Shown here: positions 1-64,000 of the stretch, in pieces | Layout: each line of letters begins with the position of its first letter | Position numbering within the stretch: position 1 is the stretch's first letter | Source of the DNA: Blautia hansenii DSM 20583 | GTDB lineage: Bacteria > Bacillota > Clostridia > Lachnospirales > Lachnospiraceae | Reading direction: 5' to 3' | Length of the DNA: 64,000 nt | Assembly (NCBI RefSeq): GCF_002222595.2 | Contig: NZ_CP022413.2 | Coordinates: 1,752,001-1,816,000, forward strand | Program-made: the position numbers and the translations under genes | The notes under the pieces: generated by a model | Seen by the model: the letters and a program-made list of their open reading frames with translations, nothing else | What the model was told of the DNA's origin: nothing | Databases searched by the model: none

Positions 1-33
1 GCCTAAAATTCCGACTCTTAATTTTTCACTCAT
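1..33 (-). CDS. asd: Start of probable aspartate-semialdehyde dehydrogenase (5' fragment)
   Basis: Only the first 11 codons lie in the window. They read MSEKLRVGILG, which fits the N-terminal Rossmann start of Asd-type dehydrogenases, where a glycine-rich loop follows VGILG. A strong GGAGG ribosome binding site sits about 8 bases upstream of the ATG at position 33. ArgC reductases begin similarly and cannot be excluded from so short a piece. An Asd would work after the aspartokinase encoded near 47 kb in the lysine/threonine/methionine pathway. The gene is transcribed away from argH into the neighbouring sequence. Confidence 0.5.
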   Translation of the reverse strand, partial: MSEKLRVGILG

Positions 34-62
34 CTGCTTATCTCCTCCGTTTCGTTTTATTT

Positions 63-90
63 AATATAGCAAATCCTGTCAAAATGTCAA
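63..90 (-). promoter_or_regulatory. Probable promoter of the asd-like gene
   Basis: On the minus strand there is TTGACA (85-90) and TATATT (63-68) with a 16-base spacer, about 30 bases upstream of the ATG at 33. The -35 box overlaps the argH stop codon, so the downstream gene probably has its own transcript even though it follows argH closely. Confidence 0.55.
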
Positions 91-1475
91 TGTTTTTCAC
101 AATCTTCCAGATATTTTTTCTGAATTTCCAGTACCTTTTTCATTGCCTCCGGTCCCGGAGCGCCAATGGTATTTCTGGTTTCCACACAGGTCTTCATGCT
201 GATTGCTTCATAAATATCCTGCTCAAATACCGGACTGATTTTCTGATATTCCTCTAACGGCATTTCATCAAGAGAAATCTGGTTTTTCACGCAGAATAAT
301 ACCAGCTCGCCTACAATGCTGTGAGCATCTCTAAACGGTACGCCTTTTTTTACAAGATAATCTGCCGCATCTGTGGCATTGGTAAATCCGTTTTTCGCAC
401 TCTTTTCCATGTTCTCTTTTTTCAATTCCATGGTTTCCAGCATACCGTTAAACAGGGCGATACAGCCTTTTACCGTATCCATTGCGTCAAATGCGAGCTC
501 TTTATCCTCCTGCATATCCTTATTATATGCCAGAGGAATTCCCTTCATAGTAGTAAGAAGAGACATCAGCGCCCCGTAGACACGACCTGTCTTTCCTCTT
601 ACCAGCTCTGCTATATCCGGATTTTTCTTCTGAGGCATAATACTGCTGCCTGTGCTGTATCCGTCATCAATTTCGATAAACTGATATTCGTTGGAATTCC
701 ACAAAATAATTTCTTCGCAGAAACGGCTCAGGTGCATCATAATCACAGATAAGTCTGATAAATATTCAATTAAATAATCTCTGTCTGCAACAGAGTCCAT
801 GCTGTTTAAGGTTGCTCCGTCAAAGCCCAGCAGCTCTGCCGTATATTCTCTGTCCAAAGGATACGTTGTTCCTGCCAAAGCTCCGCTGCCTAAAGGACAA
901 TAATTTAATCTCTTTTTCGTATCTGCCAGACGGCTTCTGTCTCTTTTGAACATTTCAAAATATGCGCCAAAGTGATGTGCCGCCGTAATCGGCTGCGCCT
1001 TCTGCAAGTGGGTAAATCCCGGCATATACGTATGTAAATTGTCTTCCATTAACTTCAAAAGTGTTTCCAACAGCTCTTTTAAGAGCATATCTGTCTCCTG
1101 AATTTCATCTCTGACATAAAGCTTCATATCTAATGCAACCTGATCGTTGCGGCTTCTTCCTGTATGAAGCTTCTTTCCCACATCACCTGTTCTTTTAATC
1201 AGATTTGCTTCTACAAAACTGTGAATATCCTCGTATTCCGGAGAAAATTCCAGCTTTTTCTCTTCAATGTCCTGAAGAATTTCTGTCAGTCCCTTGAGGA
1301 TTTCATCCTTTTCCTGCTCTGTTAAAATTCCCTGCTTTGCAAGCATTTTAACATGTGCCATGCTTCCCTGAATATCCTGCTTATAGAGCTTTTTGTCAAA
1401 ACCGAGGGAAGCATTGAAATTATAAACCAGCTGATCTGTTTCTTTCGTGAAACGTCCTCCCCATAATTGTGCCAT
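87..1475 (-). CDS. argH: Argininosuccinate lyase
   Basis: The 462-residue product has the usual length and the fumarase/aspartase superfamily signature GSSIMPQKKNPD that carries the catalytic serine loop. The N-terminus MAQLWGGRF is typical of ArgH, and the segment HTGRSRNDQVALD matches the conserved substrate-binding region. The enzyme splits argininosuccinate into arginine and fumarate, the last step of arginine synthesis, in the cytoplasm. No other arg gene is in view. It lies downstream of queH on the same strand with a 69-base gap, so co-transcription is possible but not shown. Confidence 0.97.
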   Translation of the reverse strand: MAQLWGGRFTKETDQLVYNFNASLGFDKKLYKQDIQGSMAHVKMLAKQGILTEQEKDEILKGLTEILQDIEEKKLEFSPEYEDIHSFVEANLIKRTGDVGKKLHTGRSRNDQVALDMKLYVRDEIQETDMLLKELLETLLKLMEDNLHTYMPGFTHLQKAQPITAAHHFGAYFEMFKRDRSRLADTKKRLNYCPLGSGALAGTTYPLDREYTAELLGFDGATLNSMDSVADRDYLIEYLSDLSVIMMHLSRFCEEIILWNSNEYQFIEIDDGYSTGSSIMPQKKNPDIAELVRGKTGRVYGALMSLLTTMKGIPLAYNKDMQEDKELAFDAMDTVKGCIALFNGMLETMELKKENMEKSAKNGFTNATDAADYLVKKGVPFRDAHSIVGELVLFCVKNQISLDEMPLEEYQKISPVFEQDIYEAISMKTCVETRNTIGAPGPEAMKKVLEIQKKYLEDCEKH

Positions 1476-1544
1476 AATTCTGTTCTCACTTCTTTCTCTT
1501 TATTGTAGCCAATGCTTTGAGCAGAATTTTATCACTTTATAGTA

Positions 1545-2183
1545 TTAAATGCAAGATTTTTTCTTTTGTTCTTCTCTTTCTTTTTTCGAAAATACACAAC
1601 CGCAATAATCTTGACGATATAATTGATATTCTTTTGACAATTCCGTAGAACGTTTATATCCGTTTTTCTTCTTAAAATCAGAGGGAAGGTGCTTAACATC
1701 ATAGATTTCTGCCAGCTCCTCCCCTATTTCATTTATTTTTTGTGCATTTTTTAACGGACTAATGGTCAGCGTTGTTGTGAAATAATCATACCCGCCTTCT
1801 GCTGCCAAACGTGCCGCTTCCTCCATACGCATACGGAAACACTGAAAGCATCGCTCTCCGCCCTCCGGCACGTCCTCCAGTCCCTTTGCCATTTTGAAAA
1901 AATCCTCCGGACAGTATTCCCCTTCTACAAACTTGGGCTTATGTACAAAAGGCATCTCTTCAATGAGACGCTTCATTTCTTCCGTTCTTTTTTCGTATTC
2001 CTCCTTTGGAGAAATATTCGGATTATAGAAAAAATCGGTTATTTCAAAATATTGAGAAAGATATTCTAATACATAGCTGCTGCAAGGTGCACAGCAGCTA
2101 TGTAGAAAGAGACTTGGAACTTTATTTTCCGCTTTATTTTTCTCAATAATCTTTTCCAGCTCTTTCTGATAATTTCTATTCAT
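1545..2183 (-). CDS. queH: Epoxyqueuosine reductase QueH
   Basis: The 212-residue protein has the QueH (DUF208) cysteine layout: an adjacent pair in SCCAPCSSY near residue 30, CFQCFRMRM in the middle and DYCGCVFS near the C-terminus. These bind an iron-sulfur cluster and a second metal. QueH reduces epoxyqueuosine to queuosine in tRNA, replacing the cobalamin-dependent QueG. An AAGGGA ribosome binding site precedes the ATG. It lies between ldhA and argH on the same strand. No other queuosine gene is in the window, so the organism probably completes salvage or synthesis elsewhere. Confidence 0.92.
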   Translation of the reverse strand: MNRNYQKELEKIIEKNKAENKVPSLFLHSCCAPCSSYVLEYLSQYFEITDFFYNPNISPKEEYEKRTEEMKRLIEEMPFVHKPKFVEGEYCPEDFFKMAKGLEDVPEGGERCFQCFRMRMEEAARLAAEGGYDYFTTTLTISPLKNAQKINEIGEELAEIYDVKHLPSDFKKKNGYKRSTELSKEYQLYRQDYCGCVFSKKEREEQKKKSCI

Positions 2184-2199
2184 TTCTATCCCTTCCGGC

Positions 2200-3189
2200 T
2201 TATTTTACCTCGTTTTCGTTTGTTTCGCCTTTTAAGAAAGTCATTGCATTATCAAGGGTTGTCTGAGAAATTGCAGTCAGCGCCTCTTCTGTGAAAAATC
2301 CCTGATGAGAAGTAATCATAACATTCGGGAAAGAAAGCAGTCTGGCTGTTGTAGAATGTTCCAAAATTTCATCAGAACGGTTCTCAAATACGTTCTTTGT
2401 TTCTTCTTCGTATACGTCAAGACCTACTCCAAAGAATTTTCTTGCACGAATTCCGTCAATCAAATCATTGGTTTTTACCAGTCCGCCTCTTGATGTATTT
2501 ACAAGGATAACACCGTCTTTCATTTTTGCAATAGTATCTTTGTTAATTAAATGATAAGTGCTGTCCATCAACGGGCAATGCAGAGAAATCAAATCACTCT
2601 GTGCCAGTAATTCATCTAAAGTTACATATTCTACAAAGTCTGCTAAATCCGGATTTTGGTATACGTCATAGGCAATAACCTTCATGCCAAATCCACGGCA
2701 GATTTTTGCCATAGCAGCGCCGATTTTACCTGTTCCCACGATACCTGCTGTTTTCTGATAGAAGTTAAAGCCCATGAGACCGCCAAGGCTGAAGTCGTTT
2801 TCTCTTACTTTTACATAAGCCTTATGAAGACGGCGGTTTACCTCCAGTGCAAGAGCCATAGCATGCTCTGCTACTGCTTCCGGTGAATATCCCGGCACAC
2901 GCATAACACGAATACCGTATTCTTTTGCTTTATCCATATCAACATTATTAAATCCTGCACAGCGCATTAAAATCAGCTTGACACCTGCTTCGTGAAGCAC
3001 GGTCATCGTTTCAGCGCCTACATCAGAGCTTACAAACGCACACACTGCATCATAGCCTTTTGCCAGAGGAGCTGTCTTTGGAGCAAGGTCTGTCTTTAAA
3101 TAATCCATTTCAATCTCAGGATAATTTGCAATCTGTTTTTCAAATGAGTCTTTGTCGTAGTTTTTTGTGTCAAAAAATAAAATTTTCAT
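2200..3189 (-). CDS. ldhA: D-lactate dehydrogenase (D-2-hydroxyacid dehydrogenase family)
   Basis: I start the protein at the ATG at 3189 because AGGAGG lies 7 bases upstream. The longer open frame to 3264 has no such site. The resulting 329 residues match the length of fermentative LdhA. The NAD-binding loop GTGKIG is near residue 152. It is followed by HCPLMDSTYHLIN, the catalytic-arginine segment NTSRGGLVKTND, GLDVYEEE with the active-site glutamate, and the catalytic histidine in TSHQGFF. It should reduce pyruvate to D-lactate with NADH as a fermentation outlet. Other 2-hydroxyacid dehydrogenases share the fold, but the C-terminal motifs favour D-lactate. Confidence 0.9.
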   Translation of the reverse strand: MKILFFDTKNYDKDSFEKQIANYPEIEMDYLKTDLAPKTAPLAKGYDAVCAFVSSDVGAETMTVLHEAGVKLILMRCAGFNNVDMDKAKEYGIRVMRVPGYSPEAVAEHAMALALEVNRRLHKAYVKVRENDFSLGGLMGFNFYQKTAGIVGTGKIGAAMAKICRGFGMKVIAYDVYQNPDLADFVEYVTLDELLAQSDLISLHCPLMDSTYHLINKDTIAKMKDGVILVNTSRGGLVKTNDLIDGIRARKFFGVGLDVYEEETKNVFENRSDEILEHSTTARLLSFPNVMITSHQGFFTEEALTAISQTTLDNAMTFLKGETNENEVK

Positions 3190-3284
3190 AGTCACAGTCC
3201 TCCTGTTAAATAATTCACAATCTTTTTTCTCCTTTAATATAATAAATTCTATGGTATTTGTCAAGTACCCTCTTAAATTCTTTT

Positions 3285-3989
3285 TTATAGATTATGTTTT
3301 TTCACTACCTGTTCTACAGTATGGTCAAATTTTTGTTTTCCATACCAGTATACCCCTCCAGCTAAGGGTAATAATATCAGAAATACCCAATTAGGAACCA
3401 TAATCTCCGAAAAAGGCAAAATATCCTCAAATACTATTTTAAACAGTATATTGGGGAAAATTATAACAGCAGCAGCCACTGCACTTAAAATCCAGCCAAT
3501 TTTTTTAACCAATACAAAGCGCCCAATAGTGTGCATCTGCCATAATGATAGAAGACAAGGCAAGAAGAAAACCCATAAAAAATCTGCCAGACTGAATATG
3601 CCAGTTCCCAAAAAATGTTTGAAATCCGTTGTTATTGCAAGAAAGAAAACCAGCGCGATTACAACCAGATAAGATTTTCCGATTTCTTGAATACAGTAAT
3701 AAATCTGGTCTTTTTTGCTCTCCTTTCTTCCTTCTGTAACCAGATTTTCTGTAAATTCTTTTACATCTCCCAGAGAATTTTCTAATCGCTCTCCATTTTT
3801 TTGTGCTTCTTCTGCTATACCGATTAAATCCTTTCGAATAATTTCTGTCTCCATCATTCCCACACCCTGATTTACAGCATAAGCAGTCACTTTGTCCAAA
3901 TACCTTTGGTCTTCTATTTCCAAATTCAAGGCTTTGGCATTATTTTCTTTTTTTAATTCTTTCCATACGTTTTTCTTCATATTTGCCAC
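3285..3989 (-). CDS. PadR-linked membrane protein of unknown function
   Basis: The 234-residue protein begins with a soluble, charged helical part (about 1-95) that resembles the N-terminus of DUF1700/DUF1048-type proteins often paired with PadR repressors. Four hydrophobic segments follow (about 107-125, 130-147, 162-180, 197-215). The start is taken as GTG at 3989, placed 6 bases after AAGGA. An in-frame ATG three codons later is the alternative. It lies 9 bases after the PadR gene and is almost certainly expressed with it under the same operators. Function is unknown; envelope-stress or transporter-modulating roles have been suggested for similar pairs. Confidence 0.75.
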   Translation of the reverse strand: MANMKKNVWKELKKENNAKALNLEIEDQRYLDKVTAYAVNQGVGMMETEIIRKDLIGIAEEAQKNGERLENSLGDVKEFTENLVTEGRKESKKDQIYYCIQEIGKSYLVVIALVFFLAITTDFKHFLGTGIFSLADFLWVFFLPCLLSLWQMHTIGRFVLVKKIGWILSAVAAAVIIFPNILFKIVFEDILPFSEIMVPNWVFLILLPLAGGVYWYGKQKFDHTVEQVVKKHNL

Positions 3990-3998
3990 CCCATTTCC

Positions 3999-4319
3999 TT
4001 ATAATTTCAATATAGCCTCCACCGTATCTGATACACTTCGCCAACAAATTTCAAACTCATTTAATTGTTCCTGTCCTTCTCGTGTAAGAGAATAATATTT
4101 CCTGCTCGGTCCCAAGGGAGAAGGGCGGAATTGTGAGGAAATCATATTTTTCTTCTCTAAGCGCACCAGAATCGGATAAATGGTTCCTTCTTTCATATCC
4201 TCAAATCCAAAATCCTGAAGTTTCGTAACAATCTCATATCCGTACGTTGTCTCTACACTGATGATTTTCAAAATGCAGCCTTCCAATGTCCCCCTCATCA
4301 TTTGAGATTTGTCATACAT
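3999..4319 (-). CDS. PadR-family transcriptional repressor
   Basis: The 106-residue protein is a typical short PadR winged helix: RGTLEGCILKII in helix 1, TYGYEIVTKL, then EGTIYPILVRLEKK as the recognition region, and SRKYYSLTREGQEQL in the wing. I choose the ATG at 4319, preceded by GGTGG, over the upstream GTG codons. It is the first gene of a two-gene operon with a membrane protein. Its promoter carries two copies of a TACYACATAGTA element, one between the -35 and -10 boxes and one just downstream, so autorepression is likely. The ligand is unknown. Confidence 0.9.
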   Translation of the reverse strand: MYDKSQMMRGTLEGCILKIISVETTYGYEIVTKLQDFGFEDMKEGTIYPILVRLEKKNMISSQFRPSPLGPSRKYYSLTREGQEQLNEFEICWRSVSDTVEAILKL

Positions 4320-4358
4320 AATTTCCACCACCTGTCTTTCCTCACTATCACTACTATA

Positions 4359-4411
4359 TACTACATAGTACCTTCTTAACTATATTGTACCACATAGTAG
4401 TCCTTTGTCAA
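4359..4411 (-). promoter_or_regulatory. PadR operon promoter with two operator repeats
   Basis: On the minus strand, TTGACA (4406-4411) and TACAAT (4384-4389) are separated by 16 bases. The element TACCACATAGTA (plus strand 4388-4399) lies in the spacer and overlaps the -10 box. The element TACTACATAGTA (4359-4370) lies 29 bases away, downstream of the -10. The second copy is a perfect inverted repeat TACTA/TAGTA around a two-base centre. This arrangement is what an autorepressing PadR dimer would need. Confidence 0.7.
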
Positions 4412-4420
4412 TTCCTTTCT

Positions 4421-4462
4421 CTGTCAAAAAACGTATTCTTTTCATATAATACTATATGAAAA
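4421..4462 (+). promoter_or_regulatory. Promoter of the ABC transporter pair with a palindrome over the -10 box
   Basis: CTGTCA (4421-4426) and TATAAT (4445-4450) are 18 bases apart. A perfect 10-base inverted repeat, TTTTCATATA (4439-4448) and TATATGAAAA (4453-4462), covers the -10 box with a four-base centre. A palindrome in this place is a probable repressor operator. It differs from the PadR repeats just upstream, so a different regulator is likely. Confidence 0.55.
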
Positions 4463-4483
4463 ATTCAAGAAAGGAGCTTCACT

Positions 4484-5254
4484 ATGAGTTTGCCTCTTCT
4501 TCAAGTAAAAGATATAAGTTATACCTACCATACGAAAGCCGGTGAAACTCCGGCTCTTTCTCATATATCTTTTTCTGTATTTCCAGGAGAATTTATAGCT
4601 ATTGTAGGACCTTCCGGATGTGGCAAATCCACATTTTTAGATATGCTTTGCGGTCTCTTAAAACCCGCCGCAGGAGAACTCCTCTTAAACGGAACTCCTT
4701 TATCCATGTCCAATACCAATATCGGTTATATGCTGCAAAAAGACCATTTATTTGAATGGCGCACCATTTACAGCAATATGCTGCTGGGACTGGAAATTCA
4801 AGGGAGAGTTACTCCGGAAACAAAAAAACACGTTGAAAATCTTCTGGAGAACTACGGGTTGTACAAATTCAGAAATTCCAGACCTTCTCAATTATCTGGT
4901 GGAATGAGACAAAGAGCAGCTCTTATTCGCACATTAGCCTTAGAACCCGATTTACTTCTGTTAGATGAACCTTTCTCTGCCCTAGATTACCAAACTCGTC
5001 TTTCTGTTGGAGACGATATCGGAACTATTATCCGTCAGGAAGGAAAAACTGCTATTCTTGTAACACATGACATTGCAGAAGCTGTGAGTATGGCAGATCG
5101 AGTAATTATCTTCAGCAATCGTCCAGCTTTTGTCCAAAAAATTATAAATATCAAATTTTCTATGGAAGAACGCACGCCTATGGCATCCAGAAATGCTCCG
5201 GAATTTAAAACCTATTTCAATGAAATCTGGAAGGAGTTGAATGTTCATGGCTGA
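4484..5254 (+). CDS. ABC transporter ATP-binding protein (nitrate/sulfonate/taurine type)
   Basis: The 256-residue ATPase has Walker A GPSGCGKST near residue 43, the signature LSGGMRQRAAL, Walker B LLLLDEPFSALD and the switch histidine in VTHDIAEAVSMADR. The sequence MLQKDHLFEW at the Q-loop and the overall length match the SsuB/TauB/ThiZ group. It powers the permease encoded next, with which it overlaps by 14 bases. No substrate-binding protein gene is adjacent, so the substrate cannot be named; sulfonates, nitrate-like anions or thiamine precursors are the family's usual cargo. An AAGGAG site precedes the ATG. Confidence 0.88.
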   Translation: MSLPLLQVKDISYTYHTKAGETPALSHISFSVFPGEFIAIVGPSGCGKSTFLDMLCGLLKPAAGELLLNGTPLSMSNTNIGYMLQKDHLFEWRTIYSNMLLGLEIQGRVTPETKKHVENLLENYGLYKFRNSRPSQLSGGMRQRAALIRTLALEPDLLLLDEPFSALDYQTRLSVGDDIGTIIRQEGKTAILVTHDIAEAVSMADRVIIFSNRPAFVQKIINIKFSMEERTPMASRNAPEFKTYFNEIWKELNVHG

Positions 5255-6056
5255 TTTACATTCTGTATCTGCTGAACAGAAACGCTATTTACAAATTCAA
5301 AAGCGCAATGTACGCCTCATTCAATGTTTCCGTATTCTCTTACTAATTCTTTTTCTGGGATTATGGGAAATAACTGCCCGACTGGGCATCATAGACTCTT
5401 TTATCTATTCCAGTCCTTCACAGATTTTAGATACTATGTTTAAAATGATTTCAGATGGAAGCCTGACAAAACACATTTCCGTCACACTCACAGAAACTTT
5501 AATAAGCTTTGCACTGGTTACTTTACTCGGTATCCTCTGTGCTGTAATTCTTTGGATTTTCCCCAGAGTTTCCAGTATCTTAGAGCCCTATTTAGTAGTA
5601 TTAAACAGTTTACCAAAATCTGCTCTGGCTCCTCTGCTTATTGTGTGGCTGGGCAGTAATATGAAAACAATTATTATTGCCGGTATTTCTGTGGCTATTT
5701 TTGGTGCTGTTTTAAATTTATATACAGGATTTTGTGAAATCGATTCTGATAAATTAAAACTAATTCAAACTCTGGGAGGCAATAAAAAAGACGCTCTTAT
5801 CAAAGTTATTCTGCCAGCTTCTATTCCTTTAATTCTCAGTGTCATGAAGGTCAATATCGGACTTTCCTTGATTGGAATTGTAATAGGAGAAATGATTGGA
5901 AGTAAGCAGGGACTGGGGTATTTGATTATTTATTCCAGCCAGGTATTCCAGCTTACTACCATGATTATGGCAATTGTTATTCTATGTGTTATTGCTATTC
6001 TTTTGTATGGTTTTATTTCTCTTTTGGAAAAATATTATTTAAGAAAATATCAGTAA
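5241..6056 (+). CDS. ABC transporter permease (SsuC/TauC-like)
   Basis: The 271-residue membrane protein has about six hydrophobic segments and the conserved loop of this class around NSLPKSALAPLLIVWLG. An EAA-like segment, KLKLIQTLGGNKKDALIKV, contacts the ATPase. It forms the membrane channel for the ATPase encoded upstream. AAGGAG at 5231-5236 could serve the ATG at 5241 (4 bases away) or the one at 5247 (10 bases), so the first two residues are uncertain. A perfect hairpin follows the stop codon, which shows that the operon ends here without a binding-protein gene. Confidence 0.87.
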   Translation: MFMADLHSVSAEQKRYLQIQKRNVRLIQCFRILLLILFLGLWEITARLGIIDSFIYSSPSQILDTMFKMISDGSLTKHISVTLTETLISFALVTLLGILCAVILWIFPRVSSILEPYLVVLNSLPKSALAPLLIVWLGSNMKTIIIAGISVAIFGAVLNLYTGFCEIDSDKLKLIQTLGGNKKDALIKVILPASIPLILSVMKVNIGLSLIGIVIGEMIGSKQGLGYLIIYSSQVFQLTTMIMAIVILCVIAILLYGFISLLEKYYLRKYQ

Positions 6057-6060
6057 TAGT

Positions 6061-6096
6061 AAAAGGGAGAAAACTCAAAATGATTTTCTCCCTTTT
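6061..6096. terminator. Bidirectional terminator hairpin
   Basis: AAAAGGGAGAAAA (6061-6073) pairs perfectly with TTTTCTCCCTTTT (6084-6096) around a 10-base loop. The A/T flanks give a U-tract in both directions. It separates the plus-strand ABC pair from the converging minus-strand gene that ends at 6133. Confidence 0.85.
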
Positions 6097-6132
6097 ATGA
6101 CTATTTTTTAAATTGATGTTTCTTCAGTTGTT

Positions 6133-7062
6133 TTAAATCTCAATGTTATTTAATTCTTCATTTTTCTCTGTTTCTTCATGCTTATGTCCTACGGTTCCGG
6201 CTACTGCGTATAAGTGGAATTTCGGTTCATAATAATATTCTTTTACCAGAGAAAAATCTTCTATTTGCCCCGTACTCTCTACATGTAAAAGAGGTGCGGT
6301 ACAATCCATTACATAATCACCAATCTGAATATGTTCCTCATCGTAGGGTTTGATAGGCAAATCCTGATGAATTAAATCAAGTATCTTTTCTTCAATTTCT
6401 GCCAAATCAAAAGACGGTTTCTCTGTATAATTCAACATAAACCCATGTTTAATATCAGAACGGATACATTTAGGCCGATCAATATCTTTTACGCAATACC
6501 CAAACAACTCTTCTGCGCTATGTGTCATTTTTCGATAAATTAAAGAGTCAAAAACAACATTTGCAATATTGTCCGGCAATGGTCCGAAAAGAGAAGGTCT
6601 TGTAACAATCACTTCCTCTCCAATTCCAATCAGCAAATCTGCATTTCTTTTCAAAACTGGATATAAAATTTCGAAGTGCTCTACAATTACTCTTTTATTC
6701 ATCCCTATTACATTGTGTACTGCCTTTGCAATTTCCTCAAGAGAAACATATTTTCTGGCACTGCGCACATCTACATGGAACGTTCTCGGCGTATAAAAAC
6801 CCACATCTTCCGCATTAAGCAAGGGCATATTTAAAATATCAAATTCATCATCTGACTCCACCATCTGAATTCCCGGAAACATTCCTTTAATCAACATACT
6901 CTTACCTGAATCTTTTGCCCCAATAATCCCTATAATCTTATCAAAAGGATTTAAGTACATCTGGGTAATTTTTCTTCCCAGTTCCATAACTCTGCGGTTT
7001 CCACGAGGAGCAAAAAAGAAATTATAAAGATTACATTCATGTCGAACATTATTATAAATCAT
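6133..7062 (-). CDS. P-loop protein of unknown function (resembles 'alanyl-tRNA synthetase second additional domain' proteins)
   Basis: The start is placed at the ATG at 7062, with GGAGGG 7 bases upstream; a TTG further up is less likely. The 309-residue protein has a Walker A motif GAKDSGKSML near residue 53 and an early segment ECNLYNFFFAPRGNRRV. I recognise this as similar to clostridial proteins named after an additional domain of alanyl-tRNA synthetase, a label that is not functional evidence. A motif VIVEHFEILYPVL could act as Walker B. The C-terminus is rich in Glu, His and Asn. It stands alone between a terminator and the PfkB kinase. ATP- or GTP-dependent metal or tRNA roles are open. 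Confidence 0.75.
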   Translation of the reverse strand: MIYNNVRHECNLYNFFFAPRGNRRVMELGRKITQMYLNPFDKIIGIIGAKDSGKSMLIKGMFPGIQMVESDDEFDILNMPLLNAEDVGFYTPRTFHVDVRSARKYVSLEEIAKAVHNVIGMNKRVIVEHFEILYPVLKRNADLLIGIGEEVIVTRPSLFGPLPDNIANVVFDSLIYRKMTHSAEELFGYCVKDIDRPKCIRSDIKHGFMLNYTEKPSFDLAEIEEKILDLIHQDLPIKPYDEEHIQIGDYVMDCTAPLLHVESTGQIEDFSLVKEYYYEPKFHLYAVAGTVGHKHEETEKNEELNNIEI

Positions 7063-7181
7063 GCGACACCCTCCTTCCAATACCAACTTACTGTTATTGT
7101 AACATAATTTGTTTCTCTATACAAACACTAAGCTTTCAAAGAAAGAATTTTATACCACGTCTGGCTATTTGTAATGATTTA

Positions 7182-8090
7182 TTATTTTTCTAATCGTTCA
7201 TAAATTCTCTGAATTTCTTCCTTGGTAGCCAGTAGATGGGAAAATGCACTGGCACTTCCTGCTGCAACTCCCATACGGAACGCATGGGAATAAGACTGTC
7301 TTTCCATCCATCCGGCAATAAAACCGGCTACCATAGAGTCACCTGCTCCTACAGCATTCACTAATGTTCCTTTCGGTGCTGGCTGCATAAATACTTCTCC
7401 GTTTTCTGCTACAAGAACGGCGCCTTCCCCAGCCATAGATACCAGAACATTTCTGGCTCCTTTTTCCTGAAGTTTTTTTGCATAAGGAATTACAGACTCT
7501 CTGGTCTTTAATTCCACATCAAAGATTTCCCCAAGTTCATGATTATTAGGTTTAATTAAAAACGGTTCATATTCTAACACATATAAAAGCAAATCTTTTG
7601 TAGCGTCCACAACAAAAAGAATTCCTTTACCCTGAAGTTCTGCTAAAATATCTCTGTAAATAGAATTTGGAAGACTCTCCGGTATGCTTCCTGCCAGAAC
7701 CAGAACATCCCCTTCCTCTAAATGTTTGAGTTTTTCCATCAATTTTTCTGCTTCTTCCTTTTGAATTACAGGACCTATTCCATTAATCTCTGTTCCGTCA
7801 TAATCTTTCAATTTCACATTAATTCTGGAAAATCCTGTTTTTGTCCTGATAAAATCACATTGAAATCCAATTTCTCTTACCATACGCTCAATTTCCTGTC
7901 CGGTAAATCCTGCCGTAAATCCCAATGCTGTATTATCTATCCCCAAATTTTGAAGTACTGTGGAAACATTAATTCCTTTCCCTCCCGGAAGCATTTGTTC
8001 TTCTTTGGTTCGATTAGTCGTTCCCATCTGAAATCCCTGTAAAGAAATAATATAATCCAGAGAAGGATTAAAAGTAACTGTATAAACCAT
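7182..8090 (-). CDS. PfkB-family sugar kinase, probable 1-phosphofructokinase or tagatose-6-phosphate kinase
   Basis: The 302-residue protein begins MVYTVTFNPSLDY, the hallmark of the FruK/LacC branch. It has the substrate loop LPGGKGINVS near residue 33 and the ATP/anion-hole motif VNAVGAGDSMVAGF with the catalytic aspartate near residue 250. This branch phosphorylates fructose-1-phosphate or tagatose-6-phosphate to the bisphosphate. No PTS gene or FruR regulator is nearby, so the exact sugar is uncertain. It starts 6 bases after the MATE transporter gene, with an AGGAGGT site, and is probably co-transcribed with it, an odd partnership. Confidence 0.88.
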   Translation of the reverse strand: MVYTVTFNPSLDYIISLQGFQMGTTNRTKEEQMLPGGKGINVSTVLQNLGIDNTALGFTAGFTGQEIERMVREIGFQCDFIRTKTGFSRINVKLKDYDGTEINGIGPVIQKEEAEKLMEKLKHLEEGDVLVLAGSIPESLPNSIYRDILAELQGKGILFVVDATKDLLLYVLEYEPFLIKPNNHELGEIFDVELKTRESVIPYAKKLQEKGARNVLVSMAGEGAVLVAENGEVFMQPAPKGTLVNAVGAGDSMVAGFIAGWMERQSYSHAFRMGVAAGSASAFSHLLATKEEIQRIYERLEK

Positions 8091-8096
8091 CTTTTC

Positions 8097-9473
8097 TTAC
8101 CTCCTATTTATTTTTAATTTTCTATGAACGCTCTTTCGCACAAACCAAAAGCAAATAACCTGAAGTATAATGGTTACAATCCAAGATGCCGGATAAGAAA
8201 TAAACAGCCAATCTAAAGAACGGTGCTGTGGAAATATCCAAAAAATCCAGAGAATTCTGGTTCCTACTGTTCCGATTACAGATAAGAACATCGGTACTGC
8301 CGAATGTCCCATTCCACGCAAAGCTCCGGGAAACAAATCCATAAGCCCGCAGAGAAAATAAGTAACTGTGGTGTAAAGCTGAATTTCCACTCCACACTGA
8401 ATAACCTGCGGATCTTTTGTATAAATCCGTAGAAGCTCCGGTCCAAATACATAAGCGCCGCCACCCAAAAGTACCGCAACTACAACAGAAAGAATAATGC
8501 AATTCCAGAGAACCTTATCCATGCGCTTCCATTTTCCAACTCCAAAGTTCTGACTGGTAAAGCTCATACATGCCTGAGTAACGGAATTCACCGCAACAAA
8601 CAAGAAACCAAAAATATTGTTAGCTGCTGTATATCCTGCCATGGCAATGGAACCAAAAGAATTCACAGAGGACTGGAGCAGCACATTGGAAAAATTAATA
8701 ACTGTACTCTGAATTCCAGCCGGTATTCCCACCTGAAAAATCTGTTTTAAATGATTTTTCTTCAAGGTAAGTTTGGAAAAGCGAAGCTGATAACTGCTGT
8801 CTGATTGATAAAGACACCGTAGCACCAAAACACAGGAAACTAATTGAGAAATCACCGTAGCGATAGCCACTCCTGCTACGCCCAGATGAAACACAATAAC
8901 CAGTACCATATTTAGTCCTGCATTAATCAATCCTGCTGCAATCAGGAAAAACAACGGGCGCTTTGTATCTCCCACGGCTCTTAAAATCGCCGCCCCATAA
9001 TTATACAACATGAAAAACGGCATTCCCAAAAAATAAATTTTCATATAAAGAGCTGCCTGATCAATGACATCTGAGGGCGTTGCCATAAGCTCCAATGCAA
9101 ATCTGGAAAAAAACAGTCCCACAAACACCATTACAATTCCGCTGATTAAGGCAAAGGTAATAGAGGTATGAACTGTTTCTGACATTTCCTTGGAGCGTCC
9201 CGATGCGTAAAAACGGGCTGCCAGTACATTTGCTCCCAGGGAAACCCCGATAAATAAATTAGTGAACATATTTATCAGCGCAGAGGTTGAACCTACTGCC
9301 GCCAATGCCTGACTGCCGCTAAATCTCCCCACTACCACAATATCCACGGCATTAAACATCAACTGCAAAATTCCCGAAAGCATCAATGGCAGAGAAAACG
9401 AAATCAATTTATCCATAATAGAACCGTTGCACATATCGATTTCATATTTATTTTTCTTTGACACAGAATTCAT
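8097..9473 (-). CDS. MATE family efflux transporter
   Basis: The 458-residue membrane protein has twelve hydrophobic segments and two MATE domains. The first repeat starts around PLMLSGILQLMFNAVD with the conserved asparagine and aspartate, and the second around QVGIPAGIQSTVINFSN. It exports small organic compounds using a sodium or proton gradient. AAGGAG lies 6 bases before the ATG at 9473. The kinase gene follows directly. Substrate cannot be predicted. Confidence 0.93.
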   Translation of the reverse strand: MNSVSKKNKYEIDMCNGSIMDKLISFSLPLMLSGILQLMFNAVDIVVVGRFSGSQALAAVGSTSALINMFTNLFIGVSLGANVLAARFYASGRSKEMSETVHTSITFALISGIVMVFVGLFFSRFALELMATPSDVIDQAALYMKIYFLGMPFFMLYNYGAAILRAVGDTKRPLFFLIAAGLINAGLNMVLVIVFHLGVAGVAIATVISQLVSCVLVLRCLYQSDSSYQLRFSKLTLKKNHLKQIFQVGIPAGIQSTVINFSNVLLQSSVNSFGSIAMAGYTAANNIFGFLFVAVNSVTQACMSFTSQNFGVGKWKRMDKVLWNCIILSVVVAVLLGGGAYVFGPELLRIYTKDPQVIQCGVEIQLYTTVTYFLCGLMDLFPGALRGMGHSAVPMFLSVIGTVGTRILWIFWIFPQHRSLDWLFISYPASWIVTIILQVICFWFVRKSVHRKLKINRR

Positions 9474-9504
9474 ATTTTTACTCCTTCTAAATTACAAAAA
9501 TGAC

Positions 9505-9560
9505 AAAATCGCCGTACCCCACTTTCAGTGCCCTTTACGCACAATGGATACAGCGATTTT
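9505..9560 (-). terminator. Terminator of the suf pair
   Basis: AAAATCGCCGTACCC (9505-9519) pairs with the segment ending CAGCGATTTT (to 9560), 15 base pairs with two G-U wobbles and an inner loop. Read on the minus strand it is followed by TTTTGTCATTTTT, as expected after the sufB-like gene and before the MATE gene. Confidence 0.7.
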
Positions 9561-9596
9561 TTCATTTTTCAGCTTTGAAAACAAAGAAAGCCTATA

Positions 9597-10514
9597 TTAT
9601 TTTAAAAATCCACTGATAATCTGTTCTTCCGCTTCTTCCTCTGTCAGTCCCAGAGTCATCAGCTTAATAATCTGCTCTCCTGCAATTTTTCCAATGGCAG
9701 CCTCATGAATAAGCGCTGCATCAGAATTATTAGCAGTAATTTCAGGAATGGAACTGATTTTTGCATTTCCTACAATAATCGCATCACATTCTGTATGTCC
9801 GCTGCACATTTCGTTTCCATTGAGTACAGATTGGAACAACTGATAAGAATTATCCTTCGCAACAGAGCGAGAAATAATATTAGCTCCTGAATTTTCTCCG
9901 TTTAAATCCACTACAAAATGACTTTCTGCTCTCTGTTCTCCGTGAGTCATCAAACGCTCCATAACTTTGATACTGGCATTTTTGTCCAGCTTTACCGTTG
10001 TTTTACGGATGGTAGAGTCCACACCTTTAATCTGGGCAGTATCCATTTCCATATAACTGTTTTCCCCTACTTCCACAATGGTTTCCGGGTTCATAATTCT
10101 CTGTCCTTTACCATCACCGCTTCCATAGTGTTTTTCCACATATTTTACCTTTGAATTTTTACCGATAAAAAAGCTGTGAATTCCATCATGCTCACTGGAA
10201 TCATCTGTTCCGCAGTGAATACCGCAGCCTGCAACAATCGTAACATCACAGTCATCCCCGATATAAAAATCATTATAAACCGTCTCTTTTAATCCGGCTT
10301 CACTTAGCACAACAGGAATATGAATGCTCTCATTCTTTGTTCCGGCTTTAATTTTAATCACAATACCATCACTTCCCTCTTTCGGGACAATTTCGATATG
10401 TTCTGTGCTGTTTCTTGCCTCTGTTTTTCCATTTGTTCTGATGTTATATGCTCCTACAGGAATTTCATGCAGCCCTGCAATTTGTTTTAACAGCTCTTTT
10501 TGTACGTTATCCAT
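9597..10514 (-). CDS. Minimal SufB/SufD-family Fe-S cluster scaffold
   Basis: The 305-residue protein carries the SufBD beta-helix family signature, including late motifs such as NGNEMCSGHTECDAIIVG and the conserved C-terminal ISSIPEITANNSDAALIHEA with its histidine. It is much shorter than classical SufB (about 465 residues) and there is no separate SufD, SufS or SufU next to it. The two-gene SufC-SufB layout fits the minimal SUF-like (SMS) system described for archaea and some anaerobes. I start at the ATG at 10514, which overlaps the sufC stop codon by one base (TAATG). A GTG eight codons upstream is possible. Confidence 0.87.
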   Translation of the reverse strand: MDNVQKELLKQIAGLHEIPVGAYNIRTNGKTEARNSTEHIEIVPKEGSDGIVIKIKAGTKNESIHIPVVLSEAGLKETVYNDFYIGDDCDVTIVAGCGIHCGTDDSSEHDGIHSFFIGKNSKVKYVEKHYGSGDGKGQRIMNPETIVEVGENSYMEMDTAQIKGVDSTIRKTTVKLDKNASIKVMERLMTHGEQRAESHFVVDLNGENSGANIISRSVAKDNSYQLFQSVLNGNEMCSGHTECDAIIVGNAKISSIPEITANNSDAALIHEAAIGKIAGEQIIKLMTLGLTEEEAEEQIISGFLK

Positions 10515-11260
10515 TATCTCTGCACTCCCTTCTGCCACATTTCACAGCCGGTATCTGCCTGTGCTGCATCTAACAATGCAGGCAACACATCTTCTTTACT
10601 TCCTCTTTTTACAAGCCTTCCATCTGCAATTACCAGAATTTCATCTGCGGTATTTAAAATACGTTCCTGATGAGAAATAATCAAAATAGAGCCTTTCTTT
10701 TCCTTGTGCATCTTTTCAAATACCTGTATTAAATTTTGAAAACTCCATAAATCAATACCTGCCTCCGGCTCATCAAAAACAGATAGTTTTGTTCCTCTTG
10801 CCATAACTGTGGCAATTTCAATTCTCTTCATTTCTCCGCCGGACAAGCTGGCATTTACTTCTCTGTTAATATAGTCTTTTGCACAAAGTCCTACTTCTGA
10901 AAGATACTGACATGCTCCGGATAAAGAAATCTCTTTTCCCGCTGCCAAATTAATTAAATCAAAGACCGTAACACCTTTAAAGCGTACCGGCTGTTGAAAA
11001 GCATAACTAATTCCATGTTTCGCTCTTTCTGTAATACTCCAGTTTGTAATATCTTCTCCATCTAATAAAATCTGTCCCTGAGTAGGCTTTTCAATTCCTG
11101 CAATAATTTTTGCAAGTGTTGATTTTCCGCCTCCATTCGGTCCCGTGATAGCAACGAATCTATTATCCTCAAGAGTAAAACTTACATTTTCTAAAATTCC
11201 TTTTTCTTTGTCTTTAGAATTTTCTGCAACTCGAAAGGAAACGTTCCGTAATTCCAGCAT
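10514..11260 (-). CDS. sufC: SufC-type Fe-S assembly ATPase
   Basis: The 248-residue ATPase has Walker A GPNGGGKST near residue 42, the signature LSGGEMKRIEIA and Walker B SVFDEPEAGIDLW, with the histidine switch in ISHQER. These variants, DEPEAGID in particular, are typical of SufC rather than of transport ATPases. It hydrolyses ATP to drive cluster assembly on the SufB partner encoded next. The start at the ATG at 11260 has GGAGG 8 bases upstream. The promoter has TTTACA-17-TATAAT. No cysteine desulfurase or U-type scaffold gene follows. Confidence 0.93.
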   Translation of the reverse strand: MLELRNVSFRVAENSKDKEKGILENVSFTLEDNRFVAITGPNGGGKSTLAKIIAGIEKPTQGQILLDGEDITNWSITERAKHGISYAFQQPVRFKGVTVFDLINLAAGKEISLSGACQYLSEVGLCAKDYINREVNASLSGGEMKRIEIATVMARGTKLSVFDEPEAGIDLWSFQNLIQVFEKMHKEKKGSILIISHQERILNTADEILVIADGRLVKRGSKEDVLPALLDAAQADTGCEMWQKGVQR

Positions 11261-11312
11261 TTTTCTTCCTCCCTGTATATCATAAATCATTTTGATTTGT
11301 AATCCGTTCTCT

Positions 11313-11341
11313 ATTATATAATTCTGTATTCCAGTTGTAAA
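11313..11341 (-). promoter_or_regulatory. Promoter of sufC-sufB
   Basis: On the minus strand, TTTACA (11336-11341) and TATAAT (11313-11318) are 17 bases apart, about 50 bases upstream of the sufC ATG. I see no clear palindrome for an Fe-S-responsive repressor in this short region. Confidence 0.6.
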
Positions 11342-11357
11342 TGCCTTTTGCCTTTTA

Positions 11358-11385
11358 TTTACATTTTCTCAATTCATGGTATAAT
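11358..11385 (+). promoter_or_regulatory. Promoter of the Sel1-repeat gene
   Basis: TTTACA (11358-11363) and TATAAT (11380-11385) are 16 bases apart, 65 bases upstream of the ATG at 11451. It is back to back with the sufC promoter. Confidence 0.6.
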
Positions 11386-11450
11386 CATAATATGCTCGTT
11401 TAGAATACAAGCGATGGCTTGAAAATTTATAGAATACGGAGATTTAACTT

Positions 11451-12098
11451 ATGAATATTCAAAATCTGAATTTTACAGTAGAGGAATTAAAAATTCTTGC
11501 AGAAAACGGTCAAAAAGATTTTATCTATGCTGTGGGATATTATTATGAAAATGGTATTCGAACCTCTGTTAATTTAACAGAAGCTGCTGTATGGTATGAA
11601 AAGGCTGCACAAAAAGGTCATGCAGAAGCTGCTATGCGTCTTGCCCTTCTCTATGCACAGGGGAAAGGTGTGGAAAAAAATGAGAAAAAAGCTTTCACTT
11701 ATATGGAACAGGCTGCAAAAGCCGGAAATACCAATGCTCTCTATAATGTAGGACGCTGTTATGAGGAAGGAATTGGAGTAAAGCAGGACTTCTCAAAAGC
11801 CTTTGACTGGTACAAAAAGGCTGCTGCCGAAGGTGATTTCCGTGCCATGTGTTGTATGGGCGGATATTTTCTCACAGGAAATCCCGTTCCTTATGAACCC
11901 GCAAAAGCATTCCAGCTTTTTGAAAAAGCGGCAAATGCCAATATTCCGGCTGCCCAGTACAACCTTTCTGTCTTATACCGCTATGGAGAAGGAACTGAAA
12001 AAGACGTGGAAAAAGCAGATTTTTGGAGAATGAAGGCTGCTCAGAATGGTTTCCGCATGGCGATTGATGAGATTGAAAAGCCGGCTGAAAATCAATAA
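11451..12098 (+). CDS. Sel1-repeat (tetratricopeptide-like) protein
   Basis: The 215-residue protein has five tandem 36-residue Sel1-like repeats after a short N-terminal segment. Recognisable units are AAVWYEKAAQKGHAEAAMRLALLY, AFTYMEQAAKAGNTNALYNVGR, AFDWYKKAAAEGDFRAMCCM and AFQLFEKAANANIPAAQYNL. Such arrays form helical solenoids that bind other proteins. There is no signal peptide, so it is probably cytoplasmic. It is a single-gene unit between the suf promoter and a long inverted repeat; partner and role are unknown. Confidence 0.88.
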   Translation: MNIQNLNFTVEELKILAENGQKDFIYAVGYYYENGIRTSVNLTEAAVWYEKAAQKGHAEAAMRLALLYAQGKGVEKNEKKAFTYMEQAAKAGNTNALYNVGRCYEEGIGVKQDFSKAFDWYKKAAAEGDFRAMCCMGGYFLTGNPVPYEPAKAFQLFEKAANANIPAAQYNLSVLYRYGEGTEKDVEKADFWRMKAAQNGFRMAIDEIEKPAENQ

Positions 12099-12109
12099 TC
12101 CATATTTGC

Positions 12110-12185
12110 TTACCCAAAGAATTATTGGCTGGTGTACCACAGGTGCGTAGCAGCACAATTTCTACTTCAATAATTCTTTGGGTAA
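12110..12185. repeat. Long perfect inverted repeat between convergent genes
   Basis: An 18-base arm TTACCCAAAGAATTATTG (12110-12127) is repeated exactly inverted at 12168-12185, enclosing 40 bases. The position between the ends of a plus and a minus gene suggests a bidirectional terminator. However, the long GC-richer loop and the lack of a U-tract are unusual for an intrinsic terminator. Confidence 0.75.
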
Positions 12186-12208
12186 AGCCATTATACAATA
12201 AGCGACCA

Positions 12209-12943
12209 TTATTTTAAAGTTTTTTCTATTTCATAATAGAGTTCCCTTGTCTCCTTTTCTGTTTTTTCGTTTATTACCACATCTCCTTTTTTTGTGTGCA
12301 GGATTATGTAAGCTTTACAGTCTTTATACGCATACAAAGTATATTTTCCCTGTTCTTCATTTTCAAATTTCCCTTGCAGCAAAGTTGCACCGGAAAATCC
12401 ATTGGTTCTTGTTCCTGCCTGAAAGTCTTCGGTAAATTCTATTTCCTCAATATCTTCTGTTTTTATCTCGTAATCGCTCCACCAATACCCTTGAATTTCA
12501 AGTCTGTTTGCTGATACAGCAATTTCAATCTTACCTTTACTGAAAACAATTCCCATAATCAAACCGGAAAACACGATGGATGCTGCTATAACACAAATCA
12601 CTGCTTTATTATAGTTTCTCTTTCTGCTTCCTGTATTTTCTTTTATCTTACAGATTGTATTACTCAAAATCATAATCCCGACTGCAATAAGGACAACCAA
12701 AACAGCATAGACTATCCAGAACCAATCCGGTATCCTTTTACCAAAAGCTTCCATAATTGCCGTAAGCAAGGTAATGATTAGCATACCTGTTCCTGTAATA
12801 CGGCAAAGTTTTTTCTCATCGTATTGCTCCTGATTTTCCTTTGACATGGTATTATAACCGGCGATTAAAATACTGCCTCGTCCTGACAATAAAATCAGTG
12901 AACAAATACCACATAAGGCAATTATACTCCAGATTACTATCAT
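12209..12943 (-). CDS. DUF3784-type membrane protein with a C-terminal PH-like domain
   Basis: The 244-residue protein has a first hydrophobic helix (about 4-25), two more at 50-68 and 73-93, and a fourth at 115-135. This DUF3784-like part includes the motif YNTMSKENQEQYDEKKLCR. The C-terminal 100 residues are a beta-rich soluble region (VSANRLEIQGYWWSDYEI) resembling bacterial PH-like domains. It lies 20 bases after the lipoprotein gene and probably ends the two-component operon, which suggests it is part of an envelope response controlled by that pair. Function is unknown. Confidence 0.75.
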   Translation of the reverse strand: MIVIWSIIALCGICSLILLSGRGSILIAGYNTMSKENQEQYDEKKLCRITGTGMLIITLLTAIMEAFGKRIPDWFWIVYAVLVVLIAVGIMILSNTICKIKENTGSRKRNYNKAVICVIAASIVFSGLIMGIVFSKGKIEIAVSANRLEIQGYWWSDYEIKTEDIEEIEFTEDFQAGTRTNGFSGATLLQGKFENEEQGKYTLYAYKDCKAYIILHTKKGDVVINEKTEKETRELYYEIEKTLK

Positions 12944-12963
12944 CTTTTACGCCCCCACTTCAT

Positions 12964-13389
12964 TTACTTAATAAAGAAGCCCGCACATTTCATATCCTCA
13001 TCAAAGGAAACAGTGAACATTGCCTTTCCTTCTTCGTATTTTGCCAAAACCATAACGGTTGCATATTCTGTGCCTGTATCTTTGTCTTTTGTTCCTGCTA
13101 CCTCTATTTTCTCGAAGCTGTCAAACGCTCCTACTTTATCTAAGGTGTATGATAAATTTTCCTGCAAGGTCTCTAACGCAATAGCATTTTTCATAACAGG
13201 GCTAAAGATGTCATTATATACACTTTCCACATTACCTTCATTTACCTGTGTCACAATATCCTTTGCCGCATTTTTGACTTCTTCCTCATCGAATTTGTCC
13301 GATAATTTTCCCTGACAGCCTGTCAGAAGCAATAACATTCCCGCCAGAATAAACGCTGTAAGCTTTTTCATAAAACTATTTTTTCTCAT
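12964..13389 (-). CDS. Small DUF3887-type lipoprotein
   Basis: The 141-residue protein has a lipoprotein signal with hydrophobic core and lipobox LLTGC near residue 25. It is followed by a domain resembling DUF3887, with NEGNVESVYNDIFSPVMK and a closing beta strand AMFTVSFDEDM. It should be anchored to the outside of the membrane. The start at 13389 is fixed by AGGAGGT 9 bases upstream, giving a 14-base overlap with the histidine kinase gene. The overlap places it in the two-component operon, perhaps as a sensor partner or an output protein. Confidence 0.82.
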   Translation of the reverse strand: MRKNSFMKKLTAFILAGMLLLLTGCQGKLSDKFDEEEVKNAAKDIVTQVNEGNVESVYNDIFSPVMKNAIALETLQENLSYTLDKVGAFDSFEKIEVAGTKDKDTGTEYATVMVLAKYEEGKAMFTVSFDEDMKCAGFFIK

Positions 13390-14524
13390 AATTTTCTACC
13401 TCCTGAAAATGATTTGATGAAATCATAATAATTACTTCAAACTGTTTTTCATTCTTTTCAACAGTACATGTTCCTTCGTATTTTTCCACCGCCTCCTTTA
13501 CATTTCCAAGTCCTAAGCCTTCATGCTTCTTTTCCCGTTTTTGCACATTTCCCATAGAATTTGCTACATGTATAATCAAAAAATCCTTTGCTTCTTTTAT
13601 ACTGATTTTCAAAAATCGGGGTTCTTGTCCTTCACTTCCGATTGCTTCAATGGCATTATCCAGTAAATTGGCAAAAATCGTGGTGATATCCATTTCGTTT
13701 ATTCTGTCAAGACAATGTTCCTGTATATCCAACTCCAGCTTCACATTTTGAAGATTTTTATGACAGAGCTTTTCATTTAAAATAATGTTTAACATTCTGT
13801 TTTCTGTATACCATAAATGATGGCTTTGGTTTAAAATATGAAAAACCTCCTGATTATACTGCTTTGCTTTCTGAATTTCTCCCATTTCATAAAGCTCTGT
13901 AATTACCTGCATGTGATTTTTTAAATCATGTACAATCTTCCGTGATGCCTGATAGCTTTCCTCCAGCTTTAAATAATGTTGATAGAGCAGTTCTTCTCTC
14001 TGCTTATTTTCACAGCTTTTTGCCACAAGCTGATAGGAATAAAACACCACCAAATTCATACCAAACAGAAGAACAATGTTGAAAATAATCAGTGCATATC
14101 CATTCCACCTTACATAATAATCCCCGATAATAAGCAGGGAAATGAGAAAAATAACAGAAAGTATCGGCATTGTCCAAAAGATGAGCTTCTGCCCTCTTTT
14201 CAGCGTCAAAACGCTTTGCTGTTTCATCATTCCGTCTAAAATCAATATCCAAAAAATATCTATCATCCAGCGGATTAAGGCAGCCCCGATACGGGATACC
14301 GCAAACGGATCTTCAATTACATACGACCATGACATATTCCATATAATTCCTGATAAAATGGTACTTTTTAAATGAACCGATAACACATAGCTGATAAAAA
14401 TTCCTGCAAAAAACAACAAAAAATAAAAAATCAAACGCTCCTGTGCCTGTTTTTTCACTTTTCGGGAAAACCAGATGCACAGCCCTAAAAATAGGATAAT
14501 CTCCACCCCGTAAAAAATATCCAT
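13376..14524 (-). CDS. GHKL sensor histidine kinase (AgrC-like)
   Basis: The 382-residue protein has about six hydrophobic segments in the first 190 residues. They are followed by the phosphoacceptor motif KIVHDLKNHMQVI near residue 205 and a GHKL ATPase domain with the N-box FANLLDNAIEAIG and the glycine box EGLGLGNVKEAVEKY. This is the HPK10 architecture paired with LytTR regulators, often sensing peptides. The response regulator gene precedes it by 4 bases. There is no peptide precursor or AgrB gene nearby, so the signal is unknown. Confidence 0.92.
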   Translation of the reverse strand: MDIFYGVEIILFLGLCIWFSRKVKKQAQERLIFYFLLFFAGIFISYVLSVHLKSTILSGIIWNMSWSYVIEDPFAVSRIGAALIRWMIDIFWILILDGMMKQQSVLTLKRGQKLIFWTMPILSVIFLISLLIIGDYYVRWNGYALIIFNIVLLFGMNLVVFYSYQLVAKSCENKQREELLYQHYLKLEESYQASRKIVHDLKNHMQVITELYEMGEIQKAKQYNQEVFHILNQSHHLWYTENRMLNIILNEKLCHKNLQNVKLELDIQEHCLDRINEMDITTIFANLLDNAIEAIGSEGQEPRFLKISIKEAKDFLIIHVANSMGNVQKREKKHEGLGLGNVKEAVEKYEGTCTVEKNEKQFEVIIMISSNHFQEVENYEKK

Positions 14525-14528
14525 AGTT

Positions 14529-15230
14529 TTACTCCTTTTTTACCAGAAATCTGCTCAGCGATTTTTTAAATGCAACCGCCTGTTTTTGAGATAAAGGAAG
14601 TATTTCATTGTTCATCAAATAAATGTCATAACCTTTAATGTTTTTCACTTTATCCAAATTTACCACAAAGCTTTTATGAGGAGCGGCAAAACCATATATT
14701 TCCATTTTTTCTCGGATATCGCTGATTTTTCCTCTCATAAAATAGGTTTCTTTCTTAGATACCAGCTTAATCTTCCGATTAAAAAATTCAAAATAATAAA
14801 TAGTATCGCAAGGAATACGAACACGCCCTTCCAAAGTCATAAATTCTAAAAACGGTATCTCTTTCGGTGTTTCTTCCTCATAAGAAAGTGCATCCTGTAT
14901 CTGCCTGTAAATTTTTTCTTTTTTTATGGGCTTTAACAAATAGCCGAAAGCATGTACGGAGAACGCCTGACTTGCATATTCCTTATATGCCGTCACATAT
15001 ACAATTTTTATTTTCTTATCTTTTAAGCGAATTTTTCTTGCTGTTTCTATCCCATTGATACCTTTCATATCAATATCTAAAAATAGTAAATCGTAACTTT
15101 TGCCACATTCCAAAAATTCTTCTCCGCCTGCATATAAATCAATCTGCTCCAAAGGCTCTCTATATTCTTCCAATATGTTTCTGAGACTTTCTCTTATCTC
15201 TTTTTCATCATCACAAATGGCTATTTTCAT
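14529..15230 (-). CDS. LytTR-family response regulator
   Basis: The 233-residue protein has a receiver domain with the acidic pair CDDEKE near residue 7, the phosphorylated aspartate in LLFLDIDMKGINGIE and the lysine in YLLKPIKKEK. A LytTR DNA-binding domain follows from about residue 130 (ESLYFEF-like strand, HKSFVVNLDKVKNI). It is phosphorylated by the GHKL kinase encoded next and probably controls its own operon. Promoter TTGAGT-17-TATAAT lies just upstream. Confidence 0.94.
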   Translation of the reverse strand: MKIAICDDEKEIRESLRNILEEYREPLEQIDLYAGGEEFLECGKSYDLLFLDIDMKGINGIETARKIRLKDKKIKIVYVTAYKEYASQAFSVHAFGYLLKPIKKEKIYRQIQDALSYEEETPKEIPFLEFMTLEGRVRIPCDTIYYFEFFNRKIKLVSKKETYFMRGKISDIREKMEIYGFAAPHKSFVVNLDKVKNIKGYDIYLMNNEILPLSQKQAVAFKKSLSRFLVKKE

Positions 15231-15264
15231 CTTTCCTACTCTTTTCTTCTTTTCCTTTTTCTGA

Positions 15265-15293
15265 ATTATAATTCATTTTATCTCTTTACTCAA
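15265..15293 (-). promoter_or_regulatory. Promoter of the two-component operon
   Basis: On the minus strand, TTGAGT (15288-15293) and TATAAT (15265-15270) are 17 bases apart, about 35 bases upstream of the response regulator ATG. Confidence 0.6.
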
Positions 15294-15313
15294 TAGAAGT
15301 TGTATAAAAGACA

Positions 15314-15377
15314 GAAAAAAGGAACTATCGTATGAATACATCCAAAACAGATGATATCCAAAACAATAGTTCCCTTT
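15314..15377 (-). terminator. Terminator after the MoxR gene
   Basis: Read on the minus strand, GGAACTATTGT pairs with ACGATAGTTCC, followed by TTTTTT. The loop is long and contains a TTTTGGAT repeat twice. It closes the run from potA to the MoxR gene and separates it from the two-component operon. Confidence 0.75.
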
Positions 15378-15380
15378 CCT

Positions 15381-16901
15381 TTATAATTCCTGCTCGATTT
15401 CCTTTAATTCATTTAAAATTTCTGTATATTCTTCATGAAACAACAGTTTTTTATTATATTTGTAATAGCTGTCACATCCGTGTTCACTGATAAATTCTAA
15501 ACTGTGCGGACTAGTATTCAGTTCTGTCACAAAGATAACCATTTCCTGTCCGTCTGCAAAAGCTGCCTCCAAAAAGTCAAAGGCATTTTGAAGATTATTG
15601 CGTAGAGCTTCAATGTCCTTTTCTCGTTTTTCCTTTTCTTCCTGAAATCTTTCTTTTACCCCGTCAAAAATAACTTCCTTGCTCTCTCCTACAATGTCCA
15701 GCGTATCTGCTGTCTCCTTGTAGTCTTTGAGACGCTCAATCGCTCTTAACCAAATATACTCCGCATCTTTTGTAAGCTGTCCGGCAACCTTTTTCTCCTC
15801 CAGCGCCCGATTTTCCATGTCCAGAATATCCCCCATAGAAACAGAGGCTTTCCGCTCATCCGAAAGCGCTTCCTTCCAGCTTTTCAGCAGTTCAAACAGC
15901 TTTTCCATATATGCTTCGTTATCGTGATAGCTTCGAAACATTTCATTTAATTTTCCAATGAGAAGTCCCACCACACTAAACCGCTCATCAAAGGCTGCCA
16001 CTCGAAGCTTTTCGATTGCAAAGCTTGCGAAAGTCCCTGCAAGAACAGCATCAATCTGATAATCTGTCTGATATTTTTCAAACAGTTCCAGATAATTTGC
16101 AAAGTCTTTGGCAATTTTCCAATGCTGAATATACTGCATGATAACTTCTCTGTCTGCGGTTTTTCCCAGCTTTTCATACACATATAAAAGCTCAGATAAA
16201 TCCTCCCAGCCTCTGGCAGTAGCAAACATTCTGCCGTCCACGCCGGTTTCCATACGATAAAAATTCTCCTTACGGATATCCAGATAAGAAATCACTGCCG
16301 GATGAATACCTGCTTCATAAGCATATTCCTTCCATACTTGGAAATTCTCCTGTACTTCTATCTTTTTTATTCTGTCTAAGGTTACCACATCAAATTCACG
16401 AACAGACTTATTGTATTCCGGAGGATTTCCTGCTGTTACAATCACCCAGCCCTTTGGCACTTGCTGATTTCCAAAAGTCTTGCACTGCAAAAATTGCAGC
16501 ATGGCAGGGGCTAAGGTCTCTGATACGCAGTTAATTTCATCAATGAATAAAATCCCTTCCTCTATCCCTGTTTCTTTCATCTTATCATACGCCGCAGAAA
16601 TAATTTCACTCATGGTATATTCTGTTACAGAACGATTTTCTCCTCCGTATTCTTTTTCCCGAATGAATGGCAGTCCCATAGCGCTTTGTCTTGTATGATG
16701 GGTAATGGTATAGGATACCAGATTAATCTTACACTCTCTGGCAATCTGCTCCATAATCTGTGTTTTTCCGATACCCGGCGGTCCGATTAAAAGCACAGGT
16801 CTTTGTCTGACAGAAGGAATACAGTATTCTCCCCGTTCATCCTTTAACAAATATGCTTCTATTGTATCTTTAATTTCCTGTTTTGCACGTTTAATATTCA
16901 T
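15381..16901 (-). CDS. MoxR-type AAA+ ATPase
   Basis: The 506-residue protein has Walker A LIGPPGIGKTQIM near residue 35, Walker B GILFIDEINCVSE near 135, sensor-1 VTAGNPPE and an arginine-finger region REFDVVTLDRIKKI. After residue 270 comes a long helical C-terminal part rich in Glu and Lys. MoxR ATPases act as chaperones that remodel or activate partner complexes, usually together with a VWA protein, as in RavA-ViaA. Here the VWA gene overlaps it by 11 bases upstream. Client unknown. Confidence 0.92.
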   Translation of the reverse strand: MNIKRAKQEIKDTIEAYLLKDERGEYCIPSVRQRPVLLIGPPGIGKTQIMEQIARECKINLVSYTITHHTRQSAMGLPFIREKEYGGENRSVTEYTMSEIISAAYDKMKETGIEEGILFIDEINCVSETLAPAMLQFLQCKTFGNQQVPKGWVIVTAGNPPEYNKSVREFDVVTLDRIKKIEVQENFQVWKEYAYEAGIHPAVISYLDIRKENFYRMETGVDGRMFATARGWEDLSELLYVYEKLGKTADREVIMQYIQHWKIAKDFANYLELFEKYQTDYQIDAVLAGTFASFAIEKLRVAAFDERFSVVGLLIGKLNEMFRSYHDNEAYMEKLFELLKSWKEALSDERKASVSMGDILDMENRALEEKKVAGQLTKDAEYIWLRAIERLKDYKETADTLDIVGESKEVIFDGVKERFQEEKEKREKDIEALRNNLQNAFDFLEAAFADGQEMVIFVTELNTSPHSLEFISEHGCDSYYKYNKKLLFHEEYTEILNELKEIEQEL

Positions 16902-18237
16902 ACTCTGCTCCTTCCTCCTGTATATAAATTTTCATTGCCCAAGGCGGCACTTCTACCTCCTGATAATCCTTCTGCATAAGAATAAAAGCTGTGTCATACG
17001 GGGGCATTTTATTGGGAAAAATCCCCTGTCCGTCTGTAAAATATAAAAGTCCTTTTAATCCTGTGAGTTCTTTGTTCTCCTGTAATTTCTGAATATAAGC
17101 GAAAACAGGGCGAAAATCCGTACCTCCCTGTCCTGCCAGCTCCAGAGTTTCCATATAATTCTCCAGCTCTTCTTTTGAAGTAATTTTCTCATCTTTTTGA
17201 ATTCTTTCATCACACTGGAGAATATGAATGTTAATCTTCCTAAAAAAGCTTTCTTCTTCCTTTAATATTCCGTAAGTTTCCTGCAAAAATCGTTTCACTG
17301 CCTCTCCGGAGCAGGACATAGAGGTATCAATGGCAATAACAAATTCTTCTATTTTCTTGACTTCTCTTGTTTCCTGTGGTTCAATCAGCGGCATATTTCC
17401 ATAGACAGACAACCCATAGCTGTAAAATACATAATCAAAGGCATCCGGGTCTAAATGCGCTTCTTCCTTTACCACGGCAAACTTCTTCAAAAAATTTCTA
17501 TAATCAAAGGTTTCCCTGTTTTCTACTTTAATTTGCTCTAAAAATCCCGGAGAACCCTCTGACAAATCCTGTCCGAAGGTTTCCATTTCTGTTTCCATTT
17601 TATCACGAATATCTTCCCAATTCTCCTTTGATCTTTCATTGGGAGGGCGGTTCTTGTCTCTTCTTTCCCAGAGCCCGTGATTGTCTGTGTGAAACTCTTT
17701 TTCCCACCTTTTTGCAGTTTCCAAGTCCGGCTTTTGCTCTGTCAGCTCCTGAAAAATCCCTTCTGCATGCAGCACATTTCTTCTCTTTTTTAACCACGCA
17801 TATAAATTCTTTTTCTCTCTGCTCATGGGCCTTTTCACACAATGAAAAGGCAGTCCGTCTATGACAGACTCCACTGCAATATCACAGGCTGTATTCCAAA
17901 GGATATCCACGATTTCTCTGTCCAGATATTGACACGCACGTTTTTTTCGATGCTCTGTTTTCTTCCATAAATGCCCGAAAATACAGTGCAAAATCACGTG
18001 AAGATAAGCTCTGTTTACTTCTCTTCGACCTTCTCGATACAGCCCGCCCAGATAAGCCGGATGATAATAAAGTCCAATTCCGTCTGTTCCAATGGTATCT
18101 GTTCCTGCATCCATCTGATAGCGCAAGGTCGATAAAGCAACATCTAAAAACCGCAAATGAAGATACAGCTCATTTCTGGCTGATACTAAAATTTTTCGAT
18201 TGATTTCTTCTATGCGTTTCTCTTTTTCATAACTCAA
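16891..18237 (-). CDS. VWA-like protein with a DUF2201-type metallopeptidase-like N-terminus
   Basis: I start at the TTG codon at 18237 because AAGGAG lies 7 bases upstream and the frame beyond it overlaps the previous gene. This gives 448 residues. An early motif HVILHCIFGH resembles the predicted zinc-binding histidines of DUF2201. The C-terminal von Willebrand A domain has a full MIDAS set: DTSMSCSG, a threonine in GQGGTDFRP and FTDGQG. With the MoxR ATPase it forms a two-part ATPase/adaptor pair. It overlaps neighbours on both sides, evidence of translational coupling. Confidence 0.88.
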   Translation of the reverse strand: MSYEKEKRIEEINRKILVSARNELYLHLRFLDVALSTLRYQMDAGTDTIGTDGIGLYYHPAYLGGLYREGRREVNRAYLHVILHCIFGHLWKKTEHRKKRACQYLDREIVDILWNTACDIAVESVIDGLPFHCVKRPMSREKKNLYAWLKKRRNVLHAEGIFQELTEQKPDLETAKRWEKEFHTDNHGLWERRDKNRPPNERSKENWEDIRDKMETEMETFGQDLSEGSPGFLEQIKVENRETFDYRNFLKKFAVVKEEAHLDPDAFDYVFYSYGLSVYGNMPLIEPQETREVKKIEEFVIAIDTSMSCSGEAVKRFLQETYGILKEEESFFRKINIHILQCDERIQKDEKITSKEELENYMETLELAGQGGTDFRPVFAYIQKLQENKELTGLKGLLYFTDGQGIFPNKMPPYDTAFILMQKDYQEVEVPPWAMKIYIQEEGAEYEY

Positions 18238-19069
18238 ATTTTTTCTCCTTTCCTGCAAATTTCTTTCTTTTTTCTTCCATGAGATACCCTGCAATATCCA
18301 CTGCTTTCTTCTCGGAAGCCTCCTCTATGATATTTTCTAAAGCTTCTCTGCTCCAGAAATTTTTCCTACCGAAATACTCATATACTTCATGCCAGTTGGA
18401 TTTTTCCAGATAAAAACGTGCACATTTTTCCAGATTCTCTCTCACATAAGCTTCATAACTTTTCTCCGCTTCTTTGGCAAGCTGATAGGGATATAAAAGC
18501 CTGCCTACTGCCATGGGAATTAAAATTTCTTCTTTTTCATACACCAAAGCTGTGGAAAATAAACTGTCGTATCGCTTATAATCTACTTTCTTGTCCGTAA
18601 AGCACTGGCGGTATTTATAACCACACCCATGAAAATGCGTTTCCAAAATTCTGGCAGGGGTATTTTCCACGCCTTCCTCATAATATTCGGGAAAAATCAG
18701 CTCTGCCCTTTCATCTGTATTGAGAAAAACAATGCTTACATACATCTCATGAAAGGTCTCGCTGACAACGTCTTTGATACAGGAAATACCGTCTTCTTTT
18801 AAAAACATGACTAAATTTCTAAGGGAGGAACAGCCTGTAAAAGAGCCTCCTCCGATTTCCTTTACATCGTCAAAAAGCTTTAAGGTCTTCAAGCTTCTGC
18901 ATCCGTAGAAAGTATATTTTCCCAGAATTTCAATCCCCTGCGGTATCTCTATTTCTTCTATTTCCGTAAATTCTCTTTGCTCCTCTTTGCTTCGTCCCGC
19001 CTTCCACGGAGAATAGGCATAAGACGTCAAAGAGGATGCCAAAGCACCCTCTTTTCTACATTCTTCCAA
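18227..19069 (-). CDS. BspA-type leucine-rich repeat protein
   Basis: The start is the TTG codon at 19069, with a perfect GGAGGT 7 bases upstream. A longer frame would run into potD. The 280-residue protein has two or three LRR_5 repeats around residues 30-95 (IPQGIEILGKYTFYGCRSL, FDDVKEIGGGSFTGCSSL). A helical region without a recognised domain follows, ending in a Lys/Glu-rich tail. There is no signal peptide. It sits between potD and the VWA gene and overlaps the latter by 11 bases, so it may be the target-recognition part of the LRR-VWA-MoxR set. That role is inference. Confidence 0.82.
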   Translation of the reverse strand: MEECRKEGALASSLTSYAYSPWKAGRSKEEQREFTEIEEIEIPQGIEILGKYTFYGCRSLKTLKLFDDVKEIGGGSFTGCSSLRNLVMFLKEDGISCIKDVVSETFHEMYVSIVFLNTDERAELIFPEYYEEGVENTPARILETHFHGCGYKYRQCFTDKKVDYKRYDSLFSTALVYEKEEILIPMAVGRLLYPYQLAKEAEKSYEAYVRENLEKCARFYLEKSNWHEVYEYFGRKNFWSREALENIIEEASEKKAVDIAGYLMEEKRKKFAGKEKKFEL

Positions 19070-19088
19070 CTTATGTACCTCCGAAAGC

Positions 19089-20135
19089 TTAGTCGCAGGC
19101 TGCTTTAAATTCTGTCCAGTTTTGATTGTATACCTCTTCTGCCTCTGCACTTACATTCTGAATAATTTCGCCCTTTGTTACAGAGTCCGGAACAACTAAA
19201 TCAGGATTTACCAATTCATCTGCCGCTTTATTTGTACAGTAATATCCTACGAAATCAAAGCATTTTGCAGCTACCTCAGGCTCTAAAATGTAATCTAAAA
19301 ATGCGTAAGCTTCTTCTGTATCCGGCGCATTTTTCGGAATAAAGAAGTTCATAATTCCAAAGCCCAAGCCCTCTTTTGGATAAACAACCTTCAAATCAGG
19401 ATTTTCTGCCAAAGCTGCAATGACCTGTGAGGTATATAAAATACCTACGGAAGCTTCTCCGTTTAACAGAGCATTCTGTGTATTGGTATCCTGTATCATA
19501 CGAATATTCGGCGCTAATTCTTTTAACTTTTCTCCTGATTCTTTAATCACCGCAGGGTCTTGTTCATTCATGCTTTTTCCCATAGTGAGAAGCACCATAC
19601 CCTCTACGGCACGATAGCTGGCAATGGTTGCAATTTTATCTTCCAGCGCCGGGTTCCATAAGTCTTCATATCCCTGAATTTCAAAGTCCACCTGCTCCGG
19701 ATCATATACGATTAAAGGAATACCTGCTCCATGCGGTATGGTATATTTATTTTCCGGGTCGTAAAACTGGCTCTGATACAATGGATTGATATTGTCATAA
19801 TTTTTCAGCTTTTCCTTATCCAGTTCTTTTGCCAGTCCATTATTTACAATCTGCTCAATAATATAATCGTCACCGATTACAAGGTCGTAATCTTTTCCGT
19901 CAGACTGCTGTACCTTCTCAAACATGGTTTCGTTAGAGTCAAAGTTTGAGCTGATAATACGAATGCCTGTTTCATCTTCAAAATCTGTCAAAACCTCCTG
20001 AGGAAACAAGCCTTCCCATGTATAAAGCACCAGCTCTTTATTGTCTTCTTCTTTCTTCTCTCCGCAGCCTGTCAGCATACTTCCTGCCAACGCCGCACAT
20101 AAAATCATAGAAACTATTTTTTTCTTCATTTTCAC
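19089..20135 (-). CDS. potD: Spermidine/putrescine-binding lipoprotein
   Basis: The 348-residue protein has a lipoprotein signal with lipobox MLTGC (cysteine near residue 24) and a periplasmic-binding fold typical of PotD/PotF. Typical segments are ELVLYTWEGLFPQEVL at the N-terminus, YDLVIGDDYIIEQI, and NFFIPKNAPDTEEAYAFLDY near the C-terminus. It captures polyamines outside the cell for the PotABC importer. The gene is last of potABCD, 17 bases after potC, and is followed after 19 bases by the LRR gene. Confidence 0.95.
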   Translation of the reverse strand: MKMKKKIVSMILCAALAGSMLTGCGEKKEEDNKELVLYTWEGLFPQEVLTDFEDETGIRIISSNFDSNETMFEKVQQSDGKDYDLVIGDDYIIEQIVNNGLAKELDKEKLKNYDNINPLYQSQFYDPENKYTIPHGAGIPLIVYDPEQVDFEIQGYEDLWNPALEDKIATIASYRAVEGMVLLTMGKSMNEQDPAVIKESGEKLKELAPNIRMIQDTNTQNALLNGEASVGILYTSQVIAALAENPDLKVVYPKEGLGFGIMNFFIPKNAPDTEEAYAFLDYILEPEVAAKCFDFVGYYCTNKAADELVNPDLVVPDSVTKGEIIQNVSAEAEEVYNQNWTEFKAACD

Positions 20136-20152
20136 ATCTCACTTTCTAAATA

Positions 20153-20935
20153 TTAATATTTCTTTTCTGCTCTCTTACTCAAAAATGAGGAAAGAAGCAA
20201 AACTGCTGTAATTACTACTAAAATAATGGTACAAAGAGCGTTAATTTCCGGTGTTACCCCTGTTTTTAGCTGTGCATACACCTTTACCGGCAGAGTATTC
20301 AGCCTTGGACCGTTTACAAAAATACTGATGACCACATCATCAAAGGACATGGCAAACGCCAGTAAGCTTCCGGATAAAACAGCCGGTGCAATAAGAGGCA
20401 TGGTAATGTCAAAAAAGGTTCTTATCGGTCCCGCCCCTAAGTCTCTTGCTGCTTCCTCAAGGGATTTATCAATTCCCACTAAGCGTGCCTTTACCATCAT
20501 AAAAATATAGGGAATACAAAAGGTAGTATGTGCAATTACCAGTGTTGTCATACCAAAGGGCAGATTTAACATGGAAAAGAACACAAGAAAAACCATTCCT
20601 AGAATAATTTCCGGTATCATAATGGGAATTGTAGAAAGATATTCCATCATTCCCTTTGTTTTGTATTTCACTCTTGCCATTCCCACAGCCCCTAAGGTTC
20701 CGATTACCGCAGAAATTCCGCAGCTTAAAACCCCAAGCAAAATGCTGTTAAAAAGCGCTTCCTTTAAATCTCTGTCATTGGCTAAGGTCTCATACCATTT
20801 GAGCGAAAAGCCTGTAAAATTAGCGGAAAGTCTGGACTCATTAAAGGAAAAAATCACTACCATAACAAGGGGAAAATACATCAGTAAAATCATAATTGCC
20901 AAATATAAATTTGACCATTTCCATTTCTTTTTCAA
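20153..20935 (-). CDS. potC: Spermidine/putrescine ABC transporter permease
   Basis: The 260-residue membrane protein has six hydrophobic segments and the EAA loop EEAARDLGAGPIRTFFDI, which couples to the ATPase PotA. It overlaps potB by four bases (ATGA). Together with PotB it forms the channel for polyamine import. Confidence 0.95.
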   Translation of the reverse strand: MKKKWKWSNLYLAIMILLMYFPLVMVVIFSFNESRLSANFTGFSLKWYETLANDRDLKEALFNSILLGVLSCGISAVIGTLGAVGMARVKYKTKGMMEYLSTIPIMIPEIILGMVFLVFFSMLNLPFGMTTLVIAHTTFCIPYIFMMVKARLVGIDKSLEEAARDLGAGPIRTFFDITMPLIAPAVLSGSLLAFAMSFDDVVISIFVNGPRLNTLPVKVYAQLKTGVTPEINALCTIILVVITAVLLLSSFLSKRAEKKY

Positions 20936-21786
20936 AATAATCCCTCCAAATCCTTTACATGAGTAACCTTTCTATATACAAACATCATCAGAGATGTCAG
21001 CAGCATCAGAACCACTGCAAGGGCTGCCGCAAAAGGCCAGTTGCTTCCTCTGGTAAGCTGGTCCTGAATCACACTTCCCACCAGTACAATCTTATTTCCT
21101 CCTAAAATATCTGCGATGAAAAACAGCCCCATAGAAGGAATAAAAGTAAGAATAACCCCTGTCAAAAGCCCCGGCAAGGTAAGCTTAAAGGTAACCGTAA
21201 AAAATGCCTTTACAGCATTTGCACCTAAATCTCTTGCTGCCTCTACATAAGACCAATCCATCTTTTCCACACTGGAATATACTGCTAGCACCATAAAAGG
21301 CAAGAGAGCGTATACCATACCAATAACTACCGCAGGATAGGAATACAGAATTTTCAACGGTTCTTCAATAATCCCCAGTTTCATCAAGAAACCGTTTAAA
21401 ACACCTTTTGCCTGCAAAATTAAAATCCATCCATACATACGAATTAAAGAACTCGTCCAAAAAGGTATCATAATCAAAAGCATCATTCGTTTCTTCCGTT
21501 TTGCAGAAAGCTTCGCCATAAAATATCCGAAAGGATACCCCATAAGTACAATCAACAGGGTACTGGTAATGGCAAGCTGGAAAGACTGCACAAAACTTTT
21601 TAAATATACAGGCTCTGCAATCTTTTTATAATTTTCCAGCGTAAAACTCCATATTGTGGAAGAACCGCTTCCATTGGTAGCAAAGCTCAGTGCCACCATG
21701 TAAAGGAGTGGTCCTACTACAAAGCATAAGGTAAAAAGATAAAGAGGAAGAACAGTAAGAAACAAACCTGATTTTTTCTTTTTCAT
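20932..21786 (-). CDS. potB: Spermidine/putrescine ABC transporter permease
   Basis: The 284-residue membrane protein has six hydrophobic segments and an EAA loop EAARDLGANAVKAFFTVTF. I place the start at the ATG at 21786, which follows AGGAGG; the open frame extends further up into potA without a better site. It is the second permease half of the polyamine importer. Confidence 0.94.
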   Translation of the reverse strand: MKKKKSGLFLTVLPLYLFTLCFVVGPLLYMVALSFATNGSGSSTIWSFTLENYKKIAEPVYLKSFVQSFQLAITSTLLIVLMGYPFGYFMAKLSAKRKKRMMLLIMIPFWTSSLIRMYGWILILQAKGVLNGFLMKLGIIEEPLKILYSYPAVVIGMVYALLPFMVLAVYSSVEKMDWSYVEAARDLGANAVKAFFTVTFKLTLPGLLTGVILTFIPSMGLFFIADILGGNKIVLVGSVIQDQLTRGSNWPFAAALAVVLMLLTSLMMFVYRKVTHVKDLEGLF

Positions 21787-21796
21787 GTTCCGCCTC

Positions 21797-22861
21797 CTAC
21801 TCCAAATCCACAAATACCGCATGCTCCGGTTTCCAACCCACGCAGACCTTATCCCCTGCTTTTAAGTCCGCATCCATACCATATCGACAGGACACCAAGG
21901 TCTTTCCGGATTTCAGTTTCAATGTGAGATGAAGCTGCCCTGCTGTAAAGGATTTGTCTTCTAAAACAGCATCCAGACCTTCTTTACATTCTGTGCAAAC
22001 CTTTAAATTTTCTCTTCGTACTGCCAGATTTACCTGCATGCCCTCACAAATTCCGTCAATGGGTTCTGCATACATCATCTGATTTTCTATCAGTACCTGC
22101 GCTTCTGTATCTGCTACCTTCTGCACCACGCCGGAAATCACATTGGCATTTCCTACAAAATCTGCCACATAACTGGTTTTCGGATGATTGTAAATTTCAT
22201 CCGGCGTTCCAATTTGCTCAAATCTGCCGTCTTTCATAACCACAATTCGGTCGGACATATTGATGGCTTCTTCCTGATCATGGGTAATGTATAAAAAGGT
22301 GATACCCAGCTTTTTCTGTAATCGTTTCAACTCAAGCTGCATGGTACGGCGAAGCTTCAAATCCAGCGCACCCAAGGGCTCATCCAAAAGCAAAAGCTTG
22401 GGGCTGTTTACCAGCGCTCTTGCAATGGCAACCCTCTGCTTTTGCCCGCCTGAAAGCTCAGAAGGCATACGCTTTTCATATCCTGTCAGCTGTACCAATT
22501 CTAAGATTTCTGCCACTTTTTTCTTAATTTCTGCCTTGGGTACTCGCTTAATCTTCAATCCGTATCCCACATTTCCCTCTACATTTAAGTGAGGAAACAG
22601 CGCATAATTTTGAAAAACCGTATTCACATCCCTTTGATTGGGAGGCACAGCCGTAACATCCTTTCCGTCTAAAAATACCGTTCCGCTGTCCGGCGCTTCC
22701 AGTCCTGCAATAATACGCAGAGTCGTGGTTTTACCACATCCTGACGCCCCTAAAAAGGTGATAAACTCTCCCTTTTCAATGGACAGAGTAATTCCGTTTA
22801 AAACATCGGTTTCTCCAAATCCCTTTTTAATATTCTTCAATTCCAGTAATTGTTCACTCAT
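21797..22861 (-). CDS. potA: Spermidine/putrescine ABC transporter ATP-binding protein
   Basis: The 354-residue ATPase has Walker A GASGCGKTT near residue 39, signature LSGGQKQRVAIARAL, Walker B LLLLDEPLGALD and ITHDQEEA. A C-terminal TOBE-type regulatory domain follows (about 235-354). Length and order (A-B-C-D) match polyamine importers. It is the first gene of a probable seven-gene run and is preceded by its own promoter. Confidence 0.95.
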   Translation of the reverse strand: MSEQLLELKNIKKGFGETDVLNGITLSIEKGEFITFLGASGCGKTTTLRIIAGLEAPDSGTVFLDGKDVTAVPPNQRDVNTVFQNYALFPHLNVEGNVGYGLKIKRVPKAEIKKKVAEILELVQLTGYEKRMPSELSGGQKQRVAIARALVNSPKLLLLDEPLGALDLKLRRTMQLELKRLQKKLGITFLYITHDQEEAINMSDRIVVMKDGRFEQIGTPDEIYNHPKTSYVADFVGNANVISGVVQKVADTEAQVLIENQMMYAEPIDGICEGMQVNLAVRRENLKVCTECKEGLDAVLEDKSFTAGQLHLTLKLKSGKTLVSCRYGMDADLKAGDKVCVGWKPEHAVFVDLE

Positions 22862-22902
22862 TTTTTTACCTTCTTTTTCATTTCAACCTGTTGTCAGCTT
22901 CT

Positions 22903-22932
22903 ATAATGGCATAAGTTTACTATTTTTGTCAA
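22903..22932 (-). promoter_or_regulatory. Promoter of potABCD
   Basis: On the minus strand, TTGACA (22927-22932) and an extended -10 TGCCATTAT (hexamer 22903-22908) are 18 bases apart. The -35 overlaps the last bases of the upstream YibE/F-like gene. Confidence 0.5.
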
Positions 22933-23717
22933 TTCTTATGAAGAAATTTAGATTTTTTTAATCCACTTTTATTTGAAAGCGTATAGGCCACGCAATATGC
23001 CGCAAAGGGAACAATCAGCACACATGCCACTGCCCCAAAAAGCATCACGGACAACTCCTGAAACAAAAAGCGGGAATTCACAATGGTTTCTATGGTATAT
23101 CCACCCTTCTTCAAATAGGCAAACAACAGCATAGAGTCACCTAAATACACAAAAAGCAGAGTATTTACCGTAGTTCCGATAATTTCCTTCCCCACCTGCA
23201 TGCCGGAGGCGAACAATTCTTTTTGGCATAGCTCCGGCCGATGCTGCTTCACCTCATAAACCGCAGAGGTTACCGACAATGCCGTATCGATTGCCGCACC
23301 CAAAGCGCTTAGTATGGTTACTGATACTGCAATCTGTAACATGCTGATATGAATATCCGACTCATAAAAATACATAATATCCTCCTGCATGGACTGTATT
23401 TCATTTAATCCGCCGCCCTGTGCCTTCCACACCAGCAGATAAATCAGAATACTCAGTACAAGCATAATTCCCGTTACAGCAGCAAATGCCGCAAAGGTTT
23501 TCACGTTTTTTCCATTCTGCTTCATTAAAGATATGTAGCTAATGATTACAGCAGCCAGAAAGACAACGGGAAAAACAGGATAGCCCTTTGCCAGCAAAAT
23601 AATCGTTCCTCCTAAAACAAGAATGTTGCCGCAGAGCACCAAAACGGCGATTGCACCTCTTTCTCCTCCCACTGCTACCATGAGAAGAAACAATATCAAC
23701 ACAAGTATTCCTGTCAT
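22929..23717 (-). CDS. YibE/F-family membrane protein (shorter partner)
   Basis: The 262-residue protein has about seven hydrophobic segments and the family-typical segment ILSALGAAIDTALSVTSAVYEV near residue 137, followed by GKEIIGTTVNTLLFVYLGDSM. It overlaps the longer YibE/F gene by four bases. The two are likely subunits of one membrane complex. The biochemical role of YibE/F proteins is not established. Confidence 0.85.
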   Translation of the reverse strand: MTGILVLILFLLMVAVGGERGAIAVLVLCGNILVLGGTIILLAKGYPVFPVVFLAAVIISYISLMKQNGKNVKTFAAFAAVTGIMLVLSILIYLLVWKAQGGGLNEIQSMQEDIMYFYESDIHISMLQIAVSVTILSALGAAIDTALSVTSAVYEVKQHRPELCQKELFASGMQVGKEIIGTTVNTLLFVYLGDSMLLFAYLKKGGYTIETIVNSRFLFQELSVMLFGAVACVLIVPFAAYCVAYTLSNKSGLKKSKFLHKN

Positions 23718-24817
23718 TTTTCCCTCCTAACCTGTACCTTTAAAAAGACTGCGGATACAAAAATAGAAATTGGAATTGCCAGCACAATCCCGATACTTTC
23801 TATAAGAAACCGGCAGATTTCAAAGGAAATATGATATCGTATATTGGACAAAAAAGAAATGTCATTGTTCATTCGAATGAGAAATCCGGGAATTAAACCG
23901 CTTCCAAAGGTAAACAACAGCACACTGAGCATGGTTCCCATAATGTCATATCCTATTTCTCTGCCGGAGCGAAACAGGGACAAAAATTTAATATCCGGTT
24001 TTTTCCGAATAAGTTCTCCTGTTGCCGCCGCTATGGTTACAGCTACGTCCATAATTGCTCCAAGTCCTGCCAGCATAACCTCTGCCTCAAACATTTCTGC
24101 GGGATTTTCCACGCTTCCCAGATATTCCATAGAAGAATAGTCCACGTCTCCATACAAATACATAATAAAATGAAATATTCCCATAATAACCGTAAATACA
24201 CAAAGAGTTGAGCAGACTGCCGCCAGCGTTCGCTTGTGAAATCCGTTTAAAAGCAAAATCGTTCCAAAAGTAAAGCAGAAAACCATGATATTGCAGATTT
24301 TAATCATATTTCCGCCTTTTAGATAAAAATGAAATCCCACGGCATAGACAACCGTGTTAAAAATCATCGTGCTTATAGTATAAATTCCTTGCTTCTTTGT
24401 AATCAGGATGAGCAAAAAAAGTAACATTCCTCCTACTGCCGCCAGATAAGTATCCCTTTTCAGACCTTTGATTTTTCCTGAAAGCCTTTCCCCGTTTTCA
24501 CTGGCATGAATAAACACCTTATCCCCTCTGTGGTATTTCTGATTTGTAACACCGGAATACGTATATTCATTTTTCAGCGTAACTTTACTTCCCTTCCATT
24601 TTCCGTTCAGTAAAATCCCCTGCATTGTCTGTCGGTAATAAGCTTCCGTCTCACCTCTTGCCCCTTCTTTTTCTCCTGTCTTTTCTGTCTGCACTTTTGT
24701 AATTTTGGCAATGGTTGTATCATAAAGCCAAGCGTCCTGAGACACAAATAAAAGAAACAACAGATATATTCCTATAAGAAAAAATACCTTTTTTCTTTTA
24801 CAAACAAATTCTTTCAT
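23714..24817 (-). CDS. YibE/F-family membrane protein (longer partner)
   Basis: The 367-residue protein has an N-terminal membrane anchor, an extracytoplasmic beta-rich part of about 100 residues (KVTLKNEYTYSGVTNQKY, then GDKVFIHASENG) and about seven further membrane segments. It carries the motif AGLGAIMDVAVTIAAATGEL and GREIGYDIMGTMLSVLLFTF, homologous to motifs in its partner. It is the first gene of the pair and diverges from the LacI-ribokinase gene. Confidence 0.87.
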   Translation of the reverse strand: MKEFVCKRKKVFFLIGIYLLFLLFVSQDAWLYDTTIAKITKVQTEKTGEKEGARGETEAYYRQTMQGILLNGKWKGSKVTLKNEYTYSGVTNQKYHRGDKVFIHASENGERLSGKIKGLKRDTYLAAVGGMLLFLLILITKKQGIYTISTMIFNTVVYAVGFHFYLKGGNMIKICNIMVFCFTFGTILLLNGFHKRTLAAVCSTLCVFTVIMGIFHFIMYLYGDVDYSSMEYLGSVENPAEMFEAEVMLAGLGAIMDVAVTIAAATGELIRKKPDIKFLSLFRSGREIGYDIMGTMLSVLLFTFGSGLIPGFLIRMNNDISFLSNIRYHISFEICRFLIESIGIVLAIPISIFVSAVFLKVQVRREK

Positions 24818-24905
24818 TTTCCCACCTCATTTGTCAGAATTTACTGCTTTTTTGATTATACCCCTTTCTCTTTTTTACGGCAACAAAAAAGGTACGGAAG
24901 CTTTA

Positions 24906-24934
24906 TTGACAAATAATTCCAGATAGTGAATAAT
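24906..24934 (+). promoter_or_regulatory. Promoter of the LacI-ribokinase gene
   Basis: TTGACA (24906-24911) and AATAAT (24929-24934) are 17 bases apart, about 40 bases upstream of the ATG at 24974. GAGGTG serves as ribosome binding site 10 bases before the ATG. Confidence 0.6.
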
Positions 24935-24973
24935 ACTTTATAAGATTAAACACAAGTGAGGTGACGTCATCTT

Positions 24974-26881
24974 ATGACTATTAAAGAAATTGCCAAGCTG
25001 GCAGGCGTTTCTATTTCAACCGTTTCAAAAATTGTAAACAACAAAGCAGATAATATAAATATCGAAACCCGCAATCGTGTACTGAAAATTGTAAAAGAAT
25101 ACAACTATACGCCTTATGGCACAGCCAAAAATATTTCCAATGCAAAGACCTTTGTCATCGGCGTTCTTTTAAGACACAGCACTTTGCTGAACCTGATGCT
25201 AAAGGGCATTATGGATATGGCGCAAAAGCATGGCTATAATGTTCTTCTTTGCGACAGTATGGACTCTGAAGAAAAGGAATTAAAACACATTACCGCACTG
25301 TGCAGGCATCATGTGGACGGTGTTATCTGGGAGCCCGTCAGTGAAAACAGTATTCAATACGAACATTATTTTCAGGAGCAGGATATTGCTGTTTCCTACA
25401 TTAACTCCTCCCTTCCGGAAGCCTCTCACTGTCTGGATTTTATGCAGATGGGTTATCTTGCTGCCCAAAAGCTTTTAGATTATCGCCATACTCATATTGC
25501 ATGCCTGACAAAGCCCGGAAGCTTTCGCTCCAAAATGGTATTTGAAGGATTTAAGAAATGTCTTTTTGACAATGAAATTCCCTACTCAGAGGATATGAAG
25601 CTTTTCGTTACCGACCCTGACTTTTATACCCAGATTTCCTTGCAGGGCTTTACAGGAATTGTCAGCACCCACTTTGAGGCTGCTCTTTCTCTGTATGAAA
25701 AAGTAAAGAGCTTTCATTACCATATTCCTTCCGACTTATCCCTTATAAGTCTTCGGGAGGATGCGGGAGACGCCATCTGTTTTCCCAGAATTTCCTCTCT
25801 CCAAATCCCCTACGAGGCTTTCGGAGAAAAAGTCTGCTATCATTTAATTGCAGCCTGCGAAAACTTAAATGAACCTGAATTTACACTCTTTACTTCTGAT
25901 AATCTCACTTTGGACCATGAAGAAAGCTTAAATGCGCCGCCTTCCTGCCGCTATAAAAAAGTGATTTCCGTAGGAAGCATCAATACGGATATTACACTGA
26001 CCGTAGACGAGCTCCCAAGCTCCGGCAGTACCACCGTTACTACCGCCTCCTGTATTTCCCTTGGGGGAAAAGGAGCAAATCAGGCCATTGGCGCTGCCCG
26101 CCTCGGACGTGAAGTGATTTTAATCGGAAAAATCGGAAATGATTATGACTCCACCGTTATTTATGATACGTTAAAGAAAGAGCATGTGCTGACTCACGGA
26201 ATACGAAGAAGCTCTGCCTCTGCCACCGGAAAGGCATATATTCACGTACAAAAAGATGCGGAAAGCTGTATTACTGTTCTGCCCGGCGCTAATGAAACCC
26301 TGTCTCCTGAGGACATCTTATCAAGAGAACATTTATTTGACGGCTGCGGTTATTGTTTGATTTCCACGGAAATCCCTATGAATACCTGTATACAGGCTGC
26401 CAAAACAGCCCATTTCCATCACGCCAAAAACATTGTAAAGCCCGCCACTCTAAAGGCGCTGCCAACTGAGCTTTTGGCAAATGCAGATATTTTCGTTCCC
26501 AATAAACGAGAAGCCGCACTTTTATGTCCTTCTGAAAACACAGTAGAAAAGCAGGCTGATTATTTTTACCGTCAAGGCTGTCCTGTGATTATTATCACCT
26601 TAGGTCATCAGGGTTCTTACGTAAAAACAGCAGATTTTTCCGGTTATTTTCCTGCTGCCGATTTTCCTTCCATCGACTCTACGGGAGGTGCTGACGCTTT
26701 TATTGCTGCTTTTGCTTCTTATTTAACAGAAGGGTATCCTCTTTTGAATGCAGTGAAAATCGCAACTCATGCAGCCGGATTTTGTATTTCCAGAACCGGT
26801 GTAGTGCCGGCGCTCATTGACAGAACCTCCTTGGAAAATCATATTAAAATGACAGAACCGACGCTTTTAACTCTAGCATAG
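24974..26881 (+). CDS. Fusion of a LacI-family repressor and a ribokinase-like PfkB kinase
   Basis: The 635-residue protein has a LacI helix-turn-helix (residues 2-55, TIKEIAKLAGVSISTVSKIVN within it). A periplasmic-binding-type sugar sensor follows (about 60-320), then a complete ribokinase domain from residue 330 with VISVGSINTD, SLGGKGANQAIGAARLG near 362 and the catalytic motif DSTGGADAF (aspartate near 574). Ribokinases usually have GAGD here; this protein has GGAD. Function would be sugar-responsive repression plus phosphorylation of ribose or a related sugar. No sugar transport gene is adjacent, so targets lie elsewhere. Confidence 0.92.
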   Translation: MTIKEIAKLAGVSISTVSKIVNNKADNINIETRNRVLKIVKEYNYTPYGTAKNISNAKTFVIGVLLRHSTLLNLMLKGIMDMAQKHGYNVLLCDSMDSEEKELKHITALCRHHVDGVIWEPVSENSIQYEHYFQEQDIAVSYINSSLPEASHCLDFMQMGYLAAQKLLDYRHTHIACLTKPGSFRSKMVFEGFKKCLFDNEIPYSEDMKLFVTDPDFYTQISLQGFTGIVSTHFEAALSLYEKVKSFHYHIPSDLSLISLREDAGDAICFPRISSLQIPYEAFGEKVCYHLIAACENLNEPEFTLFTSDNLTLDHEESLNAPPSCRYKKVISVGSINTDITLTVDELPSSGSTTVTTASCISLGGKGANQAIGAARLGREVILIGKIGNDYDSTVIYDTLKKEHVLTHGIRRSSASATGKAYIHVQKDAESCITVLPGANETLSPEDILSREHLFDGCGYCLISTEIPMNTCIQAAKTAHFHHAKNIVKPATLKALPTELLANADIFVPNKREAALLCPSENTVEKQADYFYRQGCPVIIITLGHQGSYVKTADFSGYFPAADFPSIDSTGGADAFIAAFASYLTEGYPLLNAVKIATHAAGFCISRTGVVPALIDRTSLENHIKMTEPTLLTLA

Positions 26882-26894
26882 TTCTTATGAAAGT

Positions 26895-26960
26895 AAGGCT
26901 GCTACATTAAGTTGTATATTACGAATACTTACACTTGATGCAACAGCCTCATTTTCATTC
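26895..26960 (+). terminator. Terminator after the LacI-ribokinase gene
   Basis: AAGGCTGCTACATTAAGT near 26895-26913 pairs imperfectly with ACTTGATGCAACAGCCT (to 26949), followed by CATTTTCATT. It resembles the hairpin after hydA (GAGGCTGTCG). It lies between convergent ends. Confidence 0.65.
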
Positions 26961-26964
26961 ATTT

Positions 26965-27258
26965 CTAAATCCACCTTTTTTCGTTTGTATCTTTAAAATG
27001 TGCAAACCCTAAAACATATCCTTCTCCGCCCCTTGGTTTGTCATATACAACCACCATTTTTAAAATCGCATTACCATCCGACGATATACAAGGGCTATTT
27101 TCCAGCTCACGCTCGTACTTATATTTTGCTAAATTTATATTCAGAGTCTTCTTTTTCTCTATTTGTATCCATGCAATACTTATTAACACGATACCTATAA
27201 ATATAGCAAGCCATATTATTAAGTATTTTTTCTTAAAATCGTTATATTTGATTATCAA
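26965..27258 (-). CDS. Small single-span membrane protein, unknown
   Basis: The open frame encodes 97 residues with one clear membrane helix (about 13-31, within LIIWLAIFIGIVLISIAW) and a soluble tail containing YDKPRGGEGYVLGFAHF. The first codon is TTG and no good ribosome binding site is visible, so this may be a real but weakly expressed gene or a remnant of a longer one. It lies 14 bases after the NiaR-GNAT gene on the same strand. Confidence 0.4.
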   Translation of the reverse strand: MIIKYNDFKKKYLIIWLAIFIGIVLISIAWIQIEKKKTLNINLAKYKYERELENSPCISSDGNAILKMVVVYDKPRGGEGYVLGFAHFKDTNEKRWI

Positions 27259-27272
27259 TAAAATAAACTTTT

Positions 27273-28277
27273 CTAAAACATTTTTCTCATATCATACCAG
27301 CAAGCTCCTCCGTGTGTTGAGTCTGCCACCCCAAAGTTTTCAAATCCATGACTTCCGTAAAACTTCAGCAAATGTTCTTTACAGGTTAAAATCACACCTT
27401 TTTTTCCTCTTTCTTTTGCCGTATCGGAGAGAAAATCCAGCAACTTTCCTGCAATTCCCTGATTTCTGTATGCTTCTCTTACGTCTAATCCAAACACTGT
27501 TTGGTAAGCTCCGTCAGGCTTATGCAGTGCCGCATTATGATAAAGCTCGTCCGGTAAAGAGGGCCGGTCTGTCACCGCTCCGTTAATAAAACCGGCAATT
27601 TCTCCCTGTACTTCTGCTACGAAAAAACTTTCTAAAAATGTACTCATGCGTTTTTGAATTTCCTCTGCCGAAGCTGCTTCTGCCTTTGGAAAACACTCTG
27701 CTTCAATCTGCGCCAATACAGAGGCTTCTTCTAATTTTGCATTTCTGATTGTAATTTCCATATTTTCTCTCTCATCCTCATAAATTCCCATTTTCTGAAA
27801 GGCTTCTTCAATAAGCTCTAAAACCTCCTCACTGTCTGCACTGATGGTATGGCAGTGATGACCGGATGTAATATTTGTAAGAGGACGTGATTTTCCTGTG
27901 CGAATATCCTCCACAAACTGTTTTACCTGTCTTCTGGAGCTGATTTGCAGGGAAGCTCTTAATTCTCCGTAAATATGGTGCTGTACAAACACATCTATAA
28001 CTGTGCCTCCGCAGTCTACTACTGCGTTTAATTCTTCTTCTATTTTTTCATCGGTATGACACACCTGAAAAACCCGAACAAATTTCTTTGTTCCCTGACA
28101 GATATATCCTCTGTTGGTAGACAGAATTTCACAATCTGCCGCACGCAGTAATGCAATATCCTGTACAATTACCTGTCTGCTTACATGAAAAAGTTCTGCC
28201 AGCTTTGTTCCTGATACCGGTTTGTCGCTTTCCGAAATATATTTTAAAATTTCTTTTCTGCGTGTTTCTCCAACCAT
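27273..28277 (-). CDS. NiaR niacin repressor fused to a GNAT acetyltransferase
   Basis: Residues 1-172 are a full NiaR: an HTH_11 winged helix (GTKLAELFHVSRQVIVQDIA) and a 3H domain with clustered histidines (FVQHHIYGEL near 100, GHHCHTI near 140) that binds nicotinic acid. Residues 173-334 form a GNAT domain with the acetyl-CoA loop VREAYRNQGIAGKLL near 267-281 and a conserved end FYGSHGFENFG. NiaR alone is about 170 residues. The gene follows nadC by 27 bases and closes the NAD operon it presumably represses. The acetyl acceptor is unknown. The fusion point contains an internal ATG (residue 173). Confidence 0.9.
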   Translation of the reverse strand: MVGETRRKEILKYISESDKPVSGTKLAELFHVSRQVIVQDIALLRAADCEILSTNRGYICQGTKKFVRVFQVCHTDEKIEEELNAVVDCGGTVIDVFVQHHIYGELRASLQISSRRQVKQFVEDIRTGKSRPLTNITSGHHCHTISADSEEVLELIEEAFQKMGIYEDERENMEITIRNAKLEEASVLAQIEAECFPKAEAASAEEIQKRMSTFLESFFVAEVQGEIAGFINGAVTDRPSLPDELYHNAALHKPDGAYQTVFGLDVREAYRNQGIAGKLLDFLSDTAKERGKKGVILTCKEHLLKFYGSHGFENFGVADSTHGGACWYDMRKMF

Positions 28278-28304
28278 TCTGAAAAATCCCCTTCCTTCGC
28301 TGTA

Positions 28305-29156
28305 TTATACCTCGTGAAGATTTTTTAAGGACAAGTCTAAAATCGGAGAGGAATGTGTCAAAGCCCCGCTGGAAATATAGTCTACGCCGACTTCTACCAG
28401 ACGTTCAATGTTCTCTTTTGTAACATTACCGGAGCACTCGGTTTCTGCTCTGCCGTCAATGAGCTTCACTGCCTCTTTCATTACCTCCGGCGTCATATTA
28501 TCCAGCATAATAATGTCTGCTCCGGCTTCTACTGCCTCCTTTACCATCTCCAGATTTTCTGTTTCAATCTCGATTTTACGAACAAAAGGAGCATATTCCT
28601 TTGCCATTTCCACTGCTTTTTTCACACTTCCTGCTGCTCCGATATGATTATCCTTCAATAAAATTCCGTCAGAAAGGTTGTATCTGTGATTATAACCGCC
28701 GCCGACTTTTACCGCATATTTTTCAAAAATACGCATGTTCGGAGTTGTTTTTCTGGTGTCTAAAAGCTTGATTTTTGTTTCTTTTAAAAGCTCTGCAATC
28801 TGATGTGTATAAGTCGCAATTCCGCTCATTCTCTGCAAATAATTCAGCGCAGTACGCTCGCCGGAAAGAAGCACACGGATGTCTCCACGTATTACTCCCA
28901 AAAGCTGTTTATTCTTTACCTCATCGCCGTCTTCTGCGTAAAATTCTACCTCTGTTGTCTCATCCAAAAGCTTGAAAACACGCTCAAATACACCCAGTCC
29001 GGCAATAATTCCATCCTGCTTGCAAATCAGCTGTACTTCTCCCTGTTTTCTGTTTCGCATAACGGCATTTGTAGTAACATCCTCGCTGCTGATATCTTCC
29101 TGTAATGCCATTTTTATCAAATTATCTGCATTTAATTTCATTGTAATATCGTTCAT
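28305..29156 (-). CDS. nadC: Nicotinate-nucleotide pyrophosphorylase (carboxylating)
   Basis: The 283-residue protein matches quinolinate phosphoribosyltransferase: QEDISSEDVTTNA at the N-terminus, LNYLQRMSGIATYT, the active-site segment LLDTRKTTPNMRIFEKYAV and VGGGYNHRYNLSDGILLKDNH. It converts quinolinate and PRPP to nicotinate mononucleotide. It overlaps nadB by four bases (ATGA) and precedes the niaR fusion. Confidence 0.97.
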   Translation of the reverse strand: MNDITMKLNADNLIKMALQEDISSEDVTTNAVMRNRKQGEVQLICKQDGIIAGLGVFERVFKLLDETTEVEFYAEDGDEVKNKQLLGVIRGDIRVLLSGERTALNYLQRMSGIATYTHQIAELLKETKIKLLDTRKTTPNMRIFEKYAVKVGGGYNHRYNLSDGILLKDNHIGAAGSVKKAVEMAKEYAPFVRKIEIETENLEMVKEAVEAGADIIMLDNMTPEVMKEAVKLIDGRAETECSGNVTKENIERLVEVGVDYISSGALTHSSPILDLSLKNLHEV

Positions 29157-30460
29157 TTTGCCTGTCTCTCTCTTTCTATTTCTTTCAGAATTTCGTTCTT
29201 ATACACCTCTGCCAGACATTCCTTCTGACTTACAATACACTCTTGTGTCTCTTGATACAGTTTATCAAAATCAGCATCATTTGTCTTGCATTTTTCCCTA
29301 TTTTTTTCAATATTTTTTGCCGCACGCTCAGCAAAAACCAGACTTTCCAAAAGAGAATTGCTTGCAAGACGGTTAGCGCCGTGCACGCCGTTACAGCTTG
29401 TCTCACCTACTGCATACAGACTTTTCATTGTTGTTTTACTGTCTGCATCCACATGAATTCCCCCCATAAAATAGTGCTGGGCAGGAACTACGGGTATCCA
29501 TTCCTTGGTTACATCATAGCCTTCCTCCAGACATCTTTCATAAATATGAGGAAAATGATTTAAAATCACTTTTTCTCCTAAAACCGTCATATCCAGCCAC
29601 ACATAAGGCTTATTATCCAATTCCATCTGCTTATGGATTTCCTTTGTCATCATGTCTCTTGGAAGCACCTCATTTGCAAAACGTTCTCCTTTTGCATTAT
29701 ATAATTTTGCTCCTTCTCCCCTTACAGACTCCGAAATCAGAAAACGTCTTCCCGGTTTTAAAGAATATAAGGTCGTAGGATGAATTTGAATATAATCAAT
29801 ATTTTCTAATTCCACTTTATGGCGCATAGCGATTGCCAGAGCATCTCCTGTTAAATGGGGATAATTGGTAGAATGTTGATATAAACCTCCAATTCCGCCG
29901 CTTGCCAGTATGGTATGCTCTGCCTGAATTCCCATACATTCCTCATTTTCCGTTTCTGCAAGAATTCCCATACAGGTATTGTCCTTCTCGATTAAATCCA
30001 GCATGGTGGTATGCTCCATAATTTTTACATTTGGAAGCTTTTTCACAGCCATTAAAAGCTTACTTGTAATTTCCTCTCCGGTAATATCTTCATGGAATAA
30101 AATTCTGGCTTTTGAATGACAGCCCTCTCTTGTATAATCCAGCTTTCCGTCACGCTTTGCGAAATCTACTCCGTAAGAAATCAGTTCATTAATGACCTCT
30201 CTGGAAGAACGTATCATGATATCCACAGACTCTTTTCGGTTCTCATAGTGCCCCGCTTTTAAGGTGTCTTCCATAAAGCTTTCATAGTCATTTTCGTCTC
30301 TTAAAACGCAAATTCCACCCTGCGCCAGATAAGAGTCGCTGTTTTTAAGGTCATCCTTTGTAATCAATATAACCTGCATATCGGAAGGAATATGAAGCGC
30401 TGCAAAAAGTCCGCTTGCGCCTGTTCCTACAATCAGCACATCTGCTTTTATCTTATTCAT
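29153..30460 (-). CDS. nadB: L-aspartate oxidase
   Basis: The 435-residue flavoprotein has the FAD-binding start DVLIVGTGASGLFAALH and the succinate dehydrogenase-like segment EGCHSKARILFHEDITG. It also has ILASGGIGGLYQHSTN, and the active-site region MGGIHVDADSKT with GETSCNGVHGANRLASNSLLE. It oxidises aspartate to iminoaspartate, the first step of de novo NAD synthesis. In anaerobes fumarate probably serves as electron acceptor. It is slightly shorter than E. coli NadB, with a reduced C-terminal helical domain. Confidence 0.97.
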   Translation of the reverse strand: MNKIKADVLIVGTGASGLFAALHIPSDMQVILITKDDLKNSDSYLAQGGICVLRDENDYESFMEDTLKAGHYENRKESVDIMIRSSREVINELISYGVDFAKRDGKLDYTREGCHSKARILFHEDITGEEITSKLLMAVKKLPNVKIMEHTTMLDLIEKDNTCMGILAETENEECMGIQAEHTILASGGIGGLYQHSTNYPHLTGDALAIAMRHKVELENIDYIQIHPTTLYSLKPGRRFLISESVRGEGAKLYNAKGERFANEVLPRDMMTKEIHKQMELDNKPYVWLDMTVLGEKVILNHFPHIYERCLEEGYDVTKEWIPVVPAQHYFMGGIHVDADSKTTMKSLYAVGETSCNGVHGANRLASNSLLESLVFAERAAKNIEKNREKCKTNDADFDKLYQETQECIVSQKECLAEVYKNEILKEIERERQAK

Positions 30461-30471
30461 AAAGACACCCC

Positions 30472-31380
30472 CTACTTTGCCAGCTCCAGCATTTTGTCCA
30501 ATGCTTTCTGTGCTTTTTCTCTGGTGTCTTCTGTAATTTCCACCTCATATTTTTCTTCTTTTAAGCAGTCACGCACCTTCTCAAGAGTGACTTTTTTCAT
30601 ATCTGCACAACACTGTCCTTGCATAACAGAATAGAAGCTTTTTTCAGGGCATTTTTTCATAAGCTCTGCGAAAACACCGTCCTCTGTGCCAATTAAAAAT
30701 TCCTTTTTTGAAGACTTTTCTGCATAGCCGATAATGTCCGAAGTGCTTCCGATAAAGTCTGCCTCTGCCAGAATTTCCTCTGTGCATTCCGGATGTGCCA
30801 AGAATTCTACCTGTGGGTATTTTGCCTTTGTCTGCCTTACGGTTTCCACTGTAATTTTTTTATGTACCGGACAATATCCGTCATTTAAAAGAATATTTTT
30901 TTCAGGTACTTGTTTTGCCACATAGCTTCCCAGATTTTCATCCGGAATAAAGAAAATATTTTTATTTGGCAATGCTTTTACAATTTTTACTGCGTTGGAT
31001 GAGGTCACGCATACATCAGAAACCGTCTTTAAAGCGGCTGTTGAATTAATGTAGCATACTACTGCCAAATCCTCATATTTTTCTCGCATTTCCTGTACTT
31101 TTTTCGCTGATGCCATGTGTGCCATTGCACAATCTGCCTCTGCATCCGGCAATAATACTTTCTTCGTGGGATTTAAAATTTTGGCACTTTCCCCCATAAA
31201 AGAAACACCTGCAAAAACAATAATTTCTGCCTCTGTCTCTCTTGCCTTTTTTGCTAAATAATAGGAGTCGCCTACAAAGTCCGCAACCTCCTGAACTTCC
31301 TTTGGAACATAATAATGTGCTAAAATTACTGCATTTTTTTCTTTTTTCAGCTGTTCGATTTCCTCTTTCATGGCTTTCAT
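30472..31380 (-). CDS. nadA: Quinolinate synthase
   Basis: The 302-residue NadA has AVILAHYYVPKEVQEVADFVGDS with the catalytic His-Tyr motif. Cysteines for the [4Fe-4S] cluster are visible in DAEADCAMA, HPECTEEI and MQGQCCADM. It condenses iminoaspartate with dihydroxyacetone phosphate to quinolinate. I start at the ATG at 31380, 9 bases after AGGAGG. It is the first gene of the nadABC-niaR operon, whose promoter carries an inverted repeat over the -35 box. Confidence 0.96.
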   Translation of the reverse strand: MKAMKEEIEQLKKEKNAVILAHYYVPKEVQEVADFVGDSYYLAKKARETEAEIIVFAGVSFMGESAKILNPTKKVLLPDAEADCAMAHMASAKKVQEMREKYEDLAVVCYINSTAALKTVSDVCVTSSNAVKIVKALPNKNIFFIPDENLGSYVAKQVPEKNILLNDGYCPVHKKITVETVRQTKAKYPQVEFLAHPECTEEILAEADFIGSTSDIIGYAEKSSKKEFLIGTEDGVFAELMKKCPEKSFYSVMQGQCCADMKKVTLEKVRDCLKEEKYEVEITEDTREKAQKALDKMLELAK

Positions 31381-31413
31381 TTTCTCTTTCCTCCTGCCAA
31401 GCATTTGACAGCT

Positions 31414-31451
31414 ATTATACACCATGTTTTTACAAGTGACAAGACAGTTGT
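31414..31451 (-). promoter_or_regulatory. nad operon promoter with probable NiaR operator
   Basis: On the minus strand, TTGTCA (31437-31442) and TATAAT (31414-31419) are 17 bases apart. The imperfect inverted repeat ACAAGTGAC-AA-GACAGTTGT (plus strand 31432-31451) covers the -35 box. The repressor gene at the end of the operon makes NiaR the natural candidate to bind it. Confidence 0.65.
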
Positions 31452-31539
31452 TATTTTTTATTTTTACAGTAATTCACCTTTTGGCTTTTCTCTTATTTTA
31501 ACCACTATATTGCTTATTTTCGTTTTTGAATATGGGAAT

Positions 31540-31872
31540 TCCAACAGTCTTTACGAGGCTATGTATGGGACTGTGTACTTGCGAGACATTGTTTATCAAG
31601 AATTATTACGCCGTGGCTATAAAGTCACAGTAGAAAAAAACGGCGATAAGGAAATCGATTTTGTGTGCCATAAGCGAGATGAAAAGCTACATATTCAGGT
31701 TGCCTATCTGCTTGCCTCCGAGGAAACTGTTCAACGTGAATTCGGAGTATACGATACAATCCGAGACAATTTCCCGAAATATGTGGTTTCTTTAGATGAA
31801 TTTGATATGAGCCGCAATGGTATCAAGCACCGTAATATCCGTGATTTTCTCTTAGCTGAAGAATGGAACTAA
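31540..31872 (+). pseudogene. C-terminal remnant of a DUF4143-type ATPase
   Basis: The open part encodes about 110 residues that match only the end of the AAA ATPase/DUF4143 family: ELLRRGYKVTVEKNGDKEID, FVCHKRDEKLHIQVAYLL and PKYVVSLDEFDMSRNGIKH. The ATPase core is absent. Upstream the frame runs into the nadA promoter region without an RBS. I read it as a decayed gene fragment left after a deletion, closed by a perfect terminator hairpin. Confidence 0.8.
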
Positions 31873-31877
31873 ATAAT

Positions 31878-31935
31878 AAAGGAGTTGTTGCTTTCAGTGA
31901 TATTTCTAACCACCATGAAAAGCAACAACTCCTTT
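31878..31935. terminator. Bidirectional terminator
   Basis: AAAGGAGTTGTTGCTTT (31878-31894) pairs with AAAGCAACAACTCCTTT (to 31935), about 17 perfect base pairs. It separates the ATPase remnant from the converging methyltransferase pseudogene. Confidence 0.85.
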
Positions 31936-31951
31936 GTTTCTGAAAAACTAT

Positions 31952-32696
31952 TTAATTTTTTCTGCCTATAATAATCACATGATTGCTCATGTCTATAATT
32001 GATTTTTCCGAACATACAGACAAGTGATATTTAAGCCATATTTCAAATTGTTCATTGTTCCACTGGTCTACTCTATTATGAAATAAAGGTGCTAATCCAT
32101 CCTGTGCAAATTGGTCTATACATTCTATGCCATTATCTTTATATAATTTCTGCATTTCATCGTATGATGAATAATATGTATCAGTCCAAAAGCATTTTGG
32201 ATTATCATGTAATAACTGACATAACAAGCATCTGATTAAGATATAATCTTGGAATATATGCTGTAATAAGATATCCACCTTTTTTCAAAACTCTTATAGA
32301 CTCGCTTAAGCATTTATTCCTTGACATATCATCGGTTAAATGATAAAAAGGGCCCATGTTTAACACCACATCAAAGCACCCATCTTCAAAACATCTCATA
32401 TCAGTAGCATCTAATACTTTTGTTTCCATTGAATATGTTCTATCCTTTAACTGTTCGTTTATTATTTTAATATGTCTTGGTGTTATATCTGTTGCTGTGA
32501 GATTATGTCCTTTATCTGCCAAATAAAAAGCATAAGCACCTGTACCAGCAGCACAATCTAAAATTTTCAAATTACCCTTCAACAATTTATCAAATTTATA
32601 TATTGTTGTTAAAAATTCTATTCTCCTTGCATTATTAGTCGTAATTCTATCTTCTTCTCGATAATTTTCATAATAATTTACTACTTCATTACTCAT
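31952..32696 (-). pseudogene. Class I SAM-dependent methyltransferase, frameshifted
   Basis: The first frame (from the ATG at 32696, with GGAG upstream) has the methyltransferase core: ILDCAAGTGAYAFYLADKG, LTATDITPRHI, DGCFDVVLNMGPFYHL and LKKGGYLITAYIPR. It then ends at 32205. The missing C-terminal part continues in another frame to 31952 with NPKCFWTDTYYSS, HFAQDG-like IDQFAQDGLAPLFHNR and HVIIIGRKN. A single one-base insertion (or two-base deletion) near 32228-32240 explains the break. A sequencing error cannot be excluded. Confidence 0.82.
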
Positions 32697-32726
32697 AAAA
32701 TTTCTCCGCAACTTAGTCAAGACACC

Positions 32727-33491
32727 TTATCTTCCTGCCCAATAGTCCACCGCTTTTACAAGAAACTCGCCGCACCCTTTTATATTCTTATCATAATATG
32801 CAAGAAATCTCTCATCGGCTATATACATAGACGCCAGCCCTTTATGTGCCTGAGCAGAATATTCCTTCCATGTATATCCCAGCCAGTCCTTATGCAAAAG
32901 CACAATTCTGTGTCCTGTTTCGCTTTCGGGCAATTCTTTGTTTCTTACAGCTTCTTCTAACTGACGAAGCACTTCCTTTTCCAGATTTTTAAATCTCTCG
33001 TAATCTGCCTCGGACAGTCCCATAATTTTTTGATTTGCCTCATCAACAGCCTCTTCGCCATATTTTTCTCTGGCTTCTTTCCCGTAAAGTCTTTCTTTTT
33101 CTTCTATCAGCTCTCGTTTAAAACCTTCAAATTTCTCTTTATCACTCATATTTCTTTCTTCTCCTTTCATGTCTGCAATGGTATTTTTTACAGTCTGAAT
33201 TAAGGTAGAAATATGTTTTTCCTGTTCCATAAGAGCAATCAAATGTTCCTCAAGCGCTTGTGCCGCATCAAATTGGGGATTGCTGATAATCTCTTTAATC
33301 ACATCCAATCCCAGATTTCTTTCCCGGTAAAATAAGATTTGTTGCAGCAGGTCCACCTGCTCCTGTTCATAGTAACGACAGCCCTGCTCATTTACTCTAC
33401 TAGGCTTTAACAGACCTCTTTCATCATAATAACGAAGGGTTCTGGTACTGACCCCTGTAAGGTCTGCCAACTGTCTGATACTGTACTCCAT
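32727..33491 (-). CDS. MerR-family regulator with a TipAS drug-binding domain
   Basis: The 254-residue protein has a MerR helix-turn-helix (SIRQLADLTGVSTRTLRYY) and a helical linker (about 75-110). A C-terminal TipAS-like domain follows (SDKEKFEGFKRELIEEKE, LHKDWLGYTWKEYSAQAHKG, ERFLAYYDKNIKGCGEFL). TipA proteins bind thiopeptide-like drugs and activate resistance genes. An internal ATG at 33149, preceded by AAAGGAG, could give a separate C-terminal drug-binding form as in Streptomyces TipAS. No efflux gene is directly next to it. Confidence 0.92.
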   Translation of the reverse strand: MEYSIRQLADLTGVSTRTLRYYDERGLLKPSRVNEQGCRYYEQEQVDLLQQILFYRERNLGLDVIKEIISNPQFDAAQALEEHLIALMEQEKHISTLIQTVKNTIADMKGEERNMSDKEKFEGFKRELIEEKERLYGKEAREKYGEEAVDEANQKIMGLSEADYERFKNLEKEVLRQLEEAVRNKELPESETGHRIVLLHKDWLGYTWKEYSAQAHKGLASMYIADERFLAYYDKNIKGCGEFLVKAVDYWAGR

Positions 33492-33569
33492 ATTTCTTCC
33501 TCCTTTTCTTACTGTACAATTACCATAACAGTTTCCGCTGCGTCAATGTCAAGGCTGTTTTTTCATTTT

Positions 33570-33809
33570 TTAATTCCATGTCTGAACAATATCTATAATT
33601 TCCCTTTCATACTCTCCGAATAAATCTTCATGTCGCCCCATATTTTTCACATTGGTTTCTGCTCCCCATATATCATCATCAAAAAATTCCCATACATGAT
33701 AAGCAACTCCACGATATTCAAAATCAATACTTCCGCAACCATCTTCCTCAGAATAGGTAAAAGGAAATCTTTTTTCTTTTAAAAGGTTTTGCAACTTTTC
33801 TAATCTCAT
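33570..33809 (-). CDS. Small hypothetical protein
   Basis: The 79-residue acidic protein (EEDGCGSIDFEYRG, HVWEFFDDDIWGAETN) has no domain I recognise and no signal or membrane segment. It lies 18 bases after the LURP-one-related gene on the same strand, so the two may be co-transcribed. The dense aromatic and acidic residues suggest a compact folded protein. Confidence 0.7.
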   Translation of the reverse strand: MRLEKLQNLLKEKRFPFTYSEEDGCGSIDFEYRGVAYHVWEFFDDDIWGAETNVKNMGRHEDLFGEYEREIIDIVQTWN

Positions 33810-33827
33810 CGTTCTGTCTTCCTTCTC

Positions 33828-34301
33828 TTATGACTGACTGGAACATTTTTCTGCATCAATAGCCAGAACCAGCATCAATACATATAAAGCATTTTCTGGT
33901 CTGTCAATTTCCATGACATATGTATCCGCTAAAGAAAATACTTCTTTATTTACCAAGGCTACTGCCCTTCCAGTCTGATCCTGTATTTCATAATCCCATT
34001 CCCATACGTTTCCCTGCACGCTCCAGCCATTAAAATCAACAACAAATTTAGGCTTAAAAAAAGTAAACTCTTTCTGAACACACCCCAAATATTGTTCTCC
34101 CGCATAGAGTTCAAACTTAGGTAAAAATGTGAGCACTTTTTCTTTTACTGTACCTAAATATTGCCCATATTGATCCATAATTTTTAGACAATGTCCCCAC
34201 GCTAATTCACCTTTTACTGTATACACTTTTTCTCCCTGCTCATTATAGATATCATAACTGTCAAGCCATGAAAATATCCTTTGTTTAAATAAAAGTTTCA
34301 T
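33828..34301 (-). CDS. LURP-one-related (YxjI-like) protein
   Basis: The 157-residue protein matches the LOR/tubby-like C-terminal fold: KQRIFSWLDSYDIYNEQGEKVYTVKGE at the start, then repeating beta strands (GHCLKIMDQYGQYLGTVKE, FFKPKFVVDFNGWSVQG) and a final hydrophobic helix (ALYVLMLVLAID). The family's molecular role is unknown; membrane-lipid association has been proposed for tubby-like folds. It precedes the small hypothetical gene. Confidence 0.82.
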   Translation of the reverse strand: MKLLFKQRIFSWLDSYDIYNEQGEKVYTVKGELAWGHCLKIMDQYGQYLGTVKEKVLTFLPKFELYAGEQYLGCVQKEFTFFKPKFVVDFNGWSVQGNVWEWDYEIQDQTGRAVALVNKEVFSLADTYVMEIDRPENALYVLMLVLAIDAEKCSSQS

Positions 34302-34319
34302 ATCGTCTCCTTTTGTTCA

Positions 34320-36587
34320 TTAGTGACATTTACTCCATCCACAGCTTTTGCAAATATTACATCCTTCTTCAAAAACAAGGGATTCTCCGCACTCCGGACA
34401 ATACATTTTATCTGTTTCTCCCCTTACCGGAACTGCTTTTGGTTTTGGAATTTTCTTGCCTTTCTCATCTTTTCCCGCTTTCTGACTTAATTCCTCCTGC
34501 ATTTCTTTATACATATCCATTAAAGCATTTCCCACTGCCATTGGACAGCATGCACCTTTACTTGTATCCTTTCTAGTTACTCTACGAGCAGTATAAGACG
34601 GACAGGAACCACTGGAATTTAACTGATCTACAATAGTTTCAATATCAATTCCGCCTCTTGCACTGATAGAAATCATTCTGGAAAGACCAACCATAAAGTT
34701 ATTACAGCCTCCGGTAGAACCTTTGCTTAAATATGTTTCCAAAAGTGCTCCTGTATGCGGGTCAAAAAGGGCAATACAGTGAAGACTTCCGCAGCCTGTA
34801 ATCAGCTTTCTTTTCTTGCCTACCACATCGTCTGTGACAAGAATAATTTCTCCTCGTTTCAGTCCTTCTCCTGCTGTGATTTTCTTCGTTTCCTTTGTAT
34901 TTAAAATTCCCACACGCTTGCAGCCGTCTCGGAAAATAGTAATTCCTTTTAACCCCTGCTCAAAGGCATATAAATAAAGATTTTCTGTTTCTTCCACAGT
35001 AAAGCCGGAAGGTACGTTTACCGTAGAGCTGATGGATGCGTCAATATGTCGCTGCCAGATGGACTGCATATCTATTCTCTGGTGATAGTCTAAAGTCATA
35101 GCCGTTACAAAATAGTCCGGCAAAAGTCTGTCATCCGAAACCTTGTGCTCCTCCATAAAATCTTTTACAATTTTTGTATAGACCTTATAATACACATCCT
35201 CTCCATGTAAGGACTCTGTTTTTCTCTCATAATAATTAGCATAAATCGGCTCAATTCCTCCTGAAATGCCCAGCATGGTAGACAAGGTTCCCGTAGGAGC
35301 AATGGTTAAAAGCTGAGAATTGCGAAGCCCGTATTTACGCACCAGCTCTTTTGTTCCCTCTGTTGTATTTGCCAGAAAATAAGGTGTTTCCATAATTTCC
35401 TCCACCTTACATTTTGGAAATGCACCCAATTCCTTGGCAAGTCTTGCGGAGGCTGCAATCGCTGTATCTGCCATGACAAAGCCTATTCTGTCACAGACAG
35501 AAACTGCATCTTCTTCTCCATACGTCAGTCCCAGCTTAATCAGTGCATCTGCAAGTCCCATAATTCCCAGTCCGATTTGACGCCACTGACTGACACTTTC
35601 TCGCTGCTCCGGAAGGGGATGCAAGGGCAGTCCTTCTTCCAACACTTCATTTAAAGCTCTTACAGATTCCTGTACACAATGCTTAAATTCTTCAAAGTCA
35701 AAATAGGCATTTTCTGTAAAAGGATTTTCTACAAAAGCAGAAAGGTTGATGCTTCCTAAAAGACAGCTTCCTCCTGCCGGCAAGGGCTCTTCTGCACAGG
35801 GATTTACGCCTGCATAAGAAAATTCCTTTGTATTGCTAAGTAAATTCCAGCCGGTAATTCTGTCCCAGAACAATGCGCCCGGTTCTGCATAATCCCAGTT
35901 TGTTTCCGTAATGCGGTGAAACAGCTCTCTGGCATTTACCATACGTTCAATAACCTGTCCTGTCTCTTCTCTTGTATAATGCAGACAATACTCTTCGTTT
36001 TTCTTCACTGCTTCCATGAAATCCTCATGAATACGCACGGAAATATTCGCTGTATTTACTTTTTCCAAATCAGTTTTCAGCTCAATAAATTCCGGAACGT
36101 CAGGATGGGAGCAGTCAATGGAAATCATCAACGCTCCCCTTCTTCCGTTTTGTCCGATTAAAGAAGTCACAAGAGAATATAATTCCATGAAGGATACCGC
36201 TCCGCTGGTTTCCTTTGCCGCATTATTGATTTTCGCACCTCTTGGACTCAGCTCGGAAATATCCACACCGCAGCCCCCACCGTAGCTGTACGTACGTGCC
36301 AGCTTTTTGGCACAATCAAAAATACTTTCTATGTTGTCCTTTGGCGGTTCGACCACATAGCAGTTGGAATAAGTCACCTTTTTCCCCTGCTTATCCAGTC
36401 CTCGATTGGATAAAATTCTTCCTCCGAAAAGAAATTTCTTTTCTTTTATGTACTTTGCGATTTCTTCATTTCCGCCGCTGATACGTGTAATCCAGCTTTC
36501 AAAATCCTCTTCTTCATTCCGATACTTTTTATTCCAGATATCCATTCCAAGCCGGTTTTCGCTGCCCAGCCATTCTTCAACATTCAT
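34320..36587 (-). CDS. nrdJ: Adenosylcobalamin-dependent (class II) ribonucleotide reductase
   Basis: The 755-residue enzyme has the R1 barrel motifs NPCAEEPLPAGGSCLLGSINLSA, LGIMGLADALIKLGL and IAPTGTLSTMLGISGGIEP. It also has a C-terminal zinc-ribbon-like tail CPECGESLVFEEGCNICKSCGW. Class II enzymes make the thiyl radical from adenosylcobalamin and work with or without oxygen. The start is the ATG at 36587, with GGAGGG 7 bases upstream. A pair of NrdR boxes lies directly upstream, so expression should respond to NrdR and dATP/ATP. Confidence 0.96.
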   Translation of the reverse strand: MNVEEWLGSENRLGMDIWNKKYRNEEEDFESWITRISGGNEEIAKYIKEKKFLFGGRILSNRGLDKQGKKVTYSNCYVVEPPKDNIESIFDCAKKLARTYSYGGGCGVDISELSPRGAKINNAAKETSGAVSFMELYSLVTSLIGQNGRRGALMISIDCSHPDVPEFIELKTDLEKVNTANISVRIHEDFMEAVKKNEEYCLHYTREETGQVIERMVNARELFHRITETNWDYAEPGALFWDRITGWNLLSNTKEFSYAGVNPCAEEPLPAGGSCLLGSINLSAFVENPFTENAYFDFEEFKHCVQESVRALNEVLEEGLPLHPLPEQRESVSQWRQIGLGIMGLADALIKLGLTYGEEDAVSVCDRIGFVMADTAIAASARLAKELGAFPKCKVEEIMETPYFLANTTEGTKELVRKYGLRNSQLLTIAPTGTLSTMLGISGGIEPIYANYYERKTESLHGEDVYYKVYTKIVKDFMEEHKVSDDRLLPDYFVTAMTLDYHQRIDMQSIWQRHIDASISSTVNVPSGFTVEETENLYLYAFEQGLKGITIFRDGCKRVGILNTKETKKITAGEGLKRGEIILVTDDVVGKKRKLITGCGSLHCIALFDPHTGALLETYLSKGSTGGCNNFMVGLSRMISISARGGIDIETIVDQLNSSGSCPSYTARRVTRKDTSKGACCPMAVGNALMDMYKEMQEELSQKAGKDEKGKKIPKPKAVPVRGETDKMYCPECGESLVFEEGCNICKSCGWSKCH

Positions 36588-36598
36588 CCTTTTACCCT

Positions 36599-36646
36599 CC
36601 ACTATATTTAGTCAGTATGTATATATACTAGCACGATATATAGTTC
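36599..36646 (-). promoter_or_regulatory. NrdR box pair and promoter of nrdJ
   Basis: Two 16-base elements, GAACTATATATCGTGC (minus strand, 36631-36646) and TGACTAAATATAGTGG (36599-36614), each match the NrdR consensus ACACWATATWTDGTGT at 12 positions by my count. They are 32 bases apart centre to centre, the spacing known for NrdR boxes. The first lies in the spacer after a TTGAAA -35 candidate; the second touches the ribosome binding site. Confidence 0.75.
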
Positions 36647-36659
36647 GTTTCAAGGGCTG

Positions 36660-37433
36660 TTAATTTCCGCATTCTATGCTAATCTCATTAAACTTTTCTA
36701 AAATATCCTCAATTTTTATTTCTTTTTTCTTTTCTGCTACCGCATCCATAACTGCATTTCCCTGATGCAACATGAGAAGTCTATCTCCGTATTCCACTGC
36801 GTAGCGAAGATTATGCGTTACCATAATCGCTGTCAAATGCTTTTCTCTCACAATTTTCTCTGTTAATTCCATAATTAAATCTGCGGTTTTCGGGTCTAAT
36901 GCTGCCGTATGCTCATCTAAAATCAGGAAATCAATAGGCGTCATGGTGCTCATTAAAAGCGCCAATGCCTGTCTTTGTCCTCCTGAAAGAGCTCCTACCT
37001 TTGTATTCAATTTATCTTCCAAGCCAAGCTGTAATTTTGCCAGCTCTTCTTTATAAAAAGCAATGCGTTTCTTATCTGTTCCTCTTTTTAATCCAAAGGC
37101 TTTTCCCTTATTATCTGCCATTGCCATATTTTCTAAAATAGTCATGGAAGGGCAGGTTCCCATAGCCGGATTTTGATACACACGTCCGATTTTCTCCAGA
37201 CGCTTATATTCTTTTTGCTTTGTAATATCCTGACCGTCTACCAGAATTTTCCCCTCATCTAATTCAATACTTCCGCAGATAATATTTAAAAGAGAGGTTT
37301 TTCCTGAACCGTTACTGCCTACAATGGATACAAATTCTCCTTTTTCTATGGTCAGATTAAAATCTTCAAACAGACACATTTCATGCACTGTTCCCGGGTT
37401 ATAGTATTTATGAATATGTTTTAATTCAAGCAT
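36660..37433 (-). CDS. ABC transporter ATP-binding protein, Trp T-box operon
   Basis: The 257-residue ATPase has Walker A VGSNGSGKTSLLN, signature LSGGQRQALALLM and Walker B DFLILDEHTAALD. It also has VTHNLRYAVEYGDR. DEHTAALD is typical of the ATPases that pair with TrpX/YcjX-type binding proteins. The start at the ATG at 37433 overlaps the permease gene by eight bases. It is the last gene of the three-gene operon behind the T-box. Confidence 0.92.
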   Translation of the reverse strand: MLELKHIHKYYNPGTVHEMCLFEDFNLTIEKGEFVSIVGSNGSGKTSLLNIICGSIELDEGKILVDGQDITKQKEYKRLEKIGRVYQNPAMGTCPSMTILENMAMADNKGKAFGLKRGTDKKRIAFYKEELAKLQLGLEDKLNTKVGALSGGQRQALALLMSTMTPIDFLILDEHTAALDPKTADLIMELTEKIVREKHLTAIMVTHNLRYAVEYGDRLLMLHQGNAVMDAVAEKKKEIKIEDILEKFNEISIECGN

Positions 37434-38325
37434 GGCTTTTCCCTCTCTTCTCTTTTTTATCAACAACCAGAATTAAGACTAACACGCCTAAAAGGAACAA
37501 TGCAGAAATCATTTTCATTGCCTGTGGCGGGAAGTATAAAATGGCAATTCCTGTACACGCCTTATAGAGAATTGCACCTAAAAATACAAAGGTCGTAACC
37601 TTGATAAAGGATATTTTTTTCAGCATTTTATAAAGACTTGTTCCTACAATAACACTGGCAAGTCCTACGACAATAGCTCCTGTACCGGAAGAAATTTCAA
37701 ATACTCCCTGCTGCTGACAGGAAATACAGCCGCTTAATGCAACCAGTCCGTTGGCAATGGAAAGGCCTAAAATCTTCACATTTCCCTTGTTTTTTGCAAG
37801 AGAAGTAACCAGATTTTCATTATCACCTACGGCTCTTAATAAGTATCCTGACTTTGTTTTCAGATATCCGTCTAATGCAAATTTACTGATAAGAACCACC
37901 AGCAAAATAATCATCAAATTGCTGTATTTGGAAATTCCGCCGCTGAATATACCGGATAAAAACTCATTTTTAAAAATGGTTTCTTTAGAAAATAAAGGGA
38001 CATTATTTGTTCCTGCCACCATTAAATTCACCGTGTATAAAGCTGTCATCATAATAATTCCGGAAAGTAAATCCCGTACCTTACATTTTACATGAATAAG
38101 ACCTGTGCAAAGTCCGGCTGCTGCCCCGGCAAAAAATGCCACAGGCAGTGTGAGATAGGGGTTTACGCCGGATTTTAAAAGCGCCGCTGTTACGGCTGCT
38201 CCCAAAGGAAAGCTTCCGTCTACTGTCAAATCAGGAAAATCTAAAATTTTATAAGTAATATATACACCTAATGCTAAAATGCCGTAAATCAATCCCTGCT
38301 CAATAATACTGATTGCAAAATCCAT
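37426..38325 (-). CDS. ABC transporter permease, Trp T-box operon
   Basis: The 299-residue membrane protein has about nine hydrophobic segments and begins with ILALGVYITYKILDFPDLTVDGSFPLGAA, typical of the permeases in predicted tryptophan/tyrosine ABC transporters (LivH-like superfamily). It lies 17 bases after the binding-protein gene and overlaps the ATPase gene. Confidence 0.92.
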   Translation of the reverse strand: MDFAISIIEQGLIYGILALGVYITYKILDFPDLTVDGSFPLGAAVTAALLKSGVNPYLTLPVAFFAGAAAGLCTGLIHVKCKVRDLLSGIIMMTALYTVNLMVAGTNNVPLFSKETIFKNEFLSGIFSGGISKYSNLMIILLVVLISKFALDGYLKTKSGYLLRAVGDNENLVTSLAKNKGNVKILGLSIANGLVALSGCISCQQQGVFEISSGTGAIVVGLASVIVGTSLYKMLKKISFIKVTTFVFLGAILYKACTGIAILYFPPQAMKMISALFLLGVLVLILVVDKKEKRGKSHA

Positions 38326-38342
38326 CTTTTTTTCCTCTTTTC

Positions 38343-39350
38343 TTATCCTTCAATTTCTGTAAATACTTCCTCTGCTCTGTTTTTCAGTTCTTCCGGAAGT
38401 TCTATTTTTAAGTTTTCTGCTGCTTTTTCGTTGATGTAAAGGCTGCTTCCCTCTAAAAGCTCATAAGACATTTCCTCTGCTTTTGCTTCACCCTTTAAGA
38501 TTTTTGCCGCCATCTTTCCTGTTTCTTTACCAAGATTGATATAATCTAAGCCTTCGGCTGCCAGACACCCCAGTTTTACCTGTTCAATTTCACTGCCGAA
38601 AACAGGAATACCTTTTTTATTTGCCTGCTCTAAAATCGTTGGCAGAACACTGACAACCGTATTGTCTGTAAGATTGGTAAGGCAGTCTACCTTTTCCAAC
38701 AATCCTGCTGCTGCCAAAGACACCTCGGAAGTATTGGTAACACCTGCTGTTTCTAAGGTAAATCCGTATTCCTTGGCATATTTTTCATATTCTTTGATAC
38801 TGTGAACGGAATTGGCTTCGCTGGTTGTATATAAAATACCGATTGTTTTTGCATCCGGAAGCATTTCACGTATCATCTTCAGCTGCGCCTCTACGGGAAG
38901 CTGGTCACTTGTTCCTGTCACATTTCCCACCGGTGTTTTATCCTCACCTGCAAGCTCGGCTTCCTCCGGATTCGTCACTGCTGTATACACAACGGGAATT
39001 TCTGTGTTTGCTGCACTGTTGTAAGCTGCCTGTGCGCTTGGTGTTGCAATGGCACAAATCAAATCCACCTTATCTGACACAAATTTATCGGAAATCTGTG
39101 CTGCTGTGGCAGTATCGGAATTGGCATTGTCTAAATCAATCTCCAGATTTTTCCCCTCTTCAATACCTTCTTCTTTTAAGCCTTCCAAAAATCCCTCCCG
39201 ACAGTTATCCAAAGAACCATGTTCTGCAAACTGAGAAATGCCAATGTGATAGACACCTTCTTTACTCTCTTTATTTTCGCCTTTGCATCCGGTGAAAAGA
39301 CCTGTTGTTAAAATTGCTCCTAAAATCATAACAAATACTTTTTTCTTCAT
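38343..39350 (-). CDS. ABC transporter substrate-binding lipoprotein, probably for tryptophan (TrpX-like)
   Basis: The 335-residue protein has a lipoprotein signal with lipobox LFTGC near residue 22 and an ABC_sub_bind fold (GISQFAEHGSLDNCREGFLEG, AIATPSAQAAYNSAANTEIPV). The start is the ATG at 39350, with AAGGAG upstream. The Trp-specific T-box in the leader indicates tryptophan or a close precursor as cargo, in line with the predicted trpXYZ systems of Firmicutes. Direct binding is not shown by sequence. Confidence 0.9.
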   Translation of the reverse strand: MKKKVFVMILGAILTTGLFTGCKGENKESKEGVYHIGISQFAEHGSLDNCREGFLEGLKEEGIEEGKNLEIDLDNANSDTATAAQISDKFVSDKVDLICAIATPSAQAAYNSAANTEIPVVYTAVTNPEEAELAGEDKTPVGNVTGTSDQLPVEAQLKMIREMLPDAKTIGILYTTSEANSVHSIKEYEKYAKEYGFTLETAGVTNTSEVSLAAAGLLEKVDCLTNLTDNTVVSVLPTILEQANKKGIPVFGSEIEQVKLGCLAAEGLDYINLGKETGKMAAKILKGEAKAEEMSYELLEGSSLYINEKAAENLKIELPEELKNRAEEVFTEIEG

Positions 39351-39435
39351 AATTTTTTCTCCTTTTCTCTGCTTTTCTTTTTCCATTCCGATGTGCAAGG
39401 GCTTTCTATTGTATAGGACGCAATTTCCTATACAA

Positions 39436-39720
39436 TAAAAAACCGCCCCAAGTTAGAAACTAACTTGAGACGGTAATAAAATCATTTATTATCGCGGTAC
39501 CACTCAACTTGACATTGCCAAATGTCCACTTTACCATGTACTGACATACACGCCTGATTGATAACGGGTTCGGTTCCCGACAACGCCTACTCTTTTCATT
39601 TCGGGCTGCCCTCGAAAGTCCATTCAGCTTCAAAGTCCATACGGCAATCCCACCATCTGCCGCTCTCTGTAATTTCATTTCAAGCTTACTCCTCTTTCTC
39701 ATCGGTTTTGCTTTTGTTGG
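39436..39720 (-). ncRNA. T-box riboswitch, tryptophan-specific
   Basis: The minus strand carries the T-box core GAGTGGTACCGCG (39493-39505) in an antiterminator context. A stem I region follows the promoter, and a terminator CCGTCTCAAGTTAG/CTAACTTGGGGCGG with a U-tract lies at 39436-39473. In the specifier-loop position GAATGGAC the codon reads TGG, so uncharged tRNA-Trp should allow read-through into the binding-protein gene. It fills most of the gap between the MATE gene and the transporter operon. Confidence 0.92.
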
Positions 39721-39724
39721 TATC

Positions 39725-39753
39725 ATTTTATGCTTAACTTTGTTTTTTGTCAA
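39725..39753 (-). promoter_or_regulatory. Promoter of the T-box transporter operon
   Basis: On the minus strand, TTGACA (39748-39753) and TAAAAT (39725-39730) are 17 bases apart. The promoter lies in the last bases of the upstream MATE gene and fires into the T-box leader. Confidence 0.75.
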
Positions 39754-41086
39754 CTATTTTTTGAAAATTTTTTCTGTCTGTTCTCTTTATTACAAACATT
39801 CCCACTGCCATAGTACATAATTCTGCCGCCGGGTATGCCAGCCAAATTCCTGTAACTCCCATAAAAACAGGCAATACATAGACAAAAATCAGTACCAGAA
39901 TACAGCCTCTTAAAAGACATAAAAGCAGGGAATATCCATTTTCCACCACAGACTGAAAATAACAAATATACACCATATTTACTGCTGTAAATAAAAATCC
40001 GATAAAGTAAATCTGCACTGCGTCTCCTGACATGGAAAGGATTTCCTTATCAGGATTTAAGAAGATATAAGTAAAGAAATCCGGTGCAAAAATTCCAACT
40101 GCTACAATCACGCCACAGACAATAATAGATGTAATCATCGTCAGTTTTCTTACGGAAAAAGTTCTTTCAAACTGCCCTGCCCCGTAATTTACAGAGATAA
40201 TAGGCTGAGATGCCTGATTAACGCCTTTGCAAAGACACATTACCACAATGGCTGTATTGCAGATAATGCCGAATACCGTAACTCCCGTATTTCCCACATA
40301 TTTTAAAAGCTGCAAATTAAATACAAAAATGGTAATTCCCGATGAAACCTCAATCAAAAAACTGGCTGTTCCGTTCACCAGAATATCCTTCATATAGCTT
40401 ACACGAATACCACGAAGGTTGAATTTCAACTGATTTTTCTTTGTAAAAAAATGAATAAGCAGAATTCCTACGGTTAAATAAGAGCCGATAACCGTTGCGA
40501 TTGCAGCCCCTGACATTCCCATTTCCATAGGAAATACAAACACATAATCCAGCACAATATTGGTAATTCCTCCGGCAATTACCGCATTCATTGCCAACTT
40601 CGGAGCACCGTCATTTCTTACAAAGGTCTGTAAAAAAGCAGAGAGAAAATATGCTCCCATTCCCCATATAATGTAGGGAATATAGTCCATAATATAAGGC
40701 ATGGTTTCCTCTGTTCCGCCTAAAAGCCATGCGATATCTTCCATGAAAACCACACTCACCACAAGGAGCAAAAGCCATATGAGAATGTTCAAAAGAAAGG
40801 ATGCCGTGAAGTAGGCATCTGCCTTTTCTTTTTCTCCTCGTCCCCTGAAAATAGACATCAGTACAGAGCCGCCCACACCAAATAAAAGTCCCAATCCAAA
40901 GAACACATTATAAATGGGAAGTGCGATGTTTAACGCTGCCATTGCCACACTTCCCAATCCTTTTCCGATAATAATGGTATCTGCCAGAACATAGATAGAG
41001 GTTACCATTGTGCCCATAATGGACGGGATTAAATAATGAAAAAATAACCCTTTTACCGGTTTTGTCATAAAATCTTTTGTTTCCAT
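39734..41086 (-). CDS. MATE family efflux transporter (second)
   Basis: The 450-residue membrane protein has twelve hydrophobic segments. Family motifs are FHYLIPSIMGTMVTSIYVLADTI at the N-terminus, LFGVGGSVLMSIFRGRGEKEKA and, in the second half, CKGVNQASQPIISVNYGAGQ. The start at the ATG at 41086 follows GGTGAGGG. The substrate is unknown. It differs from the MATE protein near 8-9.5 kb and belongs to another branch of the family. Confidence 0.92.
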   Translation of the reverse strand: METKDFMTKPVKGLFFHYLIPSIMGTMVTSIYVLADTIIIGKGLGSVAMAALNIALPIYNVFFGLGLLFGVGGSVLMSIFRGRGEKEKADAYFTASFLLNILIWLLLLVVSVVFMEDIAWLLGGTEETMPYIMDYIPYIIWGMGAYFLSAFLQTFVRNDGAPKLAMNAVIAGGITNIVLDYVFVFPMEMGMSGAAIATVIGSYLTVGILLIHFFTKKNQLKFNLRGIRVSYMKDILVNGTASFLIEVSSGITIFVFNLQLLKYVGNTGVTVFGIICNTAIVVMCLCKGVNQASQPIISVNYGAGQFERTFSVRKLTMITSIIVCGVIVAVGIFAPDFFTYIFLNPDKEILSMSGDAVQIYFIGFLFTAVNMVYICYFQSVVENGYSLLLCLLRGCILVLIFVYVLPVFMGVTGIWLAYPAAELCTMAVGMFVIKRTDRKNFQKIVDKKQS

Positions 41087-41169
41087 AAATCCCTCACCTG
41101 TATATTTTATCTTGCAATGATACAGTATATACAAGGACAGAGTTTCTGGCAACCACTTTTTCTATTGCG

Positions 41170-42468
41170 CTAAGAAAGCATCGCTTCCAATGGCAATATG
41201 CACAGCAAGGTAAAAAGAACCGCACCTGAAAAAACAGCCCAACGGACCAATGGAATTTTCCTTTTTTGGTGCCATATAATCATAAAAAGGACAAGGAACA
41301 GCCATATCATAAATACACCTGCCTGTATTCTCTTAATCGTAAAACCATAGGCTGCAATATACATTCCCAGCTTGCTCATTGCCGTAATCAAAAGCAAAAT
41401 CGTCACTGCGGAAAAAGCTATATTTATCACAGAAAGCACCTTGTTTTCTCTTGTTATAGTCTTTGTAAAAGTATTCATAAAAAGGAGCAGAAGGACATTA
41501 AAAGCGGTAATTCCGCAAAGCTCAAAAAAGCCCTGTCTTGCATATTCTGCATAAGTAAAGCTCTCCGGTAAAATCCCCGCACAGGCAGAAAAAAGATATT
41601 TTGCCTGAAAAGCAATAAACAAAATATAGGTAAATCCGATAATTCCTGCAAAGGTATAAACTGCCACATCCGGTATGATATGCAGGCCTTCTCCTGATAT
41701 CTCCCTATGCTCTTTACAGAGGTCTTTTTCTATATTTCTCTGATAAATTCCTCCATAAACAGTACCAAACATTAGGGAAGAAAGAATAAGCATAATCGGA
41801 ATTTCTATACATAACTGAAGGAAAAGACCTCCGTCAAAAATATTTCCCAAAAGGCTTTTAAGCATCCGGGAAAATCCCGCGTCTGCCTGAGACAAAACCG
41901 GCAAGATAATAACAAGCACCGGCAGAGATATCCCTATTCCCAGTAAAACCATAGCTCCTGTCCGTTTCTGTGTTTTGCTGAACAGACTTTGCAGCAACAC
42001 TCTGATTTGACACAAAAAATTAGAAAACGGCAAAATAATCAGCGCATACCATACATCCAAAAGCACCCACGAGGAGGTTTTGCCATCCAAAACAAGCGCA
42101 TCGGTCATAACCAGCGTCCAATAGGCACCTACCACCGCCAACATTCCCAGCTGTGTCAGAGGCATAATCGAATAATATCCGTAAGGTATTCCAACTCCCA
42201 GCAAAATAATACTCCAAAATATCTTTTCACCGTTTATATGAAAGCCTTTCACAAAACAATACAGAGAAACTACTGCAATATAGAGAATAACAAAGCCTGA
42301 TATATTAAAAAAAGAGTCATACTGTCCTGTTTTCCACAGCACATATCCTAAAAATAAATACGCCGCCGCAAAGATTTTATCCCATTTATCTACCTTTATT
42401 TTCTCAAAAAAGGGTTCACTTTCCAAAGGTAAGCCCATTTCTGTACTTACCTGATTTTTATTTTCCAT
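41170..42468 (-). CDS. DUF4173 multi-pass membrane protein
   Basis: The 432-residue protein has about eleven hydrophobic segments and the features of DUF4153/DUF4173: YFFFGxG-like core MLILSSLMFGTVYGGIYQ and FSACAGILPESFTYAEYARQGFFEL, a strongly conserved family motif. Its N-terminus is polar with ESEPFFEKIKVDKWDK. It is the last gene after DUF2975 and the small HTH protein, a common set in Firmicutes with unknown function. Confidence 0.88.
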   Translation of the reverse strand: MENKNQVSTEMGLPLESEPFFEKIKVDKWDKIFAAAYLFLGYVLWKTGQYDSFFNISGFVILYIAVVSLYCFVKGFHINGEKIFWSIILLGVGIPYGYYSIMPLTQLGMLAVVGAYWTLVMTDALVLDGKTSSWVLLDVWYALIILPFSNFLCQIRVLLQSLFSKTQKRTGAMVLLGIGISLPVLVIILPVLSQADAGFSRMLKSLLGNIFDGGLFLQLCIEIPIMLILSSLMFGTVYGGIYQRNIEKDLCKEHREISGEGLHIIPDVAVYTFAGIIGFTYILFIAFQAKYLFSACAGILPESFTYAEYARQGFFELCGITAFNVLLLLFMNTFTKTITRENKVLSVINIAFSAVTILLLITAMSKLGMYIAAYGFTIKRIQAGVFMIWLFLVLFMIIWHQKRKIPLVRWAVFSGAVLFTLLCILPLEAMLS

Positions 42469-42495
42469 TTTTCTTCCTCACTTTCTGAAAACTAT

Positions 42496-42711
42496 TTAGA
42501 ATTCTTCCTCAGAAACATACTCCAGAATATCTCCCGGCTGACACTCCAAAACCTTACAAAGAGCTTCCAAAGTAGTAAAACGAACTGCTTTTGCCTTTCC
42601 GTTTTTTAACACCGATAAATTGGCAGGCGTAATATCAATGGCTTTTGCCAAGTCTCCTGCACTGATTTTTCTCTTTGCCATAACGACATCAAGATTAACT
42701 ACAATAGGCAT
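42496..42711 (-). CDS. Small Cro/CI-type regulator (YozG-like)
   Basis: The 71-residue protein is a bare helix-turn-helix: ISAGDLAKAIDITPANLSVLKNGKAKAVRF, ending LECQPGDILEYV. The ATG at 42711 has AGGAAGG upstream; a GTG three codons earlier is the alternative. It starts 14 bases after the DUF2975 gene. This pair is a standard unit in Firmicutes, where the HTH protein probably controls its own operon. Confidence 0.9.
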   Translation of the reverse strand: MPIVVNLDVVMAKRKISAGDLAKAIDITPANLSVLKNGKAKAVRFTTLEALCKVLECQPGDILEYVSEEEF

Positions 42712-42725
42712 TTTTATCACCCTTC

Positions 42726-43178
42726 CTATATGGTATAATCGTTTTCTCTTTTAATTTCTTCCGCCTGTGCAAAAACATTCTTTATCACACGCAGTATCAA
42801 AGCCATAAACATGGCTGCCCCGCATAAAAACCAAAACGGAAAATAATAAAAACCGCTGGCTGCAAAAATCATTCCTGCCGCCGCACAGCACCATGACAGC
42901 TGTCTTAAACACTCTGTATTCTCAGAAATGAACACCTGATTTGCACTGATATTTTTCAACAGACCATTCATTTTGTAAAGCGCCGCTCCAACAGGAACTG
43001 CCGTAGCATAATTCGTCACTAAAAAGTACGGTAGCATTCCGTCTAAAAGAGGACTGCGAAGTTCTAAAAAACCCCGATACAGCCACGGAGCGCCAACACA
43101 TATCCCCACAAGAAGGACTGCAAAGAAATAAATACAGACTCTTGTAAATTTTAAGCTTTTATCCTTGTTCCAATTCAT
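42726..43178 (-). CDS. DUF2975 membrane protein
   Basis: The 150-residue protein has four hydrophobic segments and the typical pattern of DUF2975 (FYFPFWFLCGAAMFMALILRVIKNVFAQA near the end). It is the first gene of the DUF2975-HTH-DUF4173 set. Only 16 bases separate its ATG from an upstream 13-base inverted repeat. Role unknown. Confidence 0.87.
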   Translation of the reverse strand: MNWNKDKSLKFTRVCIYFFAVLLVGICVGAPWLYRGFLELRSPLLDGMLPYFLVTNYATAVPVGAALYKMNGLLKNISANQVFISENTECLRQLSWCCAAAGMIFAASGFYYFPFWFLCGAAMFMALILRVIKNVFAQAEEIKRENDYTI

Positions 43179-43194
43179 CTTTTACCTCCCGCAA

Positions 43195-43250
43195 AAAAAG
43201 TTCTGTGATTTCTCTTTATCAAAGAATACCACAGAACTTTTTGTTTTTCA
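43195..43250 (-). promoter_or_regulatory. Inverted repeat at the start of the DUF2975 operon (terminator or operator)
   Basis: AAAAAGTTCTGTG (43195-43207) and CACAGAACTTTTT (43230-43242) form a perfect 13-base inverted repeat with T-tracts both ways. On the minus strand TTGAAA and TATTCT, 17 bases apart, overlap the repeat and could be the promoter. It can end transcription from the gene upstream or serve as operator for the HTH protein. Confidence 0.55.
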
Positions 43251-43279
43251 ATATTTTTTTATCGTTTTTCGATAAATTT

Positions 43280-43708
43280 CTATTTTCTTTTGGAGCGAAT
43301 AGCTATTCCTGCAACCAAAAGCACAACACCTGCAATTCCCAAAGTCCATTTCCACTCGTATTTGCCCATACTCATGGAAAACAGATAAAATACTTTTATC
43401 TTGTTAGGGGAAATGGCAATATTTAACATATAATACAGCAGAGGTATCATATAACCTACTACCACCTGGTCCGTCAGTGCATAAAAGAAAATACCCATTC
43501 CACCTAGAAACACTATGGTTGCCAGCTCGCCCATATATAATTTCAAAAATGCAAATTCACAATTTCCTGCTTTTAAAACGCACATATAAATGCCTAAAAG
43601 TAACATTAAATAGATAATCGCCTGTGTCATGCGAATACCGTATAGCTTCGCCATAGGCATATACTTTGATGACAGTAAATCTTTAGTAATCCATTTTTTT
43701 CCTTCCAT
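43280..43708 (-). pseudogene. Hydrophobic protein fragment resembling the end of an ABC-2 type membrane protein
   Basis: The frame encodes 142 residues with four hydrophobic segments. Its start, LLSSKYMPMAKLYGIRMTQAIIYLMLLLG, looks like the middle of larger ABC-2 type permease proteins ('...SKYxPGxKLxxxR...'). An in-frame TAG lies nine codons upstream, and the ribosome binding site is weak. I therefore read it as the C-terminal half of a truncated gene, though a short genuine protein is possible. Confidence 0.5.
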
Positions 43709-43769
43709 AGCTGTTTTTATTCCCAGTTTAACCTAAAATTCTCTACAAAAACTCTACTTCTATGATATA

Positions 43770-43817
43770 AATAAGAGCTGTCGTATCAAGCATTTCCCTG
43801 ACACAATAGCTCTTATT
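43770..43817 (-). terminator. Terminator after the serine hydrolase gene
   Basis: AATAAGAGCTGTCGTATC pairs with GACACAATAGCTCTTATT with three weak pairs, enclosing a short loop. It begins 2 bases after the stop codon at 43819 and ends the lysC-amidohydrolase-hydrolase run. Confidence 0.65.
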
Positions 43818-43818
43818 C

Positions 43819-44835
43819 TCATGGATTTAAAGTATCATATACCATTTTCGTAAGTTCATGAATATCTCCATATACTTCTTCCGCTCCATTGGTATTTTTT
43901 GTCATAATACATAAAATGAAATCCGTGTTTTCTCCATATACGATTGCCGCATCATGCTGTACCTCAGAAGTTTCTCCTGTTTTATTGGCAACTTTTGTTC
44001 CCTCAGGAAGTCCCTGAGGAATTTTAATAGTATTTTCCTGATTTAGCAATAAATGCAGCATACTTCCTGATTTTTCATGACTGACACAATTTCCCGTATA
44101 AATTTTTTCTAAAAGTTTTCCACAGTCTTTTACTGTAGTTACATTATCTCCCTTGCCGTCTTTTTCAGACTTGGAATATGCGGGATGTAAAGTAGTATGT
44201 ATTCCTGTATCTTCATATCCATTTTCTTTCAGATACTCATTAATTTTTGCAGCTCCCTTTACAAAGCTTCGATCAGAAGATTGAACTTTTATAAGCTCAT
44301 TATAAGCTTCATTATCGGAAACCTCTATCATTTCCTCTAAAAGTTTCTTTGTTTCACTCCAGGCTTTTTTCTCACCTTTATAATATTTCGTCTGGTTTTC
44401 CATAACCTCATCCAGATTTTCATAAGTGGCTGCCATAACAAACAACTTTACTAAGCTTGCAGGATACATGGGCTCATTATTCAAAACAATTTCATTGCCG
44501 TAATCCATTTCCTGAATATATACACTCCAATCACCTGCAAACCCACTTACCATATTTTCCGTTTCCGTCTGAAGTTTTTTTGTCAGTGCTTTTCTCTCTT
44601 CTGCTTCCTTTTTATGCTCTTTCTGACGGACTTTTACAGCGGCTTCTTTTGCTTCTTCTTTGGCAATCTGGGCTTCCTTTTTCGCTTTTTCTTCCTTCGC
44701 TTCTGCTCTGGCAGATGTAATGCTGGACACAAAATAAATGCTGAGTCCTATAACGAAAAGGGCAGCAACCATAAGCCCTAATTGCCTTCTTACTGCTCTT
44801 TTTCTAAGCAGCCTTCTTCTTTCTTTGGCATCCAT
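43819..44835 (-). CDS. Class A beta-lactamase-like serine hydrolase (PBP-like), membrane anchored
   Basis: The 338-residue protein has an N-terminal basic stretch, one membrane helix (about 19-38) and a Lys/Glu/Ala-rich coiled-coil linker (about 44-95). A catalytic domain follows with SLVK (serine near 136), SDN and KTGE motifs. A clear omega-loop ExxxN typical of true beta-lactamases is not visible, so a penicillin-binding or D,D-carboxypeptidase-like role at the cell wall is more likely. It starts 2 bases after the amidohydrolase gene. Confidence 0.87.
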   Translation of the reverse strand: MDAKERRRLLRKRAVRRQLGLMVAALFVIGLSIYFVSSITSARAEAKEEKAKKEAQIAKEEAKEAAVKVRQKEHKKEAEERKALTKKLQTETENMVSGFAGDWSVYIQEMDYGNEIVLNNEPMYPASLVKLFVMAATYENLDEVMENQTKYYKGEKKAWSETKKLLEEMIEVSDNEAYNELIKVQSSDRSFVKGAAKINEYLKENGYEDTGIHTTLHPAYSKSEKDGKGDNVTTVKDCGKLLEKIYTGNCVSHEKSGSMLHLLLNQENTIKIPQGLPEGTKVANKTGETSEVQHDAAIVYGENTDFILCIMTKNTNGAEEVYGDIHELTKMVYDTLNP

Positions 44836-44837
44836 AT

Positions 44838-46448
44838 TTATCTATCTTCCTTTTTCCAAATACTTTTTCCCTCTTTTATGGTTTCCAAAACTTGTATTTC
44901 TTTTAACATTTTTTTCTCTGTTTTCATTGGATTTCTATCCAGAATAACAAGGTCTGCCCTTTTTCCTTCTTTAACACTTCCCTTTTCTTTTTCTTCAAAG
45001 TATGCGTATGCACCGTTTATCGTCACTGCCTGAAGTGCCTCATACACAGTACAGCACTGCTCTTTACCCAACTGATTTCCTGTGCGTGTAATACGATTTA
45101 CCCCACACCATACAGAATGCAGCATATTCGGCTTTGTAACCGGTGTATCCTGATGAAAAGTCACTTTCATATTTCTTAAAAACGCAGAATGACAAGGACT
45201 AATACGTGCGGCTCTTTCTTCGCCTAAATTTTTTCTGTGTACTTCACCCCAGTAATAGACATGTCCCACAAAAATAGACGGAAGAATACCCAGTTCTTTC
45301 ATTTCCTCTAACTGGTCTTCCCTTGCTGTCTGACAATGAATCATCACCGGACGAAGCTTGTCTTTTTTAGGATTTTTACTATTTTCCAATGCTTTTCTAT
45401 AAGCGTGGATAAACTGATCTCCTGCTGCATCTCCGTTACAATGTACTAAAATCTGTCTGCTGTCTTCCACTGCTGTTTTCATAAATTTTTCTGTTTCTTT
45501 ATCAGAAAACCATGGATAAGCACAATACCCTTCACTATTTTCATAAGGTTTTGTCAGCCATGCAGAACGTCCCTGAGGAGAACCATCAAGAACTGCTTTA
45601 TAGCCTCCCAGCTTTAAATTTCCACAATATTGTTCTGCGTATTCAGGAAATTCTAAAAATAATTCTTGAGCCTTATTTTGTAATAAAGGATATAATACTA
45701 CATCTAAAATCAGCTCTTTACTTTCATCCATCTGTCGAAGCATTGCAAAAGATTCAGGAGATGCTGCACCGTCTTGCACAGTTATAATTCCGTTTTGCAG
45801 ATACAACTCCTGCGTTTTTTTCAAACCCGCTTTCAAGTCAAATTTTATTCTGGGGCCTATTGCCTTTTGCAGCAACATCATTGCTGCTTCTTCCAGATAA
45901 CCATCCGGCTCATTATCTTTATCAAAGCGACCAATTTTACCGCCTTCCGGATCTTTTGTATCCTTTGTAATTCCCGCCAGTGCAAGAGCAGCATCATTGG
46001 CACAGCCCATGTGACCGGAAGTATGAGAAATATAAATAGGTATTTCTTTAGAAACCTGATTTAAGTACCTTTTATCCGGCTGCTTCCCCTGAGGTAAGAA
46101 ATTATGATCATATCCAAATCCAATAATGATACCTGTCTTTTCTATTTTATTCTCCCGCTGATACTCTTTTAAAACAGAAATAATTTCCTCAAAACTCTCA
46201 CATTGACTTAAATCTGCTGCCTGTGACATTTGAATAGCAGTAGAGATATGGCTATGGGCATCAATAAAAGCGGGCATCAGTGTTTTCCCTTTCAGATTTA
46301 TCCATTGTGCATCTTCTTTTACAAAAGCCTTTACTTTTTCAAAATCCCCAGCTTTTTTAATTCTGCCGTTTTCCACAAGTACCGCTTCTAAGATTTCCCC
46401 TTCTTTTTCCATGGTGAGAATATCTCCGCCATAATAAAATTGCTGCAT
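44838..46448 (-). CDS. YtcJ-like amidohydrolase
   Basis: The 536-residue metal-dependent hydrolase has the first metal motif FIDAHSHIS near residue 62, ISHTSGHMGC, VHCNGDAAGDQFIHAY with further metal ligands, and a C-terminal beta-sandwich ending KEGKRADLVILDRNPM. YtcJ-type enzymes hydrolyse N-acyl or cyclic amides with varied substrates, which sequence alone cannot fix. It sits 22 bases after lysC. Confidence 0.9.
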   Translation of the reverse strand: MQQFYYGGDILTMEKEGEILEAVLVENGRIKKAGDFEKVKAFVKEDAQWINLKGKTLMPAFIDAHSHISTAIQMSQAADLSQCESFEEIISVLKEYQRENKIEKTGIIIGFGYDHNFLPQGKQPDKRYLNQVSKEIPIYISHTSGHMGCANDAALALAGITKDTKDPEGGKIGRFDKDNEPDGYLEEAAMMLLQKAIGPRIKFDLKAGLKKTQELYLQNGIITVQDGAASPESFAMLRQMDESKELILDVVLYPLLQNKAQELFLEFPEYAEQYCGNLKLGGYKAVLDGSPQGRSAWLTKPYENSEGYCAYPWFSDKETEKFMKTAVEDSRQILVHCNGDAAGDQFIHAYRKALENSKNPKKDKLRPVMIHCQTAREDQLEEMKELGILPSIFVGHVYYWGEVHRKNLGEERAARISPCHSAFLRNMKVTFHQDTPVTKPNMLHSVWCGVNRITRTGNQLGKEQCCTVYEALQAVTINGAYAYFEEKEKGSVKEGKRADLVILDRNPMKTEKKMLKEIQVLETIKEGKSIWKKEDR

Positions 46449-46470
46449 TACACTACCCCGCTTTCTTTAT

Positions 46471-47688
46471 TTAATTTCTCTCAGATAAACCAAACGCTTC
46501 ATGAACTGCGTTCATAGCTGCCACTGCATCCTTCTGTGCTACTAAAACGGTAATTCTGATTTCAGAAGTGGCAATCATGTTAATATTTACATCCTGATTA
46601 TACAAACATTCAAACATCTTTGCCGCAACACCCGGATTAGACATCATACCCGCTCCTACGATAGAAAGCTTTGCAACATCGCAGTTATATTCTACCTTCT
46701 CAAAGCCCAGAGCTTCTTTCTTTTCCTCTAAAAGCGCAATGGCTTCATCCAGATTTTCATGGGAAACTGTAAAGGAAATGTCCTTTGTTCCTTCCCTTCC
46801 TACGGACTGGATAATAATATCTACGTTAATATTTTTCTTTGCCAATGTATTAAAAAGCTTAAATGCGCTTCCCGGCATATCCTGAATACCGATTACTGAA
46901 ATTCTATCTGCATTTTTATCTAATGCAACCCCGCTGATAATCATTCTTTCCACTTTATTGACAACCTCCTTCACCACTGTTCCTTCTGAATTGTTTAAGC
47001 TTGAACGCACTACAAGACGTACGCCGTATTTTTTTGCCATTTCCACAGAACGGTTATGTAATACTCCCGCTCCCAATGTTGCCAAATCCAGCATTTCATC
47101 ATAAGTGATTTCTTTTAATTTCCTTGCTGTCGGCACAAGACGTGGGTCTGCTGTGTAAACGCCGTCTACATCTGTATAAATTTCACAGGCATCTGCATGA
47201 AGAACTGCTGCCAAAGCAACTGCTGTGGTATCAGAACCGCCTCTGCCAAGTGTGGTATAATCATCATATTTATTTATTCCCTGAAAGCCTGTTACAATTA
47301 CAATTTTTCTGTCTTCCAGTTCTCGTTTAATTCTCTCTGTATCAATTTTTTTCAGCCTTGCATTTCCATAGCTGCTGGTCGTGTGCATAGGTACTTGAAA
47401 AGCGTTTAAGGAAACAGCTCTGACTCCCAGCTGTGCCATTGCCATTGCCATAAGAGATACCGACATCTGCTCACCAATGGTAAATAACATATCCATTTCC
47501 CGCTTAGGTGGATTAGGATTGATATCATGAGCTTTTTCAATCAATTCATCCGTATATTTTCCCATTGCAGACAAAACGACCACAACATCATTTCCTTTTT
47601 CATAATCCTCTATACACCGTTTTGCCACATTGAAAATGCGTTCCTTATCGGCAACAGAGGTTCCTCCGAACTTCTTAACAATTAACAT
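46471..47688 (-). CDS. lysC: Aspartokinase
   Basis: The 405-residue protein has the kinase start VKKFGGTSVADKERI, the aspartate-binding region LGRGGSDTTAVALAAVLHAD, GVYTADPRLVP and two C-terminal ACT domains (VIGIQDMPGSAFKLFNTLA and LSIVGAGMMSNPGVAAKMFE). It phosphorylates aspartate as the first step toward lysine, threonine and methionine, and the ACT domains mediate feedback inhibition. AGGAGG precedes the ATG. No lysine riboswitch is visible in the 166-base leader region. Confidence 0.97.
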   Translation of the reverse strand: MLIVKKFGGTSVADKERIFNVAKRCIEDYEKGNDVVVVLSAMGKYTDELIEKAHDINPNPPKREMDMLFTIGEQMSVSLMAMAMAQLGVRAVSLNAFQVPMHTTSSYGNARLKKIDTERIKRELEDRKIVIVTGFQGINKYDDYTTLGRGGSDTTAVALAAVLHADACEIYTDVDGVYTADPRLVPTARKLKEITYDEMLDLATLGAGVLHNRSVEMAKKYGVRLVVRSSLNNSEGTVVKEVVNKVERMIISGVALDKNADRISVIGIQDMPGSAFKLFNTLAKKNINVDIIIQSVGREGTKDISFTVSHENLDEAIALLEEKKEALGFEKVEYNCDVAKLSIVGAGMMSNPGVAAKMFECLYNQDVNINMIATSEIRITVLVAQKDAVAAMNAVHEAFGLSERN

Positions 47689-47746
47689 GGTTTCCTCCTG
47701 AACGGCAGCTTATACCGCTGTTTTTTCTAAATTGTAAAACAACTAT

Positions 47747-47775
47747 ATAATACTATACCATTTCATTGCGGTCAA
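47747..47775 (-). promoter_or_regulatory. Promoter of lysC
   Basis: On the minus strand, TTGACC (47770-47775) and TATTAT (47747-47752) are 17 bases apart, about 60 bases upstream of the ATG at 47688. Confidence 0.6.
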
Positions 47776-47793
47776 TTAAAAATAAGAAAGCTC

Positions 47794-47822
47794 TTGCAGT
47801 TTCTTTTATTTCGCAATATAAT
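47794..47822 (+). promoter_or_regulatory. Promoter of the GntR regulator gene
   Basis: TTGCAG (47794-47799) and TATAAT (47817-47822) are 17 bases apart, 33 bases upstream of the ATG at 47855. I see no TGGTN3ACCA site here, so autoregulation by the same element is not evident. Confidence 0.6.
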
Positions 47823-47854
47823 GAACTCAAATTTTACTGTTTTGGAGAAGGATT

Positions 47855-48562
47855 ATGGAATTTGAAAAAATAAGTTCGCCATCTCTTCGGGAACTTTTTG
47901 TAGACCAGTTAGAAAATATGATTTTGTCAGGAAAATTAAAAATCGGCGAAAAGCTTCCTCCCGAACGCCAGCTTGCTCAGATGATGCAGGTCAGCCGTGC
48001 CGTGGTAAACAGCGGAATTGCGGAGCTGGAAAAAAAGGGTTTTTTAATTGTAAAACCCCGAAGCGGAACTTTTGTTGCCGACTATCGCAGGAAAGGTACG
48101 GTAGAAACCTTAGTTGCCATTATGAAATATAATGGAGGCCGTATTCGCAGAGAGGAAATCCGTTCGATTTTAGAAGTGCGTATTGCTCTTGACACGCTAA
48201 TCGCCAGACTGAGTATTCCCATGATTACCGATGAGGAAATTCAGGTACTTTTTGAAAAAGTAGAAGCCATTCAAAATACTGCAAGCGTTCAGGAAGCCAT
48301 TGAAGCTGCTTTTGCCTTTCAGCATGAATTTGCCCTGTCCTCCAAAAATACTTTGATACCTCTGATTTTTCAGTCTTTTCATGCCCCTATCTTTACCATG
48401 TGGGAGCGCTTCTGTGAACTGTATGGTGTGGAAATGCTCTATAACCGCAATTATACCATGTGGACTTATATAAAAAACCGAGATACACAGGGAGCGGTGG
48501 ATTGGATTGAGCATTCTCTGAAGCAATGTATTGACGGGGATACGCAGATTTATTTTGATTAG
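47855..48562 (+). CDS. FadR-type GntR-family regulator
   Basis: The 235-residue protein has a GntR winged helix (GEKLPPERQLAQMMQVSRAVV, then SGTFVADY) and an FCD-type all-helical ligand domain (ILEVRIALDTLIARL, AFQHEFALSSKN). FadR-type regulators bind TGGTN3ACCA-like palindromes and often sense organic acids. Two such sites flank the promoter of the hypB operon 5 kb away, and this gene converges on the last gene of that operon. Regulation of that operon is my inference. Confidence 0.92.
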   Translation: MEFEKISSPSLRELFVDQLENMILSGKLKIGEKLPPERQLAQMMQVSRAVVNSGIAELEKKGFLIVKPRSGTFVADYRRKGTVETLVAIMKYNGGRIRREEIRSILEVRIALDTLIARLSIPMITDEEIQVLFEKVEAIQNTASVQEAIEAAFAFQHEFALSSKNTLIPLIFQSFHAPIFTMWERFCELYGVEMLYNRNYTMWTYIKNRDTQGAVDWIEHSLKQCIDGDTQIYFD

Positions 48563-48564
48563 AA

Positions 48565-48630
48565 AAAAACTGCTGTATAGAACAGCTATTGAACTATCAA
48601 TAACTGCTCATACAACAGTTTTTCTTTTTT
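48565..48630. terminator. Bidirectional terminator between GntR and DUF5692 genes
   Basis: AAAAACTGCTGTAT pairs with ATACAACAGTTTTT with one wobble, enclosing a second stem CAGCTATTGA/TCAATAACTG. A T-tract TTTTTCTTTTTT follows on the plus strand. Confidence 0.85.
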
Positions 48631-49669
48631 ATCTCTCTGCTCTTTCCATAGCCAGCTTAAAGTCTTTCTGGTCTGTGAAAATCTCATGTGTATATGGATT
48701 TTTCTTCTGCTGTTTTGCACGTTTGATAATCATTGCCATACATGCAATATTGGCAATCAGCGCAATAACCGCTACCACCCCCTGCATAGTGGGATTTGCT
48801 ACGGTTGGTCTTGTGGCAGCATCCATAAATCCGTCTGCATACAATACCGGTATAGTGGTAAATCTGCTGGCATCCTGAAACAGCGGAAATACCTGTGCAA
48901 ACATACACCATAAAGCCAAAGTATTTGCTCTGTTCTGTATCCAGCCGCCTTTATTCCAAAGGGCATTGGCAACTGTCGGAGCTAAAAGAAGCGCCAGTCC
49001 GCAGTACCATGCGTGTGTAGGCAGATTGTTATAAGTATATTCAAAGTTCCATAAATCATAAGCCAGAATAAAACACCATGTCATATCCGGCCACAGCATA
49101 TCTTTTTTATCCTTGGAAACATAAATCCCCAGCCAGCCTGTCATACAGAAAATATTGATTAAGCCGGAAATACCGTTTACCCAGTTCCACCAGCCTCCGT
49201 ACAGCCATACGTTTTCAGATGACAGCCACCAGCGGTCTCCGTATTCTGCCATTGCCATCATACCTCTGATACCGGACTCAAAATCACTGACTACTGCAAT
49301 TAAAATGTTAATTGCCACAATGAGAAAAGGAAACAGCTTAAACCATTCTTTTTTTCCAATTCCCCATTTGTATTTAATCATCATAAAGCCGATACATCCC
49401 GCTGTTGCCGCATAGAGCTTCGCATAATGGAACCAGCTTGTCATGTGCAGATAAGTCTGATTATGAAGCGCCCAATCTGCGCCCATGGCTGCTCCTACAT
49501 AAATTGCCACAAAATATACGGTCAAGACCGCAGGTAAAATTAAGAAACAGAAAATTCCTCCTGTTTTGCTTCTTCTTGCCAGCTCATTCATGAGAATAAG
49601 CCCCGCAAATACCAAAATCCAGCCTAACAGCTGCCACATGGTGTTATCTCCGTAAATCTGAAATAACAT
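48629..49669 (-). CDS. DUF5692 multi-pass membrane protein
   Basis: The 346-residue protein has about nine or ten hydrophobic segments, several of them rich in Trp, His and Tyr (YLHMTSWFHYAKLYAATAG, WYGGWWNWVNG-like LYGGWWNWVNGISGLIN, NNLPTHAWYCGLALLLAP). I match it to DUF5692, a family without known function. It follows hypA by 34 bases and a short hairpin, and is the last gene of the hypB operon. The conserved histidines could be metal or heme ligands, which is speculation. Confidence 0.85.
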   Translation of the reverse strand: MLFQIYGDNTMWQLLGWILVFAGLILMNELARRSKTGGIFCFLILPAVLTVYFVAIYVGAAMGADWALHNQTYLHMTSWFHYAKLYAATAGCIGFMMIKYKWGIGKKEWFKLFPFLIVAINILIAVVSDFESGIRGMMAMAEYGDRWWLSSENVWLYGGWWNWVNGISGLINIFCMTGWLGIYVSKDKKDMLWPDMTWCFILAYDLWNFEYTYNNLPTHAWYCGLALLLAPTVANALWNKGGWIQNRANTLALWCMFAQVFPLFQDASRFTTIPVLYADGFMDAATRPTVANPTMQGVVAVIALIANIACMAMIIKRAKQQKKNPYTHEIFTDQKDFKLAMERAER

Positions 49670-49690
49670 AAAATCCCTTCCTTTCTCTTT

Positions 49691-49714
49691 CTGCCTGCAT
49701 TTTTCAGCAGGCAG
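49691..49714 (-). terminator. Short hairpin between hypA and the DUF5692 gene
   Basis: CTGCCTGC (49691-49698) and GCAGGCAG (49707-49714) pair around an 8-base loop that includes the hypA stop codon. Without a U-tract it may only reduce expression of the DUF5692 gene downstream. Confidence 0.45.
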
Positions 49715-50048
49715 TTATCTCTTTAATATTAAACTCATTTCCGGCTGCAAGATATGTATGTTCACTTTTGCAATAGGGACAGATTTTTCCAAATTCTGTT
49801 GTAGAATAAGTCTGTTTACAATCCTCGCAAAAGGTCACTGCCGGAATTTGTTCCACAGTAAGTGATGCTCCCTTTAGAAGCTCTGTTCTGTCTGACGCCC
49901 ACCGCCAACAGCTTTGCAGATAATCTTCCAAAACTCCGGAAACTTCCCCGACTTCCAAAGTCACCCCCGCAATCTGCTTTAAATGGTTTTCTTCCCCCAC
50001 TTCTTTTAAGCTGTCAATAATATGAAAGACAATTCCCAGCTCGTGCAT
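49704..50048 (-). CDS. hypA: Nickel metallochaperone HypA
   Basis: The 114-residue protein starts MHELGIVFHI, with the conserved His2-Glu3 nickel site, and has a zinc loop with two CxxC motifs (FCEDCKQTY and ICPYCKSEH). HypA delivers nickel, with HypB, to [NiFe] hydrogenase or other nickel enzymes. No hypCDEF and no [NiFe] hydrogenase gene is in the window. The gene lies 3 bases after the large oxidoreductase gene. Confidence 0.95.
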   Translation of the reverse strand: MHELGIVFHIIDSLKEVGEENHLKQIAGVTLEVGEVSGVLEDYLQSCWRWASDRTELLKGASLTVEQIPAVTFCEDCKQTYSTTEFGKICPYCKSEHTYLAAGNEFNIKEITAC

Positions 50049-50051
50049 CCT

Positions 50052-52757
50052 CTATTTCTCCTTTTTTCCAAAACGGATTTTCATTTCCCTCTTAAATGCG
50101 TAAGGAAGAATGACCTTCATCTTATCCTCTGATTTGTGCATGGTACTGCATTCTGGATGCTCTCGATACAGATGAATGGCATCAAACTCACATTTTGTAG
50201 TACAAACACCGCAGCCGATACATTTGTTTTCATCTACAACGGAAGCTCCGCATCCCAGACAGCGTGCTGTTTCTTTTTTCACCTGTTCTTCTGTAAAGGC
50301 TTCTTTTGCATCTCTAAAGGATTTATGAGCATCAATGTCTTTTCTCACACCCGGTATCTGGCGGGAAGAATTATCGTATTCCTCTATTTGAATATTGCTC
50401 TTGTCAAGCTCAATAAACTGACGTCTGTTTCTTCCGATTGTCAAACTGCTGTGCGGCTGCACAAAACGATGAATGGAAATTGCACCCTCTTTTCCTGCTG
50501 CAATGGCATCAATGGCAAATTTCGGTCCTGTGTAAACGTCACCGCCTACAAAGATATCCGGTTCTGCTGTCTGATACGTTACTTTATCTGCCACCGCACC
50601 GTTTCCTCTTCCTAATTCAACCTTTGAGCCTTCTAATAAATTACCCCAGACAATGCTCTGTCCGATACTTAAAAAGACTCTTTCACAAGGAACGGTCATG
50701 GTTACGGCTTCATCAAATTTCGGTGCAAAGCGTTTGTTTTCATCAAAGACAGAAAGACATTTCTTAAATACAATTCCTTTGACTTTTCCGTTTTCTGTAA
50801 GGATTTCCTTCGGTCCCCAGCCACAGTTCAGAGTGATGCCTTCTTCCTGTGCCTCTGTGATTTCCTCTTCTGATGCAGGCATAATCTCTCTGCTTTCCAG
50901 ACAGAACATGGAAACCTCAGATGCTCCGCAGCGGCTTGCAGTTCTCGCCACGTCAATGGCTACGTTTCCGCCTCCTACGACTACGGTACGTCCTTCTACC
51001 GGATAATTCTGATTGTCACCTACTGTACGAAGGAAATCTACGGCAGTCATAACACCTTCTGCATCTTCTCCTTGGATATTGGCTTTTCTTCCTCCCTGAC
51101 ATCCGATTGCAAGATAAAAGGCTTTATAGCCCTGTTTACGCAGTTCCTCTAAGGTAATATCTTTTCCTACTTCAATACCGCATTTAATTTCCACACCCAT
51201 CTGGCGCATCACATCAATTTCTGCCTCTACCACATCTTTTTCCAGTTTAAAAGAAGGTATTCCGTAAACCAGCATACCGCCCGGCTTTTCATTCTTTTCA
51301 AAAACAGTAGGCTTATAACCTTTTTCTGCAAGATAAAAGGCACAACTAAGTCCTGCCGGACCACCGCCTATAATGGCAATCTTCTCTTCAAATAATCTGC
51401 CTGTGGTAGGCGGAATAATCGGCGGAATATAACGGTTTTCTGCTGTCAAATCCTGCTTTGCAATGAATTTCTTTACTTCGTCAATGGCAACCGCCTGATC
51501 AATGGTTCCTCTTGTGCAGGCATCTTCACATCTGCGGTTACAGATATGTCCGCATACTGCCGGAAACGGATTTTCTTTTTTAATCAAAGCCAGCGCTTCT
51601 CTGTATTTGCCCTGTGCGGCTTTTTTCAAATAGCCCTGTACTGCAATATGCGCAGGACAGGCTGTTTTACATGGCGCTGTACCGGTGTCATAGCAGTTAA
51701 TCCGATTGTTATCCCGATAATCTTCATCCCATTTTTCCGGTCCCCACTTCACGGCATCCGGAAGCTCATGCTTCGGGTATTCGATTGGTCCATCTTTTGT
51801 ACAGAGCTTCTGTCCCAGCTTGACCGCTCCTGCCGGACAATATTCCACGCATCTGCCGCAGGCAACACAATTTTCTGTCTTTACGTGAGCAACATAAGCA
51901 GACCTTGACATATTCGGCGTATTAAACAGCTGGGAAGTACGTAGTGCATAGCATACATTGACATTACAGTTGCAGATGGCAAAAATTTTATTTTTTCCGT
52001 CAATATTGGTAATCTGATGTACAAAGCCATTATCCTCAGCCTTTTTCAAAATATCCAGCACTTCCTCATAAGTGATATAGCGTCCGCCCTTTTGTGTTTC
52101 TACTACGTAATCTGCCATATCCCCCACTGCAATACACCAATCCTCCGGGTCATCTGCACAGCCTTCCTCATAGGTCTGTCTTGACAATCTGCAAGAACAC
52201 GGACTTGCCGCATATTTTCCTTCATATTTTTTCAGCCAGTGAGAAATATGCTCAATGTCAATGGACTGATTTTCCATTTCAATGGCTTTTTCTACCGGAA
52301 TAACGTGCATACCGATACCGGCTCCTCCCGGCGGCACCATTGGTGTTACTTTTTCTAAAGGCAGTCTTGACATCCTTTCAAAAAATCTGCCAAGTTCCGG
52401 ATGTTCCTCAAGCTGTTTGCGGTTCATATTCGTAAATTCTGCACTGCCAGGCACAAACATAGGAAGTACATATTGTTTTTCTCTTTTAGGATTTTCCCAG
52501 TTATATTCCAAAAGCCCTACAATACTCATTTCTTCCAAAAGTTTTTCCAGTTCTTTTTCTTCTTTACCCGTAGCTTTTAAAATCTGAGAAAATGTCATAG
52601 GCTTACGCACCTTCATTTTCAGCGCCACTTCTGCCATTTCATCTGTTACAACGCATGCTAATCCCCAGTATTCTGGATCATCTACGGTCACCTTATGTCC
52701 GATACGATCTGTAATTTTCTGTCCCAGCTTTAAAATTAATTCTCTTTTTTCTGCCAT
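50052..52757 (-). CDS. Large FAD- and Fe-S-containing oxidoreductase with GltD-like core
   Basis: The 901-residue protein begins with a winged-helix-like region (1-105, MTFSQILKATGKEEKELEKLL). Next comes an unusual cysteine cluster (C187, C189, C200, C208, C262, C264, C269), then a [4Fe-4S] ferredoxin motif CVACGRCVEYCP near 297. A GltD-like N-terminal Fe-S part follows (CKTACPAHI, CGHICNRRCEDAC near 363-414), then FAD loop AIIGGGPAGLSCAFY near 461 and NAD(P)H loop VVVGGGNVAIDVA near 592. A last ferredoxin motif CIGCGVCTTKCEFDAI lies near 847. It should pass electrons between NAD(P)H and ferredoxin-type partners. It lies between hypB and hypA; the partner is unknown. Confidence 0.85.
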   Translation of the reverse strand: MAEKRELILKLGQKITDRIGHKVTVDDPEYWGLACVVTDEMAEVALKMKVRKPMTFSQILKATGKEEKELEKLLEEMSIVGLLEYNWENPKREKQYVLPMFVPGSAEFTNMNRKQLEEHPELGRFFERMSRLPLEKVTPMVPPGGAGIGMHVIPVEKAIEMENQSIDIEHISHWLKKYEGKYAASPCSCRLSRQTYEEGCADDPEDWCIAVGDMADYVVETQKGGRYITYEEVLDILKKAEDNGFVHQITNIDGKNKIFAICNCNVNVCYALRTSQLFNTPNMSRSAYVAHVKTENCVACGRCVEYCPAGAVKLGQKLCTKDGPIEYPKHELPDAVKWGPEKWDEDYRDNNRINCYDTGTAPCKTACPAHIAVQGYLKKAAQGKYREALALIKKENPFPAVCGHICNRRCEDACTRGTIDQAVAIDEVKKFIAKQDLTAENRYIPPIIPPTTGRLFEEKIAIIGGGPAGLSCAFYLAEKGYKPTVFEKNEKPGGMLVYGIPSFKLEKDVVEAEIDVMRQMGVEIKCGIEVGKDITLEELRKQGYKAFYLAIGCQGGRKANIQGEDAEGVMTAVDFLRTVGDNQNYPVEGRTVVVGGGNVAIDVARTASRCGASEVSMFCLESREIMPASEEEITEAQEEGITLNCGWGPKEILTENGKVKGIVFKKCLSVFDENKRFAPKFDEAVTMTVPCERVFLSIGQSIVWGNLLEGSKVELGRGNGAVADKVTYQTAEPDIFVGGDVYTGPKFAIDAIAAGKEGAISIHRFVQPHSSLTIGRNRRQFIELDKSNIQIEEYDNSSRQIPGVRKDIDAHKSFRDAKEAFTEEQVKKETARCLGCGASVVDENKCIGCGVCTTKCEFDAIHLYREHPECSTMHKSEDKMKVILPYAFKREMKIRFGKKEK

Positions 52758-52779
52758 ACGTGACTCTCCCTTTCTGTTT

Positions 52780-53448
52780 CTACTCTTTCCAATGCTTTAC
52801 TTCATCTAAAAGCCACTCAAACCACTGCTGCATCCCTTCCCCTGTCTTTGCACTAATAGGAATAATTTTTGCTTTTGGATTACGCATCAAAATATTTTTC
52901 TTACACGCCTCCATATCAAAGTCAAAATACGGAATTACGTCTACTTTGTTAATAAGAACTACATCGCACACGGAAAACATAAGCGGGTATTTCAACGGTT
53001 TATCATGGCCTTCCGGTACACTTAAAATCATGGCATTTTTTACTGCCCCTGTGTCAAACTCTGCAGGACAAACTAAATTTCCCACATTTTCCAAAATTGC
53101 CAAATCCAGTTCATCTGTCTCAAGACCTTCCAGCCCCTGAGCTGTCATGCCGGCATCCAAATGACACATTCCTCCCGTATGGAGCTGAATGGTTTTTACT
53201 CCCAAATCAGATATTGTTTTTGCATCCACGTCAGAGTCAATATCTGCCTCCATAACCCCAATGCGAAGCTCCCCTTTTAAAGCTTTAATGGTTCCTGTAA
53301 GGGTTGTAGTTTTTCCTGAACCGGGAGAAGACATTAGGTTTAATAGGAATAACTTTTTCTCCTTCAACTGCTTGCGAAGCTCATCGGCACGTTTTTCATT
53401 GCCGGAAAATACACTTTTTTTAATTTCCAGAACTTTGAATTTGTCCAT
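52780..53448 (-). CDS. hypB: GTP-dependent nickel-insertion protein HypB
   Basis: The 222-residue GTPase has the P-loop LMSSPGSGKTTTL near residue 42, a metal-site region LHTGGMCHLDAGM with cysteine and histidines, and the guanine motif NKVD. HypB works with HypA to load nickel. It has no N-terminal histidine-rich store. GGAGG precedes the ATG. It is the first gene of the operon with a perfect consensus promoter. Confidence 0.95.
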   Translation of the reverse strand: MDKFKVLEIKKSVFSGNEKRADELRKQLKEKKLFLLNLMSSPGSGKTTTLTGTIKALKGELRIGVMEADIDSDVDAKTISDLGVKTIQLHTGGMCHLDAGMTAQGLEGLETDELDLAILENVGNLVCPAEFDTGAVKNAMILSVPEGHDKPLKYPLMFSVCDVVLINKVDVIPYFDFDMEACKKNILMRNPKAKIIPISAKTGEGMQQWFEWLLDEVKHWKE

Positions 53449-53465
53449 TGCCCTTCCTCCGTTCT

Positions 53466-53482
53466 AATTGGTTGTACCAATT
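53466..53482. promoter_or_regulatory. Proximal GntR-type operator of the hypB operon
   Basis: AATTGGTTGTACCAATT is a perfect palindrome (arms AATTGG/CCAATT, five-base centre) containing TGGTTGTACCA, the pattern bound by FadR/PdhR/LldR regulators. It lies about 10-26 bases after the expected transcription start. Confidence 0.72.
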
Positions 53483-53498
53483 TTGTTATTTTATCGAC

Positions 53499-53527
53499 AT
53501 TATATTATTATGACGATTTTTTGTCAA
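53499..53527 (-). promoter_or_regulatory. Consensus promoter of the hypB operon
   Basis: On the minus strand, TTGACA (53522-53527) and TATAAT (53499-53504) are exactly 17 bases apart, a perfect sigma-70 promoter. It is flanked by two TGGTN3ACCA sites, so strong expression appears to be held under repression. Confidence 0.85.
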
Positions 53528-53607
53528 TATAACTTCTGTTTTTCATATATTTTATCCTATTTTTCTCTGTTTTCCCCTTCGTTTATGTCAATTTTTGTAT
53601 TTGGTAT

Positions 53608-53622
53608 CTGGTATAACCAATT
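53608..53622. promoter_or_regulatory. Distal GntR-type operator of the hypB operon
   Basis: TGGTATAACCA (53609-53619) repeats the TGGTN3ACCA pattern with a further ATT on one side. It is 140 bases from the proximal site, centre to centre, which would allow a repression loop. Confidence 0.6.
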
Positions 53623-53685
53623 CCATTTTTAAAAAAGAAAGAGAGGATATGATAAATCTCAAATCATAACCTCTCTCTATCAGCT

Positions 53686-54102
53686 TTAACTGTTCTTAAC
53701 AAACTCAGCTCCGCATTTGGGGCATCTTACACTAATCTTACCTTTTCCCTTTGGAATACGGATTTTCTGTTTGCACTGGGGACATGTATAAATATGAAAG
53801 TCCTTTCTCTGCTGCTGTATGTATTTTGTTTTCCCGAAAAATCTTCGTACCTTATTTTCCAACGCCAGATATTTTTGATTTTCCGCATATCGCTTTGAAA
53901 TATTTCTGGAAAACACACGGAAATAAATAAGAATAACAAGTAAAAATTCCCATGAAGTAAGCAACACGCTAAAGTATACATTATCCACGAAAATATCCAA
54001 CATGGCACAGACCAGAAAAACAATCAGCATCGCCTGATTTAAACGGTCACTGCCATACCTTCCATACATAAATCGCTGAAACGCTTCTCTTATTTTATTC
54101 AT
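53686..54102 (-). CDS. Zinc-ribbon membrane protein
   Basis: The 138-residue protein has two hydrophobic helices (about 22-38 and 42-60), a basic linker and a C-terminal zinc ribbon with TCPQCKQKIRIP and RCPKCGAEF. The start at the ATG at 54102 gives an eight-base overlap with the flavodoxin gene. The pair is probably one operon. Function unknown. Confidence 0.8.
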   Translation of the reverse strand: MNKIREAFQRFMYGRYGSDRLNQAMLIVFLVCAMLDIFVDNVYFSVLLTSWEFLLVILIYFRVFSRNISKRYAENQKYLALENKVRRFFGKTKYIQQQRKDFHIYTCPQCKQKIRIPKGKGKISVRCPKCGAEFVKNS

Positions 54103-54628
54103 ACTGCAATTCTTCCTTCCTAATATCTTCAAATACCTTTTGTACAAAGGCTTTTGCGCCTTCTAAATCCTGCGTGTCAGGATGAAGCATTGCCATGTCA
54201 AAATTACGGAGCATAGCATTTATCATCTTCGTATTTTCCGGTGTCTTCATGCTGAGATATTTCTCACGCACAGAAATCGGCATCTTTCCCTGACAGATAT
54301 AAGCGCCCAGATATTCGTTGTCATCCTCAATAAAAACACGTATGTTTTCTTCGATTTTTTTATAATATTCCAAATCATTTCCCATGCCGCAGGTACCGAA
54401 TAATGCAATCTTCTTTCCCTGAAGGCTGCCCAGATAATCCAACACCTCCACGCTGGCACTTCCTCTGTCCGTCCAAAATCCTATAAAATATATGTCTCCC
54501 ATTTCATAATCTGTCTGTCCTTCTAAAGGTGCAATATCCTTACACTGTCCGGGAACAGCCTCAAAAATTGCTTTTGCCAGCTTTTCTGTATTGCCGGTTC
54601 TGCTCTTGTACAATACCTGCGTTTTCAT
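54095..54628 (-). CDS. Flavodoxin-family protein
   Basis: The 177-residue protein has the FMN phosphate-binding loop YKSRTGNTEKLA near residue 7 and the flavodoxin core IGFWTDRGSA and ALFGTCGMGND. The ATG at 54628 fits the ribosome site AAGGGA (8 bases upstream) better than the one at 54634. The C-terminal 50 residues (HPDTQDLEGAKAFV) are an extra helical part. It may carry electrons for a partner reductase; no partner is adjacent except the zinc-ribbon protein. Confidence 0.88.
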   Translation of the reverse strand: MKTQVLYKSRTGNTEKLAKAIFEAVPGQCKDIAPLEGQTDYEMGDIYFIGFWTDRGSASVEVLDYLGSLQGKKIALFGTCGMGNDLEYYKKIEENIRVFIEDDNEYLGAYICQGKMPISVREKYLSMKTPENTKMINAMLRNFDMAMLHPDTQDLEGAKAFVQKVFEDIRKEELQYE

Positions 54629-54743
54629 GTTCATCTTCCCTTCTATTGTTGTCATAATAGTATTTTATCACAAAACAATAGAAATAATATTTCTTAATTC
54701 TTAAAAACTCTAAACTCTCTATAAAGTTTTTCCTGCATACACT

Positions 54744-55628
54744 TTATTTAATATGCACGTCCAACTGCGGAAACGGAATTTCAATCCCCTGTTCATCAAA
54801 GGTGAGCTTGATTTTTTCATTCAAACGCCACTTTGTCGCCCAGTATTCCTCTGTCTTTACCCATGCACGAAGTCCCAAAATCACACTGTCTGCCGCCAGC
54901 TCGTCCACAAAGACCTGCATCTCCTGGTCTGACATAATACTGGCATCCTCGTGGAGCAGTGTTTCCAAAATTTTCTTGGCTTTTTTCAAATCTGCCTGAT
55001 AGGAAATTCCTACCTTAATTTCCAGCTTGCGGTTGTCTTTTGCCGTCACATTGACAATACTGGAATTGGTAAGCGCTCCGTTTGGAACGGTAATTCTTCG
55101 GTTATCCACTGTGGATAAGGTTGTGTAAAAAAGGTCAATTTTTACAACCGTGCCCTCTTGCTTTCCCGAATTTTCAATAATATAATCTCCGATTACAAAA
55201 GGTCTTAAAATCAGGATAATCACTCCGCCTGCAAGGTTTGACAAGCCCCCCTGCAAGGCAAGACCAATGGCAACACCACTGGATGCCAAAAGTGCGGCAA
55301 TGGAAGACTCCTTCACTCCAAAGCTGGTTGCAATGGAAACAATCAGGAAGAAATACATGGCAGCCTTTGCGAATGAGGATACAAATTGTGTAACTCCAGT
55401 ATCTGCATTCGCCCTGTTCATAGATGCCACAATCAATTTGCAAAGTTTATGAATGATTTTACTGGCAACTACATAGACCAAAATTGCCAGAAGGACTCTC
55501 CCTGCAAAGCTTCCGATTAAGGGCAGCTTCTGACTCCAGTAATCCCATGTGAGATACTGTCTGAAAAACTCTCCAATTCCCGCAATTTCCAGCGGTTCTG
55601 TCAATGCGTCTGTCAAGATAATTCTCAT
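54744..55628 (-). CDS. mscS: Small-conductance mechanosensitive channel
   Basis: The 294-residue protein has three membrane helices (about 40-60, 85-105, 115-140). The last is the glycine/alanine-rich pore helix SSGVAIGLALQGGLSNLAGG. A cytoplasmic beta domain follows (NRRITVPNGALTNSSIVNVT, VDVKIGISYQAD-like). It releases solutes on osmotic downshock. It overlaps glgB by four bases. Confidence 0.94.
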   Translation of the reverse strand: MRIILTDALTEPLEIAGIGEFFRQYLTWDYWSQKLPLIGSFAGRVLLAILVYVVASKIIHKLCKLIVASMNRANADTGVTQFVSSFAKAAMYFFLIVSIATSFGVKESSIAALLASSGVAIGLALQGGLSNLAGGVIILILRPFVIGDYIIENSGKQEGTVVKIDLFYTTLSTVDNRRITVPNGALTNSSIVNVTAKDNRKLEIKVGISYQADLKKAKKILETLLHEDASIMSDQEMQVFVDELAADSVILGLRAWVKTEEYWATKWRLNEKIKLTFDEQGIEIPFPQLDVHIK

Positions 55629-57916
55629 CTTCTGTTTTCCTCTTTTTTGTGTTCTTCTTTTATTTTTTTCTCCAATTCACGGCGTACCTTAGACTCTTTT
55701 ACCATCTTTTCCCCACATTCTTTTACAGAAAAAATCTGTACGGAAAGAGGGGCTACCTGAATTTCTATGGAATAAGGTCTTTCGTCCTTTTCCTCTTTTT
55801 TTGCTTTCTGTACTCCGCTGTTTTTTACGCCTGTACCTCCAAAGCTTTCATCATCACTGTTAAAAATTTCTCTGTACTCTCCTGCATAAGGAACACCCAT
55901 CGCATAAGCTTCATACGCCAAATCAGAAAAGTTACATACCACAACTAAGGTATCTGCTTTTTTCTCTGCTTTCCGAAGGAAGGTAAGCATATTTTTTTCT
56001 GCTTCTATATGATTAATCCATTCAAAGCCGTCAGGAGTATCATCATATTCATAGAGCGCCGGATAATCCTGATAAAGCTTTAATAATGCTTTTACATAGT
56101 CCTGCATCTGTTTATGTTCCTTCTCTTCTAACAGCTCCCAATCAAGAGGGGTCTTTTCAGACCATTCCCTTTCCTGGGCAAAGTCCTGTCCCATGAATAA
56201 AAGCTTTTTGCCGGGATGTGTCATCCAAAAGCCATAGGCTGCTCGCAGATTTGCAAGCTTCCTATCTTTTTCACCGGGCATTTTATTAAGAAAAGAACCT
56301 TTTCCGTGTACTACCTCATCATGAGAAAAACTAAGCAAAAATTTTTCACTATATGCGTATAACATACTAAAGGTCAGCTCATCATGGACACCGCTTCTGA
56401 AAATCGGGTCTTTTCTCATATAATCCAGAAAATCATTCTGCCATCCCATATTCCATTTTCTGTCAAATCCCAAGCCATTATCCTCTAAATCTCCCGTAAC
56501 AGCCGGCCATGCAGTAGACTCCTCTGCAATTAAAAGGGCATCGGGATATTTTTTCTTAAAAATAGAATTTAAGTGTTTCAAAAACTCTACTGCTTCCAGA
56601 TTTTCATTTCCGCCATACATATTCGGCTGCCACTGTCCATCCTGTCTTCCGTAATCCAGATAAAGCATAGACGCCACCGCATCCATACGGATACCGTCTG
56701 CATGGTATTTTTCCGCCCAAAACAGAGCATTGGATATGAGGAAATTCTTTACTTCAGGGCTGGCATAGTCAAATACCAGCGTTCCCCAGTGAGGATGCTC
56801 TGCCTTCTCTGCTTGGGAATACTCATAAAGAGCTGTGCCGTCAAAGCCTGCCAAAGCAAAATCATCTTTTGGAAAATGTGCCGGAACCCAGTCTAAAATC
56901 ACGCCGATATCATTTTGGTGCATATAATCCACAAAATACATAAAGTCTTCGCAATTTCCAAAGCGACTGGTAGGAGCATAATATCCTGTCACCTGATAGC
57001 CCCATGACTCATCTAAAGGATGCTCCATCACAGGTAATAATTCCACATGAGTATATCCCATCTCTTTCACGTACGCACACAGCATTTTCGCCAATTCCCG
57101 GTAATTATAAAATTCTCTGCCGTCCTCCGGCTTTTTCCATGAGCCTAAATGCACTTCGTATATGGAAAGTGGTCTGTCCTCTCCTTGGAGCTTACCTCTT
57201 TTGTTCATCCACAGACTGTCTTCCCACTGATAACCGGACAAATCTGTTACCACAGAAGCATTGCACGGACGGACCTCAGCCTGATTTGCATAAGGGTCTG
57301 CTTTTAAAAACACCCGCAAATCTTTTGTTTTAATTTCATACTTGTATAAATCAGAGAGTTTGACACCGGGAATAAACAATTCAAAAATCCCAGACCGGGA
57401 AAGCCGGTTCATCGGATGTACTCTGCCGTCCCAATGGTTAAAATCCCCTACCACACTGACACGCAGGGCATTGGGCGCCCAAACTGCGAAATGTACTCCC
57501 CAAACGCCTTTTATCTTTTGATAATGCGCTCCTAATTTTTCGTATATATCATAACAAATTCCCGCACAGAATTTCTTTTCTTCCTCTTCTGTAATCTGGC
57601 TCTCAAAATAATAAGGGTCTTGTACCAGCTTTTCTTCACCGTTTTTCAAAAACACCTGATACGTATAATTTAAAATCTGCTTTTCCGGTATCAGACAGGC
57701 AAAAAATCCCGCCTCATCCTGCATTTCCATTTTATATTCCCGTTTCTTTTTCCCAAAAAGAAGTTTTACTTTTCGTGCTTCCGGAAAAAAGCATTGAAAA
57801 AGAATACCGTTTTTCATAATTTTCGGTTTCAGTGTTTTCTGCGGCTCGCTTTCCTCTGAATAAACAAGAGCCTCTATCTTTTGCCAATCCATTAAATTAT
57901 ATAATTCCTCAGACAT
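55625..57916 (-). CDS. glgB: 1,4-alpha-glucan branching enzyme
   Basis: The 763-residue protein has an N-terminal CBM48 domain (GVHFAVWAPNALRVSVVGDFN) and a GH13 core. The core motifs are VILDWVPAHFPKDD, DGIRMDAVASMLYLD with the nucleophile, LLIAEESTAWPAVTG with the acid and SFSHDEVVHGKGS with the third acidic residue. A charged Lys/Glu tail ends the protein. It adds alpha-1,6 branches in glycogen. No other glg gene is adjacent. Confidence 0.96.
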   Translation of the reverse strand: MSEELYNLMDWQKIEALVYSEESEPQKTLKPKIMKNGILFQCFFPEARKVKLLFGKKKREYKMEMQDEAGFFACLIPEKQILNYTYQVFLKNGEEKLVQDPYYFESQITEEEEKKFCAGICYDIYEKLGAHYQKIKGVWGVHFAVWAPNALRVSVVGDFNHWDGRVHPMNRLSRSGIFELFIPGVKLSDLYKYEIKTKDLRVFLKADPYANQAEVRPCNASVVTDLSGYQWEDSLWMNKRGKLQGEDRPLSIYEVHLGSWKKPEDGREFYNYRELAKMLCAYVKEMGYTHVELLPVMEHPLDESWGYQVTGYYAPTSRFGNCEDFMYFVDYMHQNDIGVILDWVPAHFPKDDFALAGFDGTALYEYSQAEKAEHPHWGTLVFDYASPEVKNFLISNALFWAEKYHADGIRMDAVASMLYLDYGRQDGQWQPNMYGGNENLEAVEFLKHLNSIFKKKYPDALLIAEESTAWPAVTGDLEDNGLGFDRKWNMGWQNDFLDYMRKDPIFRSGVHDELTFSMLYAYSEKFLLSFSHDEVVHGKGSFLNKMPGEKDRKLANLRAAYGFWMTHPGKKLLFMGQDFAQEREWSEKTPLDWELLEEKEHKQMQDYVKALLKLYQDYPALYEYDDTPDGFEWINHIEAEKNMLTFLRKAEKKADTLVVVCNFSDLAYEAYAMGVPYAGEYREIFNSDDESFGGTGVKNSGVQKAKKEEKDERPYSIEIQVAPLSVQIFSVKECGEKMVKESKVRRELEKKIKEEHKKEENRR

Positions 57917-58034
57917 ATTGCGCCTCCTTTTTTCTATATTATCATCAATCCGGTAAATTGTAAAGTTTTGCCCTGTTTCTCTTAAAATTTGTATATATAA
58001 ATTGTATATTTTTTGTTTTTATAACAGAAAATGA

Positions 58035-58063
58035 TTGTGAATTTTATACATATCAAGTATAAT
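58035..58063 (+). promoter_or_regulatory. Promoter of hydCBA
   Basis: TTGTGA (58035-58040) and TATAAT (58058-58063) are 17 bases apart, 75 bases upstream of the hydC ATG. No convincing Rex palindrome is present. Confidence 0.65.
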
Positions 58064-58137
58064 AGGAATAGCTTCGCAAAGTGAAGGTTCATTTCCCTTT
58101 GGCTGCGTATTTGACTATTAGGAGGAGGTATCAAAGC

Positions 58138-58617
58138 ATGCTTGACCAAAGTTATTATGAAAAAACCGATGAAATCATCGAATTTTATGGCCGTAAAGCA
58201 AGTTCATTAATTCCCATTATGCAGGATATTCAGGCAGAATATCGTTATCTGCCCGGAGAGCTGCTGACCTATGTTGCGAAAGAAATCGGAGTACGTGAGG
58301 CAAAAGCTTACAGTGTGGCAACTTTCTATGAAAATTTCTCTTTTGAACCAAAGGGAAAATACATAATTAAAGTTTGTGACGGAACTGCCTGTCATGTCCG
58401 CAAATCTATTCCTATTTTAGAAGCCCTGCAAAAGGAGCTGGGGCTTAGCAAGAAAAAGCATACCACAGATGATATGCTGTTCACCGTAGAAACGGTTTCC
58501 TGTCTGGGCGCCTGCGGATTAGCGCCTACTATGACGGTAAACAACGAAGTTTATCCTTCCATGACGCCGGAAAAAGCTCTGAATTTAATCGCAGAACTGA
58601 GAGGTGATAATGTATGA
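58138..58617 (+). CDS. hydC: [FeFe] hydrogenase subunit HydC (NuoE-like)
   Basis: The 159-residue protein starts at the ATG at 58138, after AGGAGGAGG. A GTG in frame upstream lacks such a site. It has the thioredoxin-like [2Fe-2S] cysteines C80, C85, C122 and C126 (KVCDGTACHVRKS, SCLGACGLAP). It is the small subunit of the trimeric hydrogenase and overlaps hydB by four bases. Confidence 0.95.
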   Translation: MLDQSYYEKTDEIIEFYGRKASSLIPIMQDIQAEYRYLPGELLTYVAKEIGVREAKAYSVATFYENFSFEPKGKYIIKVCDGTACHVRKSIPILEALQKELGLSKKKHTTDDMLFTVETVSCLGACGLAPTMTVNNEVYPSMTPEKALNLIAELRGDNV

Positions 58618-60488
58618 TAATTGAAAACAGAGAAGCTTTATTAAAAGAAAGAGAAGCTGCCCGTGAAGAACTGGCTTCTTATAAATGTCGTATTTTAGTC
58701 TGTGCGGGAACAGGATGTGTAGCCTCCGGTTCTGAGAAAATCTACCAGAAAATGGTTGAGCTCTGTCAGGATTTAGAAGGGGTTTCCGTTGAATTTCAAA
58801 AAGACGTTCCCCATATCGGCACAGTAAAAACAGGATGTCAGGGAATTTGTGAATTAGGCCCTTTGGTACGTATCGAGCCTTATCATTATCAGTATGTAAA
58901 AGTACAGGAGGACGACTGTGCTGAAATTTTCCAGCGCACGGTTTTAAATGAAGAGCCGGTAGAACGTCTTTTCTATAAAAAAGGCGGTAAAGCTTATCCG
59001 ACTCCCGATGAAATTCCTTTTATTGCAAAACAGACTCGTATTGCTTTGGAAAACTGCGGTAAATTTGACGCAGAGTCTCTTGATGAATATATTGCTTCCG
59101 GCGGCTATGAGGCTTTATCAAAAGCGCTTTTTGACATGACTCCGGAAGATGTTTTAAATGAAGTGGATAAGTCCAAACTCCGCGGAAGAGGAGGCGGCGG
59201 CTTCCCTACGGGACGCAAATGGAAACAGGTTGCAGCTCACAAGGATGTAGCGGAACATTTTGTGGTATGTAACGGAGACGAAGGCGACCCCGGCGCTTTC
59301 ATGGACGGCAGTGTTATGGAAGGCGACCCATATCGTCTGATTGAAGGTATGACTATTGCCGCTTACGCAACAGGCGCTCAAAATGGTTATATTTATGTTC
59401 GTGCCGAATATCCTCTTTCCGTTGCAAGACTTCGCAAGGCAATCCGACAGGCGGAAGAAAAAGGGCTTTTAGGCGACCATATTTTAGGTACGGATTTCCA
59501 GTTCCACATGCACATCAACCGTGGTGCAGGAGCATTTGTATGCGGCGAGGGTTCTGCTCTTACTGCTTCTATTGAAGGCGACAGAGGTATGCCTCGTGTA
59601 AAACCGCCTCGTACTGTTGACAAAGGTCTTTGGGCAAAGCCTACGGTTTTAAATAATGTAGAAACCTTTGCCAATGTACCGGGAATTGTATTAAAAGGCG
59701 CTGACTGGTTCAAAACCATCGGTACAGAAGGAAGTCCCGGAACAAAGACCTTCTCCATTACCGGTGCCATTGAAAATACAGGGCTGATTGAAGTGCCTAT
59801 GGGTACTACTTTAAGAGAGATTATCTATGACATCGGCGGCGGCATCAAAGGCGGCGGTGATTTTAAAGCCATTCAGATTGGCGGTCCTTCCGGCGGATGT
59901 CTGACAAAAGAACATCTTGACGTTGGGCTGGATTTTGACAGCGTAAAAAAATACAATGCCATTATGGGCTCCGGCGGTCTTGTTGTTATGGATGAGAATA
60001 CCTGTATGGTAGAGGTTGCCCGTTTCTTTATGAGCTTTACCCAAAGAGAGTCCTGCGGAAAATGTGTTCCATGCCGTGAGGGAACAAAACGTATGCTGGA
60101 AATTCTGGAGAGAATTGTCAATGGCGAGGGCAAGCTGGAAGATTTGGACACACTGGAAGAACTGGCTGCCATGGTGAAAAATATGGCTTTATGCGGTCTC
60201 GGAAAGAGCGCTCCTCTTCCGGTTATCAGTACTTTGAAAACCTTCCGCAAGGAATATGAAGAACATATTGTAGAGCATAAATGTGCTGCGAAAAACTGTA
60301 CTGCCATGAGAAAATATGTAATCAATCCTGAATTTTGTAAGGGCTGCGGCAAATGTGCGAAGAACTGTCCGGTAGGTGCAATTACCGGTGTGCGCAAGGA
60401 AGCTTATCACATCAATCCAAATCTTTGTATTAAATGTGACTCTTGCCGTGATAACTGTGCATTTGATGCAGTGTATGTTGAATATTAG
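58614..60488 (+). CDS. hydB: [FeFe] hydrogenase subunit HydB (NuoF-like, NADH-binding)
   Basis: The 624-residue protein has an N-terminal [2Fe-2S] domain (C30, C35, C75, C79), the NADH/FMN domain with KLRGRGGGGFPTGRKW near 188 and VCNGDEGDPGAFMD. A [4Fe-4S] site ESCGKCVPCREGTKR and two C-terminal ferredoxin motifs (CKGCGKCAKNCP, CIKCDSCRDNCA) follow. It takes electrons from NADH, and HydABC enzymes of this layout couple NADH and ferredoxin to H2 by bifurcation. Confidence 0.96.
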   Translation: MIIENREALLKEREAAREELASYKCRILVCAGTGCVASGSEKIYQKMVELCQDLEGVSVEFQKDVPHIGTVKTGCQGICELGPLVRIEPYHYQYVKVQEDDCAEIFQRTVLNEEPVERLFYKKGGKAYPTPDEIPFIAKQTRIALENCGKFDAESLDEYIASGGYEALSKALFDMTPEDVLNEVDKSKLRGRGGGGFPTGRKWKQVAAHKDVAEHFVVCNGDEGDPGAFMDGSVMEGDPYRLIEGMTIAAYATGAQNGYIYVRAEYPLSVARLRKAIRQAEEKGLLGDHILGTDFQFHMHINRGAGAFVCGEGSALTASIEGDRGMPRVKPPRTVDKGLWAKPTVLNNVETFANVPGIVLKGADWFKTIGTEGSPGTKTFSITGAIENTGLIEVPMGTTLREIIYDIGGGIKGGGDFKAIQIGGPSGGCLTKEHLDVGLDFDSVKKYNAIMGSGGLVVMDENTCMVEVARFFMSFTQRESCGKCVPCREGTKRMLEILERIVNGEGKLEDLDTLEELAAMVKNMALCGLGKSAPLPVISTLKTFRKEYEEHIVEHKCAAKNCTAMRKYVINPEFCKGCGKCAKNCPVGAITGVRKEAYHINPNLCIKCDSCRDNCAFDAVYVEY

Positions 60489-60499
60489 GAGGGATGATT

Positions 60500-62188
60500 A
60501 TGGGATTTATGACAATAGACGGCAGAAAAGTAGAATTTACCGATGAAAAAAACGTACTTTCTGTCATTAGAAAAGCCGGTATTGATTTACCTACACTTTG
60601 CTATCATTCTGAGCTGTCCACCTTTGGCGCATGTCGTTTATGTACCGTAGAGGATGACAGAGGACGTACCTTTGCTTCCTGTTCAGAGGAGCCCAGAGAC
60701 GGCATGGTAATTTATACCAATTCCGGAAGAATTAAAAAATATCGTAAAATGATTGTAGAACTGCTCCTTTCCGCACACTGCCGTGACTGTACTACTTGTG
60801 TGAAAAGCGGCGAATGTAAGTTGCAGGAGCTGGCTCACAGAATGAACATCACTACGGTTCGTTTCCAGAATACCAGAGAGGAAAAGCCTTTAGATACAAG
60901 CTCTCCTGCTCTTATTCGTGACCCGAATAAATGTATTCTCTGCGGAAACTGTGTTCGTGCATGCCGTGAGCTTCAGGGACTGGAGGTTTTAGGCTTTACC
61001 CACCGTGGTACAGATGCTATGGTAACGCCTGCCTTTGACAAGCCACTTTCTGAAACAGACTGTGTAAGCTGCGGTCAATGCCGTGTTTTCTGTCCAACGG
61101 GCGCTATCAGCATCCGCACCAATATGGATGAGGTCTGGGACGCTATCAATGATCCGGATACACGGGTTATCGCACAGGTTGCTCCGGCTGTCCGTGTAGC
61201 GGTAGGCGATGCCTTCGGATTAACAAAGGGACACAGTGTAATGGGCAAGCTGGTAGCTGTTCTTCACCGCATGGGCTTTGATGAAGTTTACGACACTACC
61301 TTTGCAGCTGACCTTACCATTATGGAGGAGTCCAAGGAATTTTTAAACCGTGTGGAAAAGAATGAAAAACTTCCTCTTTTAACCTCCTGCTGTCCTGCAT
61401 GGGTAAAATTTGTATGTGACCAATATCCTGAGTTTAAAGATAATTTATCTACCTGTCGTTCCCCACAGGGAATGTTCTCGGCAGTTATTAAGGAATATTA
61501 TAAAAATCCGGAAAGAAGCCAGAATAAGAAAACCTTCGTGGTTTCCATTATGCCATGTACAGCAAAGAAAATGGAAATCCTGCGCTCCAACAATTTTACT
61601 CATGGAGAACAGGATACCGATATTGTACTGACTACTACGGAAATCATCCGTATGATTAACAATTCCGGTATTGACTTTGCTTCTCAGGAAACAGAGGCAT
61701 GCGATATGCCCTTTGGCTTTGGCTCCGGTGCAGGCGCTATCTTCGGTGTGACCGGAGGCGTTACAGAAGCAATGCTTCGCCGCCTTGCTGATGACCATAA
61801 TAAAGCGACCATGGATGCCATTGCAGAAGCAGGGGCTCGTGGTGACGAGGGTATTAAAGAGTTCACTGTAAATTATAAAGGCACTGACTTAAATGTCTGC
61901 GTTGCCAGCGGACTTGCCAATGCACAGACTGTTATGGAAGATGTGAAAAGCGGAAGAAAGCATTACCATATTATTGAAATCATGGCATGCCGCAGAGGAT
62001 GTATCATGGGCGGCGGACAGCCTCCAAGAGCCGGTGACCGTACCAAATCAGCCCGCCGTGACGGACTGTATCAGGCAGACCATGTGACAAGTATCCGAAA
62101 AGCTGACGAAAATCCATTAATTCTCGCTCTTTACGATACCTTACTGAAAGATAAGACACATGAACTGCTTCATGTAGATAAATACTAA
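60500..62188 (+). CDS. hydA: [FeFe] hydrogenase catalytic subunit HydA (group A3-like)
   Basis: The 562-residue protein starts at the ATG at 60500, since the one at 60494 touches the ribosome site AGGAGGG. It has an N-terminal [2Fe-2S] domain, a His/Cys [4Fe-4S] site (AHCRDCTTCVKSGEC) and two ferredoxin clusters. The H-cluster motifs are TSCCPAWVKF, MPCTAKKMEI and IMACRRGCIMGGGQP. The last reads CRRGC where many hydrogenases have CPGGC. With HydB and HydC it should use NADH and reduced ferredoxin to make H2, or the reverse. Confidence 0.96.
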   Translation: MGFMTIDGRKVEFTDEKNVLSVIRKAGIDLPTLCYHSELSTFGACRLCTVEDDRGRTFASCSEEPRDGMVIYTNSGRIKKYRKMIVELLLSAHCRDCTTCVKSGECKLQELAHRMNITTVRFQNTREEKPLDTSSPALIRDPNKCILCGNCVRACRELQGLEVLGFTHRGTDAMVTPAFDKPLSETDCVSCGQCRVFCPTGAISIRTNMDEVWDAINDPDTRVIAQVAPAVRVAVGDAFGLTKGHSVMGKLVAVLHRMGFDEVYDTTFAADLTIMEESKEFLNRVEKNEKLPLLTSCCPAWVKFVCDQYPEFKDNLSTCRSPQGMFSAVIKEYYKNPERSQNKKTFVVSIMPCTAKKMEILRSNNFTHGEQDTDIVLTTTEIIRMINNSGIDFASQETEACDMPFGFGSGAGAIFGVTGGVTEAMLRRLADDHNKATMDAIAEAGARGDEGIKEFTVNYKGTDLNVCVASGLANAQTVMEDVKSGRKHYHIIEIMACRRGCIMGGGQPPRAGDRTKSARRDGLYQADHVTSIRKADENPLILALYDTLLKDKTHELLHVDKY

Positions 62189-62193
62189 AAAGC

Positions 62194-62248
62194 AAAAATG
62201 AGGCTGTCGTTTTAAATATATATGTATTTAATGCGACAACCTCTTTTT
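62194..62248. terminator. Terminator between hydA and the ABC importer operon
   Basis: GAGGCTGTCGTTTTAAATA pairs imperfectly with TATTTAATGCGACAACCTC, flanked by A-tract and T-tract. It serves both converging units. Confidence 0.78.
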
Positions 62249-62253
62249 AAATT

Positions 62254-62817
62254 TTAGAAATATTGAATGACCGCTCCCAAGGCTTCTGCCTCTTTTTCCT
62301 CATGGGTAATACAGATGACCGTTTTCCCCTCACAGCTTTTTTTCAAAAACTGAATAACCCTTTCTTTCATTTCTTTATCCAAGCCCTTAAAGGGTTCGTC
62401 CAAGAACAGGATATCCCATTTTGCATACAATGCCCTTAAAATCGCCACTCGTCTTTTCATTCCTCCCGACAATTCTCTTACCGGCTGATGGCAGCAGTCC
62501 AGAAGTCCCACTGCTTCTAGCCCTTCCCGAATTTCTGTTTTTTCTTTTTGGACAAGGCGAATATTGGAAAGGACGTTTAGGTTTTCGCAAAGCCTATCCT
62601 CCTGAAAGACAACGCTGATATCCTTGCCTTCTATTCCTGCTACCTTTCCCCTGTCTGCCTGCTCCAGTCCGATGAGAATACGAAGCAATGTGGTTTTTCC
62701 TTTTCCGGAAGGCGCCATAATACAGGTTATCTGTCCTTCTGTCAGCTCCATATTCAGATTTTCGAACACTTGTCTGCCATCGTAACTTTTACTCAAGTTT
62801 TCTATCTTAATTGCCAT
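62254..62817 (-). CDS. Compact ABC transporter ATP-binding protein (nitrate/taurine type)
   Basis: The 187-residue ATPase is about 50 residues shorter than usual. It retains Walker A APSGKGKTTLL near residue 36, signature ELSGGMKRRVAIL, Walker B ILFLDEPFKGLD and ITHEEKEAEAL. It ends right after the switch region, so the C-terminal regulatory part is missing rather than frameshifted. It lies 3 bases after the permease gene and belongs to the operon with the binding protein at the window edge. Confidence 0.88.
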   Translation of the reverse strand: MAIKIENLSKSYDGRQVFENLNMELTEGQITCIMAPSGKGKTTLLRILIGLEQADRGKVAGIEGKDISVVFQEDRLCENLNVLSNIRLVQKEKTEIREGLEAVGLLDCCHQPVRELSGGMKRRVAILRALYAKWDILFLDEPFKGLDKEMKERVIQFLKKSCEGKTVICITHEEKEAEALGAVIQYF

Positions 62818-62820
62818 GCT

Positions 62821-63588
62821 TTACATCCTTTCTACCCACGAAACAGCCTTATCCAGCGCTGCCAGAAAGATTTTTTCAAATATCATGCTGACTATAAGAA
62901 TTACCATGGTCCATGCAAAAAGGTCTGGAGTATCCAGATACACTTTTGCCTCGTATAATCGCTCTCCCATAGAACCGTCAGGAATTCCGATTACCTCTGC
63001 AGCAACTCCCGCTTTCCAGCATAATCCCAGCGACACACTGCAGCCTGCTCTGAAAAAAGGCAGCACTTCAGAAAGATAAATGTAACGAATTTTGTTTTTT
63101 CCAGATACCTGAAACACCTGTGCCATTTCCAGAAGATTTTTATCTGTATTTTGAATACCGTTTAATACATTAGTGTAAATCACCGGAAACACCATGAGAA
63201 AAGAAATTGTTACAGAAAGGTTTTCGGAAGGAACCCAGATTAAAATTAAAATGACAAAGGATGCAACCGGAACAGATTTCATAGCAAGAATAAGAGGGGC
63301 AAAAAGCTCCTGTATTTTCGGAAGTCTTGACGCAATGCTTCCCCCGAGCACTCCTGCCAGTACAGCAAGGAAAAAACCGCCTATAATACGAAAAAGCGAA
63401 AAACAAATTGTCTTCCAAAAAGAAGCTTCAAAAATGAAACTGCCAAGTCTTTTCAGAACAGCAACAGGAGATACCAGAAGTATCTCCTGTCCAAGCCACA
63501 GACTGGCTATTTCCCATACAAGCAACCAGAAAAGCACTGCCCATAGCTTTATTTTTCTATTTTTCTTACTGGATGTAATAGAAGTCAT
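62821..63588 (-). CDS. ABC transporter permease (nitrate/sulfonate/taurine type)
   Basis: The 255-residue protein has about six hydrophobic segments and the class motif AMKSVPVASFVILILIW in the pore region. An EAA-like loop LLEMAQVFQVSGKNKIRYIYL is also present. It overlaps the binding-protein gene by 23 bases. AGGAGGAG lies 12 bases upstream of the ATG. Confidence 0.9.
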   Translation of the reverse strand: MTSITSSKKNRKIKLWAVLFWLLVWEIASLWLGQEILLVSPVAVLKRLGSFIFEASFWKTICFSLFRIIGGFFLAVLAGVLGGSIASRLPKIQELFAPLILAMKSVPVASFVILILIWVPSENLSVTISFLMVFPVIYTNVLNGIQNTDKNLLEMAQVFQVSGKNKIRYIYLSEVLPFFRAGCSVSLGLCWKAGVAAEVIGIPDGSMGERLYEAKVYLDTPDLFAWTMVILIVSMIFEKIFLAALDKAVSWVERM

Positions 63589-64000
63589 GATTTGGTACTT
63601 CTCCTCCTACTGCCTGAGGATTTTGCGCTTTTAAAACCTCCAGATATCCGGAAAGTTTTTCTTCCATTTTCTCCCCGTCTATACAGACAATATTGCAGGC
63701 AGGAAGCGCTTTTTCCGCCACTGCTGCCGGCACAATGTCATATTTTTCGATTAGCTGTGCCGCATCTGTAACGTTCTCATTTACATAATCCACCGAAGTA
63801 TGGTATTCCTTTAAAAATTCCTGCATTTCCTCTGGATTTTCTTCTGCAAACTCCTTACGGACAACCACAACTCCTGTAATCATGCTGCTTTTCTTTTCCT
63901 CACCTTCTTGTAATGCGTCCCATTCCTTTGTTAAATCAAGAGCAGTTCTAATCTCAGGATTTTTTGTCTGTGCCGTAGTGACAAAAGGCTGGGGCAGCAT
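63566..64000 (-). CDS. ABC transporter substrate-binding protein, C-terminal part (cut by the window edge)
   Basis: The visible 144 residues run off the right edge without a start. They show the end of a NMT1/TauA-type binding protein: LPQPFVTTAQTKNPEIRTALDLTKEW, VVVRKEFAEENPEEMQEFLKEY and a tail with PNHDFYYIQ. It should feed the permease and ATPase encoded downstream. The cargo (sulfonate, nitrate-like anion or vitamin precursor) is not clear from this part. Confidence 0.88.
   Translation of the reverse strand: MLPQPFVTTAQTKNPEIRTALDLTKEWDALQEGEEKKSSMITGVVVVRKEFAEENPEEMQEFLKEYHTSVDYVNENVTDAAQLIEKYDIVPAAVAEKALPACNIVCIDGEKMEEKLSGYLEVLKAQNPQAVGGEVPNHDFYYIQ

Follow-up and report, generated by a model that had tools for sequence, protein, structure and literature searches.

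The locus analysed here raises the question of which enzyme the nickel chaperones HypA and HypB serve in a genome lacking a [NiFe] hydrogenase. It lies in a stretch of 64,000 nucleotides of the Blautia hansenii DSM 20583 genome (contig NZ_CP022413.2, positions 1,752,001 to 1,816,000), which was analysed as a whole and is referred to as the window.

Organisation of the locus

The four minus-strand genes (separated by gaps of 22, 3 and 34 bases) and the facing GntR/FCD gene given in the preliminary description were borne out. The genes of HypB, a 901-residue oxidoreductase, HypA and DUF5692 are read as a single operon with the following features (window positions):

52780..53448, minus strand: hypB, GTPase nickel chaperone, first gene of the operon (TIGR00073, 246 bits versus a cut-off of 121.2 bits)
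50052..52757, minus strand: IsrA-like Fe-S/FAD oxidoreductase of 901 amino acids, proposed conjugated-diene reductase (domain profiles; length and architecture as in IsrA)
51951..52199, minus strand: stretch encoding the cluster-V site (C187xC189, C208, H247, C262xC264, C269)
49704..50048, minus strand: hypA, nickel metallochaperone (PF01155, 108.4 bits)
48629..49669, minus strand: DUF5692, integral membrane protein, proposed double-bond isomerase (PF18948, 476.8 bits)
47855..48562, plus strand: convergent GntR/FCD (FadR-type) regulator (PF00392, PF07729)
53499..53527, minus strand: predicted sigma-70 promoter of the operon, TTGACA-17-TATAAT (12 of 12 consensus positions)
53469..53479, minus strand: candidate operator 1, TGGTNNNACCA, within AATTGGTACAACCAATT, 31 nt upstream of the hypB ATG (sequence match)
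53609..53619, minus strand: candidate operator 2, TGGTNNNACCA, 140 bp further upstream than operator 1 (sequence match)
48572..48586, minus strand: terminator-like hairpin and T tract 3' of DUF5692 (consensus match only)

No RNA family reached its gathering score between 46 and 56 kb of the window.

The IsrA-like oxidoreductase

IsrA is the putative isoprene reductase of Acetobacterium wieringae, and HypA, HypB and DUF5692 have been in print as its neighbours since 2023 (Kronen et al. 2023, PMC10134865). The earlier suggestion of an undescribed nickel enzyme thus holds only in part, as both the family and this neighbourhood had been published. The 901-residue protein has the layout of the IsrA family (clade 9 of Kronen et al.), namely about 900 residues with an N-terminal domain of 270 residues, Fer4, DPD-domain II, a FAD/NAD core and a C-terminal Fer4, and it contains cluster V of that clade, which has six cysteines and two CxC motifs. 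The cluster-V residues listed above, including H247, were unchanged in all 72 aligned IsrA sequences. The likeness to A. wieringae IsrA (VUZ27132.1) consists in length, domain order and cysteine pattern; the tree covered the 77 sequences collected here.

As in A. wieringae, hypA and hypB adjoin the oxidoreductase gene in a genome without [NiFe] hydrogenase. However, the unit in the window lacks an adjacent 4Fe-4S ferredoxin, has one HypA instead of two and includes DUF5692, already listed as an IsrA neighbour with a frequency of 0.4 (PMC10134865), as well as a GntR regulator with paired candidate operators.

The Fer4_20 and Pyr_redox_2 core resembles that of GltD, NfnB and dihydropyrimidine dehydrogenase, the best PDB matches of the flavin core being 9bov, 8oh5, 9n5u and NfnI. 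The IsrA-like protein differs from these enzymes by an additional N-terminal domain of about 290 residues which carries cluster V. A search for solved relatives of residues 1 to 290 gave its best stretch on the ferredoxin part among the 60 of 104 matches listed. The predicted model of residues 1 to 345 is of poor quality over a large part of the cysteine region (mean pLDDT 69), and its fold matches lie mainly in residues 18 to 140.

HypA, HypB and their client

In the one-contig genome of the window no large subunit of a [NiFe] hydrogenase (PF00374) was detected. The other nickel enzymes named in the preliminary description were found in part: the genome encodes at least one Ni-CODH (TIGR01702) and one LarA-like protein, and no urease was detected. 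The window HypA scores above the PF01155 cut-off, yet below that of TIGR00100.

The survey of co-occurrence covered 299 genomes of the family to which the window belongs, assumed to be Lachnospiraceae. IsrA relatives were detected in 62 of them and HypA in 83, after matches weaker than about E 1e-9 had been dropped (123 genomes at E 0.001). Of these 83 genomes, 81 hold IsrA or a [NiFe] hydrogenase. HypA is encoded in 61 of the 62 IsrA-positive genomes, and 64 of the 86 IsrA genes have it no more than 6 kb away; it occurs in 46 of the 47 IsrA-positive genomes without [NiFe] hydrogenase and in two of 214 genomes with neither. This distribution supports the earlier assumption that the orphan HypA/HypB pair serves a client other than a [NiFe] hydrogenase, and it points to the oxidoreductase as the likely one. 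A remnant of a hydrogenase set, considered as another origin of the pair, was not supported, given the missing PF00374 and the tracking of IsrA by HypA.

DUF5692, which had also been considered as the nickel client, is not favoured because HypA accompanies IsrA where DUF5692 is absent: HypA was found in 19 of 20 genomes with IsrA but not DUF5692 (10 of the 11 among them without [NiFe] hydrogenase), and it is missing from the sole genome of the family set with DUF5692 but not IsrA.

The presence of Ni-CODH and a LarA-like protein would allow the chaperones to serve one of these enzymes, their position beside isrA being due to chance or to shared regulation. We regard this as very unlikely, considering the frequency and proximity of HypA to IsrA across the family; in addition, the CODH examined has its own pair of adjacent P-loop ATPase genes. 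Alternatively, HypA and HypB could insert a different metal or act merely as GTP-dependent assembly factors of the cluster-V Fe-S site in a nickel-free enzyme, and the authors of the IsrA study left nickel to future tests (PMC10134865). This seems rather unlikely since the nickel motifs are intact in the fetched loci: all 64 close HypA relatives have the MHE start and two CxxC motifs, and all 51 close HypB relatives have the GG-x-CH and NVGNL-x-C motifs of the G domain. The best reading of the sequence data is therefore that the IsrA-like protein is the client of HypA and HypB and presumably contains nickel. This would explain why HypA is retained in the absence of [NiFe] hydrogenase but in the presence of IsrA in 46 of the 299 genomes.

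DUF5692 and the alternative partner PAI

The membrane protein belongs to DUF5692 (476.8 versus 27 bits for PF18948). Its predicted model (pLDDT 91.7) comprises mostly long helices, several of them strongly hydrophobic, which is consistent with a membrane protein. No solved relative was found by sequence at E 1, and fold comparison gave only middling matches to seven-helix proteins, which exclude no family.

Occurrence of the families apart in most genomes, which the preliminary description had set against a common module, was not found within the window's family. IsrA is present in 42 of the 43 DUF5692 genomes (expected 8.9; p 1e-34, ignoring phylogeny), a fragment of 31 positions in G401 having been dropped from an initial 44, although 19 of the 43 DUF5692 genes are unlinked to IsrA. 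IsrA and DUF5692 were also searched in 11 genomes representing 12 chosen loci, and DUF5692 without IsrA was found in all three Limosilactobacillus genomes among them. DUF5692 is also recorded for many actinobacteria of soil type, in which biohydrogenation is no obvious function.

Eleven genomes of the family set encode a homologue of the structure 2b9w (482 bits). The PDB name of this entry is "putative aminooxidase"; we take it to be the polyunsaturated fatty acid isomerase (PAI) of Cutibacterium (Propionibacterium) acnes. All 11 PAI genomes hold IsrA and lack DUF5692 (p 3e-7 within the IsrA-positive genomes, ignoring phylogeny), and in six of them PAI and IsrA are separated by about 3 kb or less. 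Genes of an acyl-ACP thioesterase, an AMP-ligase, a CrtI/carotenoid-isomerase-like protein and a 2Fe-2S reductase are located nearby in some clusters. The window genome has no PAI homologue at E 1e-20. DUF5692 is proposed to catalyse the same kind of step as PAI; however, PAI is a FAD enzyme, and no sequence relation between the two was seen. Nine of the 20 genomes with IsrA but not DUF5692 encode neither protein, so that their IsrA lacks a known isomerase partner. In other families, seven loci have PAI next to DUF5692, as does the Paenibacillus-like genome described below, so that the two do not simply replace each other in all lineages.

Across 78 DUF5692 sequences drawn from several phyla, more than 20 positions with charged or polar residues do not vary. 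Of the 93 extracted proteins, 87 fall into groups A to D, while six (L129-L131, L137-L139) were listed separately. Of the 307 sequences in groups A and C together with the database set, 306 retain D205 and all 307 retain H219. Both residues are lost in the seven loci of other families that combine IsrA, PAI and DUF5692 (the seventh, L028, being read from a separate alignment). In a Paenibacillus-like genome PAI stands beside a DUF5692 protein that retains all conserved residues.

Instead of an isomerase, DUF5692 may be a non-enzymatic membrane carrier or anchor delivering a lipid to IsrA, as could be argued from its lack of any known cofactor domain and its coexistence with PAI. We consider this doubtful, albeit plausible, as the invariant polar residues and the three lactobacilli without IsrA speak against it.

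The GntR/FCD regulator and its candidate operators

The regulator shares the FCD domain with GntR regulators of the FadR/PdhR type, but its scores fall well short of the cut-offs of those equivalogs with a name in the list (82.5 versus 330 bits for the PdhR model). A relative with more than 45% identity was found in 17 of 54 fetched IsrA-holding loci. The candidate operator TGGTNNNACCA resembles PdhR/FadR boxes. As a genome-wide marker, the bare 11-base site was rejected as not specific against reversed controls (46 versus 30 sites in the window genome, 53 versus 57 in G299, 27 versus 24 in G300 and 39 versus 73 in G301), and therefore only its position near genes of the module was used. On this basis the candidate operators appear to link the GntR protein with both the operon and those DUF5692 genes that lie elsewhere. 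In Roseburia inulinivorans, IsrA and DUF5692 each lie behind such a candidate operator.

A possible role in fatty acid biohydrogenation

Taken with an even degree of confidence, the operon is proposed to mediate the anaerobic biohydrogenation of polyunsaturated fatty acids, DUF5692 acting as isomerase and the IsrA-like protein as reductase provided with nickel by HypA and HypB. DUF5692 would shift a double bond of linoleate-type acids in the membrane to form a conjugated diene. Electrons of NAD(P)H may then pass via FAD and the [4Fe-4S] chain to cluster V with its six cysteines and one histidine, where HypA and HypB would most likely have inserted the nickel, and the IsrA-like protein would saturate one bond of the diene, with a trans monoene of the vaccenate type as end product. 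The GntR/FCD protein would govern the operon via its two operators, probably sensing a fatty acid or its thioester; both ligand and direction of control are presumed.

Isoprene, a conjugated diene, induces IsrA (PMC10134865), and one strain capable of isoprene reduction accepts isoprene and butadiene, whereas ethene, propene and fumarate are not reduced. Both findings are in line with a conjugated diene as substrate. Alternatively, the IsrA-like protein could act on a different conjugated polyene (terpenes, carotenoids, retinoids or plant phenolics), with DUF5692 as isomerase or transporter for the same compound and fatty acids restricted to the PAI-linked relatives. The tie of IsrA itself to isoprene, the terpenes proposed by the authors of that study (PMC10134865) and the CrtI/carotenoid-isomerase-like protein within PAI clusters are in line with this. 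It nevertheless seems unlikely: PAI and the acyl-ACP thioesterase beside IsrA relatives, as well as an oleate hydratase near the IsrA homologue in two Acetobacterium species (PMC10134865), point to fatty acids, and R. inulinivorans, which holds the module, is reported to convert linoleate to vaccenate. R. hominis, another reported vaccenate former, was not among the best 80 of 578 confirmed loci. The substrate of the IsrA-like protein in the window is probably a fatty acid, unlike the putative isoprene substrate of IsrA.

In terms of the reaction, linoleate to CLA, DUF5692 can be likened to activities that are membrane-associated or encoded by a single gene. Butyrivibrio has a membrane-associated linoleate isomerase activity (Kepler and Tove 1967, cited in PMC13365329), knock-out of bbi in Bifidobacterium breve lowers CLA conversion from 92% to 0% with restoration by complementation (PMC11812354), and a Butyrivibrio CLA reductase gene was reported as sequenced in 2007. 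In a search of the open literature, neither DUF5692 nor IsrA was connected with linoleic acid biohydrogenation in any paper found. We tentatively put forward, as a possibility, that DUF5692 is a cofactor-free membrane linoleate isomerase, the IsrA-like protein a novel type of nickel enzyme, with a Ni-Fe-S centre, that reduces conjugated dienoic fatty acids and both part of one GntR regulon, the operon together with its unlinked relatives constituting the linoleate-to-vaccenate genes of gut and rumen anaerobes.

The present analysis adds the family-wide co-occurrence, PAI as an alternative partner, the operator link and the match with R. inulinivorans. Anaerobic biohydrogenation of linoleic acid yields conjugated linoleic and vaccenic acids in the rumen and gut, and little is known of the genes behind this gut reaction, for which the module, if the proposal is true, would provide candidates. 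It offers single-gene tests for isomerase and reductase and a first testable function for DUF5692, and an ene-reductase served by nickel chaperones would represent a new use of biological nickel.

Organisation of the operon

The minus strand of the window carries hypB, the 901-codon oxidoreductase gene, hypA and the DUF5692 gene, separated by 22, 3 and 34 bases; a GntR/FCD regulator gene is convergent to this unit. Re-analysis returned the same layout as the preliminary description. Since a perfectly matching sigma-70 promoter (TTGACA-17-TATAAT) lies just 5' of hypB and the DUF5692 gene is followed on its 3' side by a terminator-like hairpin, the four genes are read as one predicted operon. 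Two other genes of the window adjoin each other:

53686-54147: zinc-ribbon-like protein
54095-54655, minus strand: flavodoxin above the cut-off of the BilS (bilirubin-reduction flavodoxin) model

An IsrA-like oxidoreductase

The oxidoreductase resembles IsrA of Acetobacterium wieringae in its equal length, domain order and cluster-V pattern. Kronen et al. 2023 (PMC10134865), the one open paper found to mention DUF5692, proposes IsrA as a 901-aa isoprene reductase that has, besides four canonical [4Fe-4S] clusters, a cluster V of six cysteines, for which the authors suggest nickel. In the A. wieringae genome, which lacks a [NiFe] hydrogenase, isrA is accompanied by genes for two HypA, HypB and a ferredoxin; the neighbour frequencies given for 988 IsrA homologues are 0.73 for HypA, 0.56 for HypB and 0.40 for DUF5692. 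Since the window protein matches IsrA and these neighbours include HypA, HypB and DUF5692, the gene neighbourhood is already published, and the initial proposal of an undescribed nickel enzyme holds only in part. The cluster-V residues C187, C189, C208, C262, C264, C269 and H247 are invariant in the 72 IsrA sequences collected. According to a further report (PMC9765523), isoprene and butadiene, but neither ethene nor propene, are substrates of an isoprene-reducing Acetobacterium, as would be expected of a reductase stopping at the monoene.

More distant IsrA paralogues were detected in two other loci:

L134, 4053-11995
L140, 7108-14785

Their neighbours are double-cubane-reductase-like proteins, a CoA-dehydratase activase (both scanned in L134 only) and a MinD/CooC-like ATPase: a different partner set, and perhaps another substrate.

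IsrA as the likely client of HypA

The single-contig genome of 3.07 Mb encodes one HypA and, genome-wide, neither a [NiFe] hydrogenase large subunit (PF00374) nor urease alpha was detected; the hydrogenase at 58-62 kb is an [FeFe] trio. Three Prismane-family proteins comprise one Hcp, one Ni-CODH above the TIGR01702 cut-off and a third assessed from its size alone, and one LarA-like protein reaches the cut-off of none of the five LarA models listed. The CODH gene examined is flanked by two P-loop ATPase genes, of which the one scanned resembles MinD below the cut-off; that they are CooC-like is a guess. The census thus agrees with the earlier observation of HypA and HypB without a [NiFe] hydrogenase, and nickel is used elsewhere in the cell.

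In one draw of 299 Lachnospiraceae genomes from 298 genera (IsrA with E up to 1e-100; strong matches for HypA), IsrA was found in 62, HypA in 83, the [NiFe] large subunit in 38 and DUF5692 in 43. The co-occurrence looked for was evident: 42 of the 43 DUF5692 genomes carry IsrA (8.9 expected) and 61 of the 62 IsrA genomes carry HypA, while 81 of the 83 HypA genomes encode IsrA or a [NiFe] hydrogenase. Among genomes without [NiFe] hydrogenase, 46 have both IsrA and HypA, one IsrA alone, two HypA alone and 212 neither, counts that take no account of phylogeny. The proposal that DUF5692 itself receives the nickel is not favoured, in view of the presence of HypA in 19 of the 20 genomes with IsrA and without DUF5692 (10/11 of those lacking [NiFe]) and its absence from the sole genome with DUF5692 and without IsrA. 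Because HypA tracks IsrA with or without DUF5692 outside the [NiFe] genomes, IsrA, the other client suggested previously, is likely the client of HypA.

Duplicated hypB genes were also observed; L151 has two adjacent hypB-like genes, and two loci with no IsrA found on the stretch have two in tandem, several kb from DUF5692:

L104, 5138-6480
L110, 5119-6462

Distribution and conservation of DUF5692

IsrA is found within 6 kb of only 24 of the 43 DUF5692 genes. Of 80 named DUF5692 loci (the best 80 of 578), many of them interrupted by contig ends, IsrA shares the stretch in 54, and 40 hold all four genes, the latter in seven different arrangements, as expected if function keeps the genes together. 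The closest named relatives in this set come from Extibacter muris, [Ruminococcus] faecis, Blautia hansenii and Lachnospiraceae bins, on which basis the family is taken to be Lachnospiraceae. Limosilactobacillus ingluviei, vaginalis and rudii encode DUF5692 67-69% identical to that of the window, but no full IsrA was found in the genomes searched, the sole match in L. rudii (30% identity) being limited to the flavin core. DUF5692 is therefore probably useful alone, with IsrA building on its activity. Further listed members of the DUF5692 family come from Paenibacillus, Listeria, Cellulomonas and Cryobacterium.

The structure model of DUF5692 is of high confidence (pLDDT 91.7) and mainly helical. 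In 307 sequences (53 with IsrA and without PAI, 28 without IsrA nearby, 226 from the database), N28, E29, R32, W79, F80, K84, D195, W207, N208, Y211, Y213, W243, Q245 and R247 are each altered in at most one; H219 is never changed, D205 once and H81 twice.

Additional DUF5692 copies occur in two loci, the window-type gene of [Ruminococcus] faecis being located elsewhere in its genome:

L018, 6692-7549, plus strand: distant paralogue (22.9 bits; Pfam cut-off 27) adjoining a DUF5692 gene
L129, 1096-5808, [Ruminococcus] faecis: a second DUF5692 (41% identical) on one stretch with TetR and IsrA

PAI as alternative partner in Lachnospiraceae

Seven loci, from five genomes in other families of the phylum, have IsrA and DUF5692 next to a 400-420-aa FAD protein; in one genome, Paenibacillus-like judging from its DUF5692, such a protein adjoins DUF5692 without IsrA on the stretch. 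The latter matches PDB 2b9w, which we take to be the polyunsaturated-fatty-acid isomerase PAI of P. acnes, over its full length (234 bits). Used as query, it detected PAI in 11 of the 299 genomes (one homologue with 482 bits against 2b9w), all with IsrA and none with DUF5692. PAI is thus present in 11/20 genomes with IsrA but not DUF5692 against 0/42 with both (p 3e-7), the remaining nine having neither partner. In six of the 11, PAI and an IsrA gene are no more than about 3 kb apart.

In L153, L154, L156 and L157, PAI, a CrtI-like protein and a reductase (NAD/FAD/2Fe-2S in L154, the only one scanned) are consecutive, followed by IsrA in L153 and L154. Acyl-ACP thioesterase genes occur near this row in L154 and L156 and AMP-binding ligase genes in L153 and L154; in L136, another IsrA paralogue is preceded by a thioesterase gene and an AMP-binding gene. 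The CrtI-like flavoprotein is CrtI/carotenoid-isomerase-like. In eight loci (L017, L021-L026, L028) a 330-370-aa IS481/IS3-like protein, below the transposase cut-off in the one scanned (L017), adjoins PAI and may be a domesticated regulator.

In a 77-sequence tree, illustrative since most members were picked via DUF5692, IsrA appears to divide according to partner: a clade of nine containing the five IsrA from the Lachnospiraceae PAI loci (support 1.0) is sister to 56 sequences of DUF5692 genomes (0.93). On the simplest reading, PAI and DUF5692 supply IsrA with a like product, a conjugated diene. In the seven loci with IsrA and PAI, which represent two sequence types and hence not seven independent losses, DUF5692 has D205 and H219 replaced in 7/7 and H81 in 5/7, which would fit lost catalysis where PAI is available. 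However, the Paenibacillus-like DUF5692 adjoining PAI retains all conserved residues, which counts against this reading.

Candidate operators

Upstream of hypB, the window has two copies of TGGTNNNACCA, a box resembling those of PdhR/FadR, spaced 140 bp apart, with the first about 20 bases beyond the -10 box. Each of the 16 GntR-bearing loci, which are related and therefore indicate conservation, not 16 independent events, has at least one match within 220 bases upstream of hypB (strict in 15; paired in 13 by a relaxed pattern); none of 30 loci without GntR on the stretch has one. The strict background rate is 0.9% of 220-base stretches; the bare motif is common genome-wide. TGGTNNNACCA also precedes 9 of 29 DUF5692 genes without IsrA nearby (paired in seven), including those of R. 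inulinivorans and [Ruminococcus] faecis. Since it also lies 85 bases upstream of the distant hypB-isrA-hypA operon of R. inulinivorans, the unlinked DUF5692 and IsrA have a common candidate operator there.

A complete unit of GntR, hypB, isrA, hypA and DUF5692 was observed on a Subdoligranulum variabile record described as a mobilizable plasmid of 267 kb and may be transferable among gut bacteria:

L031, 6342-12155

Proposed function

Linoleate would pass into the membrane and DUF5692 would move a double bond by acid-base catalysis, with H81, D205 and H219 as candidate residues. HypB and HypA would charge IsrA with nickel, and electrons from NAD(P)H would flow via FAD and the [4Fe-4S] clusters to cluster V, at which the diene would be half-hydrogenated. 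IsrA is probably a conjugated-diene reductase; somewhat less firmly, we favour a fatty acid as its substrate and, to the same degree, nickel in IsrA. An isomerase function of DUF5692 is tentative, its chances being a little under even.

R. inulinivorans DSM 16841 encodes both IsrA and DUF5692. Two articles (PMC7524357, PMC11723137), citing Devillard 2007 and McIntosh 2009 for Roseburia products, report vaccenate formation from linoleate for R. hominis and R. inulinivorans and hydroxy acids from R. intestinalis and R. faecis.

The module is real, conserved and regulated and belongs to a published yet uncharacterised family; new here is a specific proposed function that is cheap to test, by which the cell would remove toxic unsaturated acids and gain an electron sink.
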